The notes under the pieces: model-generated | Database searches by the model: none | Told to the model about the DNA's origin: nothing | Seen by the model: the letters and a program-made list of their open reading frames with translations, nothing else | Position numbers and translations under genes: made by a program | Shown here: piece by piece, positions 1 to 64,000 of the stretch | How positions within the stretch are numbered: position 1 is the stretch's first letter | Layout: every line of letters begins with the position of its first letter | Source: an alpha proteobacterium HIMB114 | GTDB taxonomy: Bacteria > Pseudomonadota > Alphaproteobacteria > Pelagibacterales > Pelagibacteraceae | Assembly (NCBI GenBank): GCA_000163555.2 | Contig: ADAC02000001.1 | Coordinates: 930,001-994,000, forward strand | DNA: 64,000 nucleotides | Direction: 5' to 3'

Positions 1-326
1 TAGGCGATTAACCAACCGTAGTAGGTAACAAAAGATGAAAAATAAATAATAAAAATGAATGAAATAAAATCTAAAACTTTTTTTGTCTTATCGTTTGCCT
101 TATCATAAAAAACTGTAATTCTAATAAATTCTTTATTATGAAAGGTATATGTGAGCGCTAAATATGTAGCCCATATTTGTAATAACCTTGAAATTTCATT
201 AACCCAAATTGTTGGTGCATTAAAAATATATCTAGAGATAACTTCAAAAGATACGATAAAGCCAATCAAAACATATAGTCCAGCGGCAGTATAACCAGAG
301 TATTTTATTGCTTTTTCTAAATTCAT
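1..326 (-). CDS. dctQ: TRAP transporter small permease (DctQ family), partial
   Basis: The gene runs off the left edge, so only about 108 N-terminal residues are visible. They contain three hydrophobic segments in the DctQ four-helix arrangement, with the family-like pattern of an aromatic, hydrophobic first helix and an Asn-Glu-Ile-Ser-Arg sequence near residue 43. DctQ is the small membrane subunit that joins the periplasmic binding protein DctP to the large DctM permease in sodium-driven uptake of organic acids. It lies directly downstream of dctP on the same strand, as in other TRAP operons. No Shine-Dalgarno sequence is visible; a GC-rich hairpin sits 7 bases upstream of the ATG. The large permease gene should lie beyond the window. 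The substrate cannot be told. Confidence 0.85.
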   Translation of the reverse strand, partial: MNLEKAIKYSGYTAAGLYVLIGFIVSFEVISRYIFNAPTIWVNEISRLLQIWATYLALTYTFHNKEFIRITVFYDKANDKTKKVLDFISFIFIIYFSSFVTYYGWLIA

Positions 327-333
327 AAAATTA

Positions 334-358
334 GCCCACCCTCTAATTGAGGGCGGGC
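334..358 (-). terminator. Intercistronic hairpin between dctP and dctQ
   Basis: A 10-bp GC-rich stem (334-343 with 349-358, one mismatch or wobble) has a 5-base loop and lies between the dctP stop and the dctQ start. No long T-run follows, so it may act as a partial terminator or as an mRNA stabiliser that keeps binding-protein mRNA in excess over permease mRNA. This is inferred from position and structure. Confidence 0.6.
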
Positions 359-371
359 AAATTAATTTAGA

Positions 372-1361
372 TTAAAGCTTCTTTGCTTCTTTAACTAGTT
401 TGTCGCCAACGCCACCTGTTCCACCAGTTCTCTTGATATAATCATCAATTACTGATGCAGATGCTTTTTTCAATGCGCTTAACTCTGAACTAGAAAGCTT
501 AACAACTTTCATACCATTTTCTTTGGCAATTTTATAAGCCCCTGCCTCAATGTTGGCCATATCATCTCTGACCGCCTTTTCAGCGATTTTAGATGCAGAC
601 TGTATTGCGCTCTTTTGCTTAGCGTTAAGTTTATTGTACCATTTTTGGTTCACTACAACCACAAACTCAATATCTCCGTGGTTTGTTACTGTAAGAGTAT
701 CCATTACTTGGTAAAGTTTTCTAGATTTAACTCCAGATACTCCAGTCATTCCAGCATCAACTGTACCTCTTTGATAAGCTAAGTACTGTTCAGAACCAGA
801 AATTAAAGCTGGCTTTCCTCCCAATGAAGAAACAAACGCTCCAAGAGTTTTACCAAAAACTCTGACCTTTTTATCTTTAAAGTCAGCTGGTGTTTTCATT
901 GGTCCGCCATTTGAAAGCATTACTGCACTACCATATGCTTGATAATAAAGTGGCATAGCTCCAGTTTTTGAAATTGCCGGATCTAAGATTGATCTAATTT
1001 TAGAACCTTGTGCTGTAGCTTTTCTAACTTTTTTTTCTGAGTCGAATAAGAATGGTAGATAAAATACATCTACTTCAGGATTTGTTCCAGCAAAACGAGT
1101 GATAGATGCAACGCCTGCTTCAATTGCTCCTGATCCTACAGCTTGTGGCACTTCTTTATCTTTATAAAGTTGAGCTGAGTCATAAATTTCAACTTTAATG
1201 TCAGACCTTTTTTCAACTTCTTTTTTGAACACAAGTAGATTTTGACCTAAATGTGCTTTTAGTGGAAGTTGAAGAGTTATTCTCATTTTAGTCTCAGCAA
1301 AAGATGCTGTTGCAAATGAAGCTAAAATGATGGTTATAAATATTTTTTTTAATATTTTCAT
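372..1361 (-). CDS. dctP: TRAP transporter periplasmic substrate-binding protein (DctP)
   Basis: The protein has about 329 residues. It begins with a signal peptide (basic MKILKK start, hydrophobic core, likely cleavage after Ala-Ser-Phe-Ala near residue 22). The mature part follows the DctP pattern, with the AQLYKDKEVPQAV region after the first lobe and a central conserved stretch around the KVRVFG motif that normally carries the carboxylate-binding arginine. The start at 1361 is chosen because GGGAG stands just upstream and the signal peptide begins there; a longer reading frame would add 18 residues with no such features. It delivers a small organic acid or related solute to the DctQM permease. 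The ligand is unknown. It is first in an operon with dctQ. Confidence 0.9.
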   Translation of the reverse strand: MKILKKIFITIILASFATASFAETKMRITLQLPLKAHLGQNLLVFKKEVEKRSDIKVEIYDSAQLYKDKEVPQAVGSGAIEAGVASITRFAGTNPEVDVFYLPFLFDSEKKVRKATAQGSKIRSILDPAISKTGAMPLYYQAYGSAVMLSNGGPMKTPADFKDKKVRVFGKTLGAFVSSLGGKPALISGSEQYLAYQRGTVDAGMTGVSGVKSRKLYQVMDTLTVTNHGDIEFVVVVNQKWYNKLNAKQKSAIQSASKIAEKAVRDDMANIEAGAYKIAKENGMKVVKLSSSELSALKKASASVIDDYIKRTGGTGGVGDKLVKEAKKL

Positions 1362-1529
1362 TATTTCTCCCCCTTTTTTTTTCTCTATTAAATCTCTTAA
1401 AAAACAAAAATTCAAGTAATTATCTTTTTTAATATGATCTATTTGTCATAACTAATTTTGAAGTTTACTAAGGTTTATTGCGGCAAATCAGCAATTTTAA
1501 GTATATAACAAACATTAAAACTTCGCTTT

Positions 1530-2426
1530 ATGAATTGGATAGTTGTTACAGTCATTGCTGCTTTTGTACAAAACCTCAGATTTACTTTACAAAAAAATAT
1601 TAACAAAAAAGTCTCTACCTTTGCTTCATCTTATGTAAGGTTTGCATTTGCATGTCCTTTTGCAATAGCTTTGTTTTTTATTTATTTTCAAGATACTACA
1701 ATTATTGCTCAAGCATTATCGAACGACAAATTCATTATCTATTTTATATCGGCATCAATATCACAAATAATTTTTACATTTATTATGCTGTACTTATTTC
1801 AATTCTCAAATTTTATAATTGGAACATCATTGAGTAAGACAGAAGTAATACAAATCGTAGCTTTAGAACTTGTATTATTTGGTGATACTTTAAGTTTTTT
1901 AGCAACAACTGGTGTAATAATTTCAACAATAGGAATTATTATTTTTTCAGTTAAAAATTTAAATCTTTTCATTAAAAATTTATTTTCAAAAACAACAATT
2001 ATTGGAATAATTACAGGTTTTTTTTTGGGTTTAAGTGTTGTGTTGTATCGTGGGGCAACATTAAGTCTTACAGAATTTGATTCAAAATTTGAAAAAGCAT
2101 TATGTACTTTGTTTTTTGGAGTTACTTTTCAAACAATGCTCATGACGATTTATATTTGTCTATTTGAAAGAGGAGAATTTAAAAAACTTTATGAACATAG
2201 ATATCAATGTCTAACAGCAGGGTTTTGTAGCTTCGTGGGAACTTTATCGTGGTTTTATGCATTTTCATTAATACAATCTTCTTTTGTAAGAGCATTGGGC
2301 CAAATCGAATTATTATTTAGCTATTTCTCTTCAACATTATTTTTTAAGGAAAAGGTTAAATTAATCGAAATAATCGGAATCTTAATTTTCGTTACGGGAG
2401 TTACCATTATGCTAGTTTTTAAATAA
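1530..2426 (+). CDS. EamA/DMT-superfamily permease
   Basis: The 298-residue protein is almost entirely hydrophobic and has about ten predicted membrane helices in two repeated halves, the EamA (drug/metabolite transporter) architecture. The N terminus starts directly in the first helix. Members export amino acids, metabolites or toxic compounds across the inner membrane; the substrate cannot be read from sequence. Its last 15 bases overlap the end of the convergent LysR-like gene. A second DMT permease occurs at 30648-31532 but is not next to it. No clear Shine-Dalgarno sequence precedes the ATG. Confidence 0.8.
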   Translation: MNWIVVTVIAAFVQNLRFTLQKNINKKVSTFASSYVRFAFACPFAIALFFIYFQDTTIIAQALSNDKFIIYFISASISQIIFTFIMLYLFQFSNFIIGTSLSKTEVIQIVALELVLFGDTLSFLATTGVIISTIGIIIFSVKNLNLFIKNLFSKTTIIGIITGFFLGLSVVLYRGATLSLTEFDSKFEKALCTLFFGVTFQTMLMTIYICLFERGEFKKLYEHRYQCLTAGFCSFVGTLSWFYAFSLIQSSFVRALGQIELLFSYFSSTLFFKEKVKLIEIIGILIFVTGVTIMLVFK

Positions 2427-2657
2427 ACTTAAATTAGTATCAAATTCATTTACAACTTTTAAAAGAGCATTTCCTTTTTCAGTTAGTTGAATTCCATTTT
2501 TCATATGTCGAATAAATAATTTGAAACCTAGGTCTTTTTCTAAGCTCATTATATCTCGACTAAAACTAGATTGAGATTTTTTAAGAACTTTAGAAGCATA
2601 ATTAAAACTTTTAAATGTTGAGATTTTTTTAAATGTTTCTAACTTTTTCCAATTCAT
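2412..2657 (-). CDS. LysR-type helix-turn-helix domain protein without effector domain
   Basis: The 81-residue product aligns with the N-terminal DNA-binding domain of LysR-type regulators. It starts with the usual MNWKKLETFKKI helix, has the turn and recognition helix around FNYASKVLKKSQSSFSRD, and the wing region GFKLFIRH...LTEKGNALL. LysR proteins are normally about 300 residues, with a C-terminal ligand-binding domain that is absent here. The frame stops inside the linker helix, and the following DNA is the convergent DMT gene, so no remnant of the effector domain is left. It may be a functional minimal DNA-binding protein or a truncated gene. Its target may be the neighbouring DMT gene or amtB, but this is speculation. 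Confidence 0.65.
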   Translation of the reverse strand: MNWKKLETFKKISTFKSFNYASKVLKKSQSSFSRDIMSLEKDLGFKLFIRHMKNGIQLTEKGNALLKVVNEFDTNLSLFKN

Positions 2658-2725
2658 AGTTTTAATTTAATATAATTGGTTAAATTTAATAATATTGTTT
2701 ATGCAATTCAGTTATGACAAAAATA

Positions 2726-2755
2726 AAAAGGCCCAGATTTTAAGTCTGGGCCTTT
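2726..2755 (-). terminator. Rho-independent terminator of amtB
   Basis: A perfect 12-bp stem, AAAAGGCCCAGA with its complement, has a 6-base loop and lies about 25 bases after the amtB stop. The A/T ends of the stem give a U-run on either strand, so it could also work in the other direction. Confidence 0.85.
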
Positions 2756-2781
2756 TATTAGATAAATTAAACTAACTATGT

Positions 2782-4074
2782 TTAATCTCTTATTGAGTAT
2801 GCAATAACTCCGATTTCAGCTACGTCTGTACCTTTAGTTTCGGCTTCTTTACTTACTCTAATTCCAAATGTACTTGCCATTACCTTCCAGACCACAAATG
2901 ATACTACGAAGACAAAAGCTATAACACTAATCACTCCAAGGAACTGTGCCCCAAAGTTAGCGTCAGCATTTGATAAAGGAACTGCTAATGTTCCCCAAAT
3001 TCCAGCGAACATATGTACAGGAATTGCTCCAACTACATCATCAATCTTTAATTTGAATAATAGTTTAGTTCCTAACACAACGATTGCTCCACCAATTGCT
3101 CCAATAATAATTGCAGCACCAGGTGTTGGCGCTAATGGTTCAGCTGTAATTGCAACTAATCCACCTAAACAACCATTTAACATCATAATGACGTCTGTCT
3201 TACCAGTTAAAAATCTAGTGATTAAAGCATTAGCAATTACACCACCACAAGCAGCCAAGTTAGTGTTGATGAAAATTTTTGCAATTGCAGTTGCGTCATC
3301 AACAGTACCTAAAGCTAATTGTGATCCACCATTAAATCCAAACCAACCAAACCAAAGGATAAATACACCAATAGTTACTTGTGGAATTGATGAATTTGCA
3401 AATGGCGGCATAGGCTTTTCACCAGATCTAGCAAATCTTCCAAGTCTTGGACCTAGAACGATTGCACCAGCTAAAGCAGCAGCTCCACCTGCAGCGTGAA
3501 CAAGAGTTGAACCAGCGAAATCAGAAAAGCCAGCTTTTGCTAACCAGCCTCCACCCCACTGCCAACCCATTTCGATTGGGTAAATTACACCAGTTAAGAT
3601 TGCCGCAAAAATAAAAAACGGCCAAATTTTAATTCTTTCAGCTAAAGCTCCTGAAACGATTGATACGGTTGTTGCACAGAATACCATTTGGAAAAACCAA
3701 TCAGATCCATCTGAATAACCAGTATCTAATTTTGATGCATCGCTCCATGGGATGAATGAGCCAATGTATCCACCTTCGGGAATACCATATGCTAAATTAT
3801 ATCCTCCAAGCCAGAACATGATTCCAGCTATAGAGAATAAACCAATATTTTTTGCCGCAATAGTTGATACACTTTTAGATGTTACCATCCCTGATTCCAA
3901 CATTGCAAAACCTGGCGCCATAAACATTACTAGAAAACCACATATTAAGAATAATAATGTATTAAACACATATTGTGTTTCAGCCCCTACCTTACTTTCG
4001 GCAGAAAAACTGGGTTCTACTAGAAATATTAAAGCGAACAGTGCAAAAGATAAGTAGTGACTTATTTTTTTCAT
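2782..4074 (-). CDS. amtB: Ammonium transporter (Amt/MEP/Rh family)
   Basis: The 430-residue protein has an N-terminal signal-like helix followed by eleven membrane segments, as in AmtB. Family signatures are visible: the DGSDWFFQMVF region, the AERIK motif, the first pore histidine in STLVHAAGG and the second in IPVHMFAGIWGTLA. The protein conducts ammonium/ammonia across the inner membrane. A good Shine-Dalgarno sequence (AAGGAG) precedes the ATG. There is no neighbouring glnK/PII gene, which usually accompanies amtB. A 276-base gap with several hairpins lies upstream and could carry control elements. A terminator follows. Identification is secure. Confidence 0.96.
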   Translation of the reverse strand: MKKISHYLSFALFALIFLVEPSFSAESKVGAETQYVFNTLLFLICGFLVMFMAPGFAMLESGMVTSKSVSTIAAKNIGLFSIAGIMFWLGGYNLAYGIPEGGYIGSFIPWSDASKLDTGYSDGSDWFFQMVFCATTVSIVSGALAERIKIWPFFIFAAILTGVIYPIEMGWQWGGGWLAKAGFSDFAGSTLVHAAGGAAALAGAIVLGPRLGRFARSGEKPMPPFANSSIPQVTIGVFILWFGWFGFNGGSQLALGTVDDATAIAKIFINTNLAACGGVIANALITRFLTGKTDVIMMLNGCLGGLVAITAEPLAPTPGAAIIIGAIGGAIVVLGTKLLFKLKIDDVVGAIPVHMFAGIWGTLAVPLSNADANFGAQFLGVISVIAFVFVVSFVVWKVMASTFGIRVSKEAETKGTDVAEIGVIAYSIRD

Positions 4075-4350
4075 TTTATTCTCCTTAAATAAATTTTTGT
4101 TGTTATGCAGAATTTAGATAGTTAGCTGTTGTTAAAAAAGTGTTAATCTGGATAATCAGCGTTTCATAAATTAGATATCTAAAAACGGAATACTTGATCT
4201 GATGATATTGAATGTTTTGGTGTGCTTAAATTTAACTAACAGGGGACATGAAGTGAGCAAACTCAAGCACACACTTAAGTCCTATTCGTATTCGTTTCTT
4301 TTTTGAATCAAAAATGTTCTAATTCACCCAATACGAGTCTTTAGATTAAA
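4075..4350 (-). promoter_or_regulatory. Hairpin-rich region upstream of amtB; possible leader or small RNA
   Basis: This 276-base gap between the end of the aminotransferase gene and amtB holds several complementary segments. They are a 7-bp helix (4286-4292 with 4330-4336) enclosing a 5-bp helix (4304-4308 with 4322-4326), and an 8-bp helix (4220-4227 with 4265-4272) enclosing a 4-bp hairpin (4254-4257 with 4262-4265). GGAC at 4244-4247 is complementary to GTCC at 4279-4282, outside the last helix, which would form a pseudoknot. A 12-bp palindrome centred on GATATC lies near 4171-4182. It matches no riboswitch or RNA family I can name. Direction is uncertain; an amtB leader (minus strand) is the simplest reading. 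Confidence 0.4.
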
Positions 4351-5205
4351 TTAAATCGCTATTTTTTTAGCTTTTTCGATATATTTTCCACGCAACAATT
4401 TGGTGAATTTTCCTGGTTTTCCATCTCCAATTGTTGACTGATTGATTTTAATTACAGGTGTAACAAAAGTTGTAGCACTTGTTACAAACGCTTCATCTGC
4501 ACTTTGAGCTTCATTAATTGTAAAATTTTTAAAATTAACTTTGTAATTCAACTCTTCTGCACATTCGATAACCGCCTCTCTCGTAATTCCTCTTAATATC
4601 AAGTTATCAAACTGCCTTGTAATCACAGTGCCTTTTCTAATTATCCAAGCATTATTTGATGTTCCCTCAGTAATAAATCCATTTCTAACCATCCAAGCAT
4701 CATCAAAACCTTTTTCAACCGCAGAAGATTTTGCAAATGAAGGGTATAAAAGTTGAACTGTTTTGATATCACAACGACCCCACCGCATATCATCAGTCGT
4801 CATAACTTGAATTCCTTTTAAAGCTGCATCATTTTTTAATAAGTCTTTGACTTGAGTAAAAGCTGAAACTGTCAACTCTGTTTTTTTATCTGGAAAATCA
4901 AAACTTCTCTCAGCTACACCACGTGACACCTGAAGATAAACCACACCCTCTTTTAAATTATTTTTTTTTACTAATTCTCTGTGAAATAATTCAAGATCTT
5001 TATGATCTAATAATTTTGGATAATTTAACTCTGTCATTGATCGGTCAAGTCGTTTCATATGATTTTTAAAATCAATTAACTTACCGTCTAATACTGAAGT
5101 TACTTCATACAATGCATCACTAAATAGCAAAGCACGATCAAAAATTGAAACTTTTGCCTGCGCTTCATCAAGATACTCACCGTTTAAATAAACTGTTCTT
5201 CCCAT
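4351..5205 (-). CDS. Class IV PLP-dependent aminotransferase (D-amino-acid transaminase-like)
   Basis: The 284-residue protein has the fold-type IV pattern: VYLNGEYLDEAQAKVSIFDRALLFSDALYE at the N terminus is split here as VYLNGEYL and FDRALLFSDALYE. The PLP lysine lies in the SFAKSSAVEKG region, and EGTSNNAWII and ILRGITRE are the cofactor-binding segments. Length and N terminus fit D-alanine aminotransferase better than branched-chain aminotransferase, which is longer. It would interconvert D- or L-amino acids and 2-oxo acids. It starts two bases after the nadB stop, so the two are probably cotranscribed. Substrate is not certain; aminodeoxychorismate lyase is a less likely alternative. Confidence 0.8.
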   Translation of the reverse strand: MGRTVYLNGEYLDEAQAKVSIFDRALLFSDALYEVTSVLDGKLIDFKNHMKRLDRSMTELNYPKLLDHKDLELFHRELVKKNNLKEGVVYLQVSRGVAERSFDFPDKKTELTVSAFTQVKDLLKNDAALKGIQVMTTDDMRWGRCDIKTVQLLYPSFAKSSAVEKGFDDAWMVRNGFITEGTSNNAWIIRKGTVITRQFDNLILRGITREAVIECAEELNYKVNFKNFTINEAQSADEAFVTSATTFVTPVIKINQSTIGDGKPGKFTKLLRGKYIEKAKKIAI

Positions 5206-5207
5206 AA

Positions 5208-6788
5208 TCAGACGGCTTTTTTAAATTTTTTATCTAAGTAATCAACTAAATCATTTTGCTCAAAAATATTTCTTTTTAGTAATTGACTATTTTGGCTTGG
5301 ATAATCAGTTCTAAAATGAGTACCGCGACTTTCTTTTCTCTGTAGTGCGGCATAAGTAATAAGTTTAGATACAAGAAGCATATCTTTTAACTTTGCAGAT
5401 AACTTATCTGCTTCTCTTTCTATTCGAAGAAACTCTATAAATGCTTGGTTTAAAGTAGACTCATTTCTTTCTACTCCAACAAATTTATTCATTGCAGATC
5501 TTAGTTGCCATATATATTTCTTGGCTCTAATTTTGCTTATTGTTTTCTCTTTAGGAATATAATTTTCTATATTTATTAATTTGTAACTCTGTTTTGGAGG
5601 TTCTGAATTTATTTTATTGGCAATTCGTCTTGAGAAAACAAATGCTTCTAAAAGAGAGTTACTTGCTAAACGATTTGCACCATGTGCTCCTGTTGAACTG
5701 CATTCGCCACATGCCCATAGTCCTTCAACACTTGTTTTTCCATCAATATCAACTTTGATACCACCCATATGATAATGAGCAGCTGGTATAATAGGTATCA
5801 AATCTTTCATTGGATCAATAGAGGCTTGTTTTAAATAGTATGAAGCTGTTGGAAACATTGATTTAAAATCAATTTTAAAATGTCTACAATCTAAAAAAGT
5901 GGAATGGCCTTTTAGCTTATGATTATGAATTGATCTTGATACAATATCACGAGGAGCGAGCTCGCCTAAATCATTGTCATCAAATACAAATCGATGATTA
6001 TTTTCATCAACAATAAAAGCACCTTCTCCTCTTATAGCTTCTGTTAATAATGGCGCTGGATCAATTCCAACATCTAAAGCTGTTGGATGAAATTGAACGA
6101 ACTCTAGATCGACAAGTTTTGCGCCAGCTTGGGCAGCCATGGCAATTGCTTCTCCATACACATCTCTAGGATTGGTCGTATGAGCGTAAATGCTTCCTAA
6201 TCCTCCGGTTGCAAGAATAATATTGGGCGATTGAAAAAATACAAAGTTATCAGCAACTTCATTTTTATGAATATGCCCCATTATTCCATGACACTTACTA
6301 TCTTTTTGAATGATGTGATCGACAGAAACATCTTCAACAAAAGTAATGTGCCCTTGTTGTTTTGCATAATCGATGAGGTTACTTACTAAATATTTGCCTG
6401 ATTGATCTCCATTAATTTTTAACACTCTTCTATAAGAGTGAGCAGCTTCCTTAGATAATGTAAATTCATCATTATCTTTATCAAATCTTACTCCAATTTT
6501 TTCTAAAAATTTAACTATATCCAAAGCATCATCAGTAATAACTTTCACAGCTTGTTCATTGCTTAGTCCGGAACTAGCTTTTAAAGTATCCTCGAAATGT
6601 TTTTTTGGACTATCTTCTTTTGTTACCGCTGCCGCAATACCACCTTGCGCCCACGCACTGGATGACATTTCTCCAAGTTTACGTTTCGTCACTAAAGTTA
6701 CTTTTCTAGGGTATAATGAAATTGCAGTCATTAATCCGGAAATTCCAGAGCCAACTATAACAACATCAGATTTATAAATACTTTCCAT
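5208..6788 (-). CDS. nadB: L-aspartate oxidase
   Basis: The 526-residue flavoprotein begins with an FAD-binding GSGISGL motif near residue 12, followed by the SAWAQGGIAAAV segment typical of NadB. Further signatures are EFVQFHPTALD, the arginine-containing RGEGAFIV segment, HYHMGGI and GANRLASNSLLEA, then a C-terminal helical domain. NadB oxidises L-aspartate to iminoaspartate, the first step of de novo NAD synthesis, and would work with quinolinate synthase (NadA), which is not in this window. The homologous succinate dehydrogenase subunit is excluded by length, by the motif order and by the absence of sdh partners. A class IV aminotransferase gene follows after two bases. Confidence 0.94.
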   Translation of the reverse strand: MESIYKSDVVIVGSGISGLMTAISLYPRKVTLVTKRKLGEMSSSAWAQGGIAAAVTKEDSPKKHFEDTLKASSGLSNEQAVKVITDDALDIVKFLEKIGVRFDKDNDEFTLSKEAAHSYRRVLKINGDQSGKYLVSNLIDYAKQQGHITFVEDVSVDHIIQKDSKCHGIMGHIHKNEVADNFVFFQSPNIILATGGLGSIYAHTTNPRDVYGEAIAMAAQAGAKLVDLEFVQFHPTALDVGIDPAPLLTEAIRGEGAFIVDENNHRFVFDDNDLGELAPRDIVSRSIHNHKLKGHSTFLDCRHFKIDFKSMFPTASYYLKQASIDPMKDLIPIIPAAHYHMGGIKVDIDGKTSVEGLWACGECSSTGAHGANRLASNSLLEAFVFSRRIANKINSEPPKQSYKLINIENYIPKEKTISKIRAKKYIWQLRSAMNKFVGVERNESTLNQAFIEFLRIEREADKLSAKLKDMLLVSKLITYAALQRKESRGTHFRTDYPSQNSQLLKRNIFEQNDLVDYLDKKFKKAV

Positions 6789-6816
6789 TAGTAAATTTTA
6801 ATATATATGAGTGTTT

Positions 6817-7248
6817 ATGAAAACTTTTTTAGTCCTTTTAGTGTCCCTTTTTTTATCACTCAACGTTTATGCCGCAGGAAGTGATGATGATACCGTTGTT
6901 AAACCAAGAGCGTATAAAAAAGCGGTAAAGCTTATTAAAAAAGAAAATTATTCAGAAGCTGTAAAACTGTTAGAGGAAATTTTACAAAAAAATAAATATC
7001 AACAAGATCCTGATATTTTGAATGAATATGCCTTTGCTTTGAGAAAAAGTGGCGACCTTTCAAATGCTGAAATAAATTATAACAAAGCTTTAAAAATTGA
7101 TCCAAACCACAAAGGAGCCCTAGAATACTTAGGAGAACTCTATGTCGATACAAAAAGAAAAGATAAAGCTAATTTAATTTTGGTAAAATTAGAAAATTGT
7201 AAGTGTGAGGAATATTCTGAATTAAAATCTTATATTGCTAATAACTAG
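6817..7248 (+). CDS. Small secreted TPR-repeat protein
   Basis: The product has about 143 residues and begins with a signal peptide (MKTFLVLLVSLFLSL, likely cut after Val-Tyr-Ala). The mature part contains at least two tetratricopeptide repeats: NYSEAVKLLEEIL, and NEYAFALRKSGDLSNAEINYNKAL followed by IDPNHKGALEYLGELY. A Cys-Lys-Cys pair lies near the C terminus. TPRs bind partner proteins; the partner is unknown. I prefer the ATG at 6817 to an in-frame GTG at 6811, since it gives a normal signal peptide; neither has a clear ribosome binding site. It is divergent from nadB and convergent with the next gene. Confidence 0.75.
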   Translation: MKTFLVLLVSLFLSLNVYAAGSDDDTVVKPRAYKKAVKLIKKENYSEAVKLLEEILQKNKYQQDPDILNEYAFALRKSGDLSNAEINYNKALKIDPNHKGALEYLGELYVDTKRKDKANLILVKLENCKCEEYSELKSYIANN

Positions 7249-7952
7249 TTAGCTGCCTCTAGTAACCTTAATACACATTCACCGAATTTTTCTGTCTTTG
7301 GCTTAAAACCTAAATCCTCACATTGTTTTTTATATTTATCTAAATTTACATTTGAGGATTTGCTTTTTTCTTTTTTTGGACGGTCTATATCTTTGCCAAC
7401 TTCTTTTAGAACTTTAGCAAACTCATACTTTGAAAAATTTATAAATTTTATAGAACATTTTTTTGTATCAGAAATTTTTAATTCTTTACCATCTTCTGTT
7501 TTTAAGTTCTTGACTTTAGTTTCATTGCAATGATCTAAAGCCATATTTATAAAAGTATCTTTTGGTAAATCCGCATCATCTACAATTTTAGGTTTTAAAT
7601 AATTACATTTTTGTAAATTTAATGGACCGACGATTAAACCTTTTTTACCAACACATTTTGATTTTTTATCTCCAAAAAAATGGTGTTTGCTATTGTAGAT
7701 ATGTTGGTTGACAGTTTCTTTTCCATTAACTGTCATTTTTTGTGACAATAACGCTAAATATTTAGGTTTTATCTCTAAATGCTCTTTAAGCTTAAACCAA
7801 TACGCTTTAGTTTTCGAATAATCGTCCGCGTATGCATCCTTTTTATTATAGCCTAAATTTACTAATTCTTTGTAATCATCAGGTCCTAATCTCTTTTCCG
7901 CAAAACTAGGAGAGGATAAAAAAACTATAAAAATAAATATAATTCTAAACAT
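7245..7952 (-). CDS. Secreted protein of unknown function with paired cysteines
   Basis: The 235-residue product starts with a clear signal peptide (hydrophobic stretch to about residue 17, cleavage near Ser-Phe-Ala-Glu). The mature part is lysine-rich and holds about seven cysteines, several evenly spaced, so it may carry disulfides in the periplasm. I do not recognise a family. The C terminus (QCEDLGFKPKTEKFGECVLRLLE) resembles short repeats in which two cysteines about 14 residues apart flank a Gly-Phe-x-x-Gly-Thr-like core, seen in some alphaproteobacterial secreted proteins. It ends 4 bases inside the convergent TPR gene. Confidence 0.65.
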   Translation of the reverse strand: MFRIIFIFIVFLSSPSFAEKRLGPDDYKELVNLGYNKKDAYADDYSKTKAYWFKLKEHLEIKPKYLALLSQKMTVNGKETVNQHIYNSKHHFFGDKKSKCVGKKGLIVGPLNLQKCNYLKPKIVDDADLPKDTFINMALDHCNETKVKNLKTEDGKELKISDTKKCSIKFINFSKYEFAKVLKEVGKDIDRPKKEKSKSSNVNLDKYKKQCEDLGFKPKTEKFGECVLRLLEAAN

Positions 7953-8006
7953 CTGCTAATTTTTGTATCAATTGACTTTATTTAGTCAACATAGTTAAAT
8001 AATAAC

Positions 8007-8819
8007 ATGTACAATCATATTAAAGTTACTCCTAATAAAAATAACGTCGGCGCAATCATCGAAGCTGAATTGTCAAAATTTAATAATGACATTATAGAAG
8101 AAGTTAAAGATGTATTGGCAGAATATGGTGTAGTTTTTTTTAGAAATCAAAGATTAGATTCAGAAACTTATATTAAGTTTGCAAAACAATTTGGTCCTCT
8201 AGCCGAATACCCGATGCTTAAAGGTTTAGAAGGCTACTCTGAAATCACTGTTGTTGAAAAAAAACCTAATGAAGAAATTATGTTTGGTGAAGGTTGGCAC
8301 ACAGATTCTACTTACACAAAAGAACCTCCAAGATTCACCATGCTATACTCGATTAAAACGCCAGAAAAAGGCAAAGGAAATACAATGTTTGCCTCTCAAT
8401 ATAAAAGCTATGAGACACTTGATGAAAAGACAAAAAAGAAAATTGAAAATTTAAAAGCTCTATTTAGTGCAGATGGTCCCATTTCAAAAACAAGAAAAAA
8501 TAGAGTTGATGAAAAAGGTACAGGGATCGACCCTAAAAGCTTAAATGCAATACATCCTATTGTCAGAAAAAATGAGAGAAATAATAAAAAGTCACTTTAT
8601 TTATCCCCTGGTCATGCAATTAAGATTTGTGATCTGGATGAGAATGAAAGCAAAACTTTAATGAAGCGTTTAATGGATCATCAAGTAAAAGATGAGTTCG
8701 TATATGGTTTTGAGTGGGAACCAAACTGTTTGGCTCTGTGGTCAAACTATTCTGTATTGCATAATCCGACAAACGACTTCAATGCACATAGAGTTATGCA
8801 CAGAATCACTGTTCAGTGA
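8007..8819 (+). CDS. TauD/TfdA-family 2-oxoglutarate and Fe(II)-dependent dioxygenase
   Basis: The 270-residue enzyme shows the TauD iron site: the HxD motif at His98 and Asp100 (GWHTDSTY), the distal histidine at about His252 (LHNPTNDF), and the arginine that binds 2-oxoglutarate at about Arg262. The N-terminal segment with YGVVFFRNQ is also typical. Such enzymes hydroxylate small sulfonates, betaines or other acids using oxygen and 2-oxoglutarate. The substrate is open. The stop overlaps the start of the next gene by 4 bases, so the two are translationally coupled, which may tie this enzyme to an acylated or surface substrate. Confidence 0.9.
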   Translation: MYNHIKVTPNKNNVGAIIEAELSKFNNDIIEEVKDVLAEYGVVFFRNQRLDSETYIKFAKQFGPLAEYPMLKGLEGYSEITVVEKKPNEEIMFGEGWHTDSTYTKEPPRFTMLYSIKTPEKGKGNTMFASQYKSYETLDEKTKKKIENLKALFSADGPISKTRKNRVDEKGTGIDPKSLNAIHPIVRKNERNNKKSLYLSPGHAIKICDLDENESKTLMKRLMDHQVKDEFVYGFEWEPNCLALWSNYSVLHNPTNDFNAHRVMHRITVQ

Positions 8820-9907
8820 AATTTTTATTTTTAAAAATAAAAATTTTACTAAATGTAATTTTGTACACTTTTTTTATATTATTAATTTTAGATTTTTTTT
8901 TAGGAAAAAAGATACTTGATTACTTAGATTCCTATCTTGTTAAAACAGAATTTTATGAAAAAAGAGTGCGAATACCAAGCAAATACTTTCATCATCATTT
9001 AAAACCAAATCTTAATTATCAAATGCAAGGTTTTAATAAAAAAATAAAATTGTGCACAAATAATTATGGATTTAAATCATCATGTATTAAAAATCGTGAA
9101 ATAAAAAAATTTGAGTATGGATTTATAGGAGACTCCTTCACTGAAGGTATTGGTTTAAACTATGAAGATACATTTGTTGGTATTTTTGAAAAGAATACTA
9201 ATAAACACGTAGCAAATCTTGGGGTAACTTCGTATGCACCAAAAATCTATCTTTCAAAAATAAATTATTATTTAAATCAAGGAATTGAGTTTGGGCATAT
9301 AGTTATTTTTCTTGATATCAGTGACTACTACGATGAAGCATACTATATTTTAAATAAGAAAAAAAATATAGATCATGAAAAAAAATCAAAAATTCAAATT
9401 TTCTTTAGAAAAAATTTCCCTTTTACAAACTATTATATTTATGTTCTTAGAAGTTTAAAAAGTAATAAAAAAAAAGAGCCTGTAAAAAATGTAATTAATT
9501 TTAACATCAGTGCTTTAAAAAAAACTAAATGGTTAAATAAAAATTTAAATGAAAAATTTGAAAATAACAAAACCACGCTTGAGATACATAATGAAATTAA
9601 AAAAACGTTAGATGAAATTTATGAACTACTAAAAAAAAATAATATTAAGTTTAGTCTTGCGATTTATCCGTGGCCCCAAAATTTAACTAAAAATAAAAAT
9701 ACGAAATTTTATCAAGAAGAATGGAAAGAATTTTGCCTCTCGCGATGTGATTATTTCTTTAATTTCTTTAATTTTTTTGAAGAAGAACTAAAAAAACAAA
9801 ATTATTTAGAAGTATATAAAAAATATTATTTTTGGAATGATATACACTTTAATGAGAGTGGAAATAGGTTAATTGCAAATGAATTATTGAAAAAATTACC
9901 AAGGTAA
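8816..9907 (+). CDS. Membrane-anchored SGNH-fold protein
   Basis: The 363-residue product has one N-terminal membrane helix (about residues 8-30). Its soluble domain carries the SGNH block I motif GDSFTEG (105-111, nucleophile Ser107) and a C-terminal block with Asp342 and His344 (NDIHFNESGN). These complete the Ser-His-Asp triad of SGNH hydrolases and of the related polysaccharide O-acetyltransferases. The domain is probably periplasmic. It overlaps the upstream dioxygenase by 4 bases. The 3' end overlaps the convergent SDR gene by 12 bases. It could be an esterase or an acyltransferase; sequence alone does not decide. Confidence 0.75.
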   Translation: MKFLFLKIKILLNVILYTFFILLILDFFLGKKILDYLDSYLVKTEFYEKRVRIPSKYFHHHLKPNLNYQMQGFNKKIKLCTNNYGFKSSCIKNREIKKFEYGFIGDSFTEGIGLNYEDTFVGIFEKNTNKHVANLGVTSYAPKIYLSKINYYLNQGIEFGHIVIFLDISDYYDEAYYILNKKKNIDHEKKSKIQIFFRKNFPFTNYYIYVLRSLKSNKKKEPVKNVINFNISALKKTKWLNKNLNEKFENNKTTLEIHNEIKKTLDEIYELLKKNNIKFSLAIYPWPQNLTKNKNTKFYQEEWKEFCLSRCDYFFNFFNFFEEELKKQNYLEVYKKYYFWNDIHFNESGNRLIANELLKKLPR

Positions 9908-10588
9908 TTCAGATCCATCCCAATTAAAAAACATTCCAGTTTGAGATTGATCAACTGAACTTATAATTTTTACTAAGTGTTTTGCAGACTCTTCTGGTTC
10001 TTGTATCTTAAGGTCAGTCTTTTGAAATGGTTGAGATAAATTTGATTTAACTGTTCCAGGATGAAGAGCTAAAAATATTGCCTGATTATTTTTTACCTTC
10101 ATTTCAATTGATGCTGTTTTAATCAGTTGATTTAAAGCTGCTTTTGAAGCGCGATAAGAATACCATCCGCCAAAACCATTATCACTGATTGATCCAACTT
10201 TAGCTGACAAAGTTGCAAAAACTGATTTGTTTTCATTATCAAGCAAAGGAGCAAAATGTTTAATCAAAAGTGCTGGTCCAATTGAATTAATTAAAAAGTT
10301 TTTTTTTGCGAAATTAATATCGATCCTTTTTAAAGTTTTTTCTGGCATTGAGTCATCATGATGCAAAATTCCTGTTGCATCAAATAAAATTGAAATTGGC
10401 TTATTTTTGTTTTTTATTAACTCTGTAGTTTTTATGATTGTATTTTCATCATTAAAATCGATTGAGGGATTAGTTTTGGTTCCGATTTTTAAAACTTCCT
10501 TAAACCCAAGTTTTTCTATTTCATTTGCAATAGCATTTCCTATCGCTCCTGTTCCACCAACAATAACTGCTAAATTTTCTTTATTCAT
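9896..10588 (-). CDS. Short-chain dehydrogenase/reductase
   Basis: The 230-residue protein has the nucleotide-binding motif GGTGAIG at 11-17, catalytic Ser128 and the Tyr145-x-x-x-Lys149 pair (YSYRASKAAL), so it is a complete classical SDR. It resembles the C-factor/CsgA-like subgroup. The substrate is unknown. The ATG stands two bases after the metY terminator hairpin, and no Shine-Dalgarno sequence is visible. It is therefore either translated from metY read-through or made from a nearly leaderless transcript. No later methionine would keep the nucleotide-binding strand, so the start is well supported. Confidence 0.85.
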   Translation of the reverse strand: MNKENLAVIVGGTGAIGNAIANEIEKLGFKEVLKIGTKTNPSIDFNDENTIIKTTELIKNKNKPISILFDATGILHHDDSMPEKTLKRIDINFAKKNFLINSIGPALLIKHFAPLLDNENKSVFATLSAKVGSISDNGFGGWYSYRASKAALNQLIKTASIEMKVKNNQAIFLALHPGTVKSNLSQPFQKTDLKIQEPEESAKHLVKIISSVDQSQTGMFFNWDGSELPW

Positions 10589-10590
10589 AA

Positions 10591-10622
10591 AAAAAGGCCG
10601 TAATTAATATTACGGCCTTTTT
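10591..10622 (-). terminator. Rho-independent terminator after metY, abutting the SDR start
   Basis: A perfect stem AAAAAGGCCGTAAT with its complement (10591-10604 and 10609-10622) has loop TAAT and a U-run. It lies 14 bases after the metY stop and 2 bases before the SDR start codon, so the SDR lies beyond a strong hairpin. Confidence 0.85.
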
Positions 10623-10636
10623 AAAATTAATCAAAC

Positions 10637-11935
10637 TTATGCGTTTAATGCTTGATCTAAATCAGCAATGATATCATCTGGATGCTCAATACCAATTGAT
10701 AATCTTACATAACCTGGTGTTACACCAGCTTTAAGCATATCTGCTTCACTTAACTGCGAGTGAGTTGTACTTGCCGGGTGAATAGCAAGAGATCTTGCAT
10801 CACCAATATTTGCAACATGGTAAAGCATTTTTAAATTATCAATGAATTTTTTACCTGCCTCTAATCCACCTTTAAGCTCGATACCCATTAAAGCACCATT
10901 TCCACCTTTAAAGTATCTTTTCGCTCTATCTCCTATTTCACCTTCGTGAAGAGATGAGTAAATTACTTTATCGACTTTAGAGTGTTTTAATAAAAAGTCT
11001 TTTACCTTTTCAGCATTAGAACAATGTTGCTTCATTCTTAAAGCTACTGTTTCCAATCCTTGAATGATTTGAAAAGAGTTAAAAGGACTGATTGCAGAAC
11101 CAAGATCCCTTAATAGAACAACTCTTGCTCTAATAATAAAAGGAATATTAGCACCAGTTAATTGTGGAACTGCATCTCCCCAAACTGCACCATGATAAGA
11201 TGCATCGGGTTGCCAAATATTTGGTTGTCTATCTTTATTGACAGACCAATCAAATTGACCCGAGTCTACAATGATTCCACCAATACTATTTCCATGTCCT
11301 CCAATAAACTTGGTAAGTGAATGCATAACAATTGCTGCACCGTGTTCAATTGGCTTGCATATCACAGGACAAGCTGTGTTATCCATAACCAGAGGAATGC
11401 CAAGTGGCTTTCCAATATCTGCAACTTCCTTGATTGGAAAAACTCTTAAAGATGGGTTTGGAAGAGTTTCTGCATAAAATAATCTTGTTTTATCATCAGC
11501 TGCTTTTTTAAAATTTTCTGGATCAGCTGGATCTGCATAACGAACTTCAATGCCCATAGCTTTTAGAGTGTTGTTAAATAAGTTTACTGTTCCACCATAT
11601 AAATCAGTTGAAGCAACTACATTATCACCTGCATTACATAAATTCTGAATTACAAATGCAGAAGCTGCTTGACCTGAACTTACACATAAACCAGCAACTC
11701 CACCTTCTAATGCAGCTACTCTTTCCTCCAACACATTATTAGTTGGATTCATAATTCTTGTATAAATATTACCAAACTCTTTTAGACCAAATAAATTTGC
11801 AGCATGTTCTGCAGAATTAAACTGGAATGAAGTAGTTTGGTGAATTGGAACTGCTACAGAAGTTTGACTTTCGTCTCTTCTAAAAGTTCCTCCATGAAGA
11901 CCTATCGTCTCTGGATTTTTGCTTTCTGTTGTCAT
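10637..11935 (-). CDS. metY: O-acetylhomoserine (or O-succinylhomoserine) sulfhydrylase
   Basis: The 432-residue enzyme belongs to the Cys/Met metabolism PLP family. It has the N-terminal ETIGLHGG motif, YTRIMNPT, SSGQAASAF, the DNTACP segment and the PLP lysine Lys209 in HSLTKFIGGHG. The length of about 430 with its inserted loops fits MetY rather than the shorter MetB/MetC/MetZ group. It makes homocysteine directly from acylated homoserine and sulfide. A SAM-II/SAM-V-like riboswitch lies in its leader, which supports a methionine-pathway role. A good ribosome binding site (AAGGAG) precedes the ATG and a terminator follows. Confidence 0.93.
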   Translation of the reverse strand: MTTESKNPETIGLHGGTFRRDESQTSVAVPIHQTTSFQFNSAEHAANLFGLKEFGNIYTRIMNPTNNVLEERVAALEGGVAGLCVSSGQAASAFVIQNLCNAGDNVVASTDLYGGTVNLFNNTLKAMGIEVRYADPADPENFKKAADDKTRLFYAETLPNPSLRVFPIKEVADIGKPLGIPLVMDNTACPVICKPIEHGAAIVMHSLTKFIGGHGNSIGGIIVDSGQFDWSVNKDRQPNIWQPDASYHGAVWGDAVPQLTGANIPFIIRARVVLLRDLGSAISPFNSFQIIQGLETVALRMKQHCSNAEKVKDFLLKHSKVDKVIYSSLHEGEIGDRAKRYFKGGNGALMGIELKGGLEAGKKFIDNLKMLYHVANIGDARSLAIHPASTTHSQLSEADMLKAGVTPGYVRLSIGIEHPDDIIADLDQALNA

Positions 11936-11984
11936 TGTTTCTCCTTAGTTATTCATTTTAGTCAAAATGATTATCTAAGCTTTT

Positions 11985-12045
11985 GGGTAGTACGCTTTAG
12001 CTGTATCTTAGTCCGCAAGCTGTCTCAAATCGACATCGAGTTTGT
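11985..12045 (-). promoter_or_regulatory. SAM-II/SAM-V-type S-adenosylmethionine riboswitch
   Basis: On the minus strand, upstream of metY, the sequence has the conserved pieces of the SAM-II/SAM-V pseudoknot class in order: GATTTGA in the first loop, GCTTGCGGAC (GCTTGC at 12015-12020) and GCTAAA (11996-12001). GCTT and AAGC within these blocks can pair as the second helix. SAM-V is known from SAR11-type marine bacteria in front of metY and related genes. SAM binding would lower metY expression. The call rests on recalled motifs; the exact fold and the SAM-II/SAM-V choice need a covariance model. Confidence 0.75.
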
Positions 12046-12052
12046 ATATTTT

Positions 12053-12241
12053 TTATGAATTTGAATCAAGTAGTTGTTTAATTTTTTTTCTAAATTTCTC
12101 GTCCACCGTAAAATAATGACCCTGCTCTTCATGGAGAGATTCGCCTGTAGAGTGATATTTTTTTAAGTGCTGATAGAAAGATTTTATATCTATCTCAATT
12201 TTATTTTGGCTATCATCTAAAATTTTTACTTTTTTAGTCAT
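12053..12241 (-). CDS. Small conserved-looking protein of 62 residues
   Basis: The frame starts MTKKVKILDD and overlaps the stop of the upstream gene by 4 bases (ATGA), which strongly suggests that it is translated. The product is charged, without membrane helix or signal peptide. A central HSTGESLHEEQGHYFTVDEKFRKK region holds two histidines and several glutamates. I do not recognise a family. It is the last gene of the 12053-14041 operon, ending just upstream of the metY riboswitch. Confidence 0.6.
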   Translation of the reverse strand: MTKKVKILDDSQNKIEIDIKSFYQHLKKYHSTGESLHEEQGHYFTVDEKFRKKIKQLLDSNS

Positions 12242-12930
12242 TCTATTTTATTATCAAAATAATAACTAAAATTTTTGCTTAATAAACTGTCAATTCTATA
12301 AAAGTTTGAAATTAAAAAAGGTCTTCTGGCATGCACCCTATCGTTAACCCATTTACTCGACCAACCTTTAGTTGTTTTTACACATAAGTTTGCAAAATTA
12401 TTTATTTTAAATTTATCTTGAATTTGAAAACAACCATTTAAGAAAATGTCTACATAAGATTGGACTATAGGATGTTTTTCATCAGGATTTAAAATGTTAT
12501 CTTTTTTTGCAGCATATATCCAAAAATTTTTATTTTTAGTTTGTATTTTCTTATTAAAAAAATCTAATTCCTCAGTCTTTACTTTGGATCTACAATATCC
12601 TCGCTCTCTTTTATCTAATTTTAAAATACCCTCTATGCTCAATGGATAATATACAGCATTTACGCTTGAGCCGACTTTTTTAGAGATAGTTAAAAATGTA
12701 ATTTTATATCTTGTGCTTCTTTGACCCCATTCTCTTTGAAAATTTTTGATTAAAATAGGTTTAACATTTTTTGCATTTTTATTTGTTCTAGTTCTAGACT
12801 CTTTTTCCATCAAACTTCCATACCCAATGATAAAATTTTTTGAGCCTTTTTTTGGTATTTGGTTACATGTGTCTGCAAAGACATTCGTGTTTAAAAAAAT
12901 CAATGCAAATAACACAATTAATATTTTCAT
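12238..12930 (-). CDS. Exported gamma-glutamylcyclotransferase-like protein
   Basis: The 230-residue product begins with a signal peptide (about 19 residues, ending Val-Phe-Ala). The domain shows the YGSL motif of the gamma-glutamylcyclotransferase fold at 37-40 and a glutamate near 109 (LDKRERGY) in the place of the catalytic Glu. Family members release 5-oxoproline from gamma-glutamyl compounds or from glutathione. Export to the periplasm would be unusual for a glutathione enzyme, so the substrate is open. It overlaps both neighbours by 4 bases and sits in a tightly coupled operon with a glycerate-kinase-like gene. Confidence 0.7.
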   Translation of the reverse strand: MKILIVLFALIFLNTNVFADTCNQIPKKGSKNFIIGYGSLMEKESRTRTNKNAKNVKPILIKNFQREWGQRSTRYKITFLTISKKVGSSVNAVYYPLSIEGILKLDKRERGYCRSKVKTEELDFFNKKIQTKNKNFWIYAAKKDNILNPDEKHPIVQSYVDIFLNGCFQIQDKFKINNFANLCVKTTKGWSSKWVNDRVHARRPFLISNFYRIDSLLSKNFSYYFDNKIE

Positions 12931-13736
12931 TTTATAAACCTTAATTTTCTAAAATTATGTTTAGTATCTATAGAAATATAACTATTAAAACTTTTTTTAT
13001 AATCTTTTAATAAATCCATCGTAATTCTTTGATAGAAACTTATAAATTTCTTAAGCTGGTTATTATTCATCCTCAATTTTTTTGGAATTTGTTGCTCTTG
13101 TTTTTTTCTCCAATAAAAAACTTGATTAAATGAAGGGATTTTTAAAAAGATTGAAAAGTCAGATTTTTTATAAATCAAAGATGCGTATTTCTTGCTCACC
13201 TGATTCACATGATTTCTCCATTTCAAATTTTTGTCTAATAATCTTTCCATTTGATTTACAGGTTTTTTTAGTCTGGAGATAGAACTCCCCTGATAACCGA
13301 CACACCATCCTTCTAAAATAAAAACATCATATGGAAAATTTAGATTTATAAATTTTGATTTTAAAAGATCGTCATGCCCTTTGGAAAATAACGGTAATTT
13401 GAATTTATTTTTTTTCTTAGATTTAAATTTTTTAAGGACTTCCTTTAATAATTTAAGGTTATGGGTACCTGGTACTCCTCTTGTTAAAAATAAATTTGAA
13501 ATTTTATTAGATAGATTTTTCCTATCTTTTTTTCCTAAATAAAAATTATCAATTGATAAGACAAGCACTTTTAGCTTGTTTTTTCGTAGCGTACTTTTTA
13601 CATGAGATGAAAATGTAGTTTTGCCTGATCCTTGAGGGCCAGAGATTAAACAAAAAATATTTTTTCTTTTCTTTCTTAAATCAATAATTTTATCAGTAAC
13701 TTCTTTAACCGTATTTAAATAGGATTTGTTGATCAC
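12927..13736 (-). CDS. P-loop kinase of the D-glycerate 3-kinase (GLYK) type
   Basis: The 269-residue protein has a Walker A motif GPQGSGKT at 33-40, followed by the IDNFYL stretch and RGVPGTHNLKLL, then PLFSKGHDDLL and the ILEGWCVG segment. This order matches plant/yeast-type D-glycerate 3-kinases, a branch of the pantothenate kinase/uridine kinase superfamily. It would phosphorylate D-glycerate to 3-phosphoglycerate, as in photorespiratory or serine-cycle metabolism. It overlaps both neighbours by 4 bases. The family call is good; the exact substrate is inferred. Confidence 0.8.
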   Translation of the reverse strand: MINKSYLNTVKEVTDKIIDLRKKRKNIFCLISGPQGSGKTTFSSHVKSTLRKNKLKVLVLSIDNFYLGKKDRKNLSNKISNLFLTRGVPGTHNLKLLKEVLKKFKSKKKNKFKLPLFSKGHDDLLKSKFINLNFPYDVFILEGWCVGYQGSSISRLKKPVNQMERLLDKNLKWRNHVNQVSKKYASLIYKKSDFSIFLKIPSFNQVFYWRKKQEQQIPKKLRMNNNQLKKFISFYQRITMDLLKDYKKSFNSYISIDTKHNFRKLRFIK

Positions 13737-14041
13737 TTATTAATACAATTTTGACTATCGAATTTTTCAACAATATCTTTTTTTGGATTAATATAGAATC
13801 TTCTCTCGCAAGTTATGATTAACTGGCTTTTTTTATAAACATAAATTTTATAAGGAGAATTAAAAATAATATTAGTAGGCTCTCCTAGTCGATCTTTTAA
13901 TGATGAGCTCTTTTTTCCAAGATATTGTTCGAGTATAGATTTTTCTTTTTCTTGAGATTTAGAGATTTCTTTATCAACGTAAGCACATTGGGTAGTAAAG
14001 AATATTAACATGAGTATTGTTAATTTTTTAAAAATATTCAT
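13733..14041 (-). CDS. Small putative lipoprotein
   Basis: The 102-residue product has a hydrophobic signal sequence ending in Phe-Thr-Thr-Gln-Cys-Ala, a lipobox-like site with Cys19 as the candidate lipidated residue. The remainder has a SLKDRLGEPTNI segment that resembles the SmpA/BamE-like pattern of small outer-membrane lipoproteins, but the match is weak. It is the first gene of an operon of four genes that overlap by 4 bases each. Function unknown. Confidence 0.6.
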   Translation of the reverse strand: MNIFKKLTILMLIFFTTQCAYVDKEISKSQEKEKSILEQYLGKKSSSLKDRLGEPTNIIFNSPYKIYVYKKSQLIITCERRFYINPKKDIVEKFDSQNCINK

Positions 14042-14069
14042 AACCTTATTTTATATTTTTTAAAAACGA

Positions 14070-15263
14070 ATGAAATACGATTTTGCGATTATTGGTAGTG
14101 GAATAATTGGGTTAACACTTGCTTTTAAATTAAAACAAAAATTTAATAACTCTAAAATTACTATTTTCGAAAAAGAACCAAATTCTATCTCTCATGGCTC
14201 AGGTAGAAATAGCGGTGTTCTTCACAGTGGAATTTATTATGAACCAGGATCTTTGAGAGCAAATCTTTGTGTGACTGGCGTGAAAGAACTTAAAGAATAT
14301 ATTAAATCTGAAAATCTTTGGGTTAATGAGTGTGGCAAGTTACTACTTCCAACTTCAGAATACTCTTATTCAAATTTAGAAAGTTTATTTAATCGAGCCA
14401 AAAAAAATGGTGTTGAAATTAATAAAATTAAAAATGAAGAGATAAAACGAATAGAGCCCAATACGAATTGTCAGTTTGAATATGGTTTGCATGTGCCCTT
14501 TACTTCTGTTGCAGATCCTAAAGAAGTTTCAAAATCATTGATTGAAAATTTAAAAAAAATGAATGTTGAAATTAATTATAATTCTAAGATTTTAAAAATT
14601 AGTGAACAAAAACTATTTACTCAAAATAACACCATTGAAGCTGGTCATATTTTTAATTGCGCCGGTTTATTTGCAGATGAAATCGCTAAAAACTCTAACC
14701 TAGAATTTCGTTACAGCTTTTTACCTTTTAAAGGAAAATATTGGAAAATTACGAACAAAAGTTTTAAACTTAATCATTTAGTTTATCCCATTCCAGATCT
14801 TAGATATCCATTTTTAGGTTTACATTCTTCGCATAATCGACATGGAGATTTTTATATTGGACCAAGCTCAACGCCAGTATTTGGACGTGAACAATATAAT
14901 GAAATTTTAGGAGATAATCTCAAAGAAAGTATCAGTTTAATTTTTAACTTTAGTAAAAAAATTATCTTTAATGAAAATAAACTTCGTACTTTAGCATTAC
15001 AAGAATTATCCTTGTTAACAAAGCGTGGTTTTTTTAATCAAATAAAAAAAATGTTTGATAATATTAATCCAGGTGATCTTGAATTGTCTGATCAAAAAGT
15101 AGGTATACGCTCTCAAATCTTTGATCCTCAAAGTAAAAATCTTGTTAATGATTTTGTTGTCATTAATCAAAAAAATACAACTCATGTACTTAATGCTATA
15201 AGTCCTGCTTGGTCAGCATCTTTTGCCTTTGCAGACCATTTAATAAATGAAGCAGCATTATAA
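14070..15263 (+). CDS. lhgO: L-2-hydroxyglutarate oxidase/dehydrogenase
   Basis: The 397-residue flavoprotein opens with the FAD motif GSGIIGL at 9-15 and continues with the GSGRNSGVLHSGIYYEPGS region, which is diagnostic for LhgO among the DAO-family oxidases. The C-terminal part keeps the family's GIRSQ segment. It oxidises L-2-hydroxyglutarate to 2-oxoglutarate and passes electrons to the membrane quinone pool or to oxygen. It overlaps the next gene by a single base (TAATG), so the two are translationally coupled. It is divergent from the lipoprotein operon across 28 bases. Confidence 0.9.
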   Translation: MKYDFAIIGSGIIGLTLAFKLKQKFNNSKITIFEKEPNSISHGSGRNSGVLHSGIYYEPGSLRANLCVTGVKELKEYIKSENLWVNECGKLLLPTSEYSYSNLESLFNRAKKNGVEINKIKNEEIKRIEPNTNCQFEYGLHVPFTSVADPKEVSKSLIENLKKMNVEINYNSKILKISEQKLFTQNNTIEAGHIFNCAGLFADEIAKNSNLEFRYSFLPFKGKYWKITNKSFKLNHLVYPIPDLRYPFLGLHSSHNRHGDFYIGPSSTPVFGREQYNEILGDNLKESISLIFNFSKKIIFNENKLRTLALQELSLLTKRGFFNQIKKMFDNINPGDLELSDQKVGIRSQIFDPQSKNLVNDFVVINQKNTTHVLNAISPAWSASFAFADHLINEAAL

Positions 15264-16165
15264 TGTTACCGATTATAAATCACCCTGATTATGTTGCTCA
15301 AATAGGAGATGATCATCGTTTTCCAATTAAAAAATTTGGTGAATTAATAAAGTTACTTAGAAAAAAAAATATAGCTACAACCTATAATACTTTTGAGCCA
15401 GACGAAGTTTCCGTGCCAACTCTATTAAATGTTCATAGCGAGGAATATATTAATAAAATTAACAATTTATCATTAGATAAAGATGAAATAAGAAAACTTG
15501 GCTTTCCATTAGTTACAAGTGTCAGAAGAAGATCTTTTGTTGCAACAGGTGGTACCGTTCTGGCTTCAAAACTTGCTGTAAAACATAAGCTAGCGTGCAA
15601 TACTGCGGGCGGCTCTCATCATGCATTTTCAAATCAAGGTAACGGTTATTGTGTTTTTAATGATGTTGCTGTTGCTACTAGTTATTTAAAAAAAAAATAT
15701 AAATATAAAAAAATCTTAATTATAGATTTAGATGTACATCAAGGAGATGGAACTGCTAAAATTTTCGAAAGTGATGACAGTGTTTTTACTGTGAGTATTC
15801 ATTCTAAAAAAAATTATCCATCAAAAAAACAAAAAAGCAATATAGATATTGAGCTTGAGGATGGAATTAAAGATGAAGAATACCTTAATGTTGTGAATCA
15901 ATTACTTCAAAAAATTGAGGACTTTCAATTTGATTTTGTTTTTTACATCGCTGGAGTAGATGTTCATTTTGAAGATAGGTTAGGTAAATTAAATATTACT
16001 GAAACTGGAATAAGAAAAAGAGAAGAATTAGTCATTAATAATTTTTTTAAAAAAAATATACCTTTATGCGGTGTCCTTGGAGGAGGATATAACCATAATT
16101 TCGAGCAATTAGTAAATTTACATTCCATTCTTCATGAGACTTGCAAAAAAATTTTGGAAAATTAA
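15263..16165 (+). CDS. Histone deacetylase-family (AcuC/HdaH-like) amidohydrolase
   Basis: The 300-residue protein carries the zinc-dependent deacetylase active site. His119-His120 (GGSHHAF) are the charge-relay pair, DLDVHQGDGT near 155-163 supplies the metal-binding Asp and His, and the later AGVDVHFEDRLG segment supplies the second Asp and the Leu-Gly gate. Bacterial members deacetylate polyamines, acetyl-CoA synthetase or other small acetylamides. The substrate is unknown. It is coupled to lhgO by a one-base overlap and converges with gor (4-base overlap). Notably, the genome has a polyamine operon elsewhere in the window. Confidence 0.88.
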   Translation: MLPIINHPDYVAQIGDDHRFPIKKFGELIKLLRKKNIATTYNTFEPDEVSVPTLLNVHSEEYINKINNLSLDKDEIRKLGFPLVTSVRRRSFVATGGTVLASKLAVKHKLACNTAGGSHHAFSNQGNGYCVFNDVAVATSYLKKKYKYKKILIIDLDVHQGDGTAKIFESDDSVFTVSIHSKKNYPSKKQKSNIDIELEDGIKDEEYLNVVNQLLQKIEDFQFDFVFYIAGVDVHFEDRLGKLNITETGIRKREELVINNFFKKNIPLCGVLGGGYNHNFEQLVNLHSILHETCKKILEN

Positions 16166-17508
16166 AAAATTGTAACTAATTCCTCAGATGATGTGGGGTG
16201 AACAGGGACAGTCTGTCTTAGATCGTTAAGATACAATCCTTTTTGAAAGGCAATTGCCAATGATTGAATAATTTCAGCTGCACTCTCTCCAATATAAATT
16301 AAACCTAAAACTTTTTCTGATCTTGGATCATACATAACCTTTATAAATACTTTGCTTTTTTTATTTTTCATAAAAGAGTACTTGAGAGGACCAAACTCAG
16401 TAGTTAAAATTTTATACTTTTTCTTCAAATTAATGAGATCATTTTCTCCATATCCAATTGATCCGACTTCTGGCTGGGTAAAGATTGCAGATGCGACTTT
16501 ATTATAATCTAATGTTAATTGAGGTTTTTTGCCTCTAATATGATCAAATAAAATCATTGCCTCTCTAATAGCAACTGGTGTTAAATTTTTTCGATTAGTC
16601 ACATCGCCAATAGCATAAATAGACTGGTCGTTTGATCTTGAGTTATTATTAACTTTAATTGCTCTTTTTTTATCTAATTTAATTTTTGTATTTTCTAAAT
16701 TAAGACTATCTACATTTGGCGATCTTCCGATTGCATAAATTAATAAATTTGTTTTGATTATTTTTTTATTAGTAACAATATTAATTTTGGTTCCGGATTT
16801 TTTAATCTCTTTTAATGAAGTTTCGTTAAAAACTTTTATTCCTTTTTTTACAGCATACTCTAAAACACGTTTTCCAATATCTGGATCAAATTCATTAAGA
16901 ACTGTCTTTTTTCTTATAATTAAATTGACACCATAATTTAAATTTTTCAACAAAAACGCAAATTCTAAAGCAATATAACCGCTGCCAACTATTGATATAT
17001 TTTTTGGTAATTTTTTTAATTCAAAAAATTGATCTGAACTTATACCAATTTTTGACCCTGGAATATTTGGATAATTTGGTTTTGAACCTGTGGCTACTAT
17101 TATTTTTTTAGCACTAATAATTTTTTTACCTCTCGTTAACAGAATTTTTTTTGACGATAAAAATGACCCATGATCTTGGATGATTTCAACACCAGCTTTT
17201 TTTAAATTTTTAATATAAATTTTATTTAATCTTGAGATTTCTTTATTTTTTTTTTGTACTAAAGTTTTCCAACTATGATTTGATTTTCCAATACTCCAAC
17301 CATAAATCTTGGCATCAATTACCTGGTCGTTAAAGTTAGAAGCATAAACATATAATTTTTTAGGTACACATCCTCTTATTACGCAAGTGCCTCCAACACG
17401 ACTGTTTTCCAAAATGCAAACTTTTTTACCAGTGCCAGCCATTAATCTTGCAAAACGCACGCCTCCAGAACCAGCGCCAATAACAATGAAATCGTACTGT
17501 TTTTTCAT
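16162..17508 (-). CDS. gor: Glutathione-disulfide reductase
   Basis: The 448-residue flavoprotein has an N-terminal FAD motif (GAGSGG, 11-16), the redox-active Cys42 and Cys47 in GGTCVIRGCVPKK, the NAD(P) motif GSGYIALEFA, the second FAD segment YAIGDV, and the C-terminal His437-Glu442 pair (HPTSSEE). The redox site and the HPTSSEE ending mark glutathione reductase rather than dihydrolipoamide dehydrogenase. It regenerates reduced glutathione in the cytoplasm and pairs functionally with gshA and gshB at 25498-27760. It is divergent from yajQ. Confidence 0.93.
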   Translation of the reverse strand: MKKQYDFIVIGAGSGGVRFARLMAGTGKKVCILENSRVGGTCVIRGCVPKKLYVYASNFNDQVIDAKIYGWSIGKSNHSWKTLVQKKNKEISRLNKIYIKNLKKAGVEIIQDHGSFLSSKKILLTRGKKIISAKKIIVATGSKPNYPNIPGSKIGISSDQFFELKKLPKNISIVGSGYIALEFAFLLKNLNYGVNLIIRKKTVLNEFDPDIGKRVLEYAVKKGIKVFNETSLKEIKKSGTKINIVTNKKIIKTNLLIYAIGRSPNVDSLNLENTKIKLDKKRAIKVNNNSRSNDQSIYAIGDVTNRKNLTPVAIREAMILFDHIRGKKPQLTLDYNKVASAIFTQPEVGSIGYGENDLINLKKKYKILTTEFGPLKYSFMKNKKSKVFIKVMYDPRSEKVLGLIYIGESAAEIIQSLAIAFQKGLYLNDLRQTVPVHPTSSEELVTIF

Positions 17509-17549
17509 AATGTGTTTTTTTATATAATTATATTATGTTATAAGTCCAT

Positions 17550-18041
17550 ATGCCTTCATTTGATGTCATTAGCAAAGTAAATCAGCAAGAATTAACAAAT
17601 GCGATTTCAAATTGTAATCGTGAAATATCAACACGTTTTGATTTTAAAGGCCTACATATTGTCATTGAAGCAAACCAAAAAGAAAATACGATAACTGTAA
17701 TTGCTCCTGATGATTTAAAATTAAAACAAGTTAATGATTTACTAAAAGGTCATTTAGTTAAAAGAAAAATTGATCCAAGAATTTTTGATATTCAAACAGC
17801 TGTTGAAGCATCAGGGTCATCAAAAAGACAGATTATAAAGATTAAAGAGGGAATATCGCAAGAAGCTGCTAAAAAAATTATTGCAGAAATTAAAAAAACT
17901 AAAATCAAAGTTCAGGTCAAAATACAAGGTGACGAACTACGTGCAGACGGCAAAAAGAAAGATGATCTTCAAGAAGTAATGCAATTTATAAAAAGTATTG
18001 ATATTGGACAACCTGTCGAATTTACTAATTTTAGAGATTAA
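17550..18041 (+). CDS. yajQ: YajQ-family nucleotide-binding protein
   Basis: The 163-residue product matches YajQ over its full length. It starts MPSFDVISKVNQQELTNA, has REISTRFDFKG, the VKRKIDPR region, and ends with PVEFTNFRD. The family has two tandem RRM-like folds. Members bind nucleotides; some are c-di-GMP effectors and others have been reported to bind tRNA. The stop codon shares one base with the start of a 31-codon basic ORF (TAATG), which implies coupling. Confidence 0.93.
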   Translation: MPSFDVISKVNQQELTNAISNCNREISTRFDFKGLHIVIEANQKENTITVIAPDDLKLKQVNDLLKGHLVKRKIDPRIFDIQTAVEASGSSKRQIIKIKEGISQEAAKKIIAEIKKTKIKVQVKIQGDELRADGKKKDDLQEVMQFIKSIDIGQPVEFTNFRD

Positions 18042-18136
18042 TGAGTAAACGTTACTCTGGAAAATCAAGAAAAGATAAAAAATTTAATAAGAGAGCTAAA
18101 CTAAGTAAAAAGGGGAAATCTAAATTAAAAAAGTAA
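18041..18136 (+). CDS. 31-residue highly basic peptide overlapping the yajQ stop
   Basis: The ATG at 18041 shares its A with the yajQ stop (TAATG). The frame encodes MSKRYSGKSRKDKKFNKRAK and 11 more residues, ending at TAA 18134-18136. More than half of the residues are Lys or Arg, and there is no hydrophobic segment. Composition suggests binding to nucleic acid or the ribosome. It is too short for most gene finders. Support comes from the coupled start and because the frame fills the gap before the next gene; conservation is untested. Confidence 0.5.
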   Translation: MSKRYSGKSRKDKKFNKRAKLSKKGKSKLKK

Positions 18137-18174
18137 TTGATTTAAATTTTAATCAAGCTTAAACATACCGCTCA

Positions 18175-18948
18175 ATGCAAAAAGAATTAGCAACACTATC
18201 TAAAAAATTAGCAAAAGCCTTTAATACTAATTCGCTTATAGCCTCTTTACCTTCTAAGTTTTGCAAAAATACAAAAAATGCAAATTTATTAAGAGTTGCG
18301 TCGGAAAAATTGATTAAGAGTCCAGTCATTGGTTTCAAGGCGGGTGGCACTGGAAAAGCAATGCTAAAAAAATGGAAAGAAAAAGAACCTTTTTATGCTT
18401 CTATTTTTAAAAAAAATCTTGTTAAAACTAATTCTAAAGTAAAGCTTTCAAAAAACACTTTTGGAATAGAACTTGAAGTATTTTATTTTCTAAAAAAGAA
18501 TGTTTTAGAGTCAAAATCAAAAATTACAGAAAAAAATATTGGGCGTTATATTGACGGTATGGGGCCGTGTATTGAACTTGTTGGATATAGACAAAGAAAA
18601 AAAGGTGTGTCTTGTCTTGGAGATTTGACTGCTGACTTTGGTTGTAATGTAAAATTTATTATTGGAAAAAAGCAAAAATATAAAAAATTAAAATTTAATA
18701 ATTTACCAACTACCCTTTTTAATAAAAAAAGTGGTCAAACAGTTAATGGAAATACAAAAGCAGTTTATGATAGCCCATTAAAATCACTTGTTTGGTTAGT
18801 TAATCGAGCAAGAAAAGACAAGGTCACTATAAATAAGAATTTTTATGTATTTACCGGTTCAACAGTTGGTGTTGTTCCGATACTTAAAAAAGGTTTATTT
18901 GAAGGCCAAATTAAATCTTTAGGAACTGTAAAAACAACAGTTCGATAA
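18175..18948 (+). CDS. 2-keto-4-pentenoate hydratase (MhpD)-like protein
   Basis: The 257-residue product follows the MhpD/FAH-superfamily pattern: helical N terminus, IGFKAGGTGKAM in place of the usual GYKIGLTSKAMQ, a metal-site-like GIELEVFYFL with two glutamates, then CIELVGYR and a C-terminal barrel. Members hydrate 2-oxopent-4-enoate or decarboxylate 4-oxalocrotonate in aromatic catabolism. No other catabolic gene of that pathway is nearby, so the real substrate may differ. An MCxxC-like pair is not seen. It converges with the lysine-rich gene with no gap. Confidence 0.75.
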   Translation: MQKELATLSKKLAKAFNTNSLIASLPSKFCKNTKNANLLRVASEKLIKSPVIGFKAGGTGKAMLKKWKEKEPFYASIFKKNLVKTNSKVKLSKNTFGIELEVFYFLKKNVLESKSKITEKNIGRYIDGMGPCIELVGYRQRKKGVSCLGDLTADFGCNVKFIIGKKQKYKKLKFNNLPTTLFNKKSGQTVNGNTKAVYDSPLKSLVWLVNRARKDKVTINKNFYVFTGSTVGVVPILKKGLFEGQIKSLGTVKTTVR

Positions 18949-20022
18949 TTATTTTTTTAATTTTCTCTCTTTATCAAACATAACCGCCAAACGATCAATA
19001 ATATAATCGGACGCTTCAAAAATATCTTTAGGCTGAAAGTTTTTAGCATTTCCAATATCAGTCTTATCATCTAAACAGATAGGATTTTTTAGACGTTGAG
19101 TTACATCTTCTCCTTCAACGTATAATAATATTAAATAATCTTTATCTGTGGGAGCATCATCATTTCGAATTAAACATTCTCCACTCTCTGAAATATTATC
19201 TATGAATCTTAAAGGTGATCTTTTTTTGGTAATATATCTTTTGTTAATCTGAAAAACGATTGATTTCATATTTCTTGAAAATCTTTCTAAACGTTCGACT
19301 AATTTTTGTTTGAGTGCGTTTTCAGCTTTCTCAGCTTCTAAAATTGCCCTTGCTTCTTCTCTACTCTTCCTTCTAACTTCTAATTCTTCAAGTTGTTTTT
19401 CCCTTATTTTTTGGCGATATTCTTGATATCTTTGGCGTATTACAGCAAATCGATCTCCAACTTTCCATAAATGATCTTTAAGCTGATAAATTTTCTTTCG
19501 CTCTTCGAGCTTTATATCTTTAATAAGTTGTAGTCTAAATTTTTCACGATCTCGTTCCTTTTTTTCAGCAAATTTTTGCTCTTGTTTCAAAGACCTTTCA
19601 AGATTTTGAATATCTCTCTTTGTTTGTTTGATTTTTAATTTTTCTAAATAAATAAGAAATTTTATTTTGAGACGTCTAAAATATTCATAAACTTTTTCTT
19701 TTAATTTTTCGAAAAAAGATGGTTTTTGAATAGTCTTTATTTTTTTAATTTTTTTCTTTTTAGATTTTTTTTTCTTAAGCTTTTTTTTCTTGAGCTTAAA
19801 TATTTTTTTAAACTTTTTTTGCTTTTTAAATTTATTTTTTTTTAGTTTCTTATTTTTTTTTAAGCTTGATTTTAAGAATTTTTTTTTCTTTTTAAAATTT
19901 TTTTTCTTTCTGATTTTCGATGTTTTTTTTTTAATCTTATTTTTCTTTTTTATTTTTAAAGGTTTTTTTTTAACCTTTGTTTTTCTTTTTTTAATTTTTT
20001 TCTTTTTATTTTTTTTAGCCAT
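18949..20022 (-). CDS. Lysine-rich coiled-coil protein of unknown function
   Basis: The 357-residue product is divided into three parts. Residues 1-100 contain 61 lysines by my count, broken only by Ile, Leu, Phe, Asn and Arg, like a histone H1 or nucleoid-protein tail. Residues about 105-245 are highly charged and heptad-like, so probably a long coiled coil. Residues about 246-350 form a less biased domain with SPLRFIDNISESGECLIRNDD and the YLILLYVEGEDVTQRL stretch, which looks folded. The poly-lysine coding gives a long T-rich plus strand. It overlaps the end of the upstream FrnE-like gene by 8 bases. I know no family name; DNA or RNA binding is an inference from charge. Confidence 0.75.
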   Translation of the reverse strand: MAKKNKKKKIKKRKTKVKKKPLKIKKKNKIKKKTSKIRKKKNFKKKKKFLKSSLKKNKKLKKNKFKKQKKFKKIFKLKKKKLKKKKSKKKKIKKIKTIQKPSFFEKLKEKVYEYFRRLKIKFLIYLEKLKIKQTKRDIQNLERSLKQEQKFAEKKERDREKFRLQLIKDIKLEERKKIYQLKDHLWKVGDRFAVIRQRYQEYRQKIREKQLEELEVRRKSREEARAILEAEKAENALKQKLVERLERFSRNMKSIVFQINKRYITKKRSPLRFIDNISESGECLIRNDDAPTDKDYLILLYVEGEDVTQRLKNPICLDDKTDIGNAKNFQPKDIFEASDYIIDRLAVMFDKERKLKK

Positions 20023-20638
20023 TAGATTTTTTTATTGCTTCAATTAAATGATCAACTGATTGAGCTCCAGAAATAGATAATTGATCATTAAAAACGTAAA
20101 ATGGAACACCTGAAATTCCCATTTCTTTTGCTACATCATCCATTTTACTAATCTTTTTAACATTCTCTTTTTTGTTTAAATATTCTTTAACTTTATCAAC
20201 GGGTAATTTATTTTTTTTTGCAATAGACACTAAAATTTCCTCATCGCCTATATCTTTTGCTTTGACAAAATAATTTTCGAACAAATCAGTAATAACATCG
20301 TTTTCAACTTTATACTTTCTAGCAAAATCTACCAATAAATGTGATTTAACTGTATTTGGAGTTCTTTGTATTTTGTCTAACTTAATTTGTAGATTTTCTT
20401 GCTCACCTTGCATAATCATATTGTCATACATAGGTTTTGCATTTTCAATACTTCCAAATTTTGATTTAATATAATCAATACGATCCATTCCATCCTTTGG
20501 CATTGATGGATTTAATTGAAAAGGCAAATTCATAACAATAGACTGTGATAAATTAAGTTGTTCTATTGCTTGGTTTAATCTCTCTTTACCAATATAACAC
20601 CAGCCGCAAATGGTGTCGGAAAACATTTTAATTTGCAT
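20015..20638 (-). CDS. DsbA-family FrnE-like oxidoreductase
   Basis: The 207-residue protein starts with a thioredoxin-fold strand and a CGWC redox motif at 11-14, has the typical helical insertion, and the cis-proline segment GISGVPFYVF. There is no signal peptide, so it is cytoplasmic, like FrnE and 2-hydroxychromene-2-carboxylate isomerase relatives. FrnE proteins handle disulfide or glutathione-linked chemistry; the substrate is unknown. It lies three bases after the HpaI aldolase gene and overlaps the lysine-rich gene, forming an apparent three-gene operon. Confidence 0.85.
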   Translation of the reverse strand: MQIKMFSDTICGWCYIGKERLNQAIEQLNLSQSIVMNLPFQLNPSMPKDGMDRIDYIKSKFGSIENAKPMYDNMIMQGEQENLQIKLDKIQRTPNTVKSHLLVDFARKYKVENDVITDLFENYFVKAKDIGDEEILVSIAKKNKLPVDKVKEYLNKKENVKKISKMDDVAKEMGISGVPFYVFNDQLSISGAQSVDHLIEAIKKSNG

Positions 20639-20641
20639 GAA

Positions 20642-21403
20642 TTATTTAAATTCTTTTAATAAATTTTCTGCGCTTCTAGCAAAAAGGTTAGTATCACTAT
20701 TGATTGCTACAAAAGTGTACCCAGCTTCAACGTATTTTTTAGCATAATCTTTTTTTCCAGTTAATATACCGGCAGGTTTGCCAGCTTTAGTAGCTAGTTC
20801 TAAACCTTCGTAAATAAGATCCTGAACTTCTTGGTCTTCAAATTGGCCGATTTTTCCTATTGAACCAGATAAATCACTTGGTCCAATAAAAACTCCATCT
20901 ATTCCATCAACTTTTGCAATTTCAGGAATATTTTTTATTGCTTCTTTCGTTTCGCATTGAATTAAAACACAGATTTCTTTTTCTGCCTCCAGATAATAAT
21001 TTTCAACATGACCATATCGATTCATCCGAGCTGCTGACATTATCCCTCTTATTCCTTTTGGTGGATATCTTGTAGCCTCAACAGCAGCTTTTGCTTCCTC
21101 AACATTTTGTACAAATGGATAAAGAATAGTTTGAGCGCCCATATCAAGAATTCTTTTAACCATAATAGGCTCGTTCCACGGGACTCTCACAACAGGCTCA
21201 GTGTCATATCCTTCCATAACTTGGAGTTGAGTTAACACCTCTTGAATGTCATTTGGTGAATGTTCCATATCAATTACAGACCAATCAAAACCAGTAACAG
21301 AGATAATTTCAGCAATAGTATTATTTGTTAAGCAACTCCAAATTCCAATTTGCTTATTTTTTTTTAAAATGTGTTCTTTAAATTTATTTTTTTTGATTTT
21401 CAT
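20642..21403 (-). CDS. HpcH/HpaI-family aldolase
   Basis: The 253-residue protein has the class II HpaI pattern: IDMEHSPNDI near the N terminus, VRVPWNEP with the catalytic-site arginine, the PPKGIRG loop, metal ligand Glu in IQCETKEAI, and the IDGVFIGPSDLSGSIG segment. Members cleave 4-hydroxy-2-oxo acids such as 4-hydroxy-2-oxoheptanedioate or 5-keto-4-deoxyglucarate to pyruvate plus an aldehyde. The specific substrate is not readable. The downstream neighbours are the FrnE-like gene (3 bases) and the lysine-rich gene. Confidence 0.87.
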   Translation of the reverse strand: MKIKKNKFKEHILKKNKQIGIWSCLTNNTIAEIISVTGFDWSVIDMEHSPNDIQEVLTQLQVMEGYDTEPVVRVPWNEPIMVKRILDMGAQTILYPFVQNVEEAKAAVEATRYPPKGIRGIMSAARMNRYGHVENYYLEAEKEICVLIQCETKEAIKNIPEIAKVDGIDGVFIGPSDLSGSIGKIGQFEDQEVQDLIYEGLELATKAGKPAGILTGKKDYAKKYVEAGYTFVAINSDTNLFARSAENLLKEFK

Positions 21404-21418
21404 TATAGCTTGTTATCT

Positions 21419-22246
21419 TCATTTAAGAAGTTTATCAAATTTTTTTAATAAATCATCTTTGTTTCCTTTTAAAAGATCATTTAAAATATTTTTCTTATCT
21501 CCTTTTTGATTTGGAGATCCTTGACCTCCTAAAATATTTTTATTTAAAATATCTTTTAGTTTACTTTCAAATTTTTTTTTTATTTTTTGTTTAAGAACAT
21601 CGTTTTGAACCTTGGAGACAACATTTGTTAAAATCATAGCTACAACATCTTTAAAATGATTAGCATTTTTGGTGTTACCAACATTTAAAAACTCCATATT
21701 GCTTAATCTTGTATTCGTATTAATCTTCAAATCTTCTGAAATCACTTGTGCATATGCATTTTTAAAAACTAATTTCTTTAAAAGAAAATTTTTATCTTTC
21801 TCTTTTGCAGGATAAATTTTATCATTCTTACTGCTTTTCCCCTGACCACTTCTTTCTTGCTTTAATGCCTGGTTGATTAAAGAGAGGTTATCTACAATTT
21901 GACCATTTCTTATCAAAACTTTATATTGGAAATTAATACCATTTAAATCGACTAGTTTAATTTCTACAGTATCACTAATGACAGATTTTAAATTAGTAAT
22001 TATTTTAACATCTTTAATCTTTAATAGATCACCGGGAAACCCATCATTATTTTTGATAGTAATATTTTTTAAAGTTACTTGTTCTTTTAAAAAATCTATT
22101 TTTAAATTATCTATTTTGACTTCCCTCTCGGCTGCCTTGGTTGCTTCACTTTCTATGATATTTTTTGCAATATTATCAGCTTTAAATTCTGCAAAAAAAT
22201 AAACTCCACCTACAATTAAAGTGATTAAAATAATAAAAAATCTCAT
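21419..22246 (-). CDS. AsmA-like membrane-anchored protein
   Basis: The 275-residue product has one N-terminal membrane helix (about residues 2-18). It is followed by the layout of the AsmA/DUF748 N-terminal region: a lysine-rich amphipathic helix, EVKIDNLKIDF, LKNITIKNNDGFPGDLLKIKDVKI and LVDLNGINFQY. Members lie in the periplasm on the inner membrane and take part in envelope lipid transport or assembly. The C-terminal third is Lys/Asn-rich and poorly defined. The start overlaps the stop of a 40-codon membrane ORF (ATGA). The upstream DnaJ-like gene joins by the same kind of overlap. Confidence 0.65.
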   Translation of the reverse strand: MRFFIILITLIVGGVYFFAEFKADNIAKNIIESEATKAAEREVKIDNLKIDFLKEQVTLKNITIKNNDGFPGDLLKIKDVKIITNLKSVISDTVEIKLVDLNGINFQYKVLIRNGQIVDNLSLINQALKQERSGQGKSSKNDKIYPAKEKDKNFLLKKLVFKNAYAQVISEDLKINTNTRLSNMEFLNVGNTKNANHFKDVVAMILTNVVSKVQNDVLKQKIKKKFESKLKDILNKNILGGQGSPNQKGDKKNILNDLLKGNKDDLLKKFDKLLK

Positions 22247-22365
22247 ATTAGATATAGCGCCAGACTAATAATAATAATTATAGGTAAAACAAGAATAAAA
22301 CCTATAATTTTGTTTTTAACAAAAAAATAATCCAAAACTCCAAGTAAAATTTTTAGTGTTTTCAT
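22243..22365 (-). CDS. 40-residue single-helix membrane peptide
   Basis: The frame starts MKTLKILLGVLDYFFVKNK and ends in a strongly hydrophobic helix with five consecutive isoleucines. Both ends overlap neighbours by ATGA: the start with the DnaJ-like gene stop, the stop with the AsmA-like start. That makes translation very likely. The layout (short amphipathic head, then one helix) resembles the DUF5989 group of very small membrane proteins, but I am not certain of the match. It would sit in the inner membrane, possibly as a subunit of the neighbours' complex. Confidence 0.6.
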   Translation of the reverse strand: MKTLKILLGVLDYFFVKNKIIGFILVLPIIIIISLALYLI

Positions 22366-22850
22366 TTATGTATTTCTAAAAGTATATCTCTTGCGCGGTT
22401 AATTTTACTAGCTAATTCATTATCTCCTGCCTTGTCTGGATGCGCCTCTTTTATTTTAGTTTTGTGAGCATTAATTATCTCTTGTCTTGAGCAATTTCTC
22501 TCTAACCCTAAGATTTTGTAAGCATCATTCACTTCACTTATTGAAGAGGTAAATGTTCCATTTGATCTCATTCTTCTCACTTTTAAAATTGCAGAGATAA
22601 AACGATAAAGATAAATAATATTAACAAAGTTAAACATACTTCTTTTGAGTGCAGTTCCTATAACAGCAAAGAAAGGTAGTGAAAGTAAATACCTACCAGC
22701 TAAAAATAATAAAATAATTGCAGTAACTGAAAGAATTATAATCCCAAATTTAAACATTCCAGAAAATGTTTTTTTATCCATATTGGAAATTAGCCAAAGG
22801 ACACCATATAAGATAAGAAATATTATTAAGCTTAAAACAATAAGATTCAT
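22362..22850 (-). CDS. Membrane-anchored DnaJ-domain protein
   Basis: The 162-residue protein has an N-terminal helix, a second hydrophobic segment near 34-55 and a third around 57-85. A C-terminal J domain follows, beginning EVNDAYKILGLE with the HPD motif at HPDKAG. This TIM14/Pam18-like layout (membrane helices followed by a J domain) is common in alphaproteobacteria. The J domain would stimulate DnaK at the membrane; clients are unknown. The start codon is only two bases from the divergent ptrB start, so the promoters must lie inside the neighbouring coding sequences. Confidence 0.8.
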   Translation of the reverse strand: MNLIVLSLIIFLILYGVLWLISNMDKKTFSGMFKFGIIILSVTAIILLFLAGRYLLSLPFFAVIGTALKRSMFNFVNIIYLYRFISAILKVRRMRSNGTFTSSISEVNDAYKILGLERNCSRQEIINAHKTKIKEAHPDKAGDNELASKINRARDILLEIHK

Positions 22851-22852
22851 TT

Positions 22853-24925
22853 ATGAAATTAGTACCTAAATTAAGAAAAGAAAAAAAGGTGATAAATATT
22901 CACGGCGAAGAATTGGTTGATGATTATGCCTGGATTAAGCAACAAGATTGGCAAACCGTTCTAAAAAATCCATCAAAATTAAATAAAGAAGTTTTAAAAT
23001 ATATTGAAGATGAAAATAACTATAAATCTGAGCAACTTAAAGATTTAACGGATCTTAAAAAAAAAATTTTTAATGAACTTAAAGGAAGAATAAAAGATAA
23101 AGACTCATCTGTTCCTGTTAATGACGGAAAGTTTAGTTATTATAGCAAATATTTAGAAGATGCTGAGTATCCTCAATTTTTAAGAATAAATAATCTAGAT
23201 AATAAAGAAGAAATTATCTTAGATGCAAATCAAAAATCAAAAAATTTCAAATTTTTTAATCTAAGTTCTGTTAGTCATAGTCATGACCATAAATACTTAG
23301 CCTATAATGTAGATACAAATGGAAGCGAACATTATGATTTAACTATTGAAGAGATTTTAACGGAAAAAATTATCACCAAAAAAATTAAAAATACAACTGG
23401 TGAAATTATTTGGCACCCAAATAATAAAATAATTTTTTACACTGTTTTAGATACTAATCACCGACCAAACAAAATTTTTGCTCATGAAATAGGTTCAAAC
23501 CCTGCGAATGATCAATTGATTTATGAAGAAAAAGATGCTGCATATTTTTGCTATCCTTCATTAAGCCAAAGTAAAGATTATCTTCTGATAAGAACAGGTG
23601 ATCACCAAACCTCTGAATATTGGTTTAGTCAAATCAATGATTATAAAAACATTCAATGCTTTAAGAAAAGAACAGATAGAGAAGAATATGAGATTGATCA
23701 TGCAAATGATATTTTTTATATTCTTAATAACCTTGATGGATGTAAAAACTTTAAAGTCTCAACCGCAGAGCCTAATAATATTAATGATTGGAAAGACTAT
23801 GTTAAATATAATCCTAACCATTTATTGCTTGATTTCACAGTTCTTAAAAAATGGTTCATCTTGTTTCAAAGAGTAGATGGTCTAAATCAAATTTTAATTA
23901 AAAATTTAGAAAATTCAGAAGAACACTTAATTAAATTTGATGATGAAACTTACGAACTTTCCCTTTCTGGGCAATATGAGTTTGATACAGATTTAATTAG
24001 AATTTCTTATAGCTCACCAATTACACCAGGAACAGTCTATGATTATAACTGTAGAGAAAAAAAAAAAATTCTTAGAAAAACTCAAGAAATTCCATCGGGG
24101 TATGAAAAAAATAACTATATCTGCAAAAGAGTATTAGTAGATTCTCATGATAAGGAACAAATTCCTCTTACTATTTTTTACCATAAAAACACGCCTCTAA
24201 ATGGTGAAGCGCCATTACTTTTGTATGGATATGGAAGCTACGGAATTACTATTCCGGATAGTTTTTCTTCAAATAGATTTTCTCTAATCGATAGAGGTTT
24301 TATTTATGCTATTGCTCATATCAGAGGAGGGCGCGAAAAAGGTCAAGAATGGTACGAGAATGGCAAGTTAATGAATAAAAAAAATACATTCTTAGATTTT
24401 ATATCCTGTGCAGAATATCTTTGTGACAACCAATATACTTCGAAAGGAAAAATTATTGCGCAAGGTGGTTCAGCAGGTGGCTTATTGATGGGTTATATTT
24501 CTAATGAAAGACCTGATCTTTTTCTAGGTATAATAGCTCAAGTTCCATTTGTAGATATTTGTAATACCATGCTTGATGAAGATCTGCCTTTAACAGTAAC
24601 AGAAATTCCTGAGTGGGGTGATTTAAAAAATAATAAACAAGCTTATGAATATATAAAAAGTTATTCGCCTTATGATAATGTTAAAAAACAAAACTATCCT
24701 AACATGCTCATTACCGGAGGGATCACTGATCCAAGAGTAACCTATTGGGAAATGACAAAATGGATTGCAAAGTTGAGAGAATACAAAACAGATAAGAATT
24801 TAATTATGTTAGATATGAATATGGATGCAGGTCATAGTGGCGCAAGTGGAAGATATGATTATTTAAATGAAGTTGCACTTGCATATATTTTTGCTTTAAA
24901 AATTTCTAATAAAACCGCATCTTGA
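22853..24925 (+). CDS. ptrB: Oligopeptidase B (protease II), S9 family
   Basis: The 690-residue protein has the ELVDDYAWIKQQD start typical of PtrB, a beta-propeller region, and a C-terminal alpha/beta hydrolase domain. The catalytic triad is Ser540 (GGSAGG), Asp626 (TDPRV) and His661 (AGHSG). The GYGSYG and HIRGGREKG segments are also present. It cleaves short peptides after basic residues in the cytoplasm or periplasm. No signal peptide is seen. It is divergent from the DnaJ-like gene with a 2-base gap. Its stop codon overlaps the sigma-32-type promoter of hsp20. Confidence 0.93.
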   Translation: MKLVPKLRKEKKVINIHGEELVDDYAWIKQQDWQTVLKNPSKLNKEVLKYIEDENNYKSEQLKDLTDLKKKIFNELKGRIKDKDSSVPVNDGKFSYYSKYLEDAEYPQFLRINNLDNKEEIILDANQKSKNFKFFNLSSVSHSHDHKYLAYNVDTNGSEHYDLTIEEILTEKIITKKIKNTTGEIIWHPNNKIIFYTVLDTNHRPNKIFAHEIGSNPANDQLIYEEKDAAYFCYPSLSQSKDYLLIRTGDHQTSEYWFSQINDYKNIQCFKKRTDREEYEIDHANDIFYILNNLDGCKNFKVSTAEPNNINDWKDYVKYNPNHLLLDFTVLKKWFILFQRVDGLNQILIKNLENSEEHLIKFDDETYELSLSGQYEFDTDLIRISYSSPITPGTVYDYNCREKKKILRKTQEIPSGYEKNNYICKRVLVDSHDKEQIPLTIFYHKNTPLNGEAPLLLYGYGSYGITIPDSFSSNRFSLIDRGFIYAIAHIRGGREKGQEWYENGKLMNKKNTFLDFISCAEYLCDNQYTSKGKIIAQGGSAGGLLMGYISNERPDLFLGIIAQVPFVDICNTMLDEDLPLTVTEIPEWGDLKNNKQAYEYIKSYSPYDNVKKQNYPNMLITGGITDPRVTYWEMTKWIAKLREYKTDKNLIMLDMNMDAGHSGASGRYDYLNEVALAYIFALKISNKTAS

Positions 24926-24949
24926 AAAAATAAAAATCATTCCCATATA
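24921..24949 (+). promoter_or_regulatory. Heat-shock (sigma-32-type) promoter of hsp20
   Basis: CTTGAAA (24921-24927), a 14-base spacer and CCCATATA (24942-24949) match the RpoH promoter consensus CTTGAAA-N13/14-CCCCATNT almost exactly. The -35 box overlaps the ptrB stop codon. It lies about 65 bases upstream of the hsp20 start, leaving a leader of about 55-60 bases. Confidence 0.8.
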
Positions 24950-24954
24950 GTATC

Positions 24955-25009
24955 TATAGGTCGCTTAATGTTAGGGCCTATAAAAAAAGTACTTGCTTAA
25001 CAAAGGAGG
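24955..25009 (+). promoter_or_regulatory. ROSE-like RNA thermometer in the hsp20 leader
   Basis: Two hairpins fill the leader. The first pairs 24955-24962 with 24975-24982 (8 bp with one G-U) around a 12-base loop. The second pairs CTTGCTT (24992-24998) with AAGGAGG (25003-25009) through loop AACA, hiding the Shine-Dalgarno sequence and leaving one G opposite G in the stem. That internal G-G with pyrimidine-rich UUGCU opposite the Shine-Dalgarno sequence is the hallmark of ROSE thermometers. Melting at high temperature would expose the ribosome binding site. Confidence 0.7.
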
Positions 25010-25014
25010 AAAAA

Positions 25015-25461
25015 ATGAGTAATGCTTTATCTATATTTAATCAACTAAGACCTGTTACTGTAGGTTATGATAATATTTTCGATCATTTTGAAAAAATGTT
25101 TGAAGATGATTTTTTTAAAACACCTTCAGTAAACTATCCGCCATACAACATCGTAAAAACTGGTGAAAACCAATACAATGTTGAAGTGGCATTAGCAGGT
25201 TATAATAAAAAGGATATCGCCATCGAATATGCTGATAACCTTTTAACAATCAAATCTGTTAAAAAAGATAGTTCAGAAACTAAAGATGAAAACGGTAATG
25301 TTATTCATCAAGGTATTTCTAAAAGATACTTTAGTAAATCTTTTACAATTGCTGATGACACTGAAGTGAAAGGCGCTGAATTAAAAGATGGTCTTTTAAA
25401 AGTTTCTTTGGAAAGGATTATTCCAGAAGCTAAAAAACCAAGACAAATTGAAATACAATAA
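25015..25461 (+). CDS. Small heat shock protein (Hsp20/alpha-crystallin family)
   Basis: The 148-residue protein has a short N-terminal arm with DNIFDHFEKMFEDDFF, the alpha-crystallin domain from about YNIVKTGENQY to GLLKVSLERI, and a C-terminal IEI motif that docks oligomers. It is an ATP-independent holdase that keeps unfolding proteins soluble, and resembles IbpA. Expression seems controlled twice by heat: a sigma-32-type promoter upstream and a ROSE-like hairpin that hides a strong AAGGAGG ribosome binding site. A hairpin terminator follows the stop. Confidence 0.93.
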   Translation: MSNALSIFNQLRPVTVGYDNIFDHFEKMFEDDFFKTPSVNYPPYNIVKTGENQYNVEVALAGYNKKDIAIEYADNLLTIKSVKKDSSETKDENGNVIHQGISKRYFSKSFTIADDTEVKGAELKDGLLKVSLERIIPEAKKPRQIEIQ

Positions 25462-25471
25462 ATAATATAGG

Positions 25472-25495
25472 TAGAGGCGACATTAGTCGCCTCTA
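25472..25495. terminator. Bidirectional hairpin between hsp20 and gshB
   Basis: A perfect 10-bp GC-rich stem (25472-25481 with 25486-25495) with loop ATTA separates the converging stops of hsp20 and gshB. It probably ends transcription from both sides, although only short T-rich tails flank it. Confidence 0.7.
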
Positions 25496-25497
25496 GA

Positions 25498-26451
25498 CTA
25501 TTTCTTAATTTTCTTTTCTAATTTATCCCAAAATATTTTTTCTAATCTTGTATTATCTAGCTGGTTAATTTCTTGCATACCGGTTGGTGATGTAACATTT
25601 ATTTCTGTTAAATAATTTCCAATGGCATCTATACCTGTAAAAAAAAGACCTTTTTTCTTCAAATACGGTTTTAGCTTTGAACAAATTTTTCTATCTTTAA
25701 AAACTAATCCTGATCTTTGTGCAGATCCACCTGCATGAAAGTTAGCTTTGATACTTCCCTTTTTTGGTATCCTTGCGACTGAGCCCACATATTCCCCATC
25801 TATCAGTATAATTCTTCTATCGCCTTGACTAATCTCTTTTATAAATTTTTGAGTAATAATTGCCCCTTTATATTTTTTAATCATTCTTTGGATAATTGTT
25901 TTATTTTTTAATGAACCTTTGGTTACTTTTTTAATGCCTTCTCCGCCATTACCGTAAAGAGGTTTAAGAATAGTAAATTTATATTTTTTAATAAAATTTT
26001 GAATTTCAGTTAAATCCCCTGAGATTAATGTATCAGGAATTAAATTTTTAAAATTAAACATAGATAATTTTTCAGGATTGTTCCTAATCTCAGTTGGATT
26101 ATTCACTACTAAAACTTTTTGATTTAGCATCTCTAAAAAATAAGTTGCGGTTATATATTCCATATTAAATGGAGGATCTTGCCTGACCAAAACACAATGA
26201 AACTGATTTAAATTAATTGAAATTTTTTTTTGTTTCTTAAAAAATTTTTTGCCTTGATTAATAATTTTAAAATAACATCCCTTTGCAATAATGGTATTAT
26301 TTTTTAAAGAAATATCCTTTGGTGAATAATGAAATAATTTATATCCTCTTCTTTGCGCTTCTTGAGCAATAACAAAAGTGCTATCTTCCTTTGGATTTAT
26401 TTTTTCCAAAGGATCCATTTGAATCGCAATCTTAAAATGCTTTTTCATCAA
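25498..26451 (-). CDS. gshB: Glutathione synthase
   Basis: The 317-residue enzyme begins FKIAIQMDPLEKINPKEDST, which is the standard GshB N terminus, and has an ATP-grasp domain with LKPLYGNGGEGI, the RRIILIDGEYVG strand and the NVTSPTGMQEI nucleotide/metal segment. It adds glycine to gamma-glutamylcysteine with ATP. Its start lies 20 bases inside the end of gshA, so the two glutathione genes are coupled. The first two codons are both ATG; either could start. Confidence 0.93.
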   Translation of the reverse strand: MMKKHFKIAIQMDPLEKINPKEDSTFVIAQEAQRRGYKLFHYSPKDISLKNNTIIAKGCYFKIINQGKKFFKKQKKISINLNQFHCVLVRQDPPFNMEYITATYFLEMLNQKVLVVNNPTEIRNNPEKLSMFNFKNLIPDTLISGDLTEIQNFIKKYKFTILKPLYGNGGEGIKKVTKGSLKNKTIIQRMIKKYKGAIITQKFIKEISQGDRRIILIDGEYVGSVARIPKKGSIKANFHAGGSAQRSGLVFKDRKICSKLKPYLKKKGLFFTGIDAIGNYLTEINVTSPTGMQEINQLDNTRLEKIFWDKLEKKIKK

Positions 26452-27760
26452 AAATTAAATCTAAATTGTTTTTATATTTTTTTTCAAATTCTTCGATTAA
26501 TATATTTGAAAGATTTTTTTTATTTTCTACAAAGCCAAAAAGTTCTTTTAAAAAGATGCTTTCGTCATCATTATTAGAATTGAGCTTTTTTCTATTTTGT
26601 AAACCTTTTTGTGACAATTCTAAAAATGATTTGGCATATTGTAAAATCGATTTACCATATAACTCCGCTTCAAAACCTTTTTTTCCAGCATCTAAATATG
26701 CTTGATTTACATCTTTAAATTTCCATTCTTTACAAATCTCAAAGCATTCTTCTAAAATATTTTGATCATACAAAATACCTGTCCAAAAAGCTGGAATAGA
26801 ACAAATTCCTGACCACGAACAAGAGTCTGCTGGTCTTATTTCTAAATATTGTTTAACTCTTACTTCTGTAAAAATTGTAGATAAATGGTTGGCCCAGTCG
26901 TCTAGATTTGCTTCCTCATGGTTTGTCTCTTTTAATTTACCATTTACAAAATCTTTAAAGTTTTTTCCTGAAACATCTATGACATCATCATTTCTATTCA
27001 CAAAATACATCGGAACATTTAATGCATAGTCACAATATTGTTCATATGAGTTTTCTTTATCAAAAAAAAATGGGATCAATCCAGATCTATTATCATCTGT
27101 GTGTTGCCAAATATTTGTACGATAACCAATAAAACCATTTAACTTTCCTTCTAGAACTGGTGAATTTGAAAATAATGATACTGCAACTGGTACAAGACAA
27201 CTTGCAACTTTAGTTTTTTTTCTAAAATCATCCTCAGACGAAAAATCAAAATTAACCTGTGTGGCTGCTGTTCTGTGCATCATATCTAAGCCAAGTGTAC
27301 CAACTTTTGGCATATAATCTCTCATGATGGAATAACGTTTTTTTTTAAGCTTATGAATTTCATTTATTTTAACATTTGGAACAAAACCTATTCCAATAAT
27401 TCCTAAGCCAAGTTTAGCACAAGCCTGTTTTAATTCTTTTAAATATAAATTAACTTCTCTGCAGGTATCATGAATTGTACCGCATGGTGCCCCAGATAAT
27501 TCTATTTGCAAACCAGGCTCAAGTGTAATTGATAAATTTCCTTTTTTTAATCCAATTACATTTTCTTTTTCTTTTATCTCCGTCCACTGATTTTCTTTTA
27601 AAATATTAAAAATTCCAACAATGCCCTTTTCTGAAAAATCTACTGGTTTTTTTGTTTTAATATCAAAGAGAAATTTTTCGTGTTCAGTGCCAATTTTAAA
27701 ATCACTAGGGTTTTTTTCACCCTGTTTGAAATAGTTGATTAAATTCTCTTTTGATAACAT
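26432..27760 (-). CDS. gshA: Glutamate-cysteine ligase (proteobacterial/plant type)
   Basis: The 442-residue protein is of the plant/alphaproteobacterial glutamate-cysteine ligase kind. Visible are KIGTEHEKFLF near the N terminus, ITLEPGLQIELSG with the glutamate metal ligands, MHRTAATQVNFDF, LEIRPADSCSW and the AELYGKS segment. It joins glutamate and cysteine, the first and limiting step in glutathione synthesis. gshB follows with a 20-base overlap. Plant-like GCL is often redox-regulated, but I cannot judge that here. Confidence 0.92.
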   Translation of the reverse strand: MLSKENLINYFKQGEKNPSDFKIGTEHEKFLFDIKTKKPVDFSEKGIVGIFNILKENQWTEIKEKENVIGLKKGNLSITLEPGLQIELSGAPCGTIHDTCREVNLYLKELKQACAKLGLGIIGIGFVPNVKINEIHKLKKKRYSIMRDYMPKVGTLGLDMMHRTAATQVNFDFSSEDDFRKKTKVASCLVPVAVSLFSNSPVLEGKLNGFIGYRTNIWQHTDDNRSGLIPFFFDKENSYEQYCDYALNVPMYFVNRNDDVIDVSGKNFKDFVNGKLKETNHEEANLDDWANHLSTIFTEVRVKQYLEIRPADSCSWSGICSIPAFWTGILYDQNILEECFEICKEWKFKDVNQAYLDAGKKGFEAELYGKSILQYAKSFLELSQKGLQNRKKLNSNNDDESIFLKELFGFVENKKNLSNILIEEFEKKYKNNLDLIFDEKAF

Positions 27761-27878
27761 CTTTTTTTCAATCTACTCTAGAAATTTTTCAATAGAAACA
27801 CAAAAAAAATCCACATTTAAAATTTTTAAAACTAAAAAAAACATCAAATTCTAATATATGAGATCTTGGAGGATAAAA

Positions 27879-29168
27879 ATGTTTGAAAAATATTTTGAAT
27901 TTAAAAAAAATAATACAGATTTAAGAACAGAGATAACTGCTGGTGTTACTACTTTTTTAACGATGGCATATATAATGTTTTTAAATCCTATAATCCTGAA
28001 GGATGGTGGATTTGATTTTGGTGGCGTCTATACCGCTACTATTTTAGCTTCTGCTCTAGCTTGTTTTATAATGGCCTTTTACGGAAAGACTTGGCCAATC
28101 GGACTTGCACCAGGGATGGGATTAAATGCTTTCGTTGCTTATTACGTTTGTAAGACTCTGGGATATAGCCCAGATCAAGCGCTTGGTGCAGTATTAGTTG
28201 CTGGAATTGTTTTCTTGGCAATATCGCTCACACCATTAAGAGCTTGGATAATTAATTCAATACCTAAAAGTTTAAAGCTTGGTATCGGAGCAGGTATTGG
28301 ACTTTTTCTTGCAATAATTGGTTTACAAATTATGGGTGTTGTAGTTGATCATCCTGTAACACTTGTAAAATTAGGAAATCTAAAAGATCCAATTGTTATT
28401 TTAGCTTGTTTGGCTTTTGTGGCTATGATCGTTTTAGAAAAACTTAAAGTTAAAGGGAATATCATAATCGGTATTCTTGTTTTTAGTATAATAGCTTGGG
28501 TGACTGGTCTTGGAAAATTTAATGGAGTAATTGGAAGTATAAAGCCAATGACACACTTAATGACTTTTGATTTAAGTGCCGGTTTTACTGGCGGAATGAT
28601 ATCAGTAATTTTCACTTTATTCTTTGTAGATTTTTTTGATACTGCTGGAACTTTAACATCGGTTGCAAATGTTGCTGGAAAAGTGGACTCAAAGGGCAAA
28701 GTAAAAGATATCGAAAAAGCTATGATGTCTGATAGCGTTGGAACTGTTGCAGGTGCAATGATGGGTACAACAACTGTCACAAGTTATATTGAGTCGGGAT
28801 CTGGTATAAAAGCCGGAGGAAAAACGGGAATGACTTCATTGGTAATTGGAGCTCTTTTTCTTGTTTGTTTAATTTTTGAACCTCTTGCAACATCTTTACC
28901 AAAGCAAATTGATGGCGCTGCACTTGTCTATGTATCAATTTTATTTGTAAAAAATATTACTGATATTGATTGGGATGATATTGCAGAAGCCGGTCCTGCT
29001 GTACTAGCAATGATCACTATGCCTTTAACTTATAGTATAAGTCATGGAATTGCTCTTGCATTTTTATCTTATGCATTAATTAAGTTAGCAAGCGGAAAAG
29101 CTTCGTCGGTAAATCCTGCGATATGGGTAGTTGCTGCATTAAGCTTAGCTAGTTTTATCGTTTTATAA
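27879..29168 (+). CDS. Hypoxanthine/guanine/adenine permease, AzgA-like (NCS2 family)
   Basis: The 429-residue membrane protein (about 12-14 helices) has the AzgA/PbuG features: TEITAGVTTFLTMAYIMFLNP at the start (read as TEITAGVTTF and TMAYIMFLNP), the APGMGLNAFVAY loop, VDFFDTAGTL and a STTVTSYIESGSGI-like TTTVTSYIESG. These proteins import purine bases by proton symport. The start is set at 27879, which has GGAGG in front; an upstream ATG would add only seven residues. Convergent to it is a purine-type phosphoribosyltransferase, so the two probably form a salvage pair. A strong terminator follows. Confidence 0.88.
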   Translation: MFEKYFEFKKNNTDLRTEITAGVTTFLTMAYIMFLNPIILKDGGFDFGGVYTATILASALACFIMAFYGKTWPIGLAPGMGLNAFVAYYVCKTLGYSPDQALGAVLVAGIVFLAISLTPLRAWIINSIPKSLKLGIGAGIGLFLAIIGLQIMGVVVDHPVTLVKLGNLKDPIVILACLAFVAMIVLEKLKVKGNIIIGILVFSIIAWVTGLGKFNGVIGSIKPMTHLMTFDLSAGFTGGMISVIFTLFFVDFFDTAGTLTSVANVAGKVDSKGKVKDIEKAMMSDSVGTVAGAMMGTTTVTSYIESGSGIKAGGKTGMTSLVIGALFLVCLIFEPLATSLPKQIDGAALVYVSILFVKNITDIDWDDIAEAGPAVLAMITMPLTYSISHGIALAFLSYALIKLASGKASSVNPAIWVVAALSLASFIVL

Positions 29169-29176
29169 AATATAAT

Positions 29177-29210
29177 AAAAAGCCAGGGTTAAATAACCCT
29201 GGCTTTTTTT
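29177..29210. terminator. Strong terminator shared by purine permease and phosphoribosyltransferase
   Basis: A perfect 10-bp stem AGCCAGGGTT with its complement (29181-29190 and 29195-29204) has loop AAAT, an A-run on the left and a T-run on the right. It follows the permease stop and includes the stop codon (29189-29191) of the phosphoribosyltransferase on the other strand. It works in both directions. Confidence 0.88.
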
Positions 29211-29713
29211 AAATCTTCTATTCTAATTTCTTCGTATTTTTCAAAAGGCTGAACTATCCAAGGACTATCTTTGAGTCTATTAGCACAGTAATCAGGTTCA
29301 AAAGTCGATTGAGATTTTTTCCATAAAACAGCTGTTCGAATTTCTTTAATATTTCCTCTCATTGGACGGTAATTTTGTAACCACTCTATACTTTTGTTTA
29401 AAGTAACCCCAGTATCTGAAAGGTCATCACATAATAAAATATTTCCACCTAAAGTATGGGCGGTTGAACTTAATTCTCTTGAAAAAATTATTTGACCTTG
29501 TTGATTTTCAATCTCATCTCCTGAGTAAGACTCAACGGCCATATATGCACATTTAATTTTAAAAATTCTACTTAATACATCTATGATAGGAGCTCCGCCT
29601 CTCATTATACCAATTAATAAATCGACCTTAAACCCAGAGTCATGAACTTGTATTGCTAACTTTTCTACTGTTTTGTTGTATTCATCCCAGTTAACAATTA
29701 ATTTATTATCCAT
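29189..29713 (-). CDS. Purine-type phosphoribosyltransferase (xanthine/hypoxanthine-like)
   Basis: The 174-residue protein has the type I PRTase layout: IGIMRGGAPI near residue 36, a flexible-loop region with AYMAVESYSG, and the PRPP-binding motif ILLCDDLSDTGVTL around 93-106. This fits the Gpt/HPRT group, which converts purine bases to nucleotides with PRPP. The base specificity is not certain. It converges on the AzgA-like permease and shares its terminator, which supports a role in purine salvage. Confidence 0.83.
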   Translation of the reverse strand: MDNKLIVNWDEYNKTVEKLAIQVHDSGFKVDLLIGIMRGGAPIIDVLSRIFKIKCAYMAVESYSGDEIENQQGQIIFSRELSSTAHTLGGNILLCDDLSDTGVTLNKSIEWLQNYRPMRGNIKEIRTAVLWKKSQSTFEPDYCANRLKDSPWIVQPFEKYEEIRIEDLKKARVI

Positions 29714-29746
29714 AAGTAGTTATTAATTAATTTTAAGGAGATGTAA

Positions 29747-30040
29747 ATGAAAGGCTATTGGATTGCACTATATAAAAAAATTGAAAATCAGGATAACTTA
29801 AAAAAATACGGGGAAGCTGCTACTCCTGTAATCAAATCATACGGCGGGAAAGCTCTAGTTCGAGGAAGTGATCACAAAGTGTTAGAAGGAAATGGGTTTG
29901 AAAGAATTGTCATATGGGAATTTCCAAGTTTTGAAAAAGCTAATGAATGTCATGACTCAAAAGAATATTTAGAAGCATGGTCTTACGCTAAAGAGACAAC
30001 ACACAGAGACTTGGTAATAGCAAAAGAATTTAATAACTAA
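29747..30040 (+). CDS. DUF1330 protein
   Basis: The 97-residue protein matches DUF1330: MKGYWIALYKKIENQDNLKKY at the start, then the GGKALVRGSDHKVLEG segment, RIVIWEFPSFEKANECHDSKEY and the closing strand. The fold is a ferredoxin-like dimer related to stress-responsive and monooxygenase proteins, with no settled function. A good AAGGAG ribosome binding site is present. It overlaps the end of the convergent glycosylase gene by 11 bases. Confidence 0.87.
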   Translation: MKGYWIALYKKIENQDNLKKYGEAATPVIKSYGGKALVRGSDHKVLEGNGFERIVIWEFPSFEKANECHDSKEYLEAWSYAKETTHRDLVIAKEFNN

Positions 30041-30647
30041 CCGGTTCAGGGTCTATGCTTCTCCACAAATACCATGTTGCAACTGTACAATAAGGGCTCC
30101 ATCTTTCCTTAAACTTTTTTAATTGAGATGGTGATGGTGGGTATTTAGTCTTATAATTATTTGATATCCCTCTTAATAATCCAATATCTTGCACAGGGAA
30201 AATATCTGGCCTCATTTGATTAAAAAATAAAAACATTTCAGCAGTCCAAACTCCAATACCTTTAACCTGCACAAGGTATTTTATTGCGTCTTGATCATTC
30301 ATTTTTTTTAACTTTTTAATATCAAGCTCTTTATTTAAAAATTTTTTAGCTAAGATTTTCAAGTATGAAATTTTTTGTCTTGAAAGGCCGCAAGAAGCTA
30401 GTTGTTTTGGTGTAAGCTTATAAATATTTTTTGGATGAATTTTTTTAGCTTTAGTTTCTAATTTTTTCCAAACTGATGAGGCAGCCTGAACTGATATTTG
30501 CTGACCAACAATAGATTTGCACAAGGAGAAAAAAGGGTCGCTTCTTGTCTTTAAATTCCCTTTATATTTTTTTATTAATTTACCCAAGATCTTATCTTTT
30601 TTTGAAAGATATTTTTTTCCCTGATCCCAATATTTTGGTTTAGTCAT
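30030..30647 (-). CDS. DNA-3-methyladenine glycosylase II (AlkA-type, HhH-GPD)
   Basis: The 205-residue protein has the helix-hairpin-helix GPD features: SIVGQQISVQAASSVWKKL, the hairpin LVQVKGIGVWTAEMFL and the catalytic aspartate in IFPVQDIGLLRG. Length without the AlkA N-terminal domain matches the short bacterial and yeast Mag1-like form. It excises alkylated purines from DNA, starting base excision repair. No FeS cluster cysteines of the Nth/MutY type are present. It is followed upstream by a DMT permease gene on the same strand with no gap between them. Confidence 0.88.
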   Translation of the reverse strand: MTKPKYWDQGKKYLSKKDKILGKLIKKYKGNLKTRSDPFFSLCKSIVGQQISVQAASSVWKKLETKAKKIHPKNIYKLTPKQLASCGLSRQKISYLKILAKKFLNKELDIKKLKKMNDQDAIKYLVQVKGIGVWTAEMFLFFNQMRPDIFPVQDIGLLRGISNNYKTKYPPSPSQLKKFKERWSPYCTVATWYLWRSIDPEPVSY

Positions 30648-31532
30648 TTAAACTTGTCTTACCATTGTAGTTTTTACTTTTTTAATTGCTTCTCTTCTAA
30701 AAATTATTGCAGTACTAATAATAATCAAGAAAGCACCGAATAATGTTAAATAAGAAATACTTTCTCCAAAAATAAATATTCCTGATAATATTGCAAAAAT
30801 TAAACTTAAATATTTAACTGGCGTTACTAGAGATATATCGGCTTTTCTAATAGACATCGTTAGAAATATATTCCCTGTTGAACCACAAATACCAATCACA
30901 AATAAATAAATGATATCTTCAGTTTTTATTTCATTCCATCCAAAAAAGTATGAAATGCAACCTGTTAAAATTAATGCAATCGTAAAAAACATCGAAATTA
31001 AATAGTCTGGTTCTGTCTTGGATAGTTTTTTTATTAATATTGAAATAGTTGCAAATCCTAAACAAAATAAAATAGGAAAAAAAGAATAATAACTAAACAG
31101 TGTAGTACCAGGCTTTAAAACAACAATCACCCCAATGATTCCTAGAATAATTGCAAACCACCTATAAAATCTCACAATCTCACTTAAAAAAATAATCGAA
31201 AAAATTGTTGCAAATATTGGAGCGGCAAAACTGATAGTAATTGCATCTGCTATTGGTAAAAATTTGAGACCTAAATACAAATTTGCCATTGCAAAAGTTC
31301 CTGCTACAGCTCTACCAATATGTAATTTTAATTTTGATGTTTCTAAAAGATTTTTGTATCGATCAAGAGGGATAATAAAAAAGATAGGGATAAGTCCTAA
31401 AAAGCCTCTAAAAAATATTAATTGTCCAATTGGATAAGAATTGGACATTAATTTTACAGAAATATCCATTAATGAAAAGCAAACTACGCTTAAAATCATA
31501 TAGATTATTCCTAATTGATTTTTACTGATCAT
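30648..31532 (-). CDS. EamA/DMT-superfamily permease
   Basis: The 294-residue membrane protein has ten hydrophobic segments in two EamA repeats, with FFRGFLGLIPIFF, a GIIGVIVVLKPG segment ending the first repeat, and GESISYLTLFGAFLIIIS ending the second. It resembles the RhaT/S-adenosylmethionine-transporter-like DMT subgroup found in Rickettsiales and SAR11, but the substrate cannot be told. It ends directly before the AlkA-type gene and is divergent from the sulfurtransferase across 34 bases. Confidence 0.83.
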   Translation of the reverse strand: MISKNQLGIIYMILSVVCFSLMDISVKLMSNSYPIGQLIFFRGFLGLIPIFFIIPLDRYKNLLETSKLKLHIGRAVAGTFAMANLYLGLKFLPIADAITISFAAPIFATIFSIIFLSEIVRFYRWFAIILGIIGVIVVLKPGTTLFSYYSFFPILFCLGFATISILIKKLSKTEPDYLISMFFTIALILTGCISYFFGWNEIKTEDIIYLFVIGICGSTGNIFLTMSIRKADISLVTPVKYLSLIFAILSGIFIFGESISYLTLFGAFLIIISTAIIFRREAIKKVKTTMVRQV

Positions 31533-31566
31533 TAAAAATCTAGTATCATGCTAATTTGAAAAAATC

Positions 31567-32403
31567 ATGAATATAGTTGACGTTGTTTGGCTGGAAAATA
31601 ATTTAAATAATGAAAATATAATTATTTTAGATTGTAGTTGGCACCTTCCAAATACTCAAAGATCAGGCAAAGAAGAATTTAAAAAAGAAAGAATACCGGG
31701 GGCAATTTTCTTTGATATCGATGAAATATCTGAACAGGAAAGTCCTTTTCCTCACATGATGCCAACAGAAGATTATTTCTCTGATAAGGTAAGTGAGCTT
31801 GGAGTATCAAATGATCATCATATAATAACCTATGATTCTTTAGGGGTTTTTAGTTCTGCAAGAGTGTACTGGATGTTTAAACAATTTGGACATAAAAAAA
31901 TATCAATCTTAGATGGAGGTTTAAAATTTTGGAAAATTAAAAATAAAAAAATTGAAACATCTGCACCTAATAAAAAAATAAAAACAAATTATTTAGCTCA
32001 ATTAAATCGATCAAAAATTAAAGGCTTTGAAGATGTCAAAAAAAATACTCAGACTAAAGAATTTAAATTAGTTGATGCAAGACCAAGTGGTCGATTTAAT
32101 GGTACTGATCCTGAGCCTAGAAAAGATCTGCAAAGTGGAAATATTGAAAATAGTTTAAATATACCATTCAATATAATTGTTGATGCTGAAACAGGCTGTT
32201 TTAAAAATAAAGAAGAAATTGAAAAAATTTTTAAAGAAAAAAATATTATGAAAAAAGACTCTTTGGTTTTTTCTTGTGGTTCTGGAGTTGCTGCTTGTGT
32301 AGTCGGGGCTGCTTATGAAAATCTAAATAATATCGATAATTATAACGTTTTTGATGGATCATGGACTGAATGGGCCACTAAAAATAATCTCAAAAATTCA
32401 TAA
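31567..32403 (+). CDS. sseA: 3-mercaptopyruvate/thiosulfate sulfurtransferase (two rhodanese domains)
   Basis: The 278-residue protein has two rhodanese domains: the first with LDCSWHLPNTQR and RIPGAIFFDIDEISEQ, the second with LVDARPSGRFNGTDPEPR. The active-site cysteine is Cys237 in FSCGSGVAACV. The CGSGVAA loop favours mercaptopyruvate over thiosulfate as donor, as in E. coli SseA. It moves sulfane sulfur to cyanide or thiols. No operon partner is evident; the RND pump genes follow after a 56-base gap. Confidence 0.9.
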   Translation: MNIVDVVWLENNLNNENIIILDCSWHLPNTQRSGKEEFKKERIPGAIFFDIDEISEQESPFPHMMPTEDYFSDKVSELGVSNDHHIITYDSLGVFSSARVYWMFKQFGHKKISILDGGLKFWKIKNKKIETSAPNKKIKTNYLAQLNRSKIKGFEDVKKNTQTKEFKLVDARPSGRFNGTDPEPRKDLQSGNIENSLNIPFNIIVDAETGCFKNKEEIEKIFKEKNIMKKDSLVFSCGSGVAACVVGAAYENLNNIDNYNVFDGSWTEWATKNNLKNS

Positions 32404-32459
32404 TATTTACATAATTTTATCTAATATCTTTTTTAATTAGAAATGATAAATACCGCCAA

Positions 32460-33350
32460 ATGAAGACCAAAAAAAAAATTATTATATTTCTATCAATTTT
32501 CTTTTTTATAATAGCTTCAATTATAATTGGGCGAGCAATTATTAATTCAAAGATTGAAAAAGCAATAAAAAAAGCAAGAGGCAAACCATCAGGCGTAATT
32601 GCCTATAGTGTCAAAGAATCTAATTTTTTTCAAAGTATTGAAACATTCGGTACCGCTATAGCAAACAAATCTTTTTCAATAAGGATAAAAAAAGAAAATA
32701 TAATAAAATCTATCGACTTTAATAAACAACAATTTGTAAAAAAAGGTACAATTATTGCTTCACTTAGAGATAGAGATATTATCGCTCCATTTGAGGGCCG
32801 ATTAGGAAAAAGAGAAATTACTCCAGGTATTCTTGGTGACAGCAACTCTATTATCGCCACATTAGATGATAGTACAAAACTTAAAGTAGATATTAAATTA
32901 CCAGAAAACTATGTAGGTATACTTAAAAATGGATTAAGAGTTGAGGCTACAACAGACGCATTTGACAAGGTATTTGAAGGAGAGGTTAAGACTGTTAGCT
33001 CAAGAGTTGATCCTACCTCAAGATCAATCCTTGCTCAAATAGAAGTTTCTAATCCAGATCTTGAACTGATTCCTGGGATCCTTCTTAATATAAAAGTTAT
33101 TTATAATGATAGAAAATCTTTATCTATTCCTGAAGAATCTCTTGTGATTCAAGGAAATAATAAATTTGTATATTTGATAGAAAATAACATCCTTAAAAGA
33201 AATGAAATAAAAATTGGATTGAGAAATTTCGGTAAAGTTGAAGTTTTATCAGGATTAAAAGGTGGTGATCAAATAGTAGCTGAAGGAACTAATAAAGTTA
33301 GAAATAAAGCAAAAGTTATAATTAAAAAATCAAACAAAAAAGCAAAATAA
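32460..33350 (+). CDS. RND efflux membrane fusion protein (periplasmic adaptor)
   Basis: The 296-residue protein has one N-terminal membrane helix, then a lipoyl half-motif (IIASLRDRDIIAPFEGRLGKREITPG), a beta-barrel and a membrane-proximal domain. It is short, and the long alpha-helical hairpin of AcrA-like adaptors is missing or very small. This agrees with the short adaptors paired with MexF/MdtB-like pumps in minimal genomes. It links the inner-membrane pump to an outer-membrane channel, but no TolC gene is in this window. The pump gene follows six bases downstream. Confidence 0.88.
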   Translation: MKTKKKIIIFLSIFFFIIASIIIGRAIINSKIEKAIKKARGKPSGVIAYSVKESNFFQSIETFGTAIANKSFSIRIKKENIIKSIDFNKQQFVKKGTIIASLRDRDIIAPFEGRLGKREITPGILGDSNSIIATLDDSTKLKVDIKLPENYVGILKNGLRVEATTDAFDKVFEGEVKTVSSRVDPTSRSILAQIEVSNPDLELIPGILLNIKVIYNDRKSLSIPEESLVIQGNNKFVYLIENNILKRNEIKIGLRNFGKVEVLSGLKGGDQIVAEGTNKVRNKAKVIIKKSNKKAK

Positions 33351-33356
33351 ACTTCT

Positions 33357-36300
33357 ATGTATTTGACAGATCTTTCCATTAAAAGGCCAGTCGTGGCTAC
33401 AGTAATGAGCCTTGTGCTTGTTATTTTTGGATTGGTCACTTTTAATAAAATTCCCTTAAGGGAATTGCCAGATGTTGACTCTGCAAAAGTAAATATCAGA
33501 ACTGATTATACAGGAGCATCAGCAACGATTATTGACACTCAAATTACTCAAAAAATAGAAGATCGAATTGGTGGAACACCAGGAATTGTTACGATTGACT
33601 CAACAAGTGAAGATGGACGATCATCTATTACTTTAGAGTTTGATTTAGATGTTGATTTAGATACTGCCGCAAACGATGTAAGAGAAAAAATTGCTAGAAT
33701 AGTTGATAATCTGCCTGAAGGCGCAGAGCCTCCAGAAATTTATAAATCATCTGCTGCTAGGACTACAACGATGTGGCTTGCCTTCCAAAGTCCAAGTATG
33801 TCAGATCTTGAACTTACAGATTATGCAGATCGATATTTAAAAGATTTATTCTCAACCGTTCCTGGTGTTGGAAATATTAGATTAGGTGGTGAAAGGGAAT
33901 TTTCTTTAAGAGTTTGGTTAGATCCAATTGCAATGGCTGCAAGAAATATTACTGTCTTAGAACTTGAGTCAATTCTTAAAAAAGAAAACGTAGAATTCCC
34001 TGCAGGTAAGATTGAGTCTAAATATGTAGATCTTGTAATTAAAGTTGAGAAAGCCTACAAAAAGCTTCAAGATTACAAAGACCTTGTACTTAAAAGAGCT
34101 GGAGATGGCTCATTAATTAAACTGGGCGATATTGCTAGATTAGAATTTGGCGCTTTAAATTCTAGTACACTATTTAAAGGCAATGGAAATCAAACTGTCG
34201 GTATCGGTATCTATCAGCAATCAACTGCAAACACTATTGAAGTGGCAAGAGCAGTTAAAAAAAAGATTAAAGAAATAGAACCTTCCCTACCTGAAGACTC
34301 AACACTTACGGTATCATTTGATAGGTCAACGTATATAGAAGCAGCAATTGGCGAAGTGTATAAAACATTATTTATTGCCGTTATATTGGTTGTATTAGTT
34401 ATCTATTTATTTTTAGGAAATATAACCGGCGTAATTATTCCAGCAGTTGCAATACCTGTAGCGCTTATTTCAACTTTTCTAGCAATTTATCTTGCTGGTT
34501 TTACTTTAAATTTATTTACACTCATGGCTCTCGTTTTGGCTATTGGAATAGTAGTTGATGATGCCATAGTGATGGGTGAAAATATTTCAAGAAGACTGGA
34601 AAAAGGTGAAACAGCATTAGTCGCTGCTTATCGCGGATCAAAGCAAGTTGCGTTTGCAATCATTGCTACTACTGTTGTGTTAATTTCGGTATTTTTACCT
34701 CTTGTATTTATCAAAGGTTTAATTGGTAAACTATTTTCTGAAATGGCTTTAACTCTCTCATTTGCAGTAATTATTTCAAGTTTTGTAGCTTTAAGTTTAT
34801 CGCCAATGATAGGATCGAAGTTTTTAAAAACAAGCAAAAAAAAACCAGGGTTTATTTTAAAGTTTGAAAAATACTTGCAGGCATTTCAAAAATTTTATGA
34901 GGAAACACTTCATTTCATGCTCAAAAGAAAAAAGAGTATATTTGTTTTTTTAGGAACAGTTCTAGTCAGTATTATTATTTTATTTAATTTTACCAAAAAA
35001 GAATTGCTTCCTAAAGAAGATAGAGGAGTATTTTTTGTCATTATCCAAGCACCTGAAGGTTCTGGATTTAATTATACCTCTGAAAAAGCTTTAAATATCG
35101 AGAGCAAATTTTTACCAAAAGTTGGAAAAGGTGAAATTAGAAGATTGTTATTAAGAGTGCCTGGATTTGGAAAGAGAAGTAAACAGCTGAATTCAGCATT
35201 TATCATAGTTCTTTTAGAAGATTGGGCGAAAAGAAAACGAAGCGGACAACAAATTTTAAGAGAGTCATTTGGTATCATATCATCTGTTCCAGGTGTACGA
35301 GCTTTTCCAGTTATGCCTCAATCAATTAGAGGTGGTGGCGTTGAAAAGCCTATTCAATTTGTTTTATTAGGAAGCACTTATGAAAAACTTGAGGAATGGA
35401 AAAATATTTTAAAAAGAGAAGCTAGAAAAAATGGAAGAATTATAAATATAAGTGACGATTATGAACTAACTAAACCAGAGTTAAAAGTAGAAATTAATAA
35501 TGAAAAAGCAGCAGATCTTGGAGTTTCGATCGAACAAATTGGAAGAACGATGGAAACTATTTTCGGCTCTAGACAAGTTACAAAATTTACAAATAATGGA
35601 AAAGAATATTCAATAGTCTTACAAGGTGATTTGAAAGACAGGACACAGCCATCAAACTTAAACAAAGTTTATGTCAGATCAGATATTACAAAAAAACTAA
35701 TACCGCTATCAAATGTAATAAAAATATCAGAAAGTGCAGCGGCACCTTTTTTAAGCAGGTACCAGAGGCAAAAGGCAGTAACTATTTCAGCTCGATTAGT
35801 GGGTAATTATACTATTGGAGAAGCACTAGAATATTTAAATAATATTGTAAAAGAAAAACTTCCTGCAGAAGTTCGTATCGATTATAAGGGAGAGTCTGAA
35901 GAGTATAAGAAAACAAACGTTGGAATTTACCTAATTTTTGTTCTTGCATTAGTAACTGCTTATTTATCTATGGCAGCACAATTTGAAAGCTGGAGACATC
36001 CACTTACTATTATGCTGACAGTTCCACTGGCAATCTTTGGTGGAATAATTGGACTCCTTGTTGCTGGCAGCTCATTAAATATCTATAGCCAGATAGGTCT
36101 AATTATTTTGATAGGTCTTGCTGCTAAAAATGGAATTCTTATTGTTGAATTTGCAAACCAGTTGAGGGCCGAGGGTAAGGATATTGAAAAAGCAATTTTA
36201 GAAGCTGCAAAAATAAGGCTAAGACCAATTCTTATGACTTCATTATCTACAATAGCAGGAGTTGTTCCTCTAATTATTGGATCTGGGCCTGGAGAGGCAA

Positions 36301-36461
36301 GCAGATTAACGGTTGGAGTAGTTATATTCTCAGGAATGATTTTTTCTACTTTCTTTACGTTATACGTCATCCCTACAATTTACTTGTTAATTGGAAGAAA
36401 TACTCAAAGAATAGATGCTGTTGAAATTGAGCTGCAAAAGCAACTTAAAACAGTAAAATAA
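33357..36461 (+). CDS. RND-family efflux transporter permease (HAE1-like)
   Basis: The 1034-residue protein has the RND architecture: MYLTDLSIKRPVVATVMSLVLV, a large periplasmic loop, helices 2-6 with the proton-relay aspartate pair in GIVVDDAIVMGEN, a second periplasmic loop and a second set of six helices ending in LTVGVVIFSGM. It exports drugs, detergents or lipids using the proton gradient. It pairs with the adaptor immediately upstream; the outer-membrane partner must be encoded elsewhere. Whether it handles antibiotics or, as in some marine bacteria, membrane intermediates is unknown. Confidence 0.93.
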   Translation: MYLTDLSIKRPVVATVMSLVLVIFGLVTFNKIPLRELPDVDSAKVNIRTDYTGASATIIDTQITQKIEDRIGGTPGIVTIDSTSEDGRSSITLEFDLDVDLDTAANDVREKIARIVDNLPEGAEPPEIYKSSAARTTTMWLAFQSPSMSDLELTDYADRYLKDLFSTVPGVGNIRLGGEREFSLRVWLDPIAMAARNITVLELESILKKENVEFPAGKIESKYVDLVIKVEKAYKKLQDYKDLVLKRAGDGSLIKLGDIARLEFGALNSSTLFKGNGNQTVGIGIYQQSTANTIEVARAVKKKIKEIEPSLPEDSTLTVSFDRSTYIEAAIGEVYKTLFIAVILVVLVIYLFLGNITGVIIPAVAIPVALISTFLAIYLAGFTLNLFTLMALVLAIGIVVDDAIVMGENISRRLEKGETALVAAYRGSKQVAFAIIATTVVLISVFLPLVFIKGLIGKLFSEMALTLSFAVIISSFVALSLSPMIGSKFLKTSKKKPGFILKFEKYLQAFQKFYEETLHFMLKRKKSIFVFLGTVLVSIIILFNFTKKELLPKEDRGVFFVIIQAPEGSGFNYTSEKALNIESKFLPKVGKGEIRRLLLRVPGFGKRSKQLNSAFIIVLLEDWAKRKRSGQQILRESFGIISSVPGVRAFPVMPQSIRGGGVEKPIQFVLLGSTYEKLEEWKNILKREARKNGRIINISDDYELTKPELKVEINNEKAADLGVSIEQIGRTMETIFGSRQVTKFTNNGKEYSIVLQGDLKDRTQPSNLNKVYVRSDITKKLIPLSNVIKISESAAAPFLSRYQRQKAVTISARLVGNYTIGEALEYLNNIVKEKLPAEVRIDYKGESEEYKKTNVGIYLIFVLALVTAYLSMAAQFESWRHPLTIMLTVPLAIFGGIIGLLVAGSSLNIYSQIGLIILIGLAAKNGILIVEFANQLRAEGKDIEKAILEAAKIRLRPILMTSLSTIAGVVPLIIGSGPGEASRLTVGVVIFSGMIFSTFFTLYVIPTIYLLIGRNTQRIDAVEIELQKQLKTVK

Positions 36462-36462
36462 T

Positions 36463-36843
36463 TTAAATTAGTTTTTTTAAATCTTTTAATTTAAATAAAA
36501 ATAATCCAACAGCTAAACCCAAAAAGTTCATGATTAAATCTAAGTTTTCATAAAAACGGTTTGGGATATATAGATGCAATACTTCCATTAGTACGGAAAA
36601 TATAATTAAAAATAAAACTATAGATTTAAATTTTCTATTTTTATCAAAAGATAAAAAAGCCAATACACCTAAAAAAAAATAAGAAATAAAATGACTTAGC
36701 TTATCACCGCCTGGATACGTAGTTGGGTCACCCTTTAAAACTAAACCTATTAAATTTCCAGGATAAATAGACACAACTAAGATGAATAAAAACCATATTA
36801 AAAATAAAAATTTATAAAGATTTAAGAATTGTTTGAGATCCAT
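36463..36843 (-). CDS. VanZ-like family membrane protein
   Basis: The protein has about 126 residues with four hydrophobic segments, and the VanZ-type pattern PGGDKLSHFISYFFLG followed by YENLDLIMNFLGLAVG. I use the ATG at 36843, which begins MDLKQFLNLYK just before the first helix; a longer frame would add 18 residues inside the upstream cutA gene. It overlaps cutA by 22 bases. VanZ-like proteins are associated with cell envelope glycans in some species, but the role is unknown here. It is convergent with the RND gene with a one-base gap. Confidence 0.75.
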   Translation of the reverse strand: MDLKQFLNLYKFLFLIWFLFILVVSIYPGNLIGLVLKGDPTTYPGGDKLSHFISYFFLGVLAFLSFDKNRKFKSIVLFLIIFSVLMEVLHLYIPNRFYENLDLIMNFLGLAVGLFLFKLKDLKKLI

Positions 36844-37136
36844 TTTAAAAATGTGTTGCTTCCTGAATGGATATTGAAAAAAAGAATGCATGGACAATCA
36901 TAGGAATGTTGACTCTTAACACTCTTAATAATTTTTTTAATATTTTTTTTTTGTGTTTTTCCAATCAAAATATATTCCTTTGATGATTTAACTTTATTAT
37001 TCCATTTAAAAATTGATTGGATGTTTGGAATAATATTAGTACATGCGGCAAGTTTATTTTTAACTAAAAATTTACCAATTTTATTTGCTTCTAATTTTGA
37101 TCCACAAGTAATGTATAACAATTTATAATTGCTCAT
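36822..37136 (-). CDS. cutA: Divalent-cation tolerance protein CutA
   Basis: The 104-residue protein matches CutA1: YKLLYITCGSKLEANKIGKFL, the LAACTNIIPNIQSIFKWNNKV segment, KEYILIGKTQ and the SYDCPCIL region. CutA forms a very stable trimer like PII; it was named for copper tolerance, yet its physiological role is unsettled. It is followed by, and overlaps, the VanZ-like gene. It is divergent from gpmA across 29 bases. Confidence 0.92.
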   Translation of the reverse strand: MSNYKLLYITCGSKLEANKIGKFLVKNKLAACTNIIPNIQSIFKWNNKVKSSKEYILIGKTQKKNIKKIIKSVKSQHSYDCPCILFFNIHSGSNTFLKWISNNS

Positions 37137-37165
37137 TTTGATTATCTATCATAATAAACAATTTA

Positions 37166-37888
37166 ATGATAAATCTTATTCTAATTCGTCATGGTCAAAG
37201 TCAATGGAATTTAGAGAATAGATTCACTGGTTGGTACGACGCTGATCTTACAAAAAAAGGTCTAGAAGAAGCTGATAAAGCTGGTCTGCTCATAAAAGAA
37301 CTTAGTCTTAAATTTAATTATGGTTTTACTTCTTTTCAAACTAGAGCCATAAAAACTTTTGAAGCAATTTTAAAGTCCTCAGAGATTAATATTCCTCACG
37401 TCACGAAAGCATGGCAACTTAACGAAAGACACTATGGAGGTCTACAAGGCCTGAATAAAGAAGAAACTGCAAAAAAACATGGAAAGGAACAAGTAATGAT
37501 CTGGAGAAGAAGTTATGATATTCCTCCCCCTCCACAAGATAGAAGTGACCCTGCTCACCCTGTAAACTCTGATATTTACAAAGATATTGATCCAAATTTA
37601 ATTCCAGACTCTGAGTCACTTAAAGATACTTACAATAGAACTGTGCCTTATTATTTAGAAAATATTGAACCATTATTAAAAAAATCTGAAAATATTTTAA
37701 TCTCAGCCCATGGAAATAGTTTACGTGCATTGTGCAAAAAAATTTTTGAAATTTCAGACGAAATGATTGTTAAATTAGAGATACCAACTGGGAATCCAAT
37801 TCAAATTCAATTTGATCAAAATTTAGATCTTAAAGAATATAAATATTTAGATAAAGCACGCGCCAAAGAATTTATTGTTAAAAAATAA
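37166..37888 (+). CDS. gpmA: 2,3-bisphosphoglycerate-dependent phosphoglycerate mutase
   Basis: The 240-residue enzyme begins ILIRHGQSQWNLENRFTGWY, with the phosphate-carrying histidine in RHGQS, and has NERHYGGLQGLNKEE, the DPAHPVNSD region and the second histidine motif SAHGNSLRAL. These define the cofactor-dependent, glycolytic type. It interconverts 3- and 2-phosphoglycerate. The 3' end overlaps the convergent murU-like gene by 11 bases. Confidence 0.94.
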   Translation: MINLILIRHGQSQWNLENRFTGWYDADLTKKGLEEADKAGLLIKELSLKFNYGFTSFQTRAIKTFEAILKSSEINIPHVTKAWQLNERHYGGLQGLNKEETAKKHGKEQVMIWRRSYDIPPPPQDRSDPAHPVNSDIYKDIDPNLIPDSESLKDTYNRTVPYYLENIEPLLKKSENILISAHGNSLRALCKKIFEISDEMIVKLEIPTGNPIQIQFDQNLDLKEYKYLDKARAKEFIVKK

Positions 37889-38564
37889 TATCCTTATTTT
37901 TTAGCTTATTATAAATTTCTAAATCTGTTGTATGATAAAAAATCTGCTCGAAAACTCTCCCTGTAATTTGCTTCTTTTCTACTAAATGGTCCCATACCTC
38001 TTTTACTGAAAATGACTTTACCTCTTTATTTTCTAATAATGAGGAGTTTAAGATCTGAAACCCTGTATAAATATAATTTTTTTTATTTGTTAAAAAGTCA
38101 TTCTCGACGGAAAAATCTGCATTTAAATTAGGATCAAAACTCTTATCTTTTCTTGCTAAAAGCAATCCTGCTAAAAAATTTTTTTGTATAGTTTTTTTAA
38201 TCAAAGTTTTCATATCTAAAATATAATTTTTTTGCCAAACAGTATCAGAATTTAGAACAAGAAAATAATCGTCAGATAAAAAATGCTTGGCATTTACTAA
38301 TGCACCACCTGTATCTAAAATAACTTCTTCTTCAAAAATTTTAATATCAGGGTGATTTTTATTTATATAGCTAGAAATTTTTTGTTTTAAATGATGAACA
38401 TTAACTGCAATCTCATTTACACCAAGTTCTTTTAAAATCTTTATTGAATATTCAATTAATGGAATATTATTAATAGTTAATAAAGGTTTAGGAGTTGTAT
38501 TGGTTAGTGGCAAAACACGTTTGCCAAAACCAGCACATAAAATTATTGCTTTATTTATTTCCAT
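37878..38564 (-). CDS. Sugar-1-phosphate nucleotidyltransferase, MurU-like
   Basis: The 228-residue protein has the nucleotidyltransferase start KAIILCAGFGKRVLPLTNTTPKP (here IILCAGFGKRVLPLT), LLTINNIPLIEY, the VNVHHLKQKI segment and LNSDTVW with the metal aspartate. Its short length and pairing with an aminoglycoside-phosphotransferase-like kinase point to MurU, which makes UDP-MurNAc from MurNAc-1-phosphate in peptidoglycan recycling. Mannose-1-phosphate guanylyltransferase is the main alternative. It overlaps the upstream kinase gene by 10 bases. Confidence 0.78.
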   Translation of the reverse strand: MEINKAIILCAGFGKRVLPLTNTTPKPLLTINNIPLIEYSIKILKELGVNEIAVNVHHLKQKISSYINKNHPDIKIFEEEVILDTGGALVNAKHFLSDDYFLVLNSDTVWQKNYILDMKTLIKKTIQKNFLAGLLLARKDKSFDPNLNADFSVENDFLTNKKNYIYTGFQILNSSLLENKEVKSFSVKEVWDHLVEKKQITGRVFEQIFYHTTDLEIYNKLKNKDIIF

Positions 38565-39499
38565 TTTTTTCGAATAATTTTGTTAGAAAAATATTTCTTA
38601 AATATCAAGTTTAATTCTTTTAATTCATTGTGCTTTAGTCTTAACTTCAAAAGGGACCAAGTTCTTGGTAAATATTTTAAATATTTTTCTTTATGATCTC
38701 GTCGATACAATCTTAAAAAAATACCCAAAATCTTTAAAAGCCTTTGAACTGAGAGTATGTGAAAATCGAATAGAAAATCATTTTGTTTTATTTCTATTTT
38801 TTTTAAATAATATTTTATTAATTTGGACTGATCACTTTGACTTATATTTACCCTAACATCATCAACTAGAGACATAAGATCATAAGCAGGATGACCAATT
38901 ACAGCATCTTGCGAATCTAAAAAACCAATTTTTCTATTATGAATAATTAAGTTTTCGATATGAAAATCTCTATGAACAAAAACTTTATTAGATTTGATAG
39001 TTTTTTTGAGTAACTTTAGAAAACAATTGCTTATTGTTTTTTGAATTTCTCTTATTTTCTTTTTAGAAAAAAATTCTGGTAAATACCATTCATAAAACAA
39101 ATTCATTTCTGTCTGTAATAATTTCATAGAATATCTAGGTAAATTTTTTTTTGGTTTAATTTTTTGTAATTTTATAAGCTCATCAATTACATTTTTAAAT
39201 TGATTAACTTTATTTTTTTTAATTATATTCTTTACTAAATTGTTTCCTAAATCTTCAATAATAATAAAATTATTTTTTACATTTTTTTTTATTGTTTTAG
39301 GTGCTTTAATTTTATTGCGAATTAAAAATTCATTTATCTTTGAATAATTTTCTAAATTATTTTTTTTATCCTTCTTGCAATAAACTAAAATTTGTTTTTT
39401 CTTATTTTTGAAACGATAAAACTTTCTTGGTGACGCATCACCAGCAACTAAATAAATTTCATTATTTAGTTTTTCCAAAATATTTGATTTTAATGTCAC
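38555..39499 (-). CDS. Aminoglycoside phosphotransferase-family kinase, AmgK-like
   Basis: The 314-residue protein shows the APH fold: the VAGDASPRKFYRF start that is typical of AmgK, the catalytic HRDFHIENLI loop with the conserved Asp, and GFLDSQDAVIGHPAYDL with the metal-binding Asp. AmgK phosphorylates MurNAc and GlcNAc at the anomeric position and works with MurU. The order tsaE-amgK-murU is common in alphaproteobacteria. Its start overlaps the end of tsaE by 38 bases. The recycling role is inferred from family and neighbours. Confidence 0.8.
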   Translation of the reverse strand: MTLKSNILEKLNNEIYLVAGDASPRKFYRFKNKKKQILVYCKKDKKNNLENYSKINEFLIRNKIKAPKTIKKNVKNNFIIIEDLGNNLVKNIIKKNKVNQFKNVIDELIKLQKIKPKKNLPRYSMKLLQTEMNLFYEWYLPEFFSKKKIREIQKTISNCFLKLLKKTIKSNKVFVHRDFHIENLIIHNRKIGFLDSQDAVIGHPAYDLMSLVDDVRVNISQSDQSKLIKYYLKKIEIKQNDFLFDFHILSVQRLLKILGIFLRLYRRDHKEKYLKYLPRTWSLLKLRLKHNELKELNLIFKKYFSNKIIRKKWK

Positions 39500-39896
39500 G
39501 TTCGTTTTTTAATTTTGTATGCTTTAAACTTATTTCTATACGATTTGTATTTTTTTTCTTAATTAATTCAGGCCATTCTATAATATTTATTATCTTATCC
39601 TCTAACTCAAATAGACCAATATTTTCTAGATCTAATTTACTCTTAAGTCGGTATAAATCGTAATGAGCTATAATTAGTTTATTTTTGACCGGGTAGTATT
39701 GAACTATGTTAAAAGTTGGACTGGTTACTTGAGGTGACCTTTTTTTATTTTTTTTAAAAATTTCACTGATAATTAACTTTGACAGAGTCGTTTTGCCAGT
39801 GCCTAGATCTCCCTTTAAATAAATTGTGTGACCTATTTTTACTTTTTTTGATATTGTATAAGATAGCGTCTTTAAATCTTTTAAAGCACATCTCAT
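39462..39896 (-). CDS. tsaE: tRNA threonylcarbamoyladenosine biosynthesis ATPase TsaE
   Basis: The 144-residue protein has the TsaE P-loop GDLGTGKTTLSK near residue 29, the SPTFNIVQYY segment, HYDLYRL and the LFELEDKIINIIEWPE sequence. TsaE is the ATPase partner of TsaB/TsaD in making t6A37 on ANN-decoding tRNAs. It is the first of a three-gene overlapped set with AmgK-like and MurU-like genes, and lies three bases after the ahcY stop, so all four may be cotranscribed. Confidence 0.92.
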   Translation of the reverse strand: MRCALKDLKTLSYTISKKVKIGHTIYLKGDLGTGKTTLSKLIISEIFKKNKKRSPQVTSPTFNIVQYYPVKNKLIIAHYDLYRLKSKLDLENIGLFELEDKIINIIEWPELIKKKNTNRIEISLKHTKLKNERDIKIKYFGKTK

Positions 39897-39899
39897 TGC

Positions 39900-41186
39900 T
39901 TAGTATCTATAAGCATCACCTTTGAAAGGACCTTGTGGAGAGACACCTATATAATCAGCTTGATCATTTGAAAGTTTAGTTAACTTTGCTCCAACTTTTG
40001 CCAAGTGTAACTCAGCAACTTTTTCATCTAAATGTTTTGGTAAAACATAAACTTTCTTTTCATATTTGTCAGGATTATTCCATAATTCGATTTGTGCCAT
40101 AACTTGGTTTGTAAAAGATGCACTCATAACAAAACTTGGGTGACCTGTAGCACAGCCTAAATTTACCAATCGTCCTTCTGCTAATAAAATTATTCTTTTT
40201 TTGTCAGGAAATTCTATTTCATGAACCTGAGGTTTAATTTCATTCCATTTATAATTTTTTAATGCATCAACTTGAATTTCATTATCAAAATGACCAATGT
40301 TACATAGTATAGATCTATCTTTCATAGATCTCATATGATCTGCTGTTACAATATCTTTATTACCCGTTGCAGTTACAACAATATCTGCATTACCTATCAT
40401 TTCATCCATTAAAACAACTTCGTAACCTTCCATCGATGCTTGCAATGCGCATATTGGATCAGTTTCTGTGACCATTACTCTTGCACCAGCTTGACGTAAA
40501 GATGCTGCACTACCTTTTCCAACATCACCGAAACCTGCAACTATTGCAACCTTACCAGACATCATAACATCAGTTGCTCTACGTATTGAATCAACTAAAC
40601 TCTCTCGACATCCATATAAATTGTCAAATTTAGATTTAGTTACTGAGTCATTAACGTTAAAAGCTGGAATTAAAAGACTTCCATCTTTTTCCATTTTTTT
40701 CAGCTCTTTAACGCCAGTTGTTGTTTCTTCTGAAACACCCTTAATATCTTTTAATAATTCTTTATAATCTTTATGCATTAAAGCGGTAAGGTCGCCACCA
40801 TCATCTAAAATCATGTTTGGCTTCCAATCTTTATTTCCTTCAATCGTTTGTTTAATGCACCACCAATATTCCTCTTCCGTTTCACCTTTCCAAGCAAAAA
40901 CAGGTATTCCTTTTCTAGCAATAGCAGCTGCAGCATGATCTTGTGTCGAAAAGATATTGCAAGATGACCATCTAACACTTGCTCCAAGATGAACTAAAGT
41001 TTCGATCAAAACAGCTGTTTGAATTGTCATGTGCAAACATCCTACAATATTTGCTCCTTTTAGTGGTTTTGAATTTCCATATTCTTCTCTTATGGCCATT
41101 AAACCTGGCATCTCAGACTCGGCTAGGGAAATTTCTTTATCTCCAAAATCAGCTAAATTAATATTTTTTACTTTATAATCTGTCAT
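39900..41186 (-). CDS. ahcY: Adenosylhomocysteinase
   Basis: The 428-residue enzyme has the SAH hydrolase signatures: [33 protein letters not shown], the NAD-binding [25 protein letters not shown], and the C-terminal PFKGDAYRY ending with the conserved Lys-x-x-x-Tyr. It splits S-adenosylhomocysteine to homocysteine and adenosine, closing the methyl cycle that metY also feeds. No riboswitch is visible in its 42-base upstream gap. tsaE follows on the same strand. Confidence 0.96.
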
Positions 41187-41228
41187 TGGCGGTCAACTAA
41201 CAGTATTGTAAAATTTAATCAATAAGAA

Positions 41229-42761
41229 TTAAATAGAGGGTAAAGAAATATCAACTATAGCGCCGGAGTTATCTTTTTTATTATAAACGCTTATTAAACC
41301 TTTGTGAGAATCAATTATATTTTTAACAATATTTAAACCCAGTCCTGAATGTGCCCCTTTTTGTTCGTTTGGTCTATCACTATAAAACCTTTCAAAAACC
41401 TTATTTAAATTATTTTTATCAAATCCAGGACCTTGATCCTCAATTAAAATTTTAAAATTATTTTTTTCTAAATTTATTTTAATTAGAATTTCTGAATCAT
41501 TAGGGCTAAATGATACTGCATTATCTAATAAATTCGCTATAACCTGCTCAATACGACTTTCAATACCAAATATTACAGCTTTTTTTAATTTTTGACTATT
41601 ATCAAAATTAAATTTGATATTCTTTTTTTGATTCACTGTATCTAAGTTAAAATCTTCAACAATGCTATCAATCAAGTGGAGAAGGTCAAAATTTTTTGCA
41701 ATAGCTCTTGATTGAGACGCCTCATCTTTTAGCACTTGAGAATAATCAGTTATTAACCTTTCAATTCTCTCAACATCATTTGATAAAATTTTTAAAAGTT
41801 TAATTTTTTGATATTCATCCTTTGTTTGATTTAATAAATCTGAAGCACCTTTTAATGAAGCTAGAGGATTTCTAATTTCATGTGTCAAATCTGAAGCAAA
41901 TCTCTCTGCCAATTCTATACGCTGATAAAGTTTATTTGTCATATCAGTCAACGATTTTGATAAATTGCCAATTTCATCATCGCGCTTATCAAATTCCATA
42001 TTTAAATTTTCATTACTTTTTGGGTTATCGTAAGAAATCTTTTTTGCAAAAGAATTTAAAGATCTAATAGGTTTAATTATATAATTATTCAAAAATAGAG
42101 AAAAAATCATAATCACTATTGCTGCTATCAATACCGATCTTAAGACGAAATTTTTTCTCTCTTGTACAGCAAGACTTATTTCATTCGATATCTCGCTGAC
42201 GGTTATAATAATATTATTGTCAGCCAACTTAAGAATTGAGCTTGTATGAATGACTAAATTATTATTAATACTTTCAGAAGAAATAAAAAACCTCTGATCA
42301 ACATTTGAATTTACTTCATCTAAAAAGCTATATTTAACTTCAGATACGACATTGAAATTCTTATTATCTTCTTGTTGCTTTAGTTTTTCATTAATACCGA
42401 GTGTTTCAATTCTTTCTGTAACAAATAAAGAAGTGCGATCTATATCAATAATTGAACTATCGACCAAAATATCTTTGTTCATTTTAAAAAATCTAATTTG
42501 ATCAACTTCATCTAGTATGAATTTTGATCTAAATAAAAAATTTTTTAATGTGTTTTCATCTGAGTCAATATTTTGGTTTTTTAAATTTAATTTTATATTT
42601 TCTATTATATTTTGATGTTTTTTACTTTTTCGATTAATTAATTCAGGCTCGATTGCCAACAGGTAAACAAAAGTAAAAAATCCTAAAACTAAAAATACAA
42701 AAAAATTAAAGGTAAGAAATTGTTTTAATAAAGATCTAGTCGATAATAAATTGGTTATCAT
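41229..42761 (-). CDS. chvG: Sensor histidine kinase of the ChvG type
   Basis: The 510-residue protein has two membrane helices (about 15-37 and 210-228) around a periplasmic sensor domain of about 170 residues. A HAMP linker, the H-box SDLTHEIRNPLASLKG, and N, G1 and G2 boxes (LLDNAVSF, EDQGPGFD, SGLGLNIVK) follow. It begins one base from the end of chvI, so the pair is coupled. In alphaproteobacteria ChvG (ExoS, BvrS) senses envelope or acid stress. The order and sequence of the DNA-binding partner support this over the general EnvZ label. Confidence 0.87.
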   Translation of the reverse strand: MITNLLSTRSLLKQFLTFNFFVFLVLGFFTFVYLLAIEPELINRKSKKHQNIIENIKLNLKNQNIDSDENTLKNFLFRSKFILDEVDQIRFFKMNKDILVDSSIIDIDRTSLFVTERIETLGINEKLKQQEDNKNFNVVSEVKYSFLDEVNSNVDQRFFISSESINNNLVIHTSSILKLADNNIIITVSEISNEISLAVQERKNFVLRSVLIAAIVIMIFSLFLNNYIIKPIRSLNSFAKKISYDNPKSNENLNMEFDKRDDEIGNLSKSLTDMTNKLYQRIELAERFASDLTHEIRNPLASLKGASDLLNQTKDEYQKIKLLKILSNDVERIERLITDYSQVLKDEASQSRAIAKNFDLLHLIDSIVEDFNLDTVNQKKNIKFNFDNSQKLKKAVIFGIESRIEQVIANLLDNAVSFSPNDSEILIKINLEKNNFKILIEDQGPGFDKNNLNKVFERFYSDRPNEQKGAHSGLGLNIVKNIIDSHKGLISVYNKKDNSGAIVDISLPSI

Positions 42762-43462
42762 TATGGGTTAGCATTCCAACGATATCCGCTTCCATAACGA
42801 GTTTCAATAGCTGAAAATTCTTTATCAACTTTTTTAAATTTTTTTCTTATTCTTTTTACATGACTATCAATAGTTCTGTCCTCAATGTCATTATTTTCTT
42901 TATAAGCAATTGTCATTAAATGAGATCTCTCTTTTATGACTCCAGGCCTTTTGGCAAGTTCATATACAATTTGAAATTCTGTCGTTGTTAACTTGTCAGG
43001 CAAATTTTGATCATCCCAAGTGCATTCTAATTGCTCTGGATCAAGCATCAATTTTCCTTGTTTAATAATATTCTTACTATCAGGAGTTACCTGATCTTTT
43101 TTTCTAAATTGAACTTTTACTCTTTCAATCAAAACATTTATTGAAAATCCACCAGATTTTTTTACGTAATCATCTGCGCCTAACTTCAGACCTAATAGCT
43201 CATCTACCTCTTCATCTTTAGAAGTTAAAAAAATAACTGGAAGGTTTGTCTTTTTTCGTAGTTTTTTTAAAAGCTCTTCTCCATTCATTCTTGGCATTTT
43301 AATATCAATGATAGCGAGGTCTGGCGGTGTTCTTGTTATTCCAATGTATGCACTTTCGCCATCAACATAAGTTTGAACTTTATATCCCTCATTCTCTAAT
43401 GCTATAGAAACACTAGTTAAAATATTTCTATCATCATCTACTAATGCAATTGTTTTAGACAT
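42761..43462 (-). CDS. chvI: Response regulator of the ChvI type (OmpR family)
   Basis: The 233-residue protein has a receiver domain ([22 protein letters not shown], phospho-acceptor Asp53 in IIDIKMP) and an OmpR-type winged helix ([40 protein letters not shown]). The receiver N terminus is close to that of ChvI/BvrR/ExoR-pathway regulators. It is upstream of chvG with a one-base overlap. It would control envelope and carbon-uptake genes; targets in this genome are unknown. Confidence 0.87.
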
Positions 43463-43504
43463 GCTGTTTTTATAATATCAAAAAAAGACTAAAATTAGAC
43501 TAAA

Positions 43505-46282
43505 TTAATGTGCATCATTCCAGTTTTTAGCACTATTTGCATCAACAATTAAAGGTACAGAAAAGTTATAATCACCATCAATTGCATTTTCCATTTCATT
43601 TTTAATTTTTTGTATTTCTTTTTTTAAATCCATATCTTTAGTCTCTAGCAACAACTCATCATGAATTTGGACTAATAAGCGTGACTTAATTTTTTTAGAC
43701 AATATTTTTTTATCAATATTAATCATTGCAAATCTAATTATATCTGCTGCTGCTCCTTGAATTGGTGCGTTAATTGCAGCTCTTTCTTGAAATGATTTTA
43801 AAGTATGATTTTTATCATTAATATTTGGAAAATGACATTTTCGATTAAACATAGTTTGAACAAAACCATTCTTCCTGCAAAACTCAAGAGTCTCTTGCAT
43901 GTAATCTCGTATCTCAGGAAATTTTTTAAAATATGAAAATAAAAACTGTTCTGCCTCTGGATTGCTAACTGAGATTTGTTTAGCTAACCCATATGAAGAT
44001 ATTCCATAGATAATACCAAAATTAATAGCTTTTGCCTTTCTTCTCATATCTTCGTTAATTTTTTTTATATCGCATTCAAATATTTGTGACGCTGTAATGT
44101 TATGAATATCCTCATTATTTTTAAATGCTTTTTTTAATTCTTTAACGTCTGCTACATGCGCTAGAACTCGCATTTCAATTTGACTATAATCCGCTGAAAT
44201 AATTGAGCTTCCCTTTTCAGAGACGAAAGCCGATCTAATTAGCTTGCCTTCTTTCGATTTTATTGGAATGTTTTGTAAATTTGGATCAGCAGATGCTAAA
44301 CGACCAGTGCTTGTTGCTGCTAGTAAAAAAGATGTATGGATACGTTTAGTGTTTTTATCAATATATTCCGGAAGAGAGTCTGTGTAAGTATTTTTTAATT
44401 TAGACTTTTGTCTCCACTCCAAAACTAATTTTGGAAATTCATTTCCTTTGCTTGCTAAATCTTCGAGAACATTTACATTTGTAGCAAAATTTCCTTTTTT
44501 GGTTTTTTTTGTTCCTGAAATTTTTAATTTCTCATACAAGATATCACCTAACTGTTTAGTAGAGGCTATATTAAACTCTTCTCCAGATAGTTTATAAATT
44601 TTTTTTTCTAACGTTTTTAAATCTGCACTAAAACTATTTGACAGTTTTTTTAAGATTACCTGGTCTATTTTTATTCCATTATTTTCCATTCTTGCGAGAA
44701 CATCAACCAAAGGAATTTCTAAGGTTTCATAAATTTGAAAACATTTTTCTTTAACTATTCTATCTTTAAATAAATTATAGAGTTTTAGAGTTACATCGGC
44801 ATCCTCACATGCATATCTATAGGCATTATCAATTAAAACTTCGTCAAAAGTGACTTCTGATTTTCCGGTGCCGACAACATCTTTAAATTTTATGTTATCG
44901 TGATCTAAATGTGTCTTGGCTAATAAATCCAAATTATGTCTATTAACCCCAGCATCTAAAGAGTAGGATAGTAACATTGTATCCTCAAAAGATTTCAGTT
45001 CTATTCCATATTTTAAAAATATTTTGAGGTCATATTTAATATTTTGACCTACTTTTTTTACCGTCTCATCTTCTAAATAAGGTTTTAAAACCTTTACCAA
45101 TTCCTTAATTTTTATCTGTTTTTTTAAATTTGGATCTTGTTTATTTTTGTGACCGACAGGAACATAATAAGCTTCATTTTCGTTAATGGCTAAAGATATA
45201 CCCACTAAATCTGCTTTTTGTGAATTTAAAGAATTTGTTTCTGTATCAATAGCAAAGTAACCTTGATTGTCAGCTTGCTTAAGTAAATCTTCTAATTCTT
45301 GAGCTTCATAAATAATATGAAAACCACTTTCTTTTTTGTTATTTGTTTTTTGTGGAGTCGCAGTTTCTTTTTTTGTTAAAGTATCAGATGATTTTCCGTA
45401 AGTTTGCTCAATACTCTTTTTGATTTTTGAAAATTCCATTTCATCCAAAAAATTAAATATTTTTTCTTTATCCAAAGGTTTTAAAATAAAATCTTCAATT
45501 TCTTCTTTTATAGGAACATCACATTTCAGTGTTACAAGCTCTCTACTAATTAATGCATTTTTCTTATTATCTAATAATGTTTGCCTTCTTTTCGGTTGTT
45601 TAATTGTATCTGCTTTTTTTAATAATTCGTCTAAAGAACCGAATTGATTAATTAATTCTGCTGCAGTTTTTACACCAATACCTGGGACCCCAGGAATATT
45701 ATCTACAGAATCTCCAGCTAATGATTGCACATCTATTACTTTTTCTGGTGGCACTCCGAATTTTTCTTTGACCTCTTCAATTCCAATATGTCGATCTTTC
45801 ATTGTATCTAACATGAAAGTTTCTTTATCAACCAGTTGCATTAAATCTTTATCTGACGAAACAATTGTGATTTTAATTTTCTTTTTTTTTGCTTTTTCTT
45901 TATATGTCGCAATCAAATCATCTGCCTCATAATTGAGCATCTCAATTGATGGTAGATTAAAAGCTTTCACTGCTTTTCTGATGTAATCAAATTGAGGAAT
46001 TAAATCCTCGGGTGCATCTGATCTATTACCCTTATAATCTTTATAAATATCATTTCTAAAATTTTTTCTTGCACTATCAAATATTACTGCAAGATGGGTA
46101 GGGGTATCCATAGTATTACCAGCTTTTGCTTTTTCTAAAAAACTGTAAAGCATATTACAAAAACCACTTACTGCACCAACAGGTAAGCCATCACTTTTAC
46201 GCGTCAGTGGTGGCAAAGCATAATAAGCTCTAAAAATATAACCTGATCCATCAATTAAAAATAAATGTTTTTCTTTAGACAT
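43505..46282 (-). CDS. polA: DNA polymerase I
   Basis: The protein has about 925 residues with three domains. The N-terminal 5'-3' exonuclease/flap domain begins HLFLIDGSGYIFRAYYA and contains VSSDKDLMQLV and GVPGIGVKTAAEL. The 3'-5' proofreading domain keeps its metal residues in AIDTETNSL. The C-terminal polymerase domain has DYSQIEMRVLAH, RRKAKAINFGIIYG and QIHDELLLE. All three active sites look complete. It processes Okazaki fragments and fills repair gaps. I use the ATG at 46282, which starts five codons inside a longer frame; neither has a clear ribosome binding site. Confidence 0.95.
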   Translation of the reverse strand: MSKEKHLFLIDGSGYIFRAYYALPPLTRKSDGLPVGAVSGFCNMLYSFLEKAKAGNTMDTPTHLAVIFDSARKNFRNDIYKDYKGNRSDAPEDLIPQFDYIRKAVKAFNLPSIEMLNYEADDLIATYKEKAKKKKIKITIVSSDKDLMQLVDKETFMLDTMKDRHIGIEEVKEKFGVPPEKVIDVQSLAGDSVDNIPGVPGIGVKTAAELINQFGSLDELLKKADTIKQPKRRQTLLDNKKNALISRELVTLKCDVPIKEEIEDFILKPLDKEKIFNFLDEMEFSKIKKSIEQTYGKSSDTLTKKETATPQKTNNKKESGFHIIYEAQELEDLLKQADNQGYFAIDTETNSLNSQKADLVGISLAINENEAYYVPVGHKNKQDPNLKKQIKIKELVKVLKPYLEDETVKKVGQNIKYDLKIFLKYGIELKSFEDTMLLSYSLDAGVNRHNLDLLAKTHLDHDNIKFKDVVGTGKSEVTFDEVLIDNAYRYACEDADVTLKLYNLFKDRIVKEKCFQIYETLEIPLVDVLARMENNGIKIDQVILKKLSNSFSADLKTLEKKIYKLSGEEFNIASTKQLGDILYEKLKISGTKKTKKGNFATNVNVLEDLASKGNEFPKLVLEWRQKSKLKNTYTDSLPEYIDKNTKRIHTSFLLAATSTGRLASADPNLQNIPIKSKEGKLIRSAFVSEKGSSIISADYSQIEMRVLAHVADVKELKKAFKNNEDIHNITASQIFECDIKKINEDMRRKAKAINFGIIYGISSYGLAKQISVSNPEAEQFLFSYFKKFPEIRDYMQETLEFCRKNGFVQTMFNRKCHFPNINDKNHTLKSFQERAAINAPIQGAAADIIRFAMINIDKKILSKKIKSRLLVQIHDELLLETKDMDLKKEIQKIKNEMENAIDGDYNFSVPLIVDANSAKNWNDAH

Positions 46283-46332
46283 AAGTTTTTTATACAAATT
46301 GCATTTTTTAATGTTATTACAAGCTGACCATC

Positions 46333-47082
46333 ATGAATAGTTCAATTGCCTTAAAAGTTGAAAATGTGAATAAAATTTACCAGCAAGGTAATAAACATGT
46401 TAAGGCATTAAAAAATATTTCTTTAGAAGTTAAAACTGGAGAAATTTTTGGATTACTTGGGCCAAATGGAGCTGGCAAATCTACTTTCATTAATATACTT
46501 GCTGGTACTGTAAACAAAACAAACGGTTTTATAAATGTTTGGGGATTTGATTTGGATAAAAACCCTAGACAAGTTAGAGCCTCATTAGGAATCGTTCCTC
46601 AAGAAATAAATGTTGATCCTTTTTTTTCTCCAAAAAAAATTTTAGAAATTCAAGCTGGTTTATATGGTGTTAAGGAGCAAGATAGGATTACTGATCAAAT
46701 TTTAGAGTTAACAAACTTATCTGATAAGGCAAACGCATACACAAGAAACTTGTCCGGTGGAATGAAAAGAAGGTTATTGGTAGCTAAAGCTATGGTTCAC
46801 CAACCACCAATTTTAATACTTGATGAGCCTACTGCTGGAGTTGATGTTGACTTAAGAAGAAAATTGCTTGAGTCTGTACGTGAACTAAATAGGCAAGGGG
46901 TAACCATTATTTACACTACACATTATCTTAAAGAAGCTTCTGATATTTGTGATCGTATTGCAATAATAGATAGTGGTAAATTAGTAGCTTTAAATTCGAC
47001 GCAAGAACTGTTAAAAAATAATTCTGATTTAGAAGAAGTATTTATAAATTTAACAAATAAAGAAAATGAACATAACAACTAA
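46333..47082 (+). CDS. ABC-2-type transporter ATP-binding protein
   Basis: The 249-residue ATPase has a Walker A motif GPNGAGKST, Q-loop, signature NLSGGMKRR, Walker B ILILDEPTAGVD and a switch histidine in TTHYLKEA. The PTAGVD variant is typical of ABC-2 exporters (YadG/NodI/CcmA-like). The expected membrane partner (YadH/NodJ type) is not adjacent; the next gene is bioY, overlapping by 17 bases. BioY normally works alone or with energy-coupling BioM/BioN, and this ATPase does not look like BioM. The partner is therefore unknown. Confidence 0.85.
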   Translation: MNSSIALKVENVNKIYQQGNKHVKALKNISLEVKTGEIFGLLGPNGAGKSTFINILAGTVNKTNGFINVWGFDLDKNPRQVRASLGIVPQEINVDPFFSPKKILEIQAGLYGVKEQDRITDQILELTNLSDKANAYTRNLSGGMKRRLLVAKAMVHQPPILILDEPTAGVDVDLRRKLLESVRELNRQGVTIIYTTHYLKEASDICDRIAIIDSGKLVALNSTQELLKNNSDLEEVFINLTNKENEHNN

Positions 47083-47635
47083 AAGAAAAATTCAAAGTAA
47101 TTCATATAAAGTTTTAATTGCTTTTCTTTTTACTATTTTATTAGCGTTAAGTTCAAAAATAAGTGTACCTTTTTATCCGGTTCCTATGACAATGCAAACT
47201 TTCGTAGTTCTGTTCACAGGTGTTACTCTGGGTGCAAGATATGGATTTATAGCTTTATCTTTTTATATTCTTGAAGGTGCCCTAGGGCTTCCAGTATTTT
47301 CAGGAACCCCAGCTAAAGGGATTGGGATCGCCTATTTATTTGGTCCAACAGGAGGATATATTATTGGATTTGCTTTTTCAGCTTTTTTAGCTGGAATACT
47401 TTTTTCAAATAAAAATTACTTCATTGATAATAAAAATTTTCTAAAAACTTTTTTAAAATTAATTATTTCTTTAACACCAACTTATATAATCGGTTTAGTT
47501 TGGCTTGGAACAATTATTGGTTGGAATAAACCAATTTTAGAACTTGGTTTTTATCCATTTTTATTAGGTGAAATTTTTAAAGTTTCACTACTTACAATCT
47601 TATTACAAAAGTTTTCACGTTATAGATTTTTCTGA
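47066..47635 (+). CDS. bioY: Biotin transporter BioY
   Basis: The 189-residue membrane protein has six hydrophobic segments and the BioY motif VPFYPVPMTMQTFVVLFTG, split here as VPFYPVPMTMQTF. The EGALGLPVFSG and GPTGGYIIGF loops are also typical S-component features. BioY captures biotin, with or without the BioMN energy-coupling pair. Biotin uptake would suit an organism that cannot make it, but biosynthesis genes outside the window cannot be judged. It is coupled to the upstream ABC ATPase and probably also to the DUF6314 frame at its stop. Confidence 0.93.
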   Translation: MNITTKRKIQSNSYKVLIAFLFTILLALSSKISVPFYPVPMTMQTFVVLFTGVTLGARYGFIALSFYILEGALGLPVFSGTPAKGIGIAYLFGPTGGYIIGFAFSAFLAGILFSNKNYFIDNKNFLKTFLKLIISLTPTYIIGLVWLGTIIGWNKPILELGFYPFLLGEIFKVSLLTILLQKFSRYRFF

Positions 47636-48039
47636 TTCATTTTAATTCTTTAGAAGGTAACTGGAAAATAAAAAGGTATATTAATAAAAATACTTACTCT
47701 GAAGGATCTTTATTAATTAAAAAAAAAAATAAAAAATTTAAATTTATTGAAAATATAAAAACAAATTTAAATAAAAAAAATATCTCTGGCTTTCAAGTTT
47801 ATAAAGTGTCTGAAAATAGAAATGACATTTTTTTCCAATTTAGCTTAGGTATTAATAAAAATAAAATATATCAACAATTTAACAAAAAAAATTTCAAACC
47901 GTCTATATATTTTTGTGGAAAGGATTTGTATATTTCATCTTTGAATGTACTATCTAGAAATCACTTTACAATTCGTACAAAAATTAATGGACCAAAAAAA
48001 AATTATAATATCTTTTCAAAATACTTTAGAACTATTTAG
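47632..48039 (+). CDS. DUF6314 protein with a non-ATG start overlapping bioY
   Basis: A continuous frame runs from just after an in-frame TAG at 47623 to the TAG at 48037-48039. It has no ATG or TTG before a GTG at 47806, which would cut off the first half. The upstream part (SLEGNWKIKRYINKN, EGSLLIKK) and downstream part (FCGKDLY, INGPKKNYNIFSKYFR) together match the full DUF6314 layout. A CTG at 47632 or ATT at 47635 that overlaps the bioY stop is therefore the likely start, giving about 135 residues. DUF6314 proteins have a lipocalin-like small beta-rich look and unknown function. Confidence 0.65.
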   Translation: MIHFNSLEGNWKIKRYINKNTYSEGSLLIKKKNKKFKFIENIKTNLNKKNISGFQVYKVSENRNDIFFQFSLGINKNKIYQQFNKKNFKPSIYFCGKDLYISSLNVLSRNHFTIRTKINGPKKNYNIFSKYFRTI

Positions 48040-48595
48040 GAGATCTTTTAGATAAAATTCTTTGAAGAGTTCTTCTGTGCATTTTTAAACGTCTTGCAGT
48101 TTCGGACACGTTTCTATTACAAAGTTCAAACACGCGTTGGATGTGCTCCCATTTTACTCTGTCAGCTGACATAGGATTTTCTGGTGGCTGAGCTTTACTA
48201 TTTGGTTCAGCTAACAATGCTGCCTCTACATCCTCTGCATCGGCTGGTTTAGCTAAATAATCAATTGCCCCTGCTTTAACTGCAGACACTGCTGTTGGCA
48301 AATTCCCATAACCCGTTAACATGACAACTCTACTATCTGGTTTAAGTTTATGAATTTCTTCAATTACATCCAATCCATTTCCGTCCAAAAGTCTTAAATC
48401 TACGACAGCAAAACCAGGAGGTGATTTTCGAGCTGATATTAAGCCTTCTTCTACACTTTTGGCTAAAGAAACTTTAAATCCCTTTGACTCCATAGCTCTT
48501 CCTAATCTATTTCTGAATGGGTCATCATCATCTACAATTAGCAAGGTTTTATCTGCAAAATCTTCAATTTTCATCTTGCCAACTGTATTTTTCAT
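48032..48595 (-). CDS. regA: Redox response regulator RegA/ActR
   Basis: The protein has about 187 residues with a receiver domain (LLIVDDDDPFRNRLGRAMESKGF, phospho-acceptor Asp66), a short proline-containing linker (AQPPENPMSADRVKWEHIQRV, split) and a Fis-type HTH (NVSETARRLKMHRRTLQRILSK). The receiver-linker-HTH plan and linker identify RegA/PrrA/ActR, which controls respiration, carbon and nitrogen genes by redox state. Its kinase RegB lies at 51871-53151 on the same strand, with a polyamine operon between them. The start could also be at 48616 or seven codons later; 48595 fits best. Confidence 0.9.
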   Translation of the reverse strand: MKNTVGKMKIEDFADKTLLIVDDDDPFRNRLGRAMESKGFKVSLAKSVEEGLISARKSPPGFAVVDLRLLDGNGLDVIEEIHKLKPDSRVVMLTGYGNLPTAVSAVKAGAIDYLAKPADAEDVEAALLAEPNSKAQPPENPMSADRVKWEHIQRVFELCNRNVSETARRLKMHRRTLQRILSKRSPK

Positions 48596-48616
48596 AACTC
48601 TTAATATACGTAGCAT

Positions 48617-48804
48617 ACCAGTTTTTACAACTCTTACAGAGCAAATAATCCAGATATCAAAATCTAATTCATTTCAGTGCCAAGTGTTTTTTTTTCTTTA
48701 CATAAACTGAAATTACTTTATTTCGCGATTTAAGTTGTTTTTTTTAGGGGATTTTTTTCATGAAAAAAAACGACTGACTGTTAACTAACGAGAGGTTTTA
48801 TGAG
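48617..48804. promoter_or_regulatory. Intergenic region between regA and the polyamine operon
   Basis: This gap of nearly 190 bases separates two divergent units, so it must contain both promoters. An 18-bp perfect palindrome, TTTTTTTCATGAAAAAAA, lies at 48752-48769 about 35 bases before the decarboxylase start and could be an operator or a partial hairpin. A TTTACA at about 48697 could be a -35 box, but AT richness makes this uncertain. No RNA gene is seen. Confidence 0.4.
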
Positions 48805-49989
48805 ATGGCAAAATTTCAGTGTGTGGACGAGTTGGTCAAAGCTTTACAGCCGATAGATCCGGTATATTGCTTTAGAAAACATAGTTTAAAATTATCGGCA
48901 GATTGGTTTAATAATAATTTTCCCGGTGATGTACTGTATGCGGTAAAATGCAATCCTACAGAAGCAGTAGTAAAAACATTAATTAAAAATGGTATCAAAA
49001 ACTTTGATGCAGCATCAATTGATGAAATTAAATTAATAAAAAAACTCTCACCAAAATCTAAAATATATTTCATGCATACTGTAAAAAAAGAGAGCAGTAT
49101 TAAAGAAGCTTATTTTTATCATGGTGTCAAAGCTTACTCATTTGATAGCAAAGAAGAATTAGACAAAATTTTAAAAGTTACGAATAATGCAAAAGATCTT
49201 GAATTATTTTTAAGAATTCAAACATCTAATGAACATTCTGAAATAGACTTATCTAAAAAATTTGGAGCAAGTATTAATGAAGCAGTTTCGTTATCAAAAA
49301 TTGCAAAGGTAAAATCAAAGAAATTTGGTTTTAGTTTTCATGTTGGGTCACAATGTATGCATCCAATTGCCTATTCAAAAGCGATAAAGGATCTTGGCAA
49401 TATTATAAAAAAATCTAATATTATTCCTGATATAATTAACGTTGGAGGTGGATTTCCTACAACGTATCCTGATTTATATCCGCAACCAATTCAAAATTAT
49501 TTTCAAGAAATTACACAGGCACTAAATAAATTAAATTTGACCAAAACACCCAAGCTAATTTGTGAACCAGGTAGGGCTTTAGTTGCCGAAAGTGGTTCAA
49601 CAATTGTTAGAGTTGAGCTAAAGAAAAAACAACATTTATATATTAATGACGGTACGTATGGGTCTTTATTTGATGCTGGAACACCTAGATTTATTTTTCC
49701 AACAAAAGCAATTCAAATTGAAAATACACCATCAAAAAGATTGGTGCCTTATAGTTTCTACGGACCAACGTGTGATGGATTAGATTATATGAAAGGACCA
49801 TTTATGCTTCCTTCAAATATCAACAGCGGTGATTATATCGAGATTGGTCAATTAGGTGCTTATGGAATGAGCTTAAGAACAAATTTTAATGGTTTTTATT
49901 CTAATCAACTTCATGAAGTTCAAGATAAACCTTTAATGTCAATTTATGAAGCTGACGAAAACCAAAATATTAAAACTTTATTCGCATAA
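48805..49989 (+). CDS. Ornithine/lysine decarboxylase, fold-type III PLP family
   Basis: The 394-residue protein shows the eukaryotic-type ODC pattern: PLP lysine in VLYAVKCNPTEAV near residue 53, FDAASIDEIK, the HVGSQCMHP segment, VNVGGGFPTTYP-like NVGGGFPTTYP, EPGRALVAESG and the C-terminal catalytic cysteine in YGPTCDGLDYM. It decarboxylates ornithine (perhaps also lysine) to putrescine (cadaverine). Related diaminopimelate and carboxynorspermidine enzymes lack this exact cysteine loop. It heads a three-gene operon with deoxyhypusine-synthase-like and ureohydrolase genes. A GAGAGG ribosome binding site precedes the ATG. Confidence 0.88.
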   Translation: MAKFQCVDELVKALQPIDPVYCFRKHSLKLSADWFNNNFPGDVLYAVKCNPTEAVVKTLIKNGIKNFDAASIDEIKLIKKLSPKSKIYFMHTVKKESSIKEAYFYHGVKAYSFDSKEELDKILKVTNNAKDLELFLRIQTSNEHSEIDLSKKFGASINEAVSLSKIAKVKSKKFGFSFHVGSQCMHPIAYSKAIKDLGNIIKKSNIIPDIINVGGGFPTTYPDLYPQPIQNYFQEITQALNKLNLTKTPKLICEPGRALVAESGSTIVRVELKKKQHLYINDGTYGSLFDAGTPRFIFPTKAIQIENTPSKRLVPYSFYGPTCDGLDYMKGPFMLPSNINSGDYIEIGQLGAYGMSLRTNFNGFYSNQLHEVQDKPLMSIYEADENQNIKTLFA

Positions 49990-49991
49990 AG

Positions 49992-51017
49992 ATGGGTCAC
50001 AACAAATCAAGCTTTTTAAAGCAACCCGTTGAGCATATTGATATTTCATCATTTGATGCCAGACCAATTATAGATTCCATGTCTAAAATGTCTTTTGTTT
50101 CAAGAGAGACTGCAAACGCATCGAGAATATACAATAATATGCTTAAAGACAAAGAATGTACTATATTTTTAACTTTAGCTGGCTCTACGTCTGCAGCTGG
50201 ATGCATGAAACTTTATGCAGATTTGGTAAAAAATAATATGGTTGATGCTATTGTTGCAACAGGTGCTTCGATTATTGATATGGATTTTTTTGAAGCACTT
50301 GGTTTTAAACATTATCAAGGTTCTCAATTTCAAGATGACGGTATTCTGCGAGATAATTATATTGATCGTATATATGATACTTACATCGATGAAGATGAGT
50401 TACAAAATTGCGACAGGATCATTGGTGAGATTGCTGATACACTTGAGCCAAGACCCTATACCTCCAGAGAATTTATCAAGGAATTAGGACGACACTTAAA
50501 GACAAACGCCAAGAAAAAAAATTCACTAATTGAATTAGCTTATGATCATAATGTACCTATTTTTTGTCCAGCATTTACTGATAGTTCGGCAGGTTTTGGT
50601 CTAGTGATGCATCAAGAGAGAAATCCAGATAAATATATGACTATTGACTCAATAAAAGAATTTCGTGAATTAACGGAAATTAAAATCCAATCTAACGCAT
50701 CAGGATTATTGATGATAGGTGGTGGGGTTCCAAAGAACTTTATTCAAGATACTGTAATTTGTGCAGAACTTCTTAATAAAAAAGTTGAAATGCATAAATA
50801 TGCAGTACAAATCACGGTTGCTGATAGTCGTGACGGAGCCTGCAGTAGCTCAACTCTAAAAGAGGCAAGTTCTTGGGGCAAAGTTGATACCGCAGAAGAA
50901 CAAATGGTTTTTGCCGAAGCAACCTCTGTTTTACCACTGATTGCAAGTGACGCTTATCACAGAGGATATTGGAAAGATAGAACTGTAAAAAATTTCTCTA
51001 AAATTTTTGATAAATGA
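49992..51017 (+). CDS. Deoxyhypusine synthase-like protein
   Basis: The 341-residue protein belongs to the deoxyhypusine synthase family. LTLAGSTSAAGCMKLYADLV and VATGASIIDMDFFEALG are NAD-site segments, CPAFTDSSAGFG is the spermidine region, and Lys297 in EASSWGKVDT aligns with the catalytic lysine. Bacteria have no eIF5A to modify, so bacterial members are thought to act as homospermidine synthases or on another amine. Its place between ODC and a ureohydrolase supports a polyamine product made from putrescine. It begins two bases after the decarboxylase stop. Confidence 0.88.
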   Translation: MGHNKSSFLKQPVEHIDISSFDARPIIDSMSKMSFVSRETANASRIYNNMLKDKECTIFLTLAGSTSAAGCMKLYADLVKNNMVDAIVATGASIIDMDFFEALGFKHYQGSQFQDDGILRDNYIDRIYDTYIDEDELQNCDRIIGEIADTLEPRPYTSREFIKELGRHLKTNAKKKNSLIELAYDHNVPIFCPAFTDSSAGFGLVMHQERNPDKYMTIDSIKEFRELTEIKIQSNASGLLMIGGGVPKNFIQDTVICAELLNKKVEMHKYAVQITVADSRDGACSSSTLKEASSWGKVDTAEEQMVFAEATSVLPLIASDAYHRGYWKDRTVKNFSKIFDK

Positions 51018-51889
51018 AATTTTTAAAACCAACCAAAGGTTTTCTTGGACTACCAAAAGAAAATAAAAATAAAAATAAAGTATATATTATTCCGTTTGGT
51101 CTTGAAAAAACAGTAAGTTACAGCAGTGGAACAAAAAATGGTCCCAAAAAAATTATTGAAGCATCTCACCAAGTCGAATTATTTGATCAAGAGCTGAAGC
51201 TAGAACCCTATAAAAAATTTAATATTAAAACTTTAAAACAGGAAAAAATTAAATCAAAACTTAATGATAGCTTGAACCAACTTTCAAAGATTATTGAAAA
51301 AACTTTAAAATCAAAGTGTTTTCCCCTAACCCTTGGAGGTGAACATTCTATTACACCTGCAATTATTAAACCATTAGCGAAAAAATATTCAAATTTGACT
51401 ATTGTCCAAATTGATGCTCACGCAGACTTAAGAGATGGTTACATGGGAATTCATAATTCACATGCTGCAGCTATGAGAAGATGTTTAGATAATAAAAATA
51501 TTAAAATTGTATCCATTGGAATTAGAAATTTATGCCAAGAAGAATTTAATTATTTTAAAAAGAATAATAAGAGAATTAAAATTTTTTGGGGAAATGAAAT
51601 GCATAAGTGGAGTATGGAAAGACTATCTAAAATATTAAAAAATAAAGATGTGTATCTAACATTTGACTTGGATGGATTTGATTCCAGCCTTATGCCTGCA
51701 ACTGGTACACCAGAACCAGGTGGTTTATTTTGGTCTGATGCAATGCGCATACTGAAAACGGTATTTAAAAACTCCAATGTTGTAGGTGCTGATGTGAATG
51801 AATTAGCCCCAAATCCACATTTGCATGCATGTGATTTTTTAGCGGCAAAATTAGTTTATAAAATTTTATCTTACAAATTTGCCATTTGA
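51014..51889 (+). CDS. speB: Agmatinase/arginase-family ureohydrolase
   Basis: The 291-residue protein has the two-manganese site motifs: GGEHSITPAI, IDAHADLRDG and the FDLDGFDSSLMPATGTPEPGG segment, which is agmatinase-like. It removes urea from agmatine to give putrescine, or possibly acts on arginine or another guanidino compound. It overlaps the DHS-like gene by 4 bases. It seems to supply putrescine alongside the decarboxylase. Its 3' end overlaps regB by 19 bases. Confidence 0.88.
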   Translation: MKFLKPTKGFLGLPKENKNKNKVYIIPFGLEKTVSYSSGTKNGPKKIIEASHQVELFDQELKLEPYKKFNIKTLKQEKIKSKLNDSLNQLSKIIEKTLKSKCFPLTLGGEHSITPAIIKPLAKKYSNLTIVQIDAHADLRDGYMGIHNSHAAAMRRCLDNKNIKIVSIGIRNLCQEEFNYFKKNNKRIKIFWGNEMHKWSMERLSKILKNKDVYLTFDLDGFDSSLMPATGTPEPGGLFWSDAMRILKTVFKNSNVVGADVNELAPNPHLHACDFLAAKLVYKILSYKFAI

Positions 51890-53151
51890 GAATTAACCCA
51901 GGTAATTTTAATTACTGCTCCAGAATTATTCTTTTTATTTTGAAACATTACCTTTGTATTGCATCTCTCTAGTAAACTTTTCGATATAAATACTCCTAAA
52001 CCCATTCCTTTTTTATTTTTATTAACTTTTTCAGATTTTAAATAAGGTTGACCTAAATTTGAAATTACATCGTCTTGAAATCCTTGGCCGTCATCACTTA
52101 TTGTAATATTGGTATTTTTTTTGTTTTGATCTATTTCTATTTCAATTTGACTTTTCGAAAATTTAATTGCGTTTTCAATAAAATTTCTTATTGCATAACT
52201 TATTTCAGTTTTCTTATTCATTTTTATTCTTTCATTGAGAGATTTATTAATAATATTAATTTCTTTATTAAATTTATTGTCTACTGAAAATACTATCTCA
52301 TTAACTAGTTCTTTTGGTGAAACTTTTGCAATAAATTGATCTTCTTGTTTCTTCTCTGCTATATCCTTTAAAATTGAACTACACCTTGCTGACTGCTCAA
52401 TTAATAAATTAATATCATCTTTTGCTAGGTTGTTTTTAGAGATTTGTTTTTGAAGCTCCTTACTAACAAGTGAAATTGTTGCAAGGGGAGTGGCCAGTTC
52501 ATGTACAGCTGCCGCGGCTATACCACCAACTGAATTAACCACTTTTTCATTTGTAAGCTCTTGCTCTAATTTATTTAATGCTTCAGATCTTATTCTATTG
52601 TCTCTACCCAATTGATACGCATAATTACCTAGGAAAATAATTCCGATACCTAATGATAACCACATTCCAATTTCATAGTATTTTGGAAAATTTAGTGTTT
52701 GATTTTGCGGTGAGGGTAGTGGCATATGATAAAAAGCAATAACAGTGGAAAAAATAATAGAACAAGTAACTATAAATTGACTGCTTCTTCTTGAGAGGTA
52801 AGTGACTGAAATCGTGGTTGGAACTATGATTAAAATTGAAAAGGGGTTTGATAAACCTCCAGTCATGAATAGCAAAATTACTAATTGAACCAAATCATAA
52901 AAAATACTTACAGTGGCAGCAAAATTATCAATTGTTAAGAATTTTTTTTTGTTAACCTCTAAATAGGCATTTATAATCGCTGAAAGAAAAATTAATACTA
53001 AAGCAATATAGTAAGGAAATTCAAATTTAAGGCCGTAGTAAACAAATGATACTGTAAAGAACTGACCTAATATAGCTATCCATCTTATATTAATAAGGGT
53101 CTCTAAAGTTATTCTCAGGTCTTTTGAATTAATTCGATCTTTAACAAACAT
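51871..53151 (-). CDS. regB: Redox sensor histidine kinase RegB/PrrB
   Basis: The 426-residue kinase has six membrane helices with the quinone-sensing motif GGLSNPF at 98-104, the phosphorylated His217 in AAAVHELATPLATIS, and the redox-active cysteine at about 257 (QSARCSSILKDIA). N and G boxes follow (FIENAIKFS, SDDGQGF, GMGLGVFISK). All marks of RegB are kept, so it should sense ubiquinone and redox state and signal to RegA at 48032-48595. Unlike most alphaproteobacteria, it is not next to regA; the polyamine operon lies between. It starts just before gyrB ends (2-base gap). Confidence 0.92.
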   Translation of the reverse strand: MFVKDRINSKDLRITLETLINIRWIAILGQFFTVSFVYYGLKFEFPYYIALVLIFLSAIINAYLEVNKKKFLTIDNFAATVSIFYDLVQLVILLFMTGGLSNPFSILIIVPTTISVTYLSRRSSQFIVTCSIIFSTVIAFYHMPLPSPQNQTLNFPKYYEIGMWLSLGIGIIFLGNYAYQLGRDNRIRSEALNKLEQELTNEKVVNSVGGIAAAAVHELATPLATISLVSKELQKQISKNNLAKDDINLLIEQSARCSSILKDIAEKKQEDQFIAKVSPKELVNEIVFSVDNKFNKEINIINKSLNERIKMNKKTEISYAIRNFIENAIKFSKSQIEIEIDQNKKNTNITISDDGQGFQDDVISNLGQPYLKSEKVNKNKKGMGLGVFISKSLLERCNTKVMFQNKKNNSGAVIKITWVNSQMANL

Positions 53152-53153
53152 GC

Positions 53154-55661
<2,508 letters not shown>

Positions 55662-55728
55662 TTAATTTTTTTTGATTAAAACGAACTTTTATTTATAACA
55701 TTTTTACTCTTAAAAATGGAGGTATAGA

Positions 55729-56820
55729 TTACTCTAAATGTATAAAAAACCCTTTATTTTCAATAGCTTGGAATAGATTCTTGCTCGTTCCTGTATACCA
55801 AATTTGAGTGCCAAATTTTTCAATTTCCGTGACAAGCCTCCCGAAGTTTTGATCATCAATATGTGAAGTGGCTTCGTCTAATAAAAGAATAAAATCTTTT
55901 TTTTCTATTTTTAATTTCCAACAATTGGCAAGAATAATAGTTAATAGTGAAGATTTTTGTTCTCCTGTTGAACAAGCGTCTGTGTTTCGATTTTTGATTT
56001 TGTCGAAAAAAAAAATCTGATCTTTATTGATACCAAAATTTGTCCTCTTAGTAATCTCATCTAGTTCGCGGTTAGATTTCAATTTTTCAAAAAAAATCTC
56101 TATTTTTATTTTTTTTTCATTTAGATCTTCAAATAGATCATTGTTATATTTAATATTAATTTCTCTGAAATTTTTTAATTTATCTGAAATAATTTTATTA
56201 ATTTTGTTTGCATAGTTCCTTCTCATTAAAAAAATTTCATAAATATTCTCTGCTAATCTCTTTTCTATGATATCAAGCCATTTTTCGTCTTTTGTATTTT
56301 TTAGAATTTGTAGCCTTTCTGCTATATTTTTTTTGTAACTTGATACTGATAAATTGAAATTTTTTTCGTTCTGTGAGATTAATTTATCTATAAAATCTCT
56401 TTTTATAGATTGTCCTTCATACATAATTTTATCCATATATGGTGATAACCAGATGAAACTTAAAATTTCTTTTATTTTGGGGAGTGATATTTTTTTTTCT
56501 TCTAAAAAAAAGGTTTTTTTTAAATTTTCTTGATCTTTAGTTATTTTGAAAGAAAAATTAAATTGATTAGAATTCGATAAAATTTTTGCTTGTATGTTTG
56601 TATCAATAATATTTGTTTCTTGTTCTGGTAACAACTTATCTAAAGTATCACCTCTTAATCCTTTTGAATTAGAAAAAAAAGATAAACTCTCTATTAAATT
56701 AGTCTTTCCAACGCCATTATCTCCATAAATAATTATGTGCTGATAATCTTTACTAATTTCTAAATTATATTGTTTATGAGATTTAAAATTTTTAATATTT
56801 ATTTTTGTTACACTTGCCAT
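55729..56820 (-). CDS. recF: DNA replication and repair protein RecF
   Basis: The 363-residue protein has a Walker A motif GDNGVGKTNLIESL near residue 33, the SLFSPYMDKIMYEGQSIKRDFID region, the signature-like STGEQKSSLL motif and Walker B LLLDEATSHID near the C terminus, the SMC-like ABC layout of RecF. It helps load RecA at gaps behind stalled forks. It is in the conserved order dnaA-dnaN-recF-gyrB, 10 bases after dnaN. Confidence 0.92.
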   Translation of the reverse strand: MASVTKINIKNFKSHKQYNLEISKDYQHIIIYGDNGVGKTNLIESLSFFSNSKGLRGDTLDKLLPEQETNIIDTNIQAKILSNSNQFNFSFKITKDQENLKKTFFLEEKKISLPKIKEILSFIWLSPYMDKIMYEGQSIKRDFIDKLISQNEKNFNLSVSSYKKNIAERLQILKNTKDEKWLDIIEKRLAENIYEIFLMRRNYANKINKIISDKLKNFREINIKYNNDLFEDLNEKKIKIEIFFEKLKSNRELDEITKRTNFGINKDQIFFFDKIKNRNTDACSTGEQKSSLLTIILANCWKLKIEKKDFILLLDEATSHIDDQNFGRLVTEIEKFGTQIWYTGTSKNLFQAIENKGFFIHLE

Positions 56821-56830
56821 TAAATACTTA

Positions 56831-57940
56831 TTAAATTACACGCATTGGCATAACAATGTAAGTACTAAGGGGATCGCTTTCATCTTTGACTTGTATAGGT
56901 GAAGTTGCATCTTTTAACATTAGGACAATATCTTTACTCTCTAAAACATTTGCAACATCGATTAAATATGTCGAATTGAAACCAATCTCTAAATGCTCCC
57001 CTTGATATTGAGTTTGCACTTCTTCAATACCATCTCCAGAAATAGCATCATTTATTAAAAACTTCATCAACCCTTTATCCAAAGATATTTTGATGACTCC
57101 TTTTCTATCTGAAGATAACGATTTCAGTCGATCTAAAGCGCTTATAAATTCTTCGACGTTTGATTTTGCGGCTATACGTTCATCTTTTGGTATAACCTTC
57201 TCATAATCTGGAAATTTTCCATCGATCACCTTTGAAATTAAAACAATATCTTTATACAAAAATTTAATCTTAGATTTTGTAGATAAAATTTTAAGATTGA
57301 TAGAATCTTCATCAATTATTGTAAGTAATTCAAATACAGTTTTTTTAGGTAAGATTACTGATTGAAAATTGTCTGCGCCCTTTATTTCTGTCGCTGACTT
57401 GCTAAGTCTATGACCGTCTGTTGCAACCGCAATTAATTTATTTTCTCCATCCTTTTTATCTAAATAAACTCCATTTAAATAATGTCTTGTCTCATCATTA
57501 GAGATGGAAAATTTTGTTTTATTTATTATTTTTAAAAATTCAAAAGATGGTATTTCTAAATACTGTTCATCCATATTATCTTCTAATATTGGAAACTCGT
57601 CAGGAGATATGCATGTTAAATTAAAGTCAGATTTGCCAGATATTAATTTTAATCTATTATTTTCCTTTAATGACAAATGTAGTGAGGATCCGGTTTTAAG
57701 TTTTCTAACGATGTCATAAATTACCTGTGCCGTTGTTGTTGTTGATCCTTCTTTTATCGTCTGACATGTAAGCTTTTCCGTAATAATAATATCTAAATCT
57801 GTGGCCGTTAGCTTTAAAAATCCATCATGAGCTTCTATTAAGACATTACCCAAAATTGGTAATGTATTTTTTTTTTCAACAACACCTTGTACATGTGCCA
57901 GAGATTTTAATAAAACATCTCTGTCAATTTTAAATTCCAT
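56831..57940 (-). CDS. dnaN: DNA polymerase III beta subunit (sliding clamp)
   Basis: The 369-residue protein begins MEFKIDRDVLLKSLAHVQGVVEKK and has LPILGNVLIEA, the three-domain repeated fold with RHYLNGVYL, ATDGHRLSKS, and the C terminal IVMPMRV ending. It forms the dimeric clamp that keeps polymerase III on DNA. It starts one base after dnaA on the same strand, so the two are probably cotranscribed. Confidence 0.96.
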   Translation of the reverse strand: MEFKIDRDVLLKSLAHVQGVVEKKNTLPILGNVLIEAHDGFLKLTATDLDIIITEKLTCQTIKEGSTTTTAQVIYDIVRKLKTGSSLHLSLKENNRLKLISGKSDFNLTCISPDEFPILEDNMDEQYLEIPSFEFLKIINKTKFSISNDETRHYLNGVYLDKKDGENKLIAVATDGHRLSKSATEIKGADNFQSVILPKKTVFELLTIIDEDSINLKILSTKSKIKFLYKDIVLISKVIDGKFPDYEKVIPKDERIAAKSNVEEFISALDRLKSLSSDRKGVIKISLDKGLMKFLINDAISGDGIEEVQTQYQGEHLEIGFNSTYLIDVANVLESKDIVLMLKDATSPIQVKDESDPLSTYIVMPMRVI

Positions 57941-57941
57941 T

Positions 57942-59330
57942 TTATCTCTTGATTATTCTGTCCGTAATACTTTGTACTTCATGCTCGAATTGACGATCTT
58001 TTGACATCAATTCTTCTATTTTTTTTATTGCATGTATTACAGTAGTATGGTCCCTACCAGTGAATTTTCTGCCTATTTCAGGCAGTGATTTTGTTGTTAA
58101 TTTTTTTGATAAATACATCGCTATTTGTCTTGGTCTAGCGATATGCCTTGATCTTCTTGCAGATAAAAAATCATTCATTGATAAATTATAATAAGCAACA
58201 ACAATTTTTTGTATATCTTCAATACTTATAACTGATTGCATATTGTTAAGAAGATCTTTCAAAATAAGTTTTGCATCTTGCAAAGTCGGTGTTTTATTTT
58301 GAATTCTAGCTGATGCTATAACTCTATTTAATACACCAAGCATGTCTCTAACACTTGATTTAAATTCATTCGATATAAATGATAATATTTCATCGTTTAT
58401 TAGTATCTCGTTACCAAAATGATTTTTCTCGGCTAGACATCTCTTTTTTAATATTTCAAGTCTTAAGCCAATATCAGGTGGCTGAACATCAACAACTAAG
58501 CCCCCTGATAATCTTGATTTTATTCTGTCTTGAATACGATCTAGTTCATTTGGTGATCTATCACATGAAATCACAACTTGAGACTGATTTTCTAACAAAC
58601 TATTAAATGTATAGAAAAACTCTTCTTGCGTTACTTCTTTACCACTAATGAATTGGATATCGTCTAATATAAGTACATCAGCGTTCCTAAAAATTTCTTT
58701 AAATTTGTGTGTATCTTTATTTTTAATTGATTTTACAAATTGATACATAAATCTTTCAGCTGAAAGATAGATTACCTTTTTATCCATTTGTTTAAGTTGA
58801 TTTCCAATAGCATTTAAAATGTGAGTTTTTCCTAGTCCAACACCGCCATAGATATATAAAGGATTATAATGACCAAGACTTTCTGTAACTCTTTTAGCAG
58901 CTGAAAAAGCTAATTGATTACTTTCGCCCGTTACAAAACTTTCAAAGTTTAATCGAGGATCTATTCTATTAATTCCATAATTTGTATCTTTTAAATCAAT
59001 TATTTTTGTACCTGATCCAAAATCTAAAATATTTGTAGATCTTTTTTCATCAAAGATTTCATTAATTTCAAATTGAATTCTAGATACTGAATTATCAAGT
59101 TTTTGATAATGATCTAAAATTTTATCTGCGTAGTGAGAAACAATCCAATCTCTAACAAATCTTGTTTTAACAACTAAAATTAAAGATGAAAAATCAATAC
59201 CTTTGGCTTCAACATTTTGTATCCAGCTTTTATAAACATCTAAACCGTAAGTTTCTTTCAACTTTTGTTGAACGATTTCCCAGTTTTTTTTAATATCTTC
59301 GTTAATTTGTAGTGCAGATGAACTTTCCAT
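57942..59330 (-). CDS. dnaA: Chromosomal replication initiator DnaA
   Basis: The 462-residue protein has domain I (WEIVQQKLKETYGLDVYKSWI), a linker, AAA+ domain III with Walker A GGVGLGKTHILNAI and Walker B VLILDDIQFI, and the DNA-binding domain IV ending in GRDHTTVIHAIKKIEEL. It melts oriC and starts replication. It lies upstream of dnaN and downstream of a 234-base AT-rich gap that may be the origin. The longer poly-Ser N-terminal linkers of some species are absent. Confidence 0.96.
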   Translation of the reverse strand: MESSSALQINEDIKKNWEIVQQKLKETYGLDVYKSWIQNVEAKGIDFSSLILVVKTRFVRDWIVSHYADKILDHYQKLDNSVSRIQFEINEIFDEKRSTNILDFGSGTKIIDLKDTNYGINRIDPRLNFESFVTGESNQLAFSAAKRVTESLGHYNPLYIYGGVGLGKTHILNAIGNQLKQMDKKVIYLSAERFMYQFVKSIKNKDTHKFKEIFRNADVLILDDIQFISGKEVTQEEFFYTFNSLLENQSQVVISCDRSPNELDRIQDRIKSRLSGGLVVDVQPPDIGLRLEILKKRCLAEKNHFGNEILINDEILSFISNEFKSSVRDMLGVLNRVIASARIQNKTPTLQDAKLILKDLLNNMQSVISIEDIQKIVVAYYNLSMNDFLSARRSRHIARPRQIAMYLSKKLTTKSLPEIGRKFTGRDHTTVIHAIKKIEELMSKDRQFEHEVQSITDRIIKR

Positions 59331-59564
59331 GAGAAAGTCTTTTAATTAAAACAAAATGCGTAAGCAACAAAAAAATTTTTTTTTTTAAAAAAAAATTATA
59401 ACAACTTTAGATTGTGAAAATTATTTTTTTAGAAATTAAATTGTCACACAAAATTTATTAAACACTTTTTGAATTACAAAAAAATTTAAAATTTTTTTGA
59501 TCTGTAAAATGAAATTTTAAAATCTAAAGTTGAATTTTTTTTTAAATTTAAATGAATCTTAAAC
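59331..59564. other. AT-rich gap between dnaA and rpsT; candidate replication origin or dnaA promoter region
   Basis: This 234-base gap is extremely AT-rich, with long A and T runs. A perfect 12-bp inverted repeat (CAACTTTAGATT at 59402-59413 and its complement at 59521-59532) brackets two degenerate DnaA-box-like sequences: 59413-59421 (8 of 9 to the reverse box) and 59440-59448 (7 of 9). It must also carry the dnaA promoter. An origin role is only suggested by position; alphaproteobacterial origins can lie elsewhere. Confidence 0.35.
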
Positions 59565-59828
59565 TTACTTCATCAAAGCAAGCTTTTTTGAAGTTCTAGA
59601 AATTTTTCTTGATGCAGTTTGTCTTCTTATAGAGCCTTTTTTAGATACTTTCATCAACTGTGACTGGAATTTATCAAAAAGCTTTTTGGCCTTAGCTTTA
59701 TCTCCACTGTGGATTGCATTTTCTATCTCAGAAATTGCTGCTTTGTACTTACCGATCCTTATACGATTAATAGCTGTCTTTCTTTTAATGACTTTTGTTT
59801 TTTTTTTAGCTGATGATGTATTTGCCAT
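59565..59828 (-). CDS. rpsT: 30S ribosomal protein S20
   Basis: The 87-residue basic protein matches S20: MANTSSAKKKTKVIKRKTAINR at the start, split as MANTSSAKKK and RKTAINRIRIGKYKAAI, then AKKLFDKFQSQLMKVSKKGSIRRQTASRKISR near the end. It binds 16S rRNA early in assembly. The pairing rpsT-dnaA is common in proteobacteria. A sigma-70-like promoter precedes it. Confidence 0.96.
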   Translation of the reverse strand: MANTSSAKKKTKVIKRKTAINRIRIGKYKAAISEIENAIHSGDKAKAKKLFDKFQSQLMKVSKKGSIRRQTASRKISRTSKKLALMK

Positions 59829-59844
59829 TTTTTTTGATGGGCAG

Positions 59845-59872
59845 TTTATATAGCCTTTTTAATTGTGGTCAA
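59845..59872 (-). promoter_or_regulatory. Sigma-70-type promoter of rpsT
   Basis: TTGACC (59867-59872, minus strand) and TATAAA (59845-59850) are separated by 16 bases, close to the housekeeping consensus. The implied start site is about 10 bases before the rpsT ATG, giving a very short leader. It lies fully in the mutM-rpsT gap. Confidence 0.65.
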
Positions 59873-59874
59873 CA

Positions 59875-60735
59875 CTATGTTTGGCACTTAATACAAAAAA
59901 AAGAAGACCTTCCAGAAGCGATTACACGCCTAATTTTTCCAGTGCACCCAGCTCTTTTACAAGTTTCACCCTCTCTGTCATAAACTTTAAAATTAGCTTG
60001 ATAAGAACCAGTCTTCCCTTCAGAGTTGTGATAATTTTGGATAGTTGAACCACCAGCTTTTATTGCCATTTTCAATACTTTTTTAATGGCAATTATAATT
60101 TTTCTTGTTTCTATATCTTTTAGAAACTTTCCCGGTTTTTGAGGGCTCACACAACTTCTGAATAGAGCCTCATTTACATATATGTTACCTAGGCCTGAAA
60201 CTACAGATTGATTCATTAATAAATTTTTTACAGAAGAATTTGAGTTTCTAATTTTGTTTTTTAAATATTTAAAACTAAAATTTAAACTTAATGGCTCAGG
60301 TCCAAGTGAACTTAAATGTTTTGTGCTTTCAATATTTGTTGATAAAATTTTCTTAATAAATCCAAATTTTCTAATATCGTTATAAATTAAATCAAAACCT
60401 TTGAATGAAAGTTTTAAATGATCATGTTTTTTAATTATTTCGTTTTTAGTGTAAAAACTAGTATCAATTTTATTTTTACCTTTTTTTACAAAATAAAAAC
60501 GGCCTGTCATTCCAAGATGCACTAATAAAATATTTTTATCATTAAAATGAATCAGTAAATACTTTGATCTTCTAATTATTTTTTTTATAATTTTATTTTT
60601 TAAAGATAATAAATTTTGTTTATTTAATTTGTATCGAAGCCTGGGATTTAATATTGTGACATTTTTTACTTTTTTGTGCAAAATCTGTTTGCTTAAGCTT
60701 ATTTTTGTAATCTCAACTTCTGGAAGTTCTGGCAT
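59875..60735 (-). CDS. mutM: Formamidopyrimidine-DNA glycosylase
   Basis: The 286-residue enzyme begins MPELPEVEI, where Pro2 is the catalytic nucleophile and Glu3 its partner, has Lys58 in RRSKYLLIHF, the NQSVVSGLGNIYVNEALF segment and a C-terminal zinc finger (CKRAGC ... FFCIKCQ). It removes 8-oxoguanine and formamidopyrimidines and nicks the strand. The gene is upstream of rpsT on the same strand and is divergent from ubiE across 38 bases. Confidence 0.96.
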   Translation of the reverse strand: MPELPEVEITKISLSKQILHKKVKNVTILNPRLRYKLNKQNLLSLKNKIIKKIIRRSKYLLIHFNDKNILLVHLGMTGRFYFVKKGKNKIDTSFYTKNEIIKKHDHLKLSFKGFDLIYNDIRKFGFIKKILSTNIESTKHLSSLGPEPLSLNFSFKYLKNKIRNSNSSVKNLLMNQSVVSGLGNIYVNEALFRSCVSPQKPGKFLKDIETRKIIIAIKKVLKMAIKAGGSTIQNYHNSEGKTGSYQANFKVYDREGETCKRAGCTGKIRRVIASGRSSFFCIKCQT

Positions 60736-60773
60736 ATAATTTTTTTTTTAATACAATCGTCTTTTAAAGAATT

Positions 60774-61484
60774 ATGAAAAATATTCACCAATATAAAAAT
60801 ACTAGTTTAGTAAATAAAGTATTCGATGGCGCTTTTAAGAAGTACGATATGATGAATGATATCATGTCACTTGGTACCCATAGAATATGGAAGCAACAAT
60901 TTGTGGATACGGTTATATTAGAAAATAACAACACAATAGTTGATATGGCATCAGGAACCGGTGATATTTCAAGATTACTGATCCAAAAAAACAAAAGCAA
61001 AGAAATAATAAGAATTGAGCCAAACTTTAATATGTTAAATCAAAATATTGATGAATTTAAAAGTTACAAAAATATTAAGCATCTTTGTAGTTATGCAGAA
61101 ACAGTACCTCTAAAAAACAATTCTATTGATGCATATCTAATTAGCTTTGGTCTTAGAAATATATCGAAATTAGATATCGCTCTCAAAGAAGCTTTTAGAA
61201 TTTTAAAAAAAGGTGGGGGTTTTTATTGTCTTGAATTTTATAAAGTTAATAAACCGATACTAAGAGAAATTTATAATTTTTACGCTAAATCAATACCTGC
61301 TCTAGGAAAAGTATTTAATCAAGATTCAAAGCCATATGAATATCTCACTAAAAGTATCGAAGATTTTTATTCTCAAAAAGAAATATCAAAAAAATTAAGA
61401 GATGTCGGTTTTAGAAATACTAGCACCAGAGATATATTTGGTGGAATTGCTTCGATACATTATTCTTGGAAGCTAAATGATTAA
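60774..61484 (+). CDS. ubiE: Ubiquinone/menaquinone biosynthesis C-methyltransferase
   Basis: The 236-residue methyltransferase has the UbiE pattern: VFDGAFKKYDMMNDIMSLGTHRIWK at the start, split as VFDGAFKKYDMMND and LGTHRIWK, then the SAM site DMASGTGDISRLL, the SFGLRNISK segment and GGIASIHYSWK at the end. It methylates the quinone ring in the cytoplasm at the inner membrane. It overlaps ubiB by 8 bases, and both serve ubiquinone synthesis. Confidence 0.94.
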   Translation: MKNIHQYKNTSLVNKVFDGAFKKYDMMNDIMSLGTHRIWKQQFVDTVILENNNTIVDMASGTGDISRLLIQKNKSKEIIRIEPNFNMLNQNIDEFKSYKNIKHLCSYAETVPLKNNSIDAYLISFGLRNISKLDIALKEAFRILKKGGGFYCLEFYKVNKPILREIYNFYAKSIPALGKVFNQDSKPYEYLTKSIEDFYSQKEISKKLRDVGFRNTSTRDIFGGIASIHYSWKLND

Positions 61485-63033
61485 AAAAATTTTAATTCTT
61501 CTGAAAATTGGTAGAGCTCTGGCTAAATCTTCAACCTTAGATTATTTTGGTGAATTGTATAAACCAAATTTTTTAATTCGATATTCAATAAAAATTTTCG
61601 GTTTTTCTTCTTTTAAAAAAAAAAGTTTAGACAGCAAAAGTGTTGGCCAAAGATTAGTGTCGGCATTAAAAGAATTGGGCCCAACGTTTATTAAGCTTGG
61701 TCAATTTCTCGGAACAAGACCTGACATTGTTGGTAAAGATCTAGCTAAAGAACTTCAAAGCTTACAAGATGACTTGCCACCCTTTGATATGGAAATAGCA
61801 AAAAAAAGTATAAGTAATGAAATTGGAGAAGAAAAGTACAAACAAATTGAAAATTTAAGCAAACCGATAGCTGCAGCTTCTATAGCGCAAGTTCATTTTG
61901 CAACAATTGAGGGTAAGCAATATGCGATTAAAGTATTAAGACCTGGTATTGAAAAGAAATTCAATGAAGAGTTAGAAGCGTTAATGTTATTTGCTTCAAT
62001 AGTGGAAACAATTTTACCTAAAACAAAAAGACTTAAATTAATTGAAGTAGTTCATTTGCTTAAAGAAATTACTGCCATTGAGATGGATTTAAGATTTGAA
62101 GGATCAGCGGGCAGTGAATTGAAGAAAAATACAAAATCTGATCCAAAATTTAAAGTGCCTGACATTAATTGGGATTTTACATCAAAAAGAGTTTTAACTT
62201 CTGAAAAAGTAGAGGGTATTAGTATAAAAGAATTAGATAAAATTAATGAACTTAAAATTGATAAAAAAGAACTTGCAAAAAATATAATTCAAAATTTCCT
62301 AAGACAAGCTGTCGGGGATGGTTTTTTTCATGGCGACATGCATCAGGGAAATCTTTTTGTAGACTCAGATGGAAACATTATTCCGGTTGACTTTGGAATA
62401 ATGGGTAGATTAGATAAAGATAATCGAAAATATTTAGCTGAAATTTTATATGGATTCATTCAAAGAGATTATGAAAAGGTTGCTGACGTACATTTTATTG
62501 CAGGGCTAGTTCCTTTAGATCAGTCAAAAGATGCTTTTTCTCAAGCACTTAGATCCATTGGAGAGCCTATTTTTGGACAGTCAATTAAAAATATTTCAGC
62601 GGGAAAATTATTAGCGCAACTCTTTGAAATTACAGAACAATTTAACATGGCAACTCAGCCTCAACTTTTACTTTTGCAAAAAACTATGGTTGTGGTTGAA
62701 GGGGTAGCCAGAACACTTGATGAGGATGCAAATATCTGGGAAATATCAAAACCAGTTTTAGAAGGGTGGCTAAAAAAAGAAGTTGGGCCTGAAACAAAGA
62801 TAAATCAAGCTATCAAAACTACATCGCAAGTTATGGATAGGCTACCAGAGCTGCCAGGTATGATGGACAAAGCCTCAAAAGCATTGGAACTGCTTGCCGC
62901 TGGAACAGTGGCATCAAATAATGAGATGGCAAAAAAATTTGAATTTGAAAAATTAAAAATTAAAAATCAACAAAATAAAATAATTATATTTATCTTATTA
63001 GTGGTAATATCATTGTTAGTATTATTTAATTAA
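61477..63033 (+). CDS. ubiB: UbiB/ABC1/ADCK-family ubiquinone biosynthesis protein
   Basis: The 518-residue protein has the UbiB signatures: GPTFIKLGQFLGTRPD with the KxGQ motif, the AAASIAQVHFA loop, the catalytic HGDMHQGNLFV and VDFGIMGRL segments, and two C-terminal membrane helices. It is an atypical kinase/ATPase that supports ubiquinone synthesis by organising lipid intermediates. It follows ubiE with an 8-base overlap; coaBC follows after seven bases. Confidence 0.94.
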   Translation: MIKKILILLKIGRALAKSSTLDYFGELYKPNFLIRYSIKIFGFSSFKKKSLDSKSVGQRLVSALKELGPTFIKLGQFLGTRPDIVGKDLAKELQSLQDDLPPFDMEIAKKSISNEIGEEKYKQIENLSKPIAAASIAQVHFATIEGKQYAIKVLRPGIEKKFNEELEALMLFASIVETILPKTKRLKLIEVVHLLKEITAIEMDLRFEGSAGSELKKNTKSDPKFKVPDINWDFTSKRVLTSEKVEGISIKELDKINELKIDKKELAKNIIQNFLRQAVGDGFFHGDMHQGNLFVDSDGNIIPVDFGIMGRLDKDNRKYLAEILYGFIQRDYEKVADVHFIAGLVPLDQSKDAFSQALRSIGEPIFGQSIKNISAGKLLAQLFEITEQFNMATQPQLLLLQKTMVVVEGVARTLDEDANIWEISKPVLEGWLKKEVGPETKINQAIKTTSQVMDRLPELPGMMDKASKALELLAAGTVASNNEMAKKFEFEKLKIKNQQNKIIIFILLVVISLLVLFN

Positions 63034-63039
63034 GCTCTA

Positions 63040-64000
63040 ATGAAAAATAATAAAAAAATTTTATTAATTATTTCTGGTGGCATTGCTGCCTACAAAACTT
63101 TAGACTTAATTAGAAATTTGCGCTCAAAGAACTATGAAATAAAAACAATATTAACAAAAACTGCAGAAGAATTTGTAACACCTCTGTCAATTTCATCATT
63201 GTCTAATAACAAAGTTTATCTTAACAAATTTGATCTTAATGAAGAAATTGAAATGGATCATATAGCTTTATCAAGATGGGCAGATTTAATTTTAGTAGCT
63301 CCTGCTACTGCCAATATCATTGAAAATATCTCTAATGGTTCGGCAAATGACTTTATTAATACTGTTATTCTTGCGTCCAATAAAAAAATATTTTTAGCAC
63401 CAGCGATGAATGTAAAAATGTGGGAAAAAGATGCTACTCAAATAAATGTCGAAAAATTGAAAAAAAGAAATTTTTCAATGATTGGTCCATCAGAGGGGCT
63501 TTTAGCTTGCGGTGAGTTCGGTGAAGGCAGAATGGCAAATGTTAATGAAATTGAATTTACAATCGATAATTTTTTTATAAAAAAAGATATTAATTTATCA
63601 GCAGTAGTTACTGCCGGTCCAACAAGAGAATATATTGATCCTGTTAGATATATTTCAAATGAGTCTTCTGGCTTGCAAGGTTATTATATTGCTAAAAAGA
63701 TGGTTGAGTGTGGAATAAAAACAAAGCTAATAATGGGTCCTTCTCAAATCAAAATTGAGGATAACATTAATACAGTAAAAGTTACAACCGCTCAGGAAAT
63801 GCTTGAAGCGGTTAAAGAAAGTTTACCTACAGATATAGCAGTATGTTCAGCGGCAGTTTCAGATTTTAGAACCGATAAATTCGAACAAAAAATTAAAAAA
63901 AATAATAAAGATTTAAATTTAAAACTATATCAAAATATGGACATACTAAGCTTTATAAGCAATCACAATAATTTACGACCAAAACTTGTCGTAGGTTTTG
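63040..64000 (+). CDS. coaBC: Phosphopantothenoylcysteine decarboxylase/synthase (CoaBC), partial
   Basis: About 320 codons are visible before the right edge. The CoaC half shows LIISGGIAAYKTLDLIR, the catalytic-site histidine in MDHIALSRWADL, the flavin/substrate motif APAMNVKMWE and the CGEFGEGRMA cysteine loop. CoaB follows, with VVTAGPTREYIDPVRYISNESSG split into shorter pieces and CSAAVSDFR. The enzyme adds cysteine to 4'-phosphopantothenate and decarboxylates the product in CoA synthesis. It is in a unit with ubiE and ubiB. The C-terminal part of the synthase domain lies outside. Confidence 0.94.
   Translation, partial: MKNNKKILLIISGGIAAYKTLDLIRNLRSKNYEIKTILTKTAEEFVTPLSISSLSNNKVYLNKFDLNEEIEMDHIALSRWADLILVAPATANIIENISNGSANDFINTVILASNKKIFLAPAMNVKMWEKDATQINVEKLKKRNFSMIGPSEGLLACGEFGEGRMANVNEIEFTIDNFFIKKDINLSAVVTAGPTREYIDPVRYISNESSGLQGYYIAKKMVECGIKTKLIMGPSQIKIEDNINTVKVTTAQEMLEAVKESLPTDIAVCSAAVSDFRTDKFEQKIKKNNKDLNLKLYQNMDILSFISNHNNLRPKLVVGF

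Follow-up and report, generated by a model that had tools for sequence, protein, structure and literature searches.

A conserved hairpin beside dat in SAR11 bacteria is a candidate small RNA antisense to the ribosome-binding sites of solute-binding-protein genes

We describe a 54-nt hairpin, encoded between dat and amtB in a SAR11 genome, that is probably a small RNA lowering the expression of nutrient-uptake genes and not a regulatory switch of the ammonium transporter. More specifically, we consider it about two-thirds probable that this hairpin is the core of a trans-acting anti-Shine-Dalgarno sRNA, which would pair over the leaders of TRAP dctP mRNAs and repress uptake genes without Hfq. 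The window, i.e., the whole 64,000-nucleotide stretch of DNA analyzed, spans positions 930001-994000 of a closed 1.24-Mb genome (G000) of the SAR11 family Pelagibacteraceae, and comparison of the dat protein identifies Pelagibacteraceae MAGs, e.g., CC_bin40 and TMED146, as close relatives. SAR11 bacteria, which possess few transcription factors, rank with the most abundant cells of the ocean. Cells of this kind have been suggested to depend on non-coding RNAs, the documented regulatory RNAs named being riboswitches (PMC13198564). If our reading is true, the hairpin would be a concrete case of a trans-acting RNA whose targets can be named, namely, the solute-binding proteins that feed SAR11, and one that works without Hfq. 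The features of the window that bear on this reading are the following:

372-1361, minus strand: dctP gene (PF03480 match) with GGGGGAG before its ATG; duplex with the seed -13.1 kcal/mol, a weaker candidate target
2782-4074, minus strand: amtB, marine-type ammonium transporter (TIGR03644 match); a neighbor, absent beside the hairpin in three genomes
4219-4272, minus strand: hairpin, candidate small RNA core of 54 nt, with a 14-bp stem and a 25-nt loop (z -5.53)
4220-4233, minus strand: 3' arm of the stem (AAAUUUAAGCACAC), pairing with 4259-4272
4228-4248, minus strand: antisense seed UGUCCCCUGUUAGUUAAAUUU (loop and beginning of the 3' arm), complementary to dctP mRNAs at the ribosome-binding site
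4259-4272, minus strand: 5' arm of the stem (GUGUGCUUGAGUUU), pairing with 4220-4233; several of the G.U pairs are possible on the minus strand only
4289-4294, minus strand: CGAATA box, 17-22 nt upstream of the hairpin, a possible promoter part recognizable by eye in the majority of 16 aligned flanks
4351-5205, minus strand: dat, D-amino-acid transaminase (NF005209 match), the constant upstream neighbor

The gap between dat and amtB (4075-4350) is indeed 276 bases long, as given in an earlier note, which proposed that 117 bases of it (4220-4336) fold into nested hairpins with a possible H-type pseudoknot, implying the plus strand. The element that emerges is smaller and lies on the opposite strand. 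Read as plus-strand RNA, the 117 bases show no folding advantage over shuffles (z +0.13, with 107 of 200 shuffles equal or better), and as minus-strand RNA they reach z -2.67, the strongest part of the minus-strand fold being the single hairpin at 4219-4272. Taken alone, these 54 nt score z -5.53 on the minus strand, a value equaled by none of 200 shuffles, and z -0.64 when read as the plus strand. The paired segments themselves are present as originally written: the 8-bp pair GTGTGCTT (4220-4227) and AAGCACAC (4265-4272), the 7-bp pair TCGTATT (4286-4292) and AATACGA (4330-4336), and the putative pseudoknot segments GGAC (4244-4247) and GTCC (4279-4282). Their fates across genomes differ. The 8-bp helix forms the lower part of a longer helix, of 14 bp, that 17 genomes conserve. 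The outer 7-bp helix, and with it the nesting, does not hold up, being kept at those places in G000 and G006 only and replaced elsewhere by 0 to 8 bp at differing places; likewise, GGAC finds its pseudoknot partner in just 2 of the 17 genomes. We accordingly discarded an H-type pseudoknot riboswitch (SAM-II/SAM-V-like), for which there is also no Rfam match. The view that the element fits no known class was borne out: among 4227 Rfam families, which we take to include the AbcR family, none matched anywhere in the window at gathering scores, and a scan to E 10 over positions 3900-4700 returned four unrelated chance matches only, so that assignment to a known RNA family was dismissed.

The hairpin is a shared trait of a limited part of the family. 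A DNA search of 61 genomes recovered a clear core in 14, namely, G000-G007 of the genus of the window (g1), 3 genomes of g8 and 3 of g12, and a covariance model (R1) extended this set to 17 of 397 Pelagibacteraceae genomes with E <= 2.6e-10; ten genomes with best R1 matches between E 0.0018 and 0.07 were counted as chance, as judged from the match sequences only. The carriers comprise all 8 genomes of the genus, together with members of two other genera. In an order-wide sample of 297 genomes, each of the 6 R1 matches fell in a carrier that had already been found. When the 17 sequences (13 distinct) were aligned to fit the structure, the 14-bp stem had 181 of its 182 cells paired on the minus strand vs 157 on the plus strand, the deficit arising because many of the minus-strand pairs are G.U; this contradicts the plus strand implied by the pseudoknot. 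An earlier independent MAFFT alignment had given 140 of 140 stem cells paired. The covariation score of the stem was equaled by none of 500 shuffles, and compensatory change, the suggested test of the fold, was indeed found, albeit at one pair only: pair 9-46 is G-U, U-A, U-G or A-U and is the sole pair changed on both sides. Conservation is concentrated in the seed. The core GUCCCCUGUUAG (4236-4247) is identical in 16 of the 17 genomes, and the seed UGUCCCCUGUUAGUUAAAUUU as a whole is nearly invariant, with a changed form in G001 (CCCCUACAAG); on its 5' side, the loop is variable in length and sequence. At the level of sequence, the hairpin, its conservation and its strand are thus established.

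Read as their plus-strand complement, the loop and 3' arm give TTAAATTTAACTAACAGGGGA, which was first met as a weak secondary match of the DNA search and is the ribosome-binding site of TRAP dctP genes. We searched the 16-mer TTTAACTAACAGGGGA, allowing at most one mismatch and leaving out the hairpin locus, in 34 genomes, half of them carriers. There were 14 copies in the 17 carriers and 1 in the 17 non-carriers, with approximately 0.6 expected by chance per group. Each of the 14 carrier sites precedes a DctP domain by 132-206 nt in the correct orientation (0.57 expected by chance), and the single non-carrier site is not at dctP. Within the genome of the window, 18 sites were found when up to three mismatches were allowed, the hairpin included; both one-mismatch sites are dctP starts, and one of the three-mismatch sites is the start of an amino-acid-binding protein gene. 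The looser pattern ACANGGGA-N2-12-ATG is frequent in both groups of genomes and does not tell carriers from non-carriers. Both the complementarity and the enrichment of matching sites at dctP starts are evident from the sequences themselves, and the C-rich loop is complementary to the ribosome-binding sites of several unlinked mRNAs, as expected of a trans-acting anti-Shine-Dalgarno sRNA.

Predicted duplex energies point in the same direction, with qualifications. Against the minus-strand seed, the dctP leaders of the genome reach -23.3, -22.1, -16.9 and -13.1 kcal/mol, compared with -15.6 kcal/mol for the best of 436 other gene starts and a mean of -5.95 kcal/mol over all 437 sampled starts, drawn from 19 stretches of 20 kb and the window. 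High in the unselected list stand a secreted protein resembling a TctC-type binding protein (-15.5; named by eye, without a Pfam match) and a second ammonium transporter (-12.8). Across genomes, dctP leaders average -18.1 in carriers (n=45) vs -13.5 in non-carriers (n=33), with p 3e-5, uncorrected for relatedness like the other carrier/non-carrier comparisons; these represent 45 of 58 dctP matches in carriers, those of G027 and G035 lying outside the 45, and 33 of 48 in non-carriers. The start was set at the 5'-most ATG of the open frame, and three starts that look wrong (L227, L241 and L273) were retained. For TAXI leaders, the corresponding means are -17.2 (n=14) vs -12.4 (n=12), with p 0.02, a difference that mostly reflects the GGGG part. 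Non-carrier dctP leaders also exceed the background and several of them keep TTAATTAAC...GGG; hence, the match is owed in part to the SAR11 solute-binding-protein leader as such. In part, this leader trait predates the RNA and represents a SAR11 habit of placing a G-rich Shine-Dalgarno sequence at solute-binding-protein genes.

Three further controls temper the energies. First, when the cost of opening the stem is charged in a cofold of the G000 targets, the net gain is clear for one (-12.5 kcal/mol, the best target), moderate for a second (-5.2, a TAT-type dctP) and nil for two (-0.6 and +1.7); among the sampled background genes, one attains -6.6. Second, mononucleotide-shuffled seeds attain -20.7 at some gene start and pass -16 at a mean of 1.2 of 437 genes. 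With the real seed, by contrast, no start among the 437 sampled passes -16, and the strong matches of that seed are dctP and other solute-binding-protein genes that are mostly outside the sample. By itself, this control is not favorable; chance yields low energies at single genes, but not their concentration on one gene family. Third, we looked for co-change of seed and target in G001 and found none: its dctP leaders are unchanged despite the altered seed, in a genome that is 76% complete and has three dctP matches only.

The G-rich ribosome-binding site is itself unevenly distributed. The genome of the window contains 35 distinct GGGG-N3-11-ATGAA sites, 10 of which were judged to be genuine gene starts, and 8 of these 10 belong to solute-binding proteins (a LivK-type protein, three DctP, two TctC, an SBP_bac_3 amino-acid-binding protein and a TAXI protein), the other 2 being ThiG and an oxidoreductase-like protein, both named by eye. 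Among the 437 sampled genes, GGGG occurs at that place in 6. This Shine-Dalgarno sequence, rare elsewhere, is common to the different transporter types (window 372-1361, L319, L324, L325, L327, L339, L342 and L344). A bolder proposition, which we regard as speculative and on balance doubt, is that these SAR11 lineages tag solute-binding-protein genes by this unusual GGGG(A) site and that one Hfq-free hairpin RNA reads the tag, setting the levels of TRAP (DctP, TAXI), TctC, LivK and AapJ proteins jointly; a single small RNA would then govern a whole nutrient-uptake program in cells that have very few transcription factors.

The mechanism that we propose would proceed as follows. The RNA would fold as one long hairpin, the loop of which would display UGUCCCCUGUUAG and then GUUAAAUUU running into the 3' arm. 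This segment is predicted to pair with the leaders of periplasmic solute-binding-protein mRNAs, chiefly TRAP dctP mRNAs with UUAAAUUUAACUAACAGGGGA. On meeting the leader, the loop and 3' arm would unfold and mask its Shine-Dalgarno sequence GGGG(A/G), so that ribosomes could not start. A search for Hfq (PF17209) gave no match in any of the 14 SAR11 genomes tested, with a control match in 5 of 14 named genomes; because Hfq is absent from the genomes tested, the long helix would have to work without it, and a helix of up to approximately 20 bp may make Hfq unnecessary. We infer transcription, the positions of the 5' and 3' ends and repression over activation, the last because it is the expected outcome of pairing over a Shine-Dalgarno sequence. 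The seat of the hairpin beside amtB and dat hints that nitrogen or amino-acid status may be the controlling signal.

How such an RNA might be made is a separate matter. The sigma-70 score in the 60 bases upstream is 8.85 on the minus strand, against 9.05 for shuffles, and 8.94 on the plus strand, against 9.23; neither rises above its shuffles. A terminator-like site was looked for at the hairpin and none was found, and the hairpin was rejected as an intrinsic terminator of dat or of the EamA gene, the U-run being missing on both sides of the stem. The candidate RNA may start near the CGAATA box (4289-4294) or derive from the 3' end of dat. The second of these routes, whereby the hairpin would lie in the dat 3' untranslated region and be processed out of the dat transcript or end it, seems to us unlikely, although it is the likeliest of the alternatives: dat is the constant neighbor, transcribed in the same direction, and the promoter signal does not stand out, but the hairpin has no U-run, and in g12 a separate inverted repeat, GAATCG..CGATTC, lies between dat and the hairpin and may end dat. 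This alternative differs from our main reading only in the making of the RNA, and the action on targets may be equal. In the g12 flanks (G018, G028, G036, G067 and G074), the repeat is tight, directly follows dat and is succeeded by CCCC, not T; in the window, it is degenerate.

The earlier note had left open whether the element is an ammonium- or nitrogen-related leader or a free small RNA, and gene order favors the latter. The hairpin adjoins dat in all nine carriers with ORFs listed. The order dat-hairpin-amtB is found in three g1 genomes (that of the window and two relatives, at L039 and L041) and three g12 genomes, whereas in three g8 genomes (G014, G027 and G035) the same hairpin is kept between dat and a convergent EamA permease gene, with amtB absent. 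By this comparison, the hairpin is independent of amtB. A cis-acting amtB leader, be it a riboswitch or a protein-binding element sensing ammonium or nitrogen, is consequently improbable, even though most carriers have the hairpin upstream of amtB in the same direction: the position upstream of amtB is not constant, with the synteny broken in three genomes, approximately 144 nt and a separate conserved palindrome intervene before the amtB start, the most constant part of the hairpin is antisense to other genes, and Rfam offers no riboswitch match. We therefore rejected the leader and return to the small RNA as the preferred reading.

Two other alternatives concern the nature of the active molecule. 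The plus strand resembles a dctP leader (TTAAATTTAACTAACAGGGGA) and could in principle act as a decoy that titrates whatever binds such leaders (ribosome, protein or another RNA); this is very improbable, given that 157 of 182 stem cells can pair on the plus strand, vs 181 on the minus strand, and that shuffled sequences fold as well as the plus strand does. Hardly tenable is a DNA element, i.e., a protein-binding site common to the locus and the dctP leaders, for which speak the palindromic TTAAATTTAA and the occurrence of TTAATTAAC in dctP leaders of genomes without the hairpin, but against which stand the conservation of the asymmetric part CTAACAGGGGA, which sits on the Shine-Dalgarno sequence, and stem changes that respect the G.U pairing of RNA.

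In behavior, the candidate sRNA is closest to AbcR1/2 and NfeR1 of rhizobia, the latter presumably the alpha-r14 sRNA family, but its sequence, architecture and need for Hfq differ, and we do not file it as a member of either. In the Rhizobiales, AbcR1 and AbcR2 use anti-Shine-Dalgarno motifs to bind solute-binding-protein mRNAs at the ribosome-binding site, and they reduce uptake (PMC8844928, PMC3712013). The candidate resembles them as described there in being alphaproteobacterial, trans-acting (here predicted), anti-Shine-Dalgarno and directed at solute-binding-protein genes. AbcR RNAs are, according to the same reports, built of three hairpins with the seeds CUCCUCCC and UUCCCCUC and a Rho-independent terminator and are Hfq-dependent (PMC8844928, PMC3712013), whereas the candidate has one hairpin and one UCCCCUG motif, a seed GUCCCCUGUUAG extended to approximately 20 nt, neither a U-run after the stem nor a terminator that we could find, and a genome lacking the Hfq gene. 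Membership in alpha-r15/AbcR was rejected on the lack of a covariance-model match, of the three-hairpin architecture and of Hfq dependence. NfeR1 is described as a 115-nt RNA with three identical anti-Shine-Dalgarno motifs and with periplasmic substrate-binding proteins as validated targets (PMC8844928), and it is tied to nitrogen control by NtrBC (PMC10746234). The anti-Shine-Dalgarno motif and the substrate-binding-protein targets (predicted here) are common to both; unlike NfeR1, the candidate has one motif instead of three, and the Rfam scan detected no sequence relation. Closer to home, Meyer et al. (2009) reported conserved intergenic RNA candidates in 'Ca. Pelagibacter ubique', one of which was judged likely to be a free RNA (PMC2704228). 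The present hairpin is a further conserved intergenic RNA candidate in SAR11, and of the motifs named in the available text of that paper, none is located at dat/amtB or corresponds by description to this hairpin (PMC2704228). The available text of open-licence literature on SAR11/Pelagibacter Hfq, sRNA and small RNAs (including PMC13198564 and PMC5069720) likewise describes no such RNA.

Finally, the surroundings of amtB have features of their own. A palindrome, TTAGATATCTAA, lies at window positions 4171-4182, between the hairpin and amtB. Its core TAGATATCT was found 3' of the hairpin in 13 of the 16 flanks read, namely, in every g1 and g12 flank and in no g8 flank, and the palindrome therefore goes with amtB, not with the hairpin. 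Since TTTAGATATCTA occurs once in the genome, at amtB, the palindrome was rejected as the mark of a regulon; it is probably an operator specific to amtB. Further downstream, an 81-aa ORF between the EamA gene and amtB (window 2412-2657) resembles, by eye, a lone LysR-type DNA-binding domain, and a strong terminator-like hairpin with 12 pairs and a T-rich tail lies downstream of amtB at window positions 2726-2756.

Follow-up and report, generated by a model that had tools for sequence, protein, structure and literature searches.

The 64-kb window, by which we mean the whole stretch of DNA that was analysed, corresponds to positions 930001-994000 of a complete SAR11 genome of 1.24 Mb, the closest named relatives of which are Pelagibacteraceae. 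It contains the sole hsp20 copy of this genome (25015-25461), identified as a small heat shock gene by Pfam HSP20, and genes of this kind are the typical location of ROSE-like elements. The top NCBIfam model for the protein is IbpA, with a score below the cut-off of the model. Upstream lies an oligopeptidase-B-like gene (22853-24925), the stop codon of which overlaps the -35 box of hsp20, and downstream lie the convergent genes for glutathione synthase and glutamate-cysteine ligase. The gene, the repeat that follows it and the promoter elements that precede it are as follows.

25015-25461, + strand: hsp20, encoding an IbpA-type small heat shock protein of 148 aa (Pfam HSP20, 3.7e-18)
25472-25495, no strand assigned: terminator-like inverted repeat with a 10-pair stem, in the interval between hsp20 and the glutathione synthase gene; T-rich tails follow the stem on both strands
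24921-24926, + strand: -35 element CTTGAA of a sigma-32 (RpoH)-type promoter, read from the sequence and conserved in SAR11
24943-24949, + strand: -10 element CCATATA, after a 16-nt spacer from CTTGAA, read from the sequence and conserved in SAR11

The initial annotation had described a nearly perfect RpoH-type promoter, and this description was supported: CTTGAA-N16-CCATATA occupies 24921-24949 and is conserved in 41 distinct SAR11 promoters, where each position of CTTGAA is kept in 95-100% and the -10 region, at a fixed distance, reads C (88%), Y, A (98%), T (68%), A (83%) and T (95%). The sigma-32 promoter consensus agrees with elements of the CTTGAA / CCATAT type. One gene in the genome scores above the curated cut-off for rpoH, so that the elements, the conserved spacing and the sigma factor expected of a sigma-32 regulon are all present; this rpoH itself has a short leader without a ROSE-like element. 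As a sigma-70-like match (TTGAAA-18-TATAGT) overlaps the promoter in the window, its dependence on sigma-32 is likely rather than certain. The exact promoter pattern was rejected as a definition of the regulon, because it occurs at three places in the genome, that of hsp20 included, versus four matches in the reversed control. Transcription is expected to start at about 24954-24956, and the leader from there to the start codon carries two hairpins.

24955-24982, + strand: hairpin I, with 10 base pairs, the unpaired G24963 and a 7-nt loop (folding and alignment)
24963, + strand: conserved unpaired G of hairpin I, in 44 of 46 SAR11-type leaders and 34 of 37 in a wider alpha/gamma set
24992-25008 (to 25009 in an alternative register), + strand: hairpin II, the proposed thermosensor, with loop 24999-25002, conserved in 46 of 46
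24993-24997, + strand: ROSE motif U(U/C)GCU, the anti-Shine-Dalgarno, in 46 of 46 relatives (UUGCU in 43, UCGCU in 3)
25003-25009, + strand: Shine-Dalgarno (SD) AAGGAGG, of which AAGGAG is invariant in the alignment
Bulged-G register of hairpin II: C24992-G25008, U24993-A25007, U24994-G25006, G24995 bulged, C24996-G25005, U24997-A25004, U24998-A25003

These conservation figures come from hsp20 genes that we gathered from 76 of 100 related genomes and from 18 named contigs. Their leaders were read and reduced to an alignment of 46 distinct SAR11-type leaders, a few of which lie on contigs labelled Rhodospirillaceae or Rickettsiales. Hairpin I, which in the window has the inner motif UCGCU/AGGG and folds by itself at 4-42 C in the energy model, is the better supported by covariation: 96% of cells are paired, both-side changes are seen in 7 of 9 aligned pairs, and one pair appears as A-U, U-A, C-G and G-C among relatives. 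The covariation score of the whole structure is 0.354, against 0.189 +/- 0.010 for shuffled alignments; none of 500 shuffles reaches the real value, and sliding the partners brings the score to 0.113 or less. Nearly all of this signal sits in hairpin I, which is also the only hairpin that RNAalifold alone recovers from the alignment, hairpin II being missed because its SD side cannot vary. Hairpin I corresponds to the further upstream hairpin that ROSE-like elements carry. It keeps its unpaired G and an inner GC(C/U) while the remaining stem varies freely, a pattern that suggests a role beyond that of a plain stem; binding of Hsp20 may be one candidate.

For hairpin II, the pairing of CUUGCUU (24992-24998) with the SD AAGGAGG over a 4-nt loop, as originally noticed, was found at 24992-25009, with the loop AACA. 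The window has 64 ORFs that begin with ATG and span 100 aa or more, and of these hsp20 alone shows U(U/C)GCU opposite AGGA within 40 nt upstream. The alignment of hsp20 leaders, which had been proposed as a check, supports the pairing of TTGCT with the SD in 46 of 46, the covariation lying mostly in hairpin I: in every leader C/U-UYGCU faces AGGAG with a bulged G, making six pairs in all. Since AAGGAG is invariant, little covariation is possible in this hairpin; where relatives lose the inner U-A pair (UUGCUA) they gain an outer C-G pair, and in the one relative with the SD GGAGA the opposite outer base has changed to U. The initial annotation had also set a G opposite a G. This register (G24995 opposite G25006, with C24992-G25009) does have the lowest predicted energy for the window sequence, -6.2 versus -3.4 kcal/mol for the bulged-G register at 15 C, but it is not the conserved one: its outer pair (C-G or U-G) is impossible in 11 of the 46 relatives, three of which have lost a second pair too, whereas the bulged-G register holds in all 46. 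Both registers may be populated in the genus of the window. The G of the motif is itself invariant (46/46) and gives the imperfect pairing that is characteristic of the ROSE-like class.

We then asked where else such leaders occur, with a covariance model (R1) built solely from SAR11-type leaders and with searches that used no gene information. In the 1.24 Mb genome the hsp20 leader scored 69.6 bits (E 3.5e-16), and the runner-up had an E of 5.2. Within the order (247 genomes searched), 132 of 149 good-quality genomes have a match at E<=0.1. For the family genomes covered by both the gene and the order searches, R1 matches at E<=1e-9 in all 19 that have hsp20 and below E 0.01 in none of the six that lack it. 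Across 385 genomes of Alphaproteobacteria, 16 places outside the SAR11 families match at E<=1e-3, and 15 of them lie directly before a heat-shock gene: 11 hsp20 (L131-L137, L142-L145), three rpoH (L138, L139, L141) and one dnaK (L140). Low-scoring matches in the class (for example L146, L149, L150, L152-L155, L157, L160, L161 and L164-L169) are likely due to chance and were discounted, there being no heat-shock gene behind them. At the level of the phylum, the best match outside the class is L175 (E 2.2e-4), the leader of an ibpA-like gene, in which CUUGCU likewise pairs with AGGAG; the plasmid-record protein closest to its product is labelled Pseudomonas aeruginosa (78%). A second model (R2), trained on a mixed leader set, added ten places in the class at E<=1e-3, none of them in the training set and all ten followed by a heat-shock gene (seven hsp20, two dnaK and one rpoH, most identified from the translated start; NCBIfam confirmed the rpoH and one of the two dnaK). 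The best match of R2 in E. coli is the ibpA leader, albeit a weak one (15.4 bits, E 0.54).

The scan with the Rfam ROSE models that had also been suggested did not pick out the hsp20 leader. RF00435 and RF01832 have no match in the window at gathering or permissive thresholds, nor in the leaders sampled from relatives, and the best ROSE_2 match in the genome lies elsewhere than at hsp20 (13.7 bits, for a threshold of 65). Nor do these models detect L046 and L047, two leaders from gamma-proteobacteria. In its parts, the element resembles the classical ROSE of Bradyrhizobium hspA and E. coli ibpA (RF00435/RF01832), with UYGCU on the SD, a bulged G and an upstream hairpin, but it has two hairpins instead of three or four; in our own reading of the sequence, unpaired G residues occur in hairpins of the E. 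coli ibpA leader too. The closest likeness is with Pseudomonas ibpA, whose short two-hairpin ROSE elements are validated thermometers (PMC3669281). Both have only two hairpins in a UTR of about 60 nt, a sigma-32-type promoter and a small heat shock gene, and both pair CUUGCU with AGGAG around a bulged G in hairpin II, where the published Pseudomonas pairs are C36-G53 and C40-G50 around G39 (PMC3669281). The hairpin I of the Pseudomonas-like leaders L175 and L176 has the inner motif U[G]CC/GGG, as in the SAR11 leader. The published P. putida UTR numbering cannot be matched exactly to L175, and the comparison thus rests on the published pairings and the motif. The SAR11 leader differs from the Pseudomonas-like one in being AT-rich and in having U-A rather than G-C as the innermost pair of hairpin II, and disruption of the equivalent G-C pair relieved repression of the gene in P. 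putida (PMC3669281). The notion of a compact ROSE element with only two hairpins accords with the two conserved hairpins, but the form was already known from Pseudomonas (PMC3669281).

Two other classes of thermometer were considered. The ROSE-G thermometers described in 2025 have the motif CUGCU, in which a bulged G faces a second bulged G on the SD strand, and lie on ABC transporter genes (PMC12857270). The register with G opposite G would recall them, but the SAR11 motif is UUGCU, not CUGCU, and that register is not conserved, so that the element is better placed, by its sequence, with the canonical ROSE-like elements. A FourU thermometer was rejected, as no run of four U lies opposite the SD, the anti-SD strand being ACUUGCUU.

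Every feature of the ROSE-like class that can be tested in sequence (PMC3669281, PMC11342760) is found here, with the U(U/C)GCU/SD pairing in 46 of 46. We propose, with a probability of roughly 0.87, that the hsp20 leader acts as a ROSE-like RNA thermometer of the short, two-hairpin form and is transcribed from a promoter of the sigma-32 type. The assignment to ROSE-like elements made at the outset accords with the conserved UYGCU, bulged G, SD pairing and upstream hairpin, and with a model that recovers the leaders of other heat-shock genes. Upon heat stress, RpoH would raise the transcription of hsp20, as we infer from the conservation of the promoter and the presence of rpoH, and the mRNA probably begins with hairpin I or immediately ahead of it. 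At growth temperature, hairpin II would pair the SD with C-UUGCU, leaving one unpaired G and one U-G wobble, and with the SD so paired 30S binding is proposed to be low. Warming would open the weak hairpin II and translation would rise, while hairpin I would stay folded and either support hairpin II or act as a binding site.

It might be argued that this is an ordinary leader, in which the complementarity to the SD is accidental and hairpin I merely protects the 5' end of the mRNA. Hairpin I does lie at the predicted 5' end, and short AU-rich leaders readily form chance pairings. Chance would nevertheless have to account for a hairpin II present in 46 of 46 leaders, for a motif unique among the 64 ORF starts of the window and for R1 matches across the class that precede heat-shock genes almost exclusively, and we regard such an account as highly improbable. 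A different proposal is that the leader is mainly a protein-controlled operator, in which Hsp20 binds both G-bulged hairpins and keeps its own translation down until unfolded proteins titrate it, melting being minor. The IbpA of E. coli controls itself in this manner, blocking its translation by attaching to its own 5' UTR, for which R93 is needed and Y34 is a help (PMC10474464), and the SAR11 Hsp20 belongs to the same family, has the equivalents of both residues and is preceded by a ROSE-type leader. The Y34 equivalent is Y in 42 of 42 SAR11-family proteins and the R93 equivalent is R in 41 of 42; both are present in all 23 sister-family proteins and in the Hsp20 of the window, whereas IbpB, which lacks the self-repression activity, has F and Q at these positions. 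The constancy of the unpaired G and inner GC(C/U) of hairpin I in an otherwise variable stem fits the same idea. Nevertheless, the conservation of these residues may have other causes, K98 is not kept across the SAR11 family, self-repression has been shown in gamma-proteobacteria (PMC10474464), and in Pseudomonas hairpin II alone suffices for thermoregulation (PMC3669281). We consider a leader that works mainly as an operator unlikely. The two ideas are compatible and do not exclude each other: as the two leader-binding residues of IbpA are conserved, Hsp20 may, by analogy, repress its own message.

Thermodynamic prediction weighs in part against the preferred reading, a ROSE-like thermometer, as do the missing Rfam match and the sigma-70-like reading of the promoter. 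Folding at several temperatures, as had been suggested, gave no switching point: with ViennaRNA the leader shows no sharp melting at 10-40 C but a gradual weakening, and the E. coli ibpA hairpin is still more stable. In the bulged-G register at 15 C, the predicted energy of hairpin II is -3.4 kcal/mol in the window, versus -7.8 in E. coli and -5.4 in the Pseudomonas-like leader; the SAR11 hairpin is predicted to be weaker because its innermost pair is U-A instead of G-C. It is plausible that hairpin II is tuned to a lower working temperature, that of sea water. When 33 nt of coding sequence are added to the leader, the anti-SD is predicted by ViennaRNA to prefer the first codons, which places the SD in a loop where it is free at all temperatures. 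Such start-codon pairing is predicted in most leaders of the genus of the window and in some other clades. One might speculate that the leader is a two-state switch, in which the anti-SD has two possible partners, the SD itself (off) and an SD-like stretch within the first codons, so that translation would be set by the ratio of the two folds rather than by simple melting. This SD-like stretch is AGUAAG in many relatives and UGAGUAA in the genus of the window, where the alternative fold is predicted to dominate. In MTSKD-type relatives, AGT (47 of 47) and AAG (49 of 49) are fixed in the pairing stretch, while elsewhere in the same genes AGT encodes about 11% of the serines and AAG about 20% of the lysines; since the sequences are related, the counts are not independent. 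Codon 2 (ACA) is equally fixed yet lies outside the alternative pairing, so that early codons may be under a more general constraint. In the clades with start-codon pairing, the pairing at the native coding start is stronger than in most synonymous recodings, but the individual tests are weak (fractions of about 0.02-0.13), and several clades that share this leader show the alternative fold weakly or not at all. Such a switch seems to us distinctly improbable, and we do not take it for the conserved function.

The identities of the rpoH and dnaK genes behind R1 matches were confirmed by NCBIfam, the rpoH of L138 scoring above the sigma-32 subfamily cut-off and below that of the RpoH equivalog; weaker R1 matches precede dnaK at L151, L158 and L162. 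According to a review of 2014, ROSE occurs in every case with small heat shock genes (PMC4166951), and ROSE-like elements were later reported on ABC transporter genes (PMC11342760). The titles and abstracts of the literature searched report none on rpoH or dnaK. Judged by sequence, these leaders look like a more novel by-product than the hsp20 element itself. It is possible, if doubtful, that ROSE is not specific to small heat shock genes and that in some lineages the master regulator carries a ROSE switch.

Among the bacteria of the sea, SAR11 is one of the most abundant groups, and it is known to have few regulators. A literature search of limited scope, in which absence is no proof of novelty, turned up no description of a SAR11 thermometer, and a survey of structured RNAs in Pelagibacter makes no mention of heat shock or of a ROSE element. 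Our best reading is that the SAR11 element would be new within the known ROSE-like class, the two-hairpin ROSE itself being already known. A model trained on SAR11 leaders reaches past the Rfam ROSE models and brings up candidate leaders of the ROSE-like type before rpoH and dnaK. If our reading is true, a conserved leader kept through genome streamlining would give SAR11 a heat control that needs no protein, and it would offer a natural model for the tuning of a thermometer to cool sea water.

The coding sequence itself may carry a constraint next to the thermometer-like leader. In hsp20 relatives whose proteins start with MTSKD, codons 3-4 are invariably AGT AAG in some 50 genomes (for example loci L023-L030 and L097-L125), and the rest of the gene favours AAA and TCT/TCA over AAG and AGT. 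The AGUAAG of these starts is complementary to the anti-Shine-Dalgarno strand of the leader. The window holds a counterpart of this codon stretch, and a J-domain protein gene lies divergent to the oligopeptidase-B-like gene that adjoins hsp20:

25015-25029, counterpart of the MTSKD-start codon stretch
22362-22850 (-), J-domain protein gene, apparently membrane-anchored

ROSE-like leaders were also matched before other heat shock genes by our two covariance models, R1 (trained on SAR11-type leaders) and R2 (mixed training set). Two-hairpin leaders directly precede rpoH, the sigma-32 gene, at four loci (L138, L139, L141 and L193) spanning three alphaproteobacterial families other than that of the window; NCBIfam confirms the downstream genes as sigma-32 genes, and in hairpin II the Shine-Dalgarno sequence is faced by UUGCU with a bulged G. 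ROSE-like leaders also directly precede dnaK (L140, L151, L158, L162, L192 and L198), again in three families other than the window's, with UUGCC replacing UUGCU in several of them. A weak R2 match (L203, E 0.0024) upstream of a gene whose product reads as GreA-like, a transcription elongation factor, may be due to chance.

By eye, the upstream hairpins of the E. coli ibpA leader (L092) also leave one G of the 5' arm unpaired, with two or three pairs between it and the loop. The same holds for the upstream hairpins in leaders from marine gamma-proteobacteria and in the three-hairpin leaders of the sister SAR11 family (L046, L047, L063-L088). Judging from this common unpaired G, the upstream hairpins look as if they were copies of one module.
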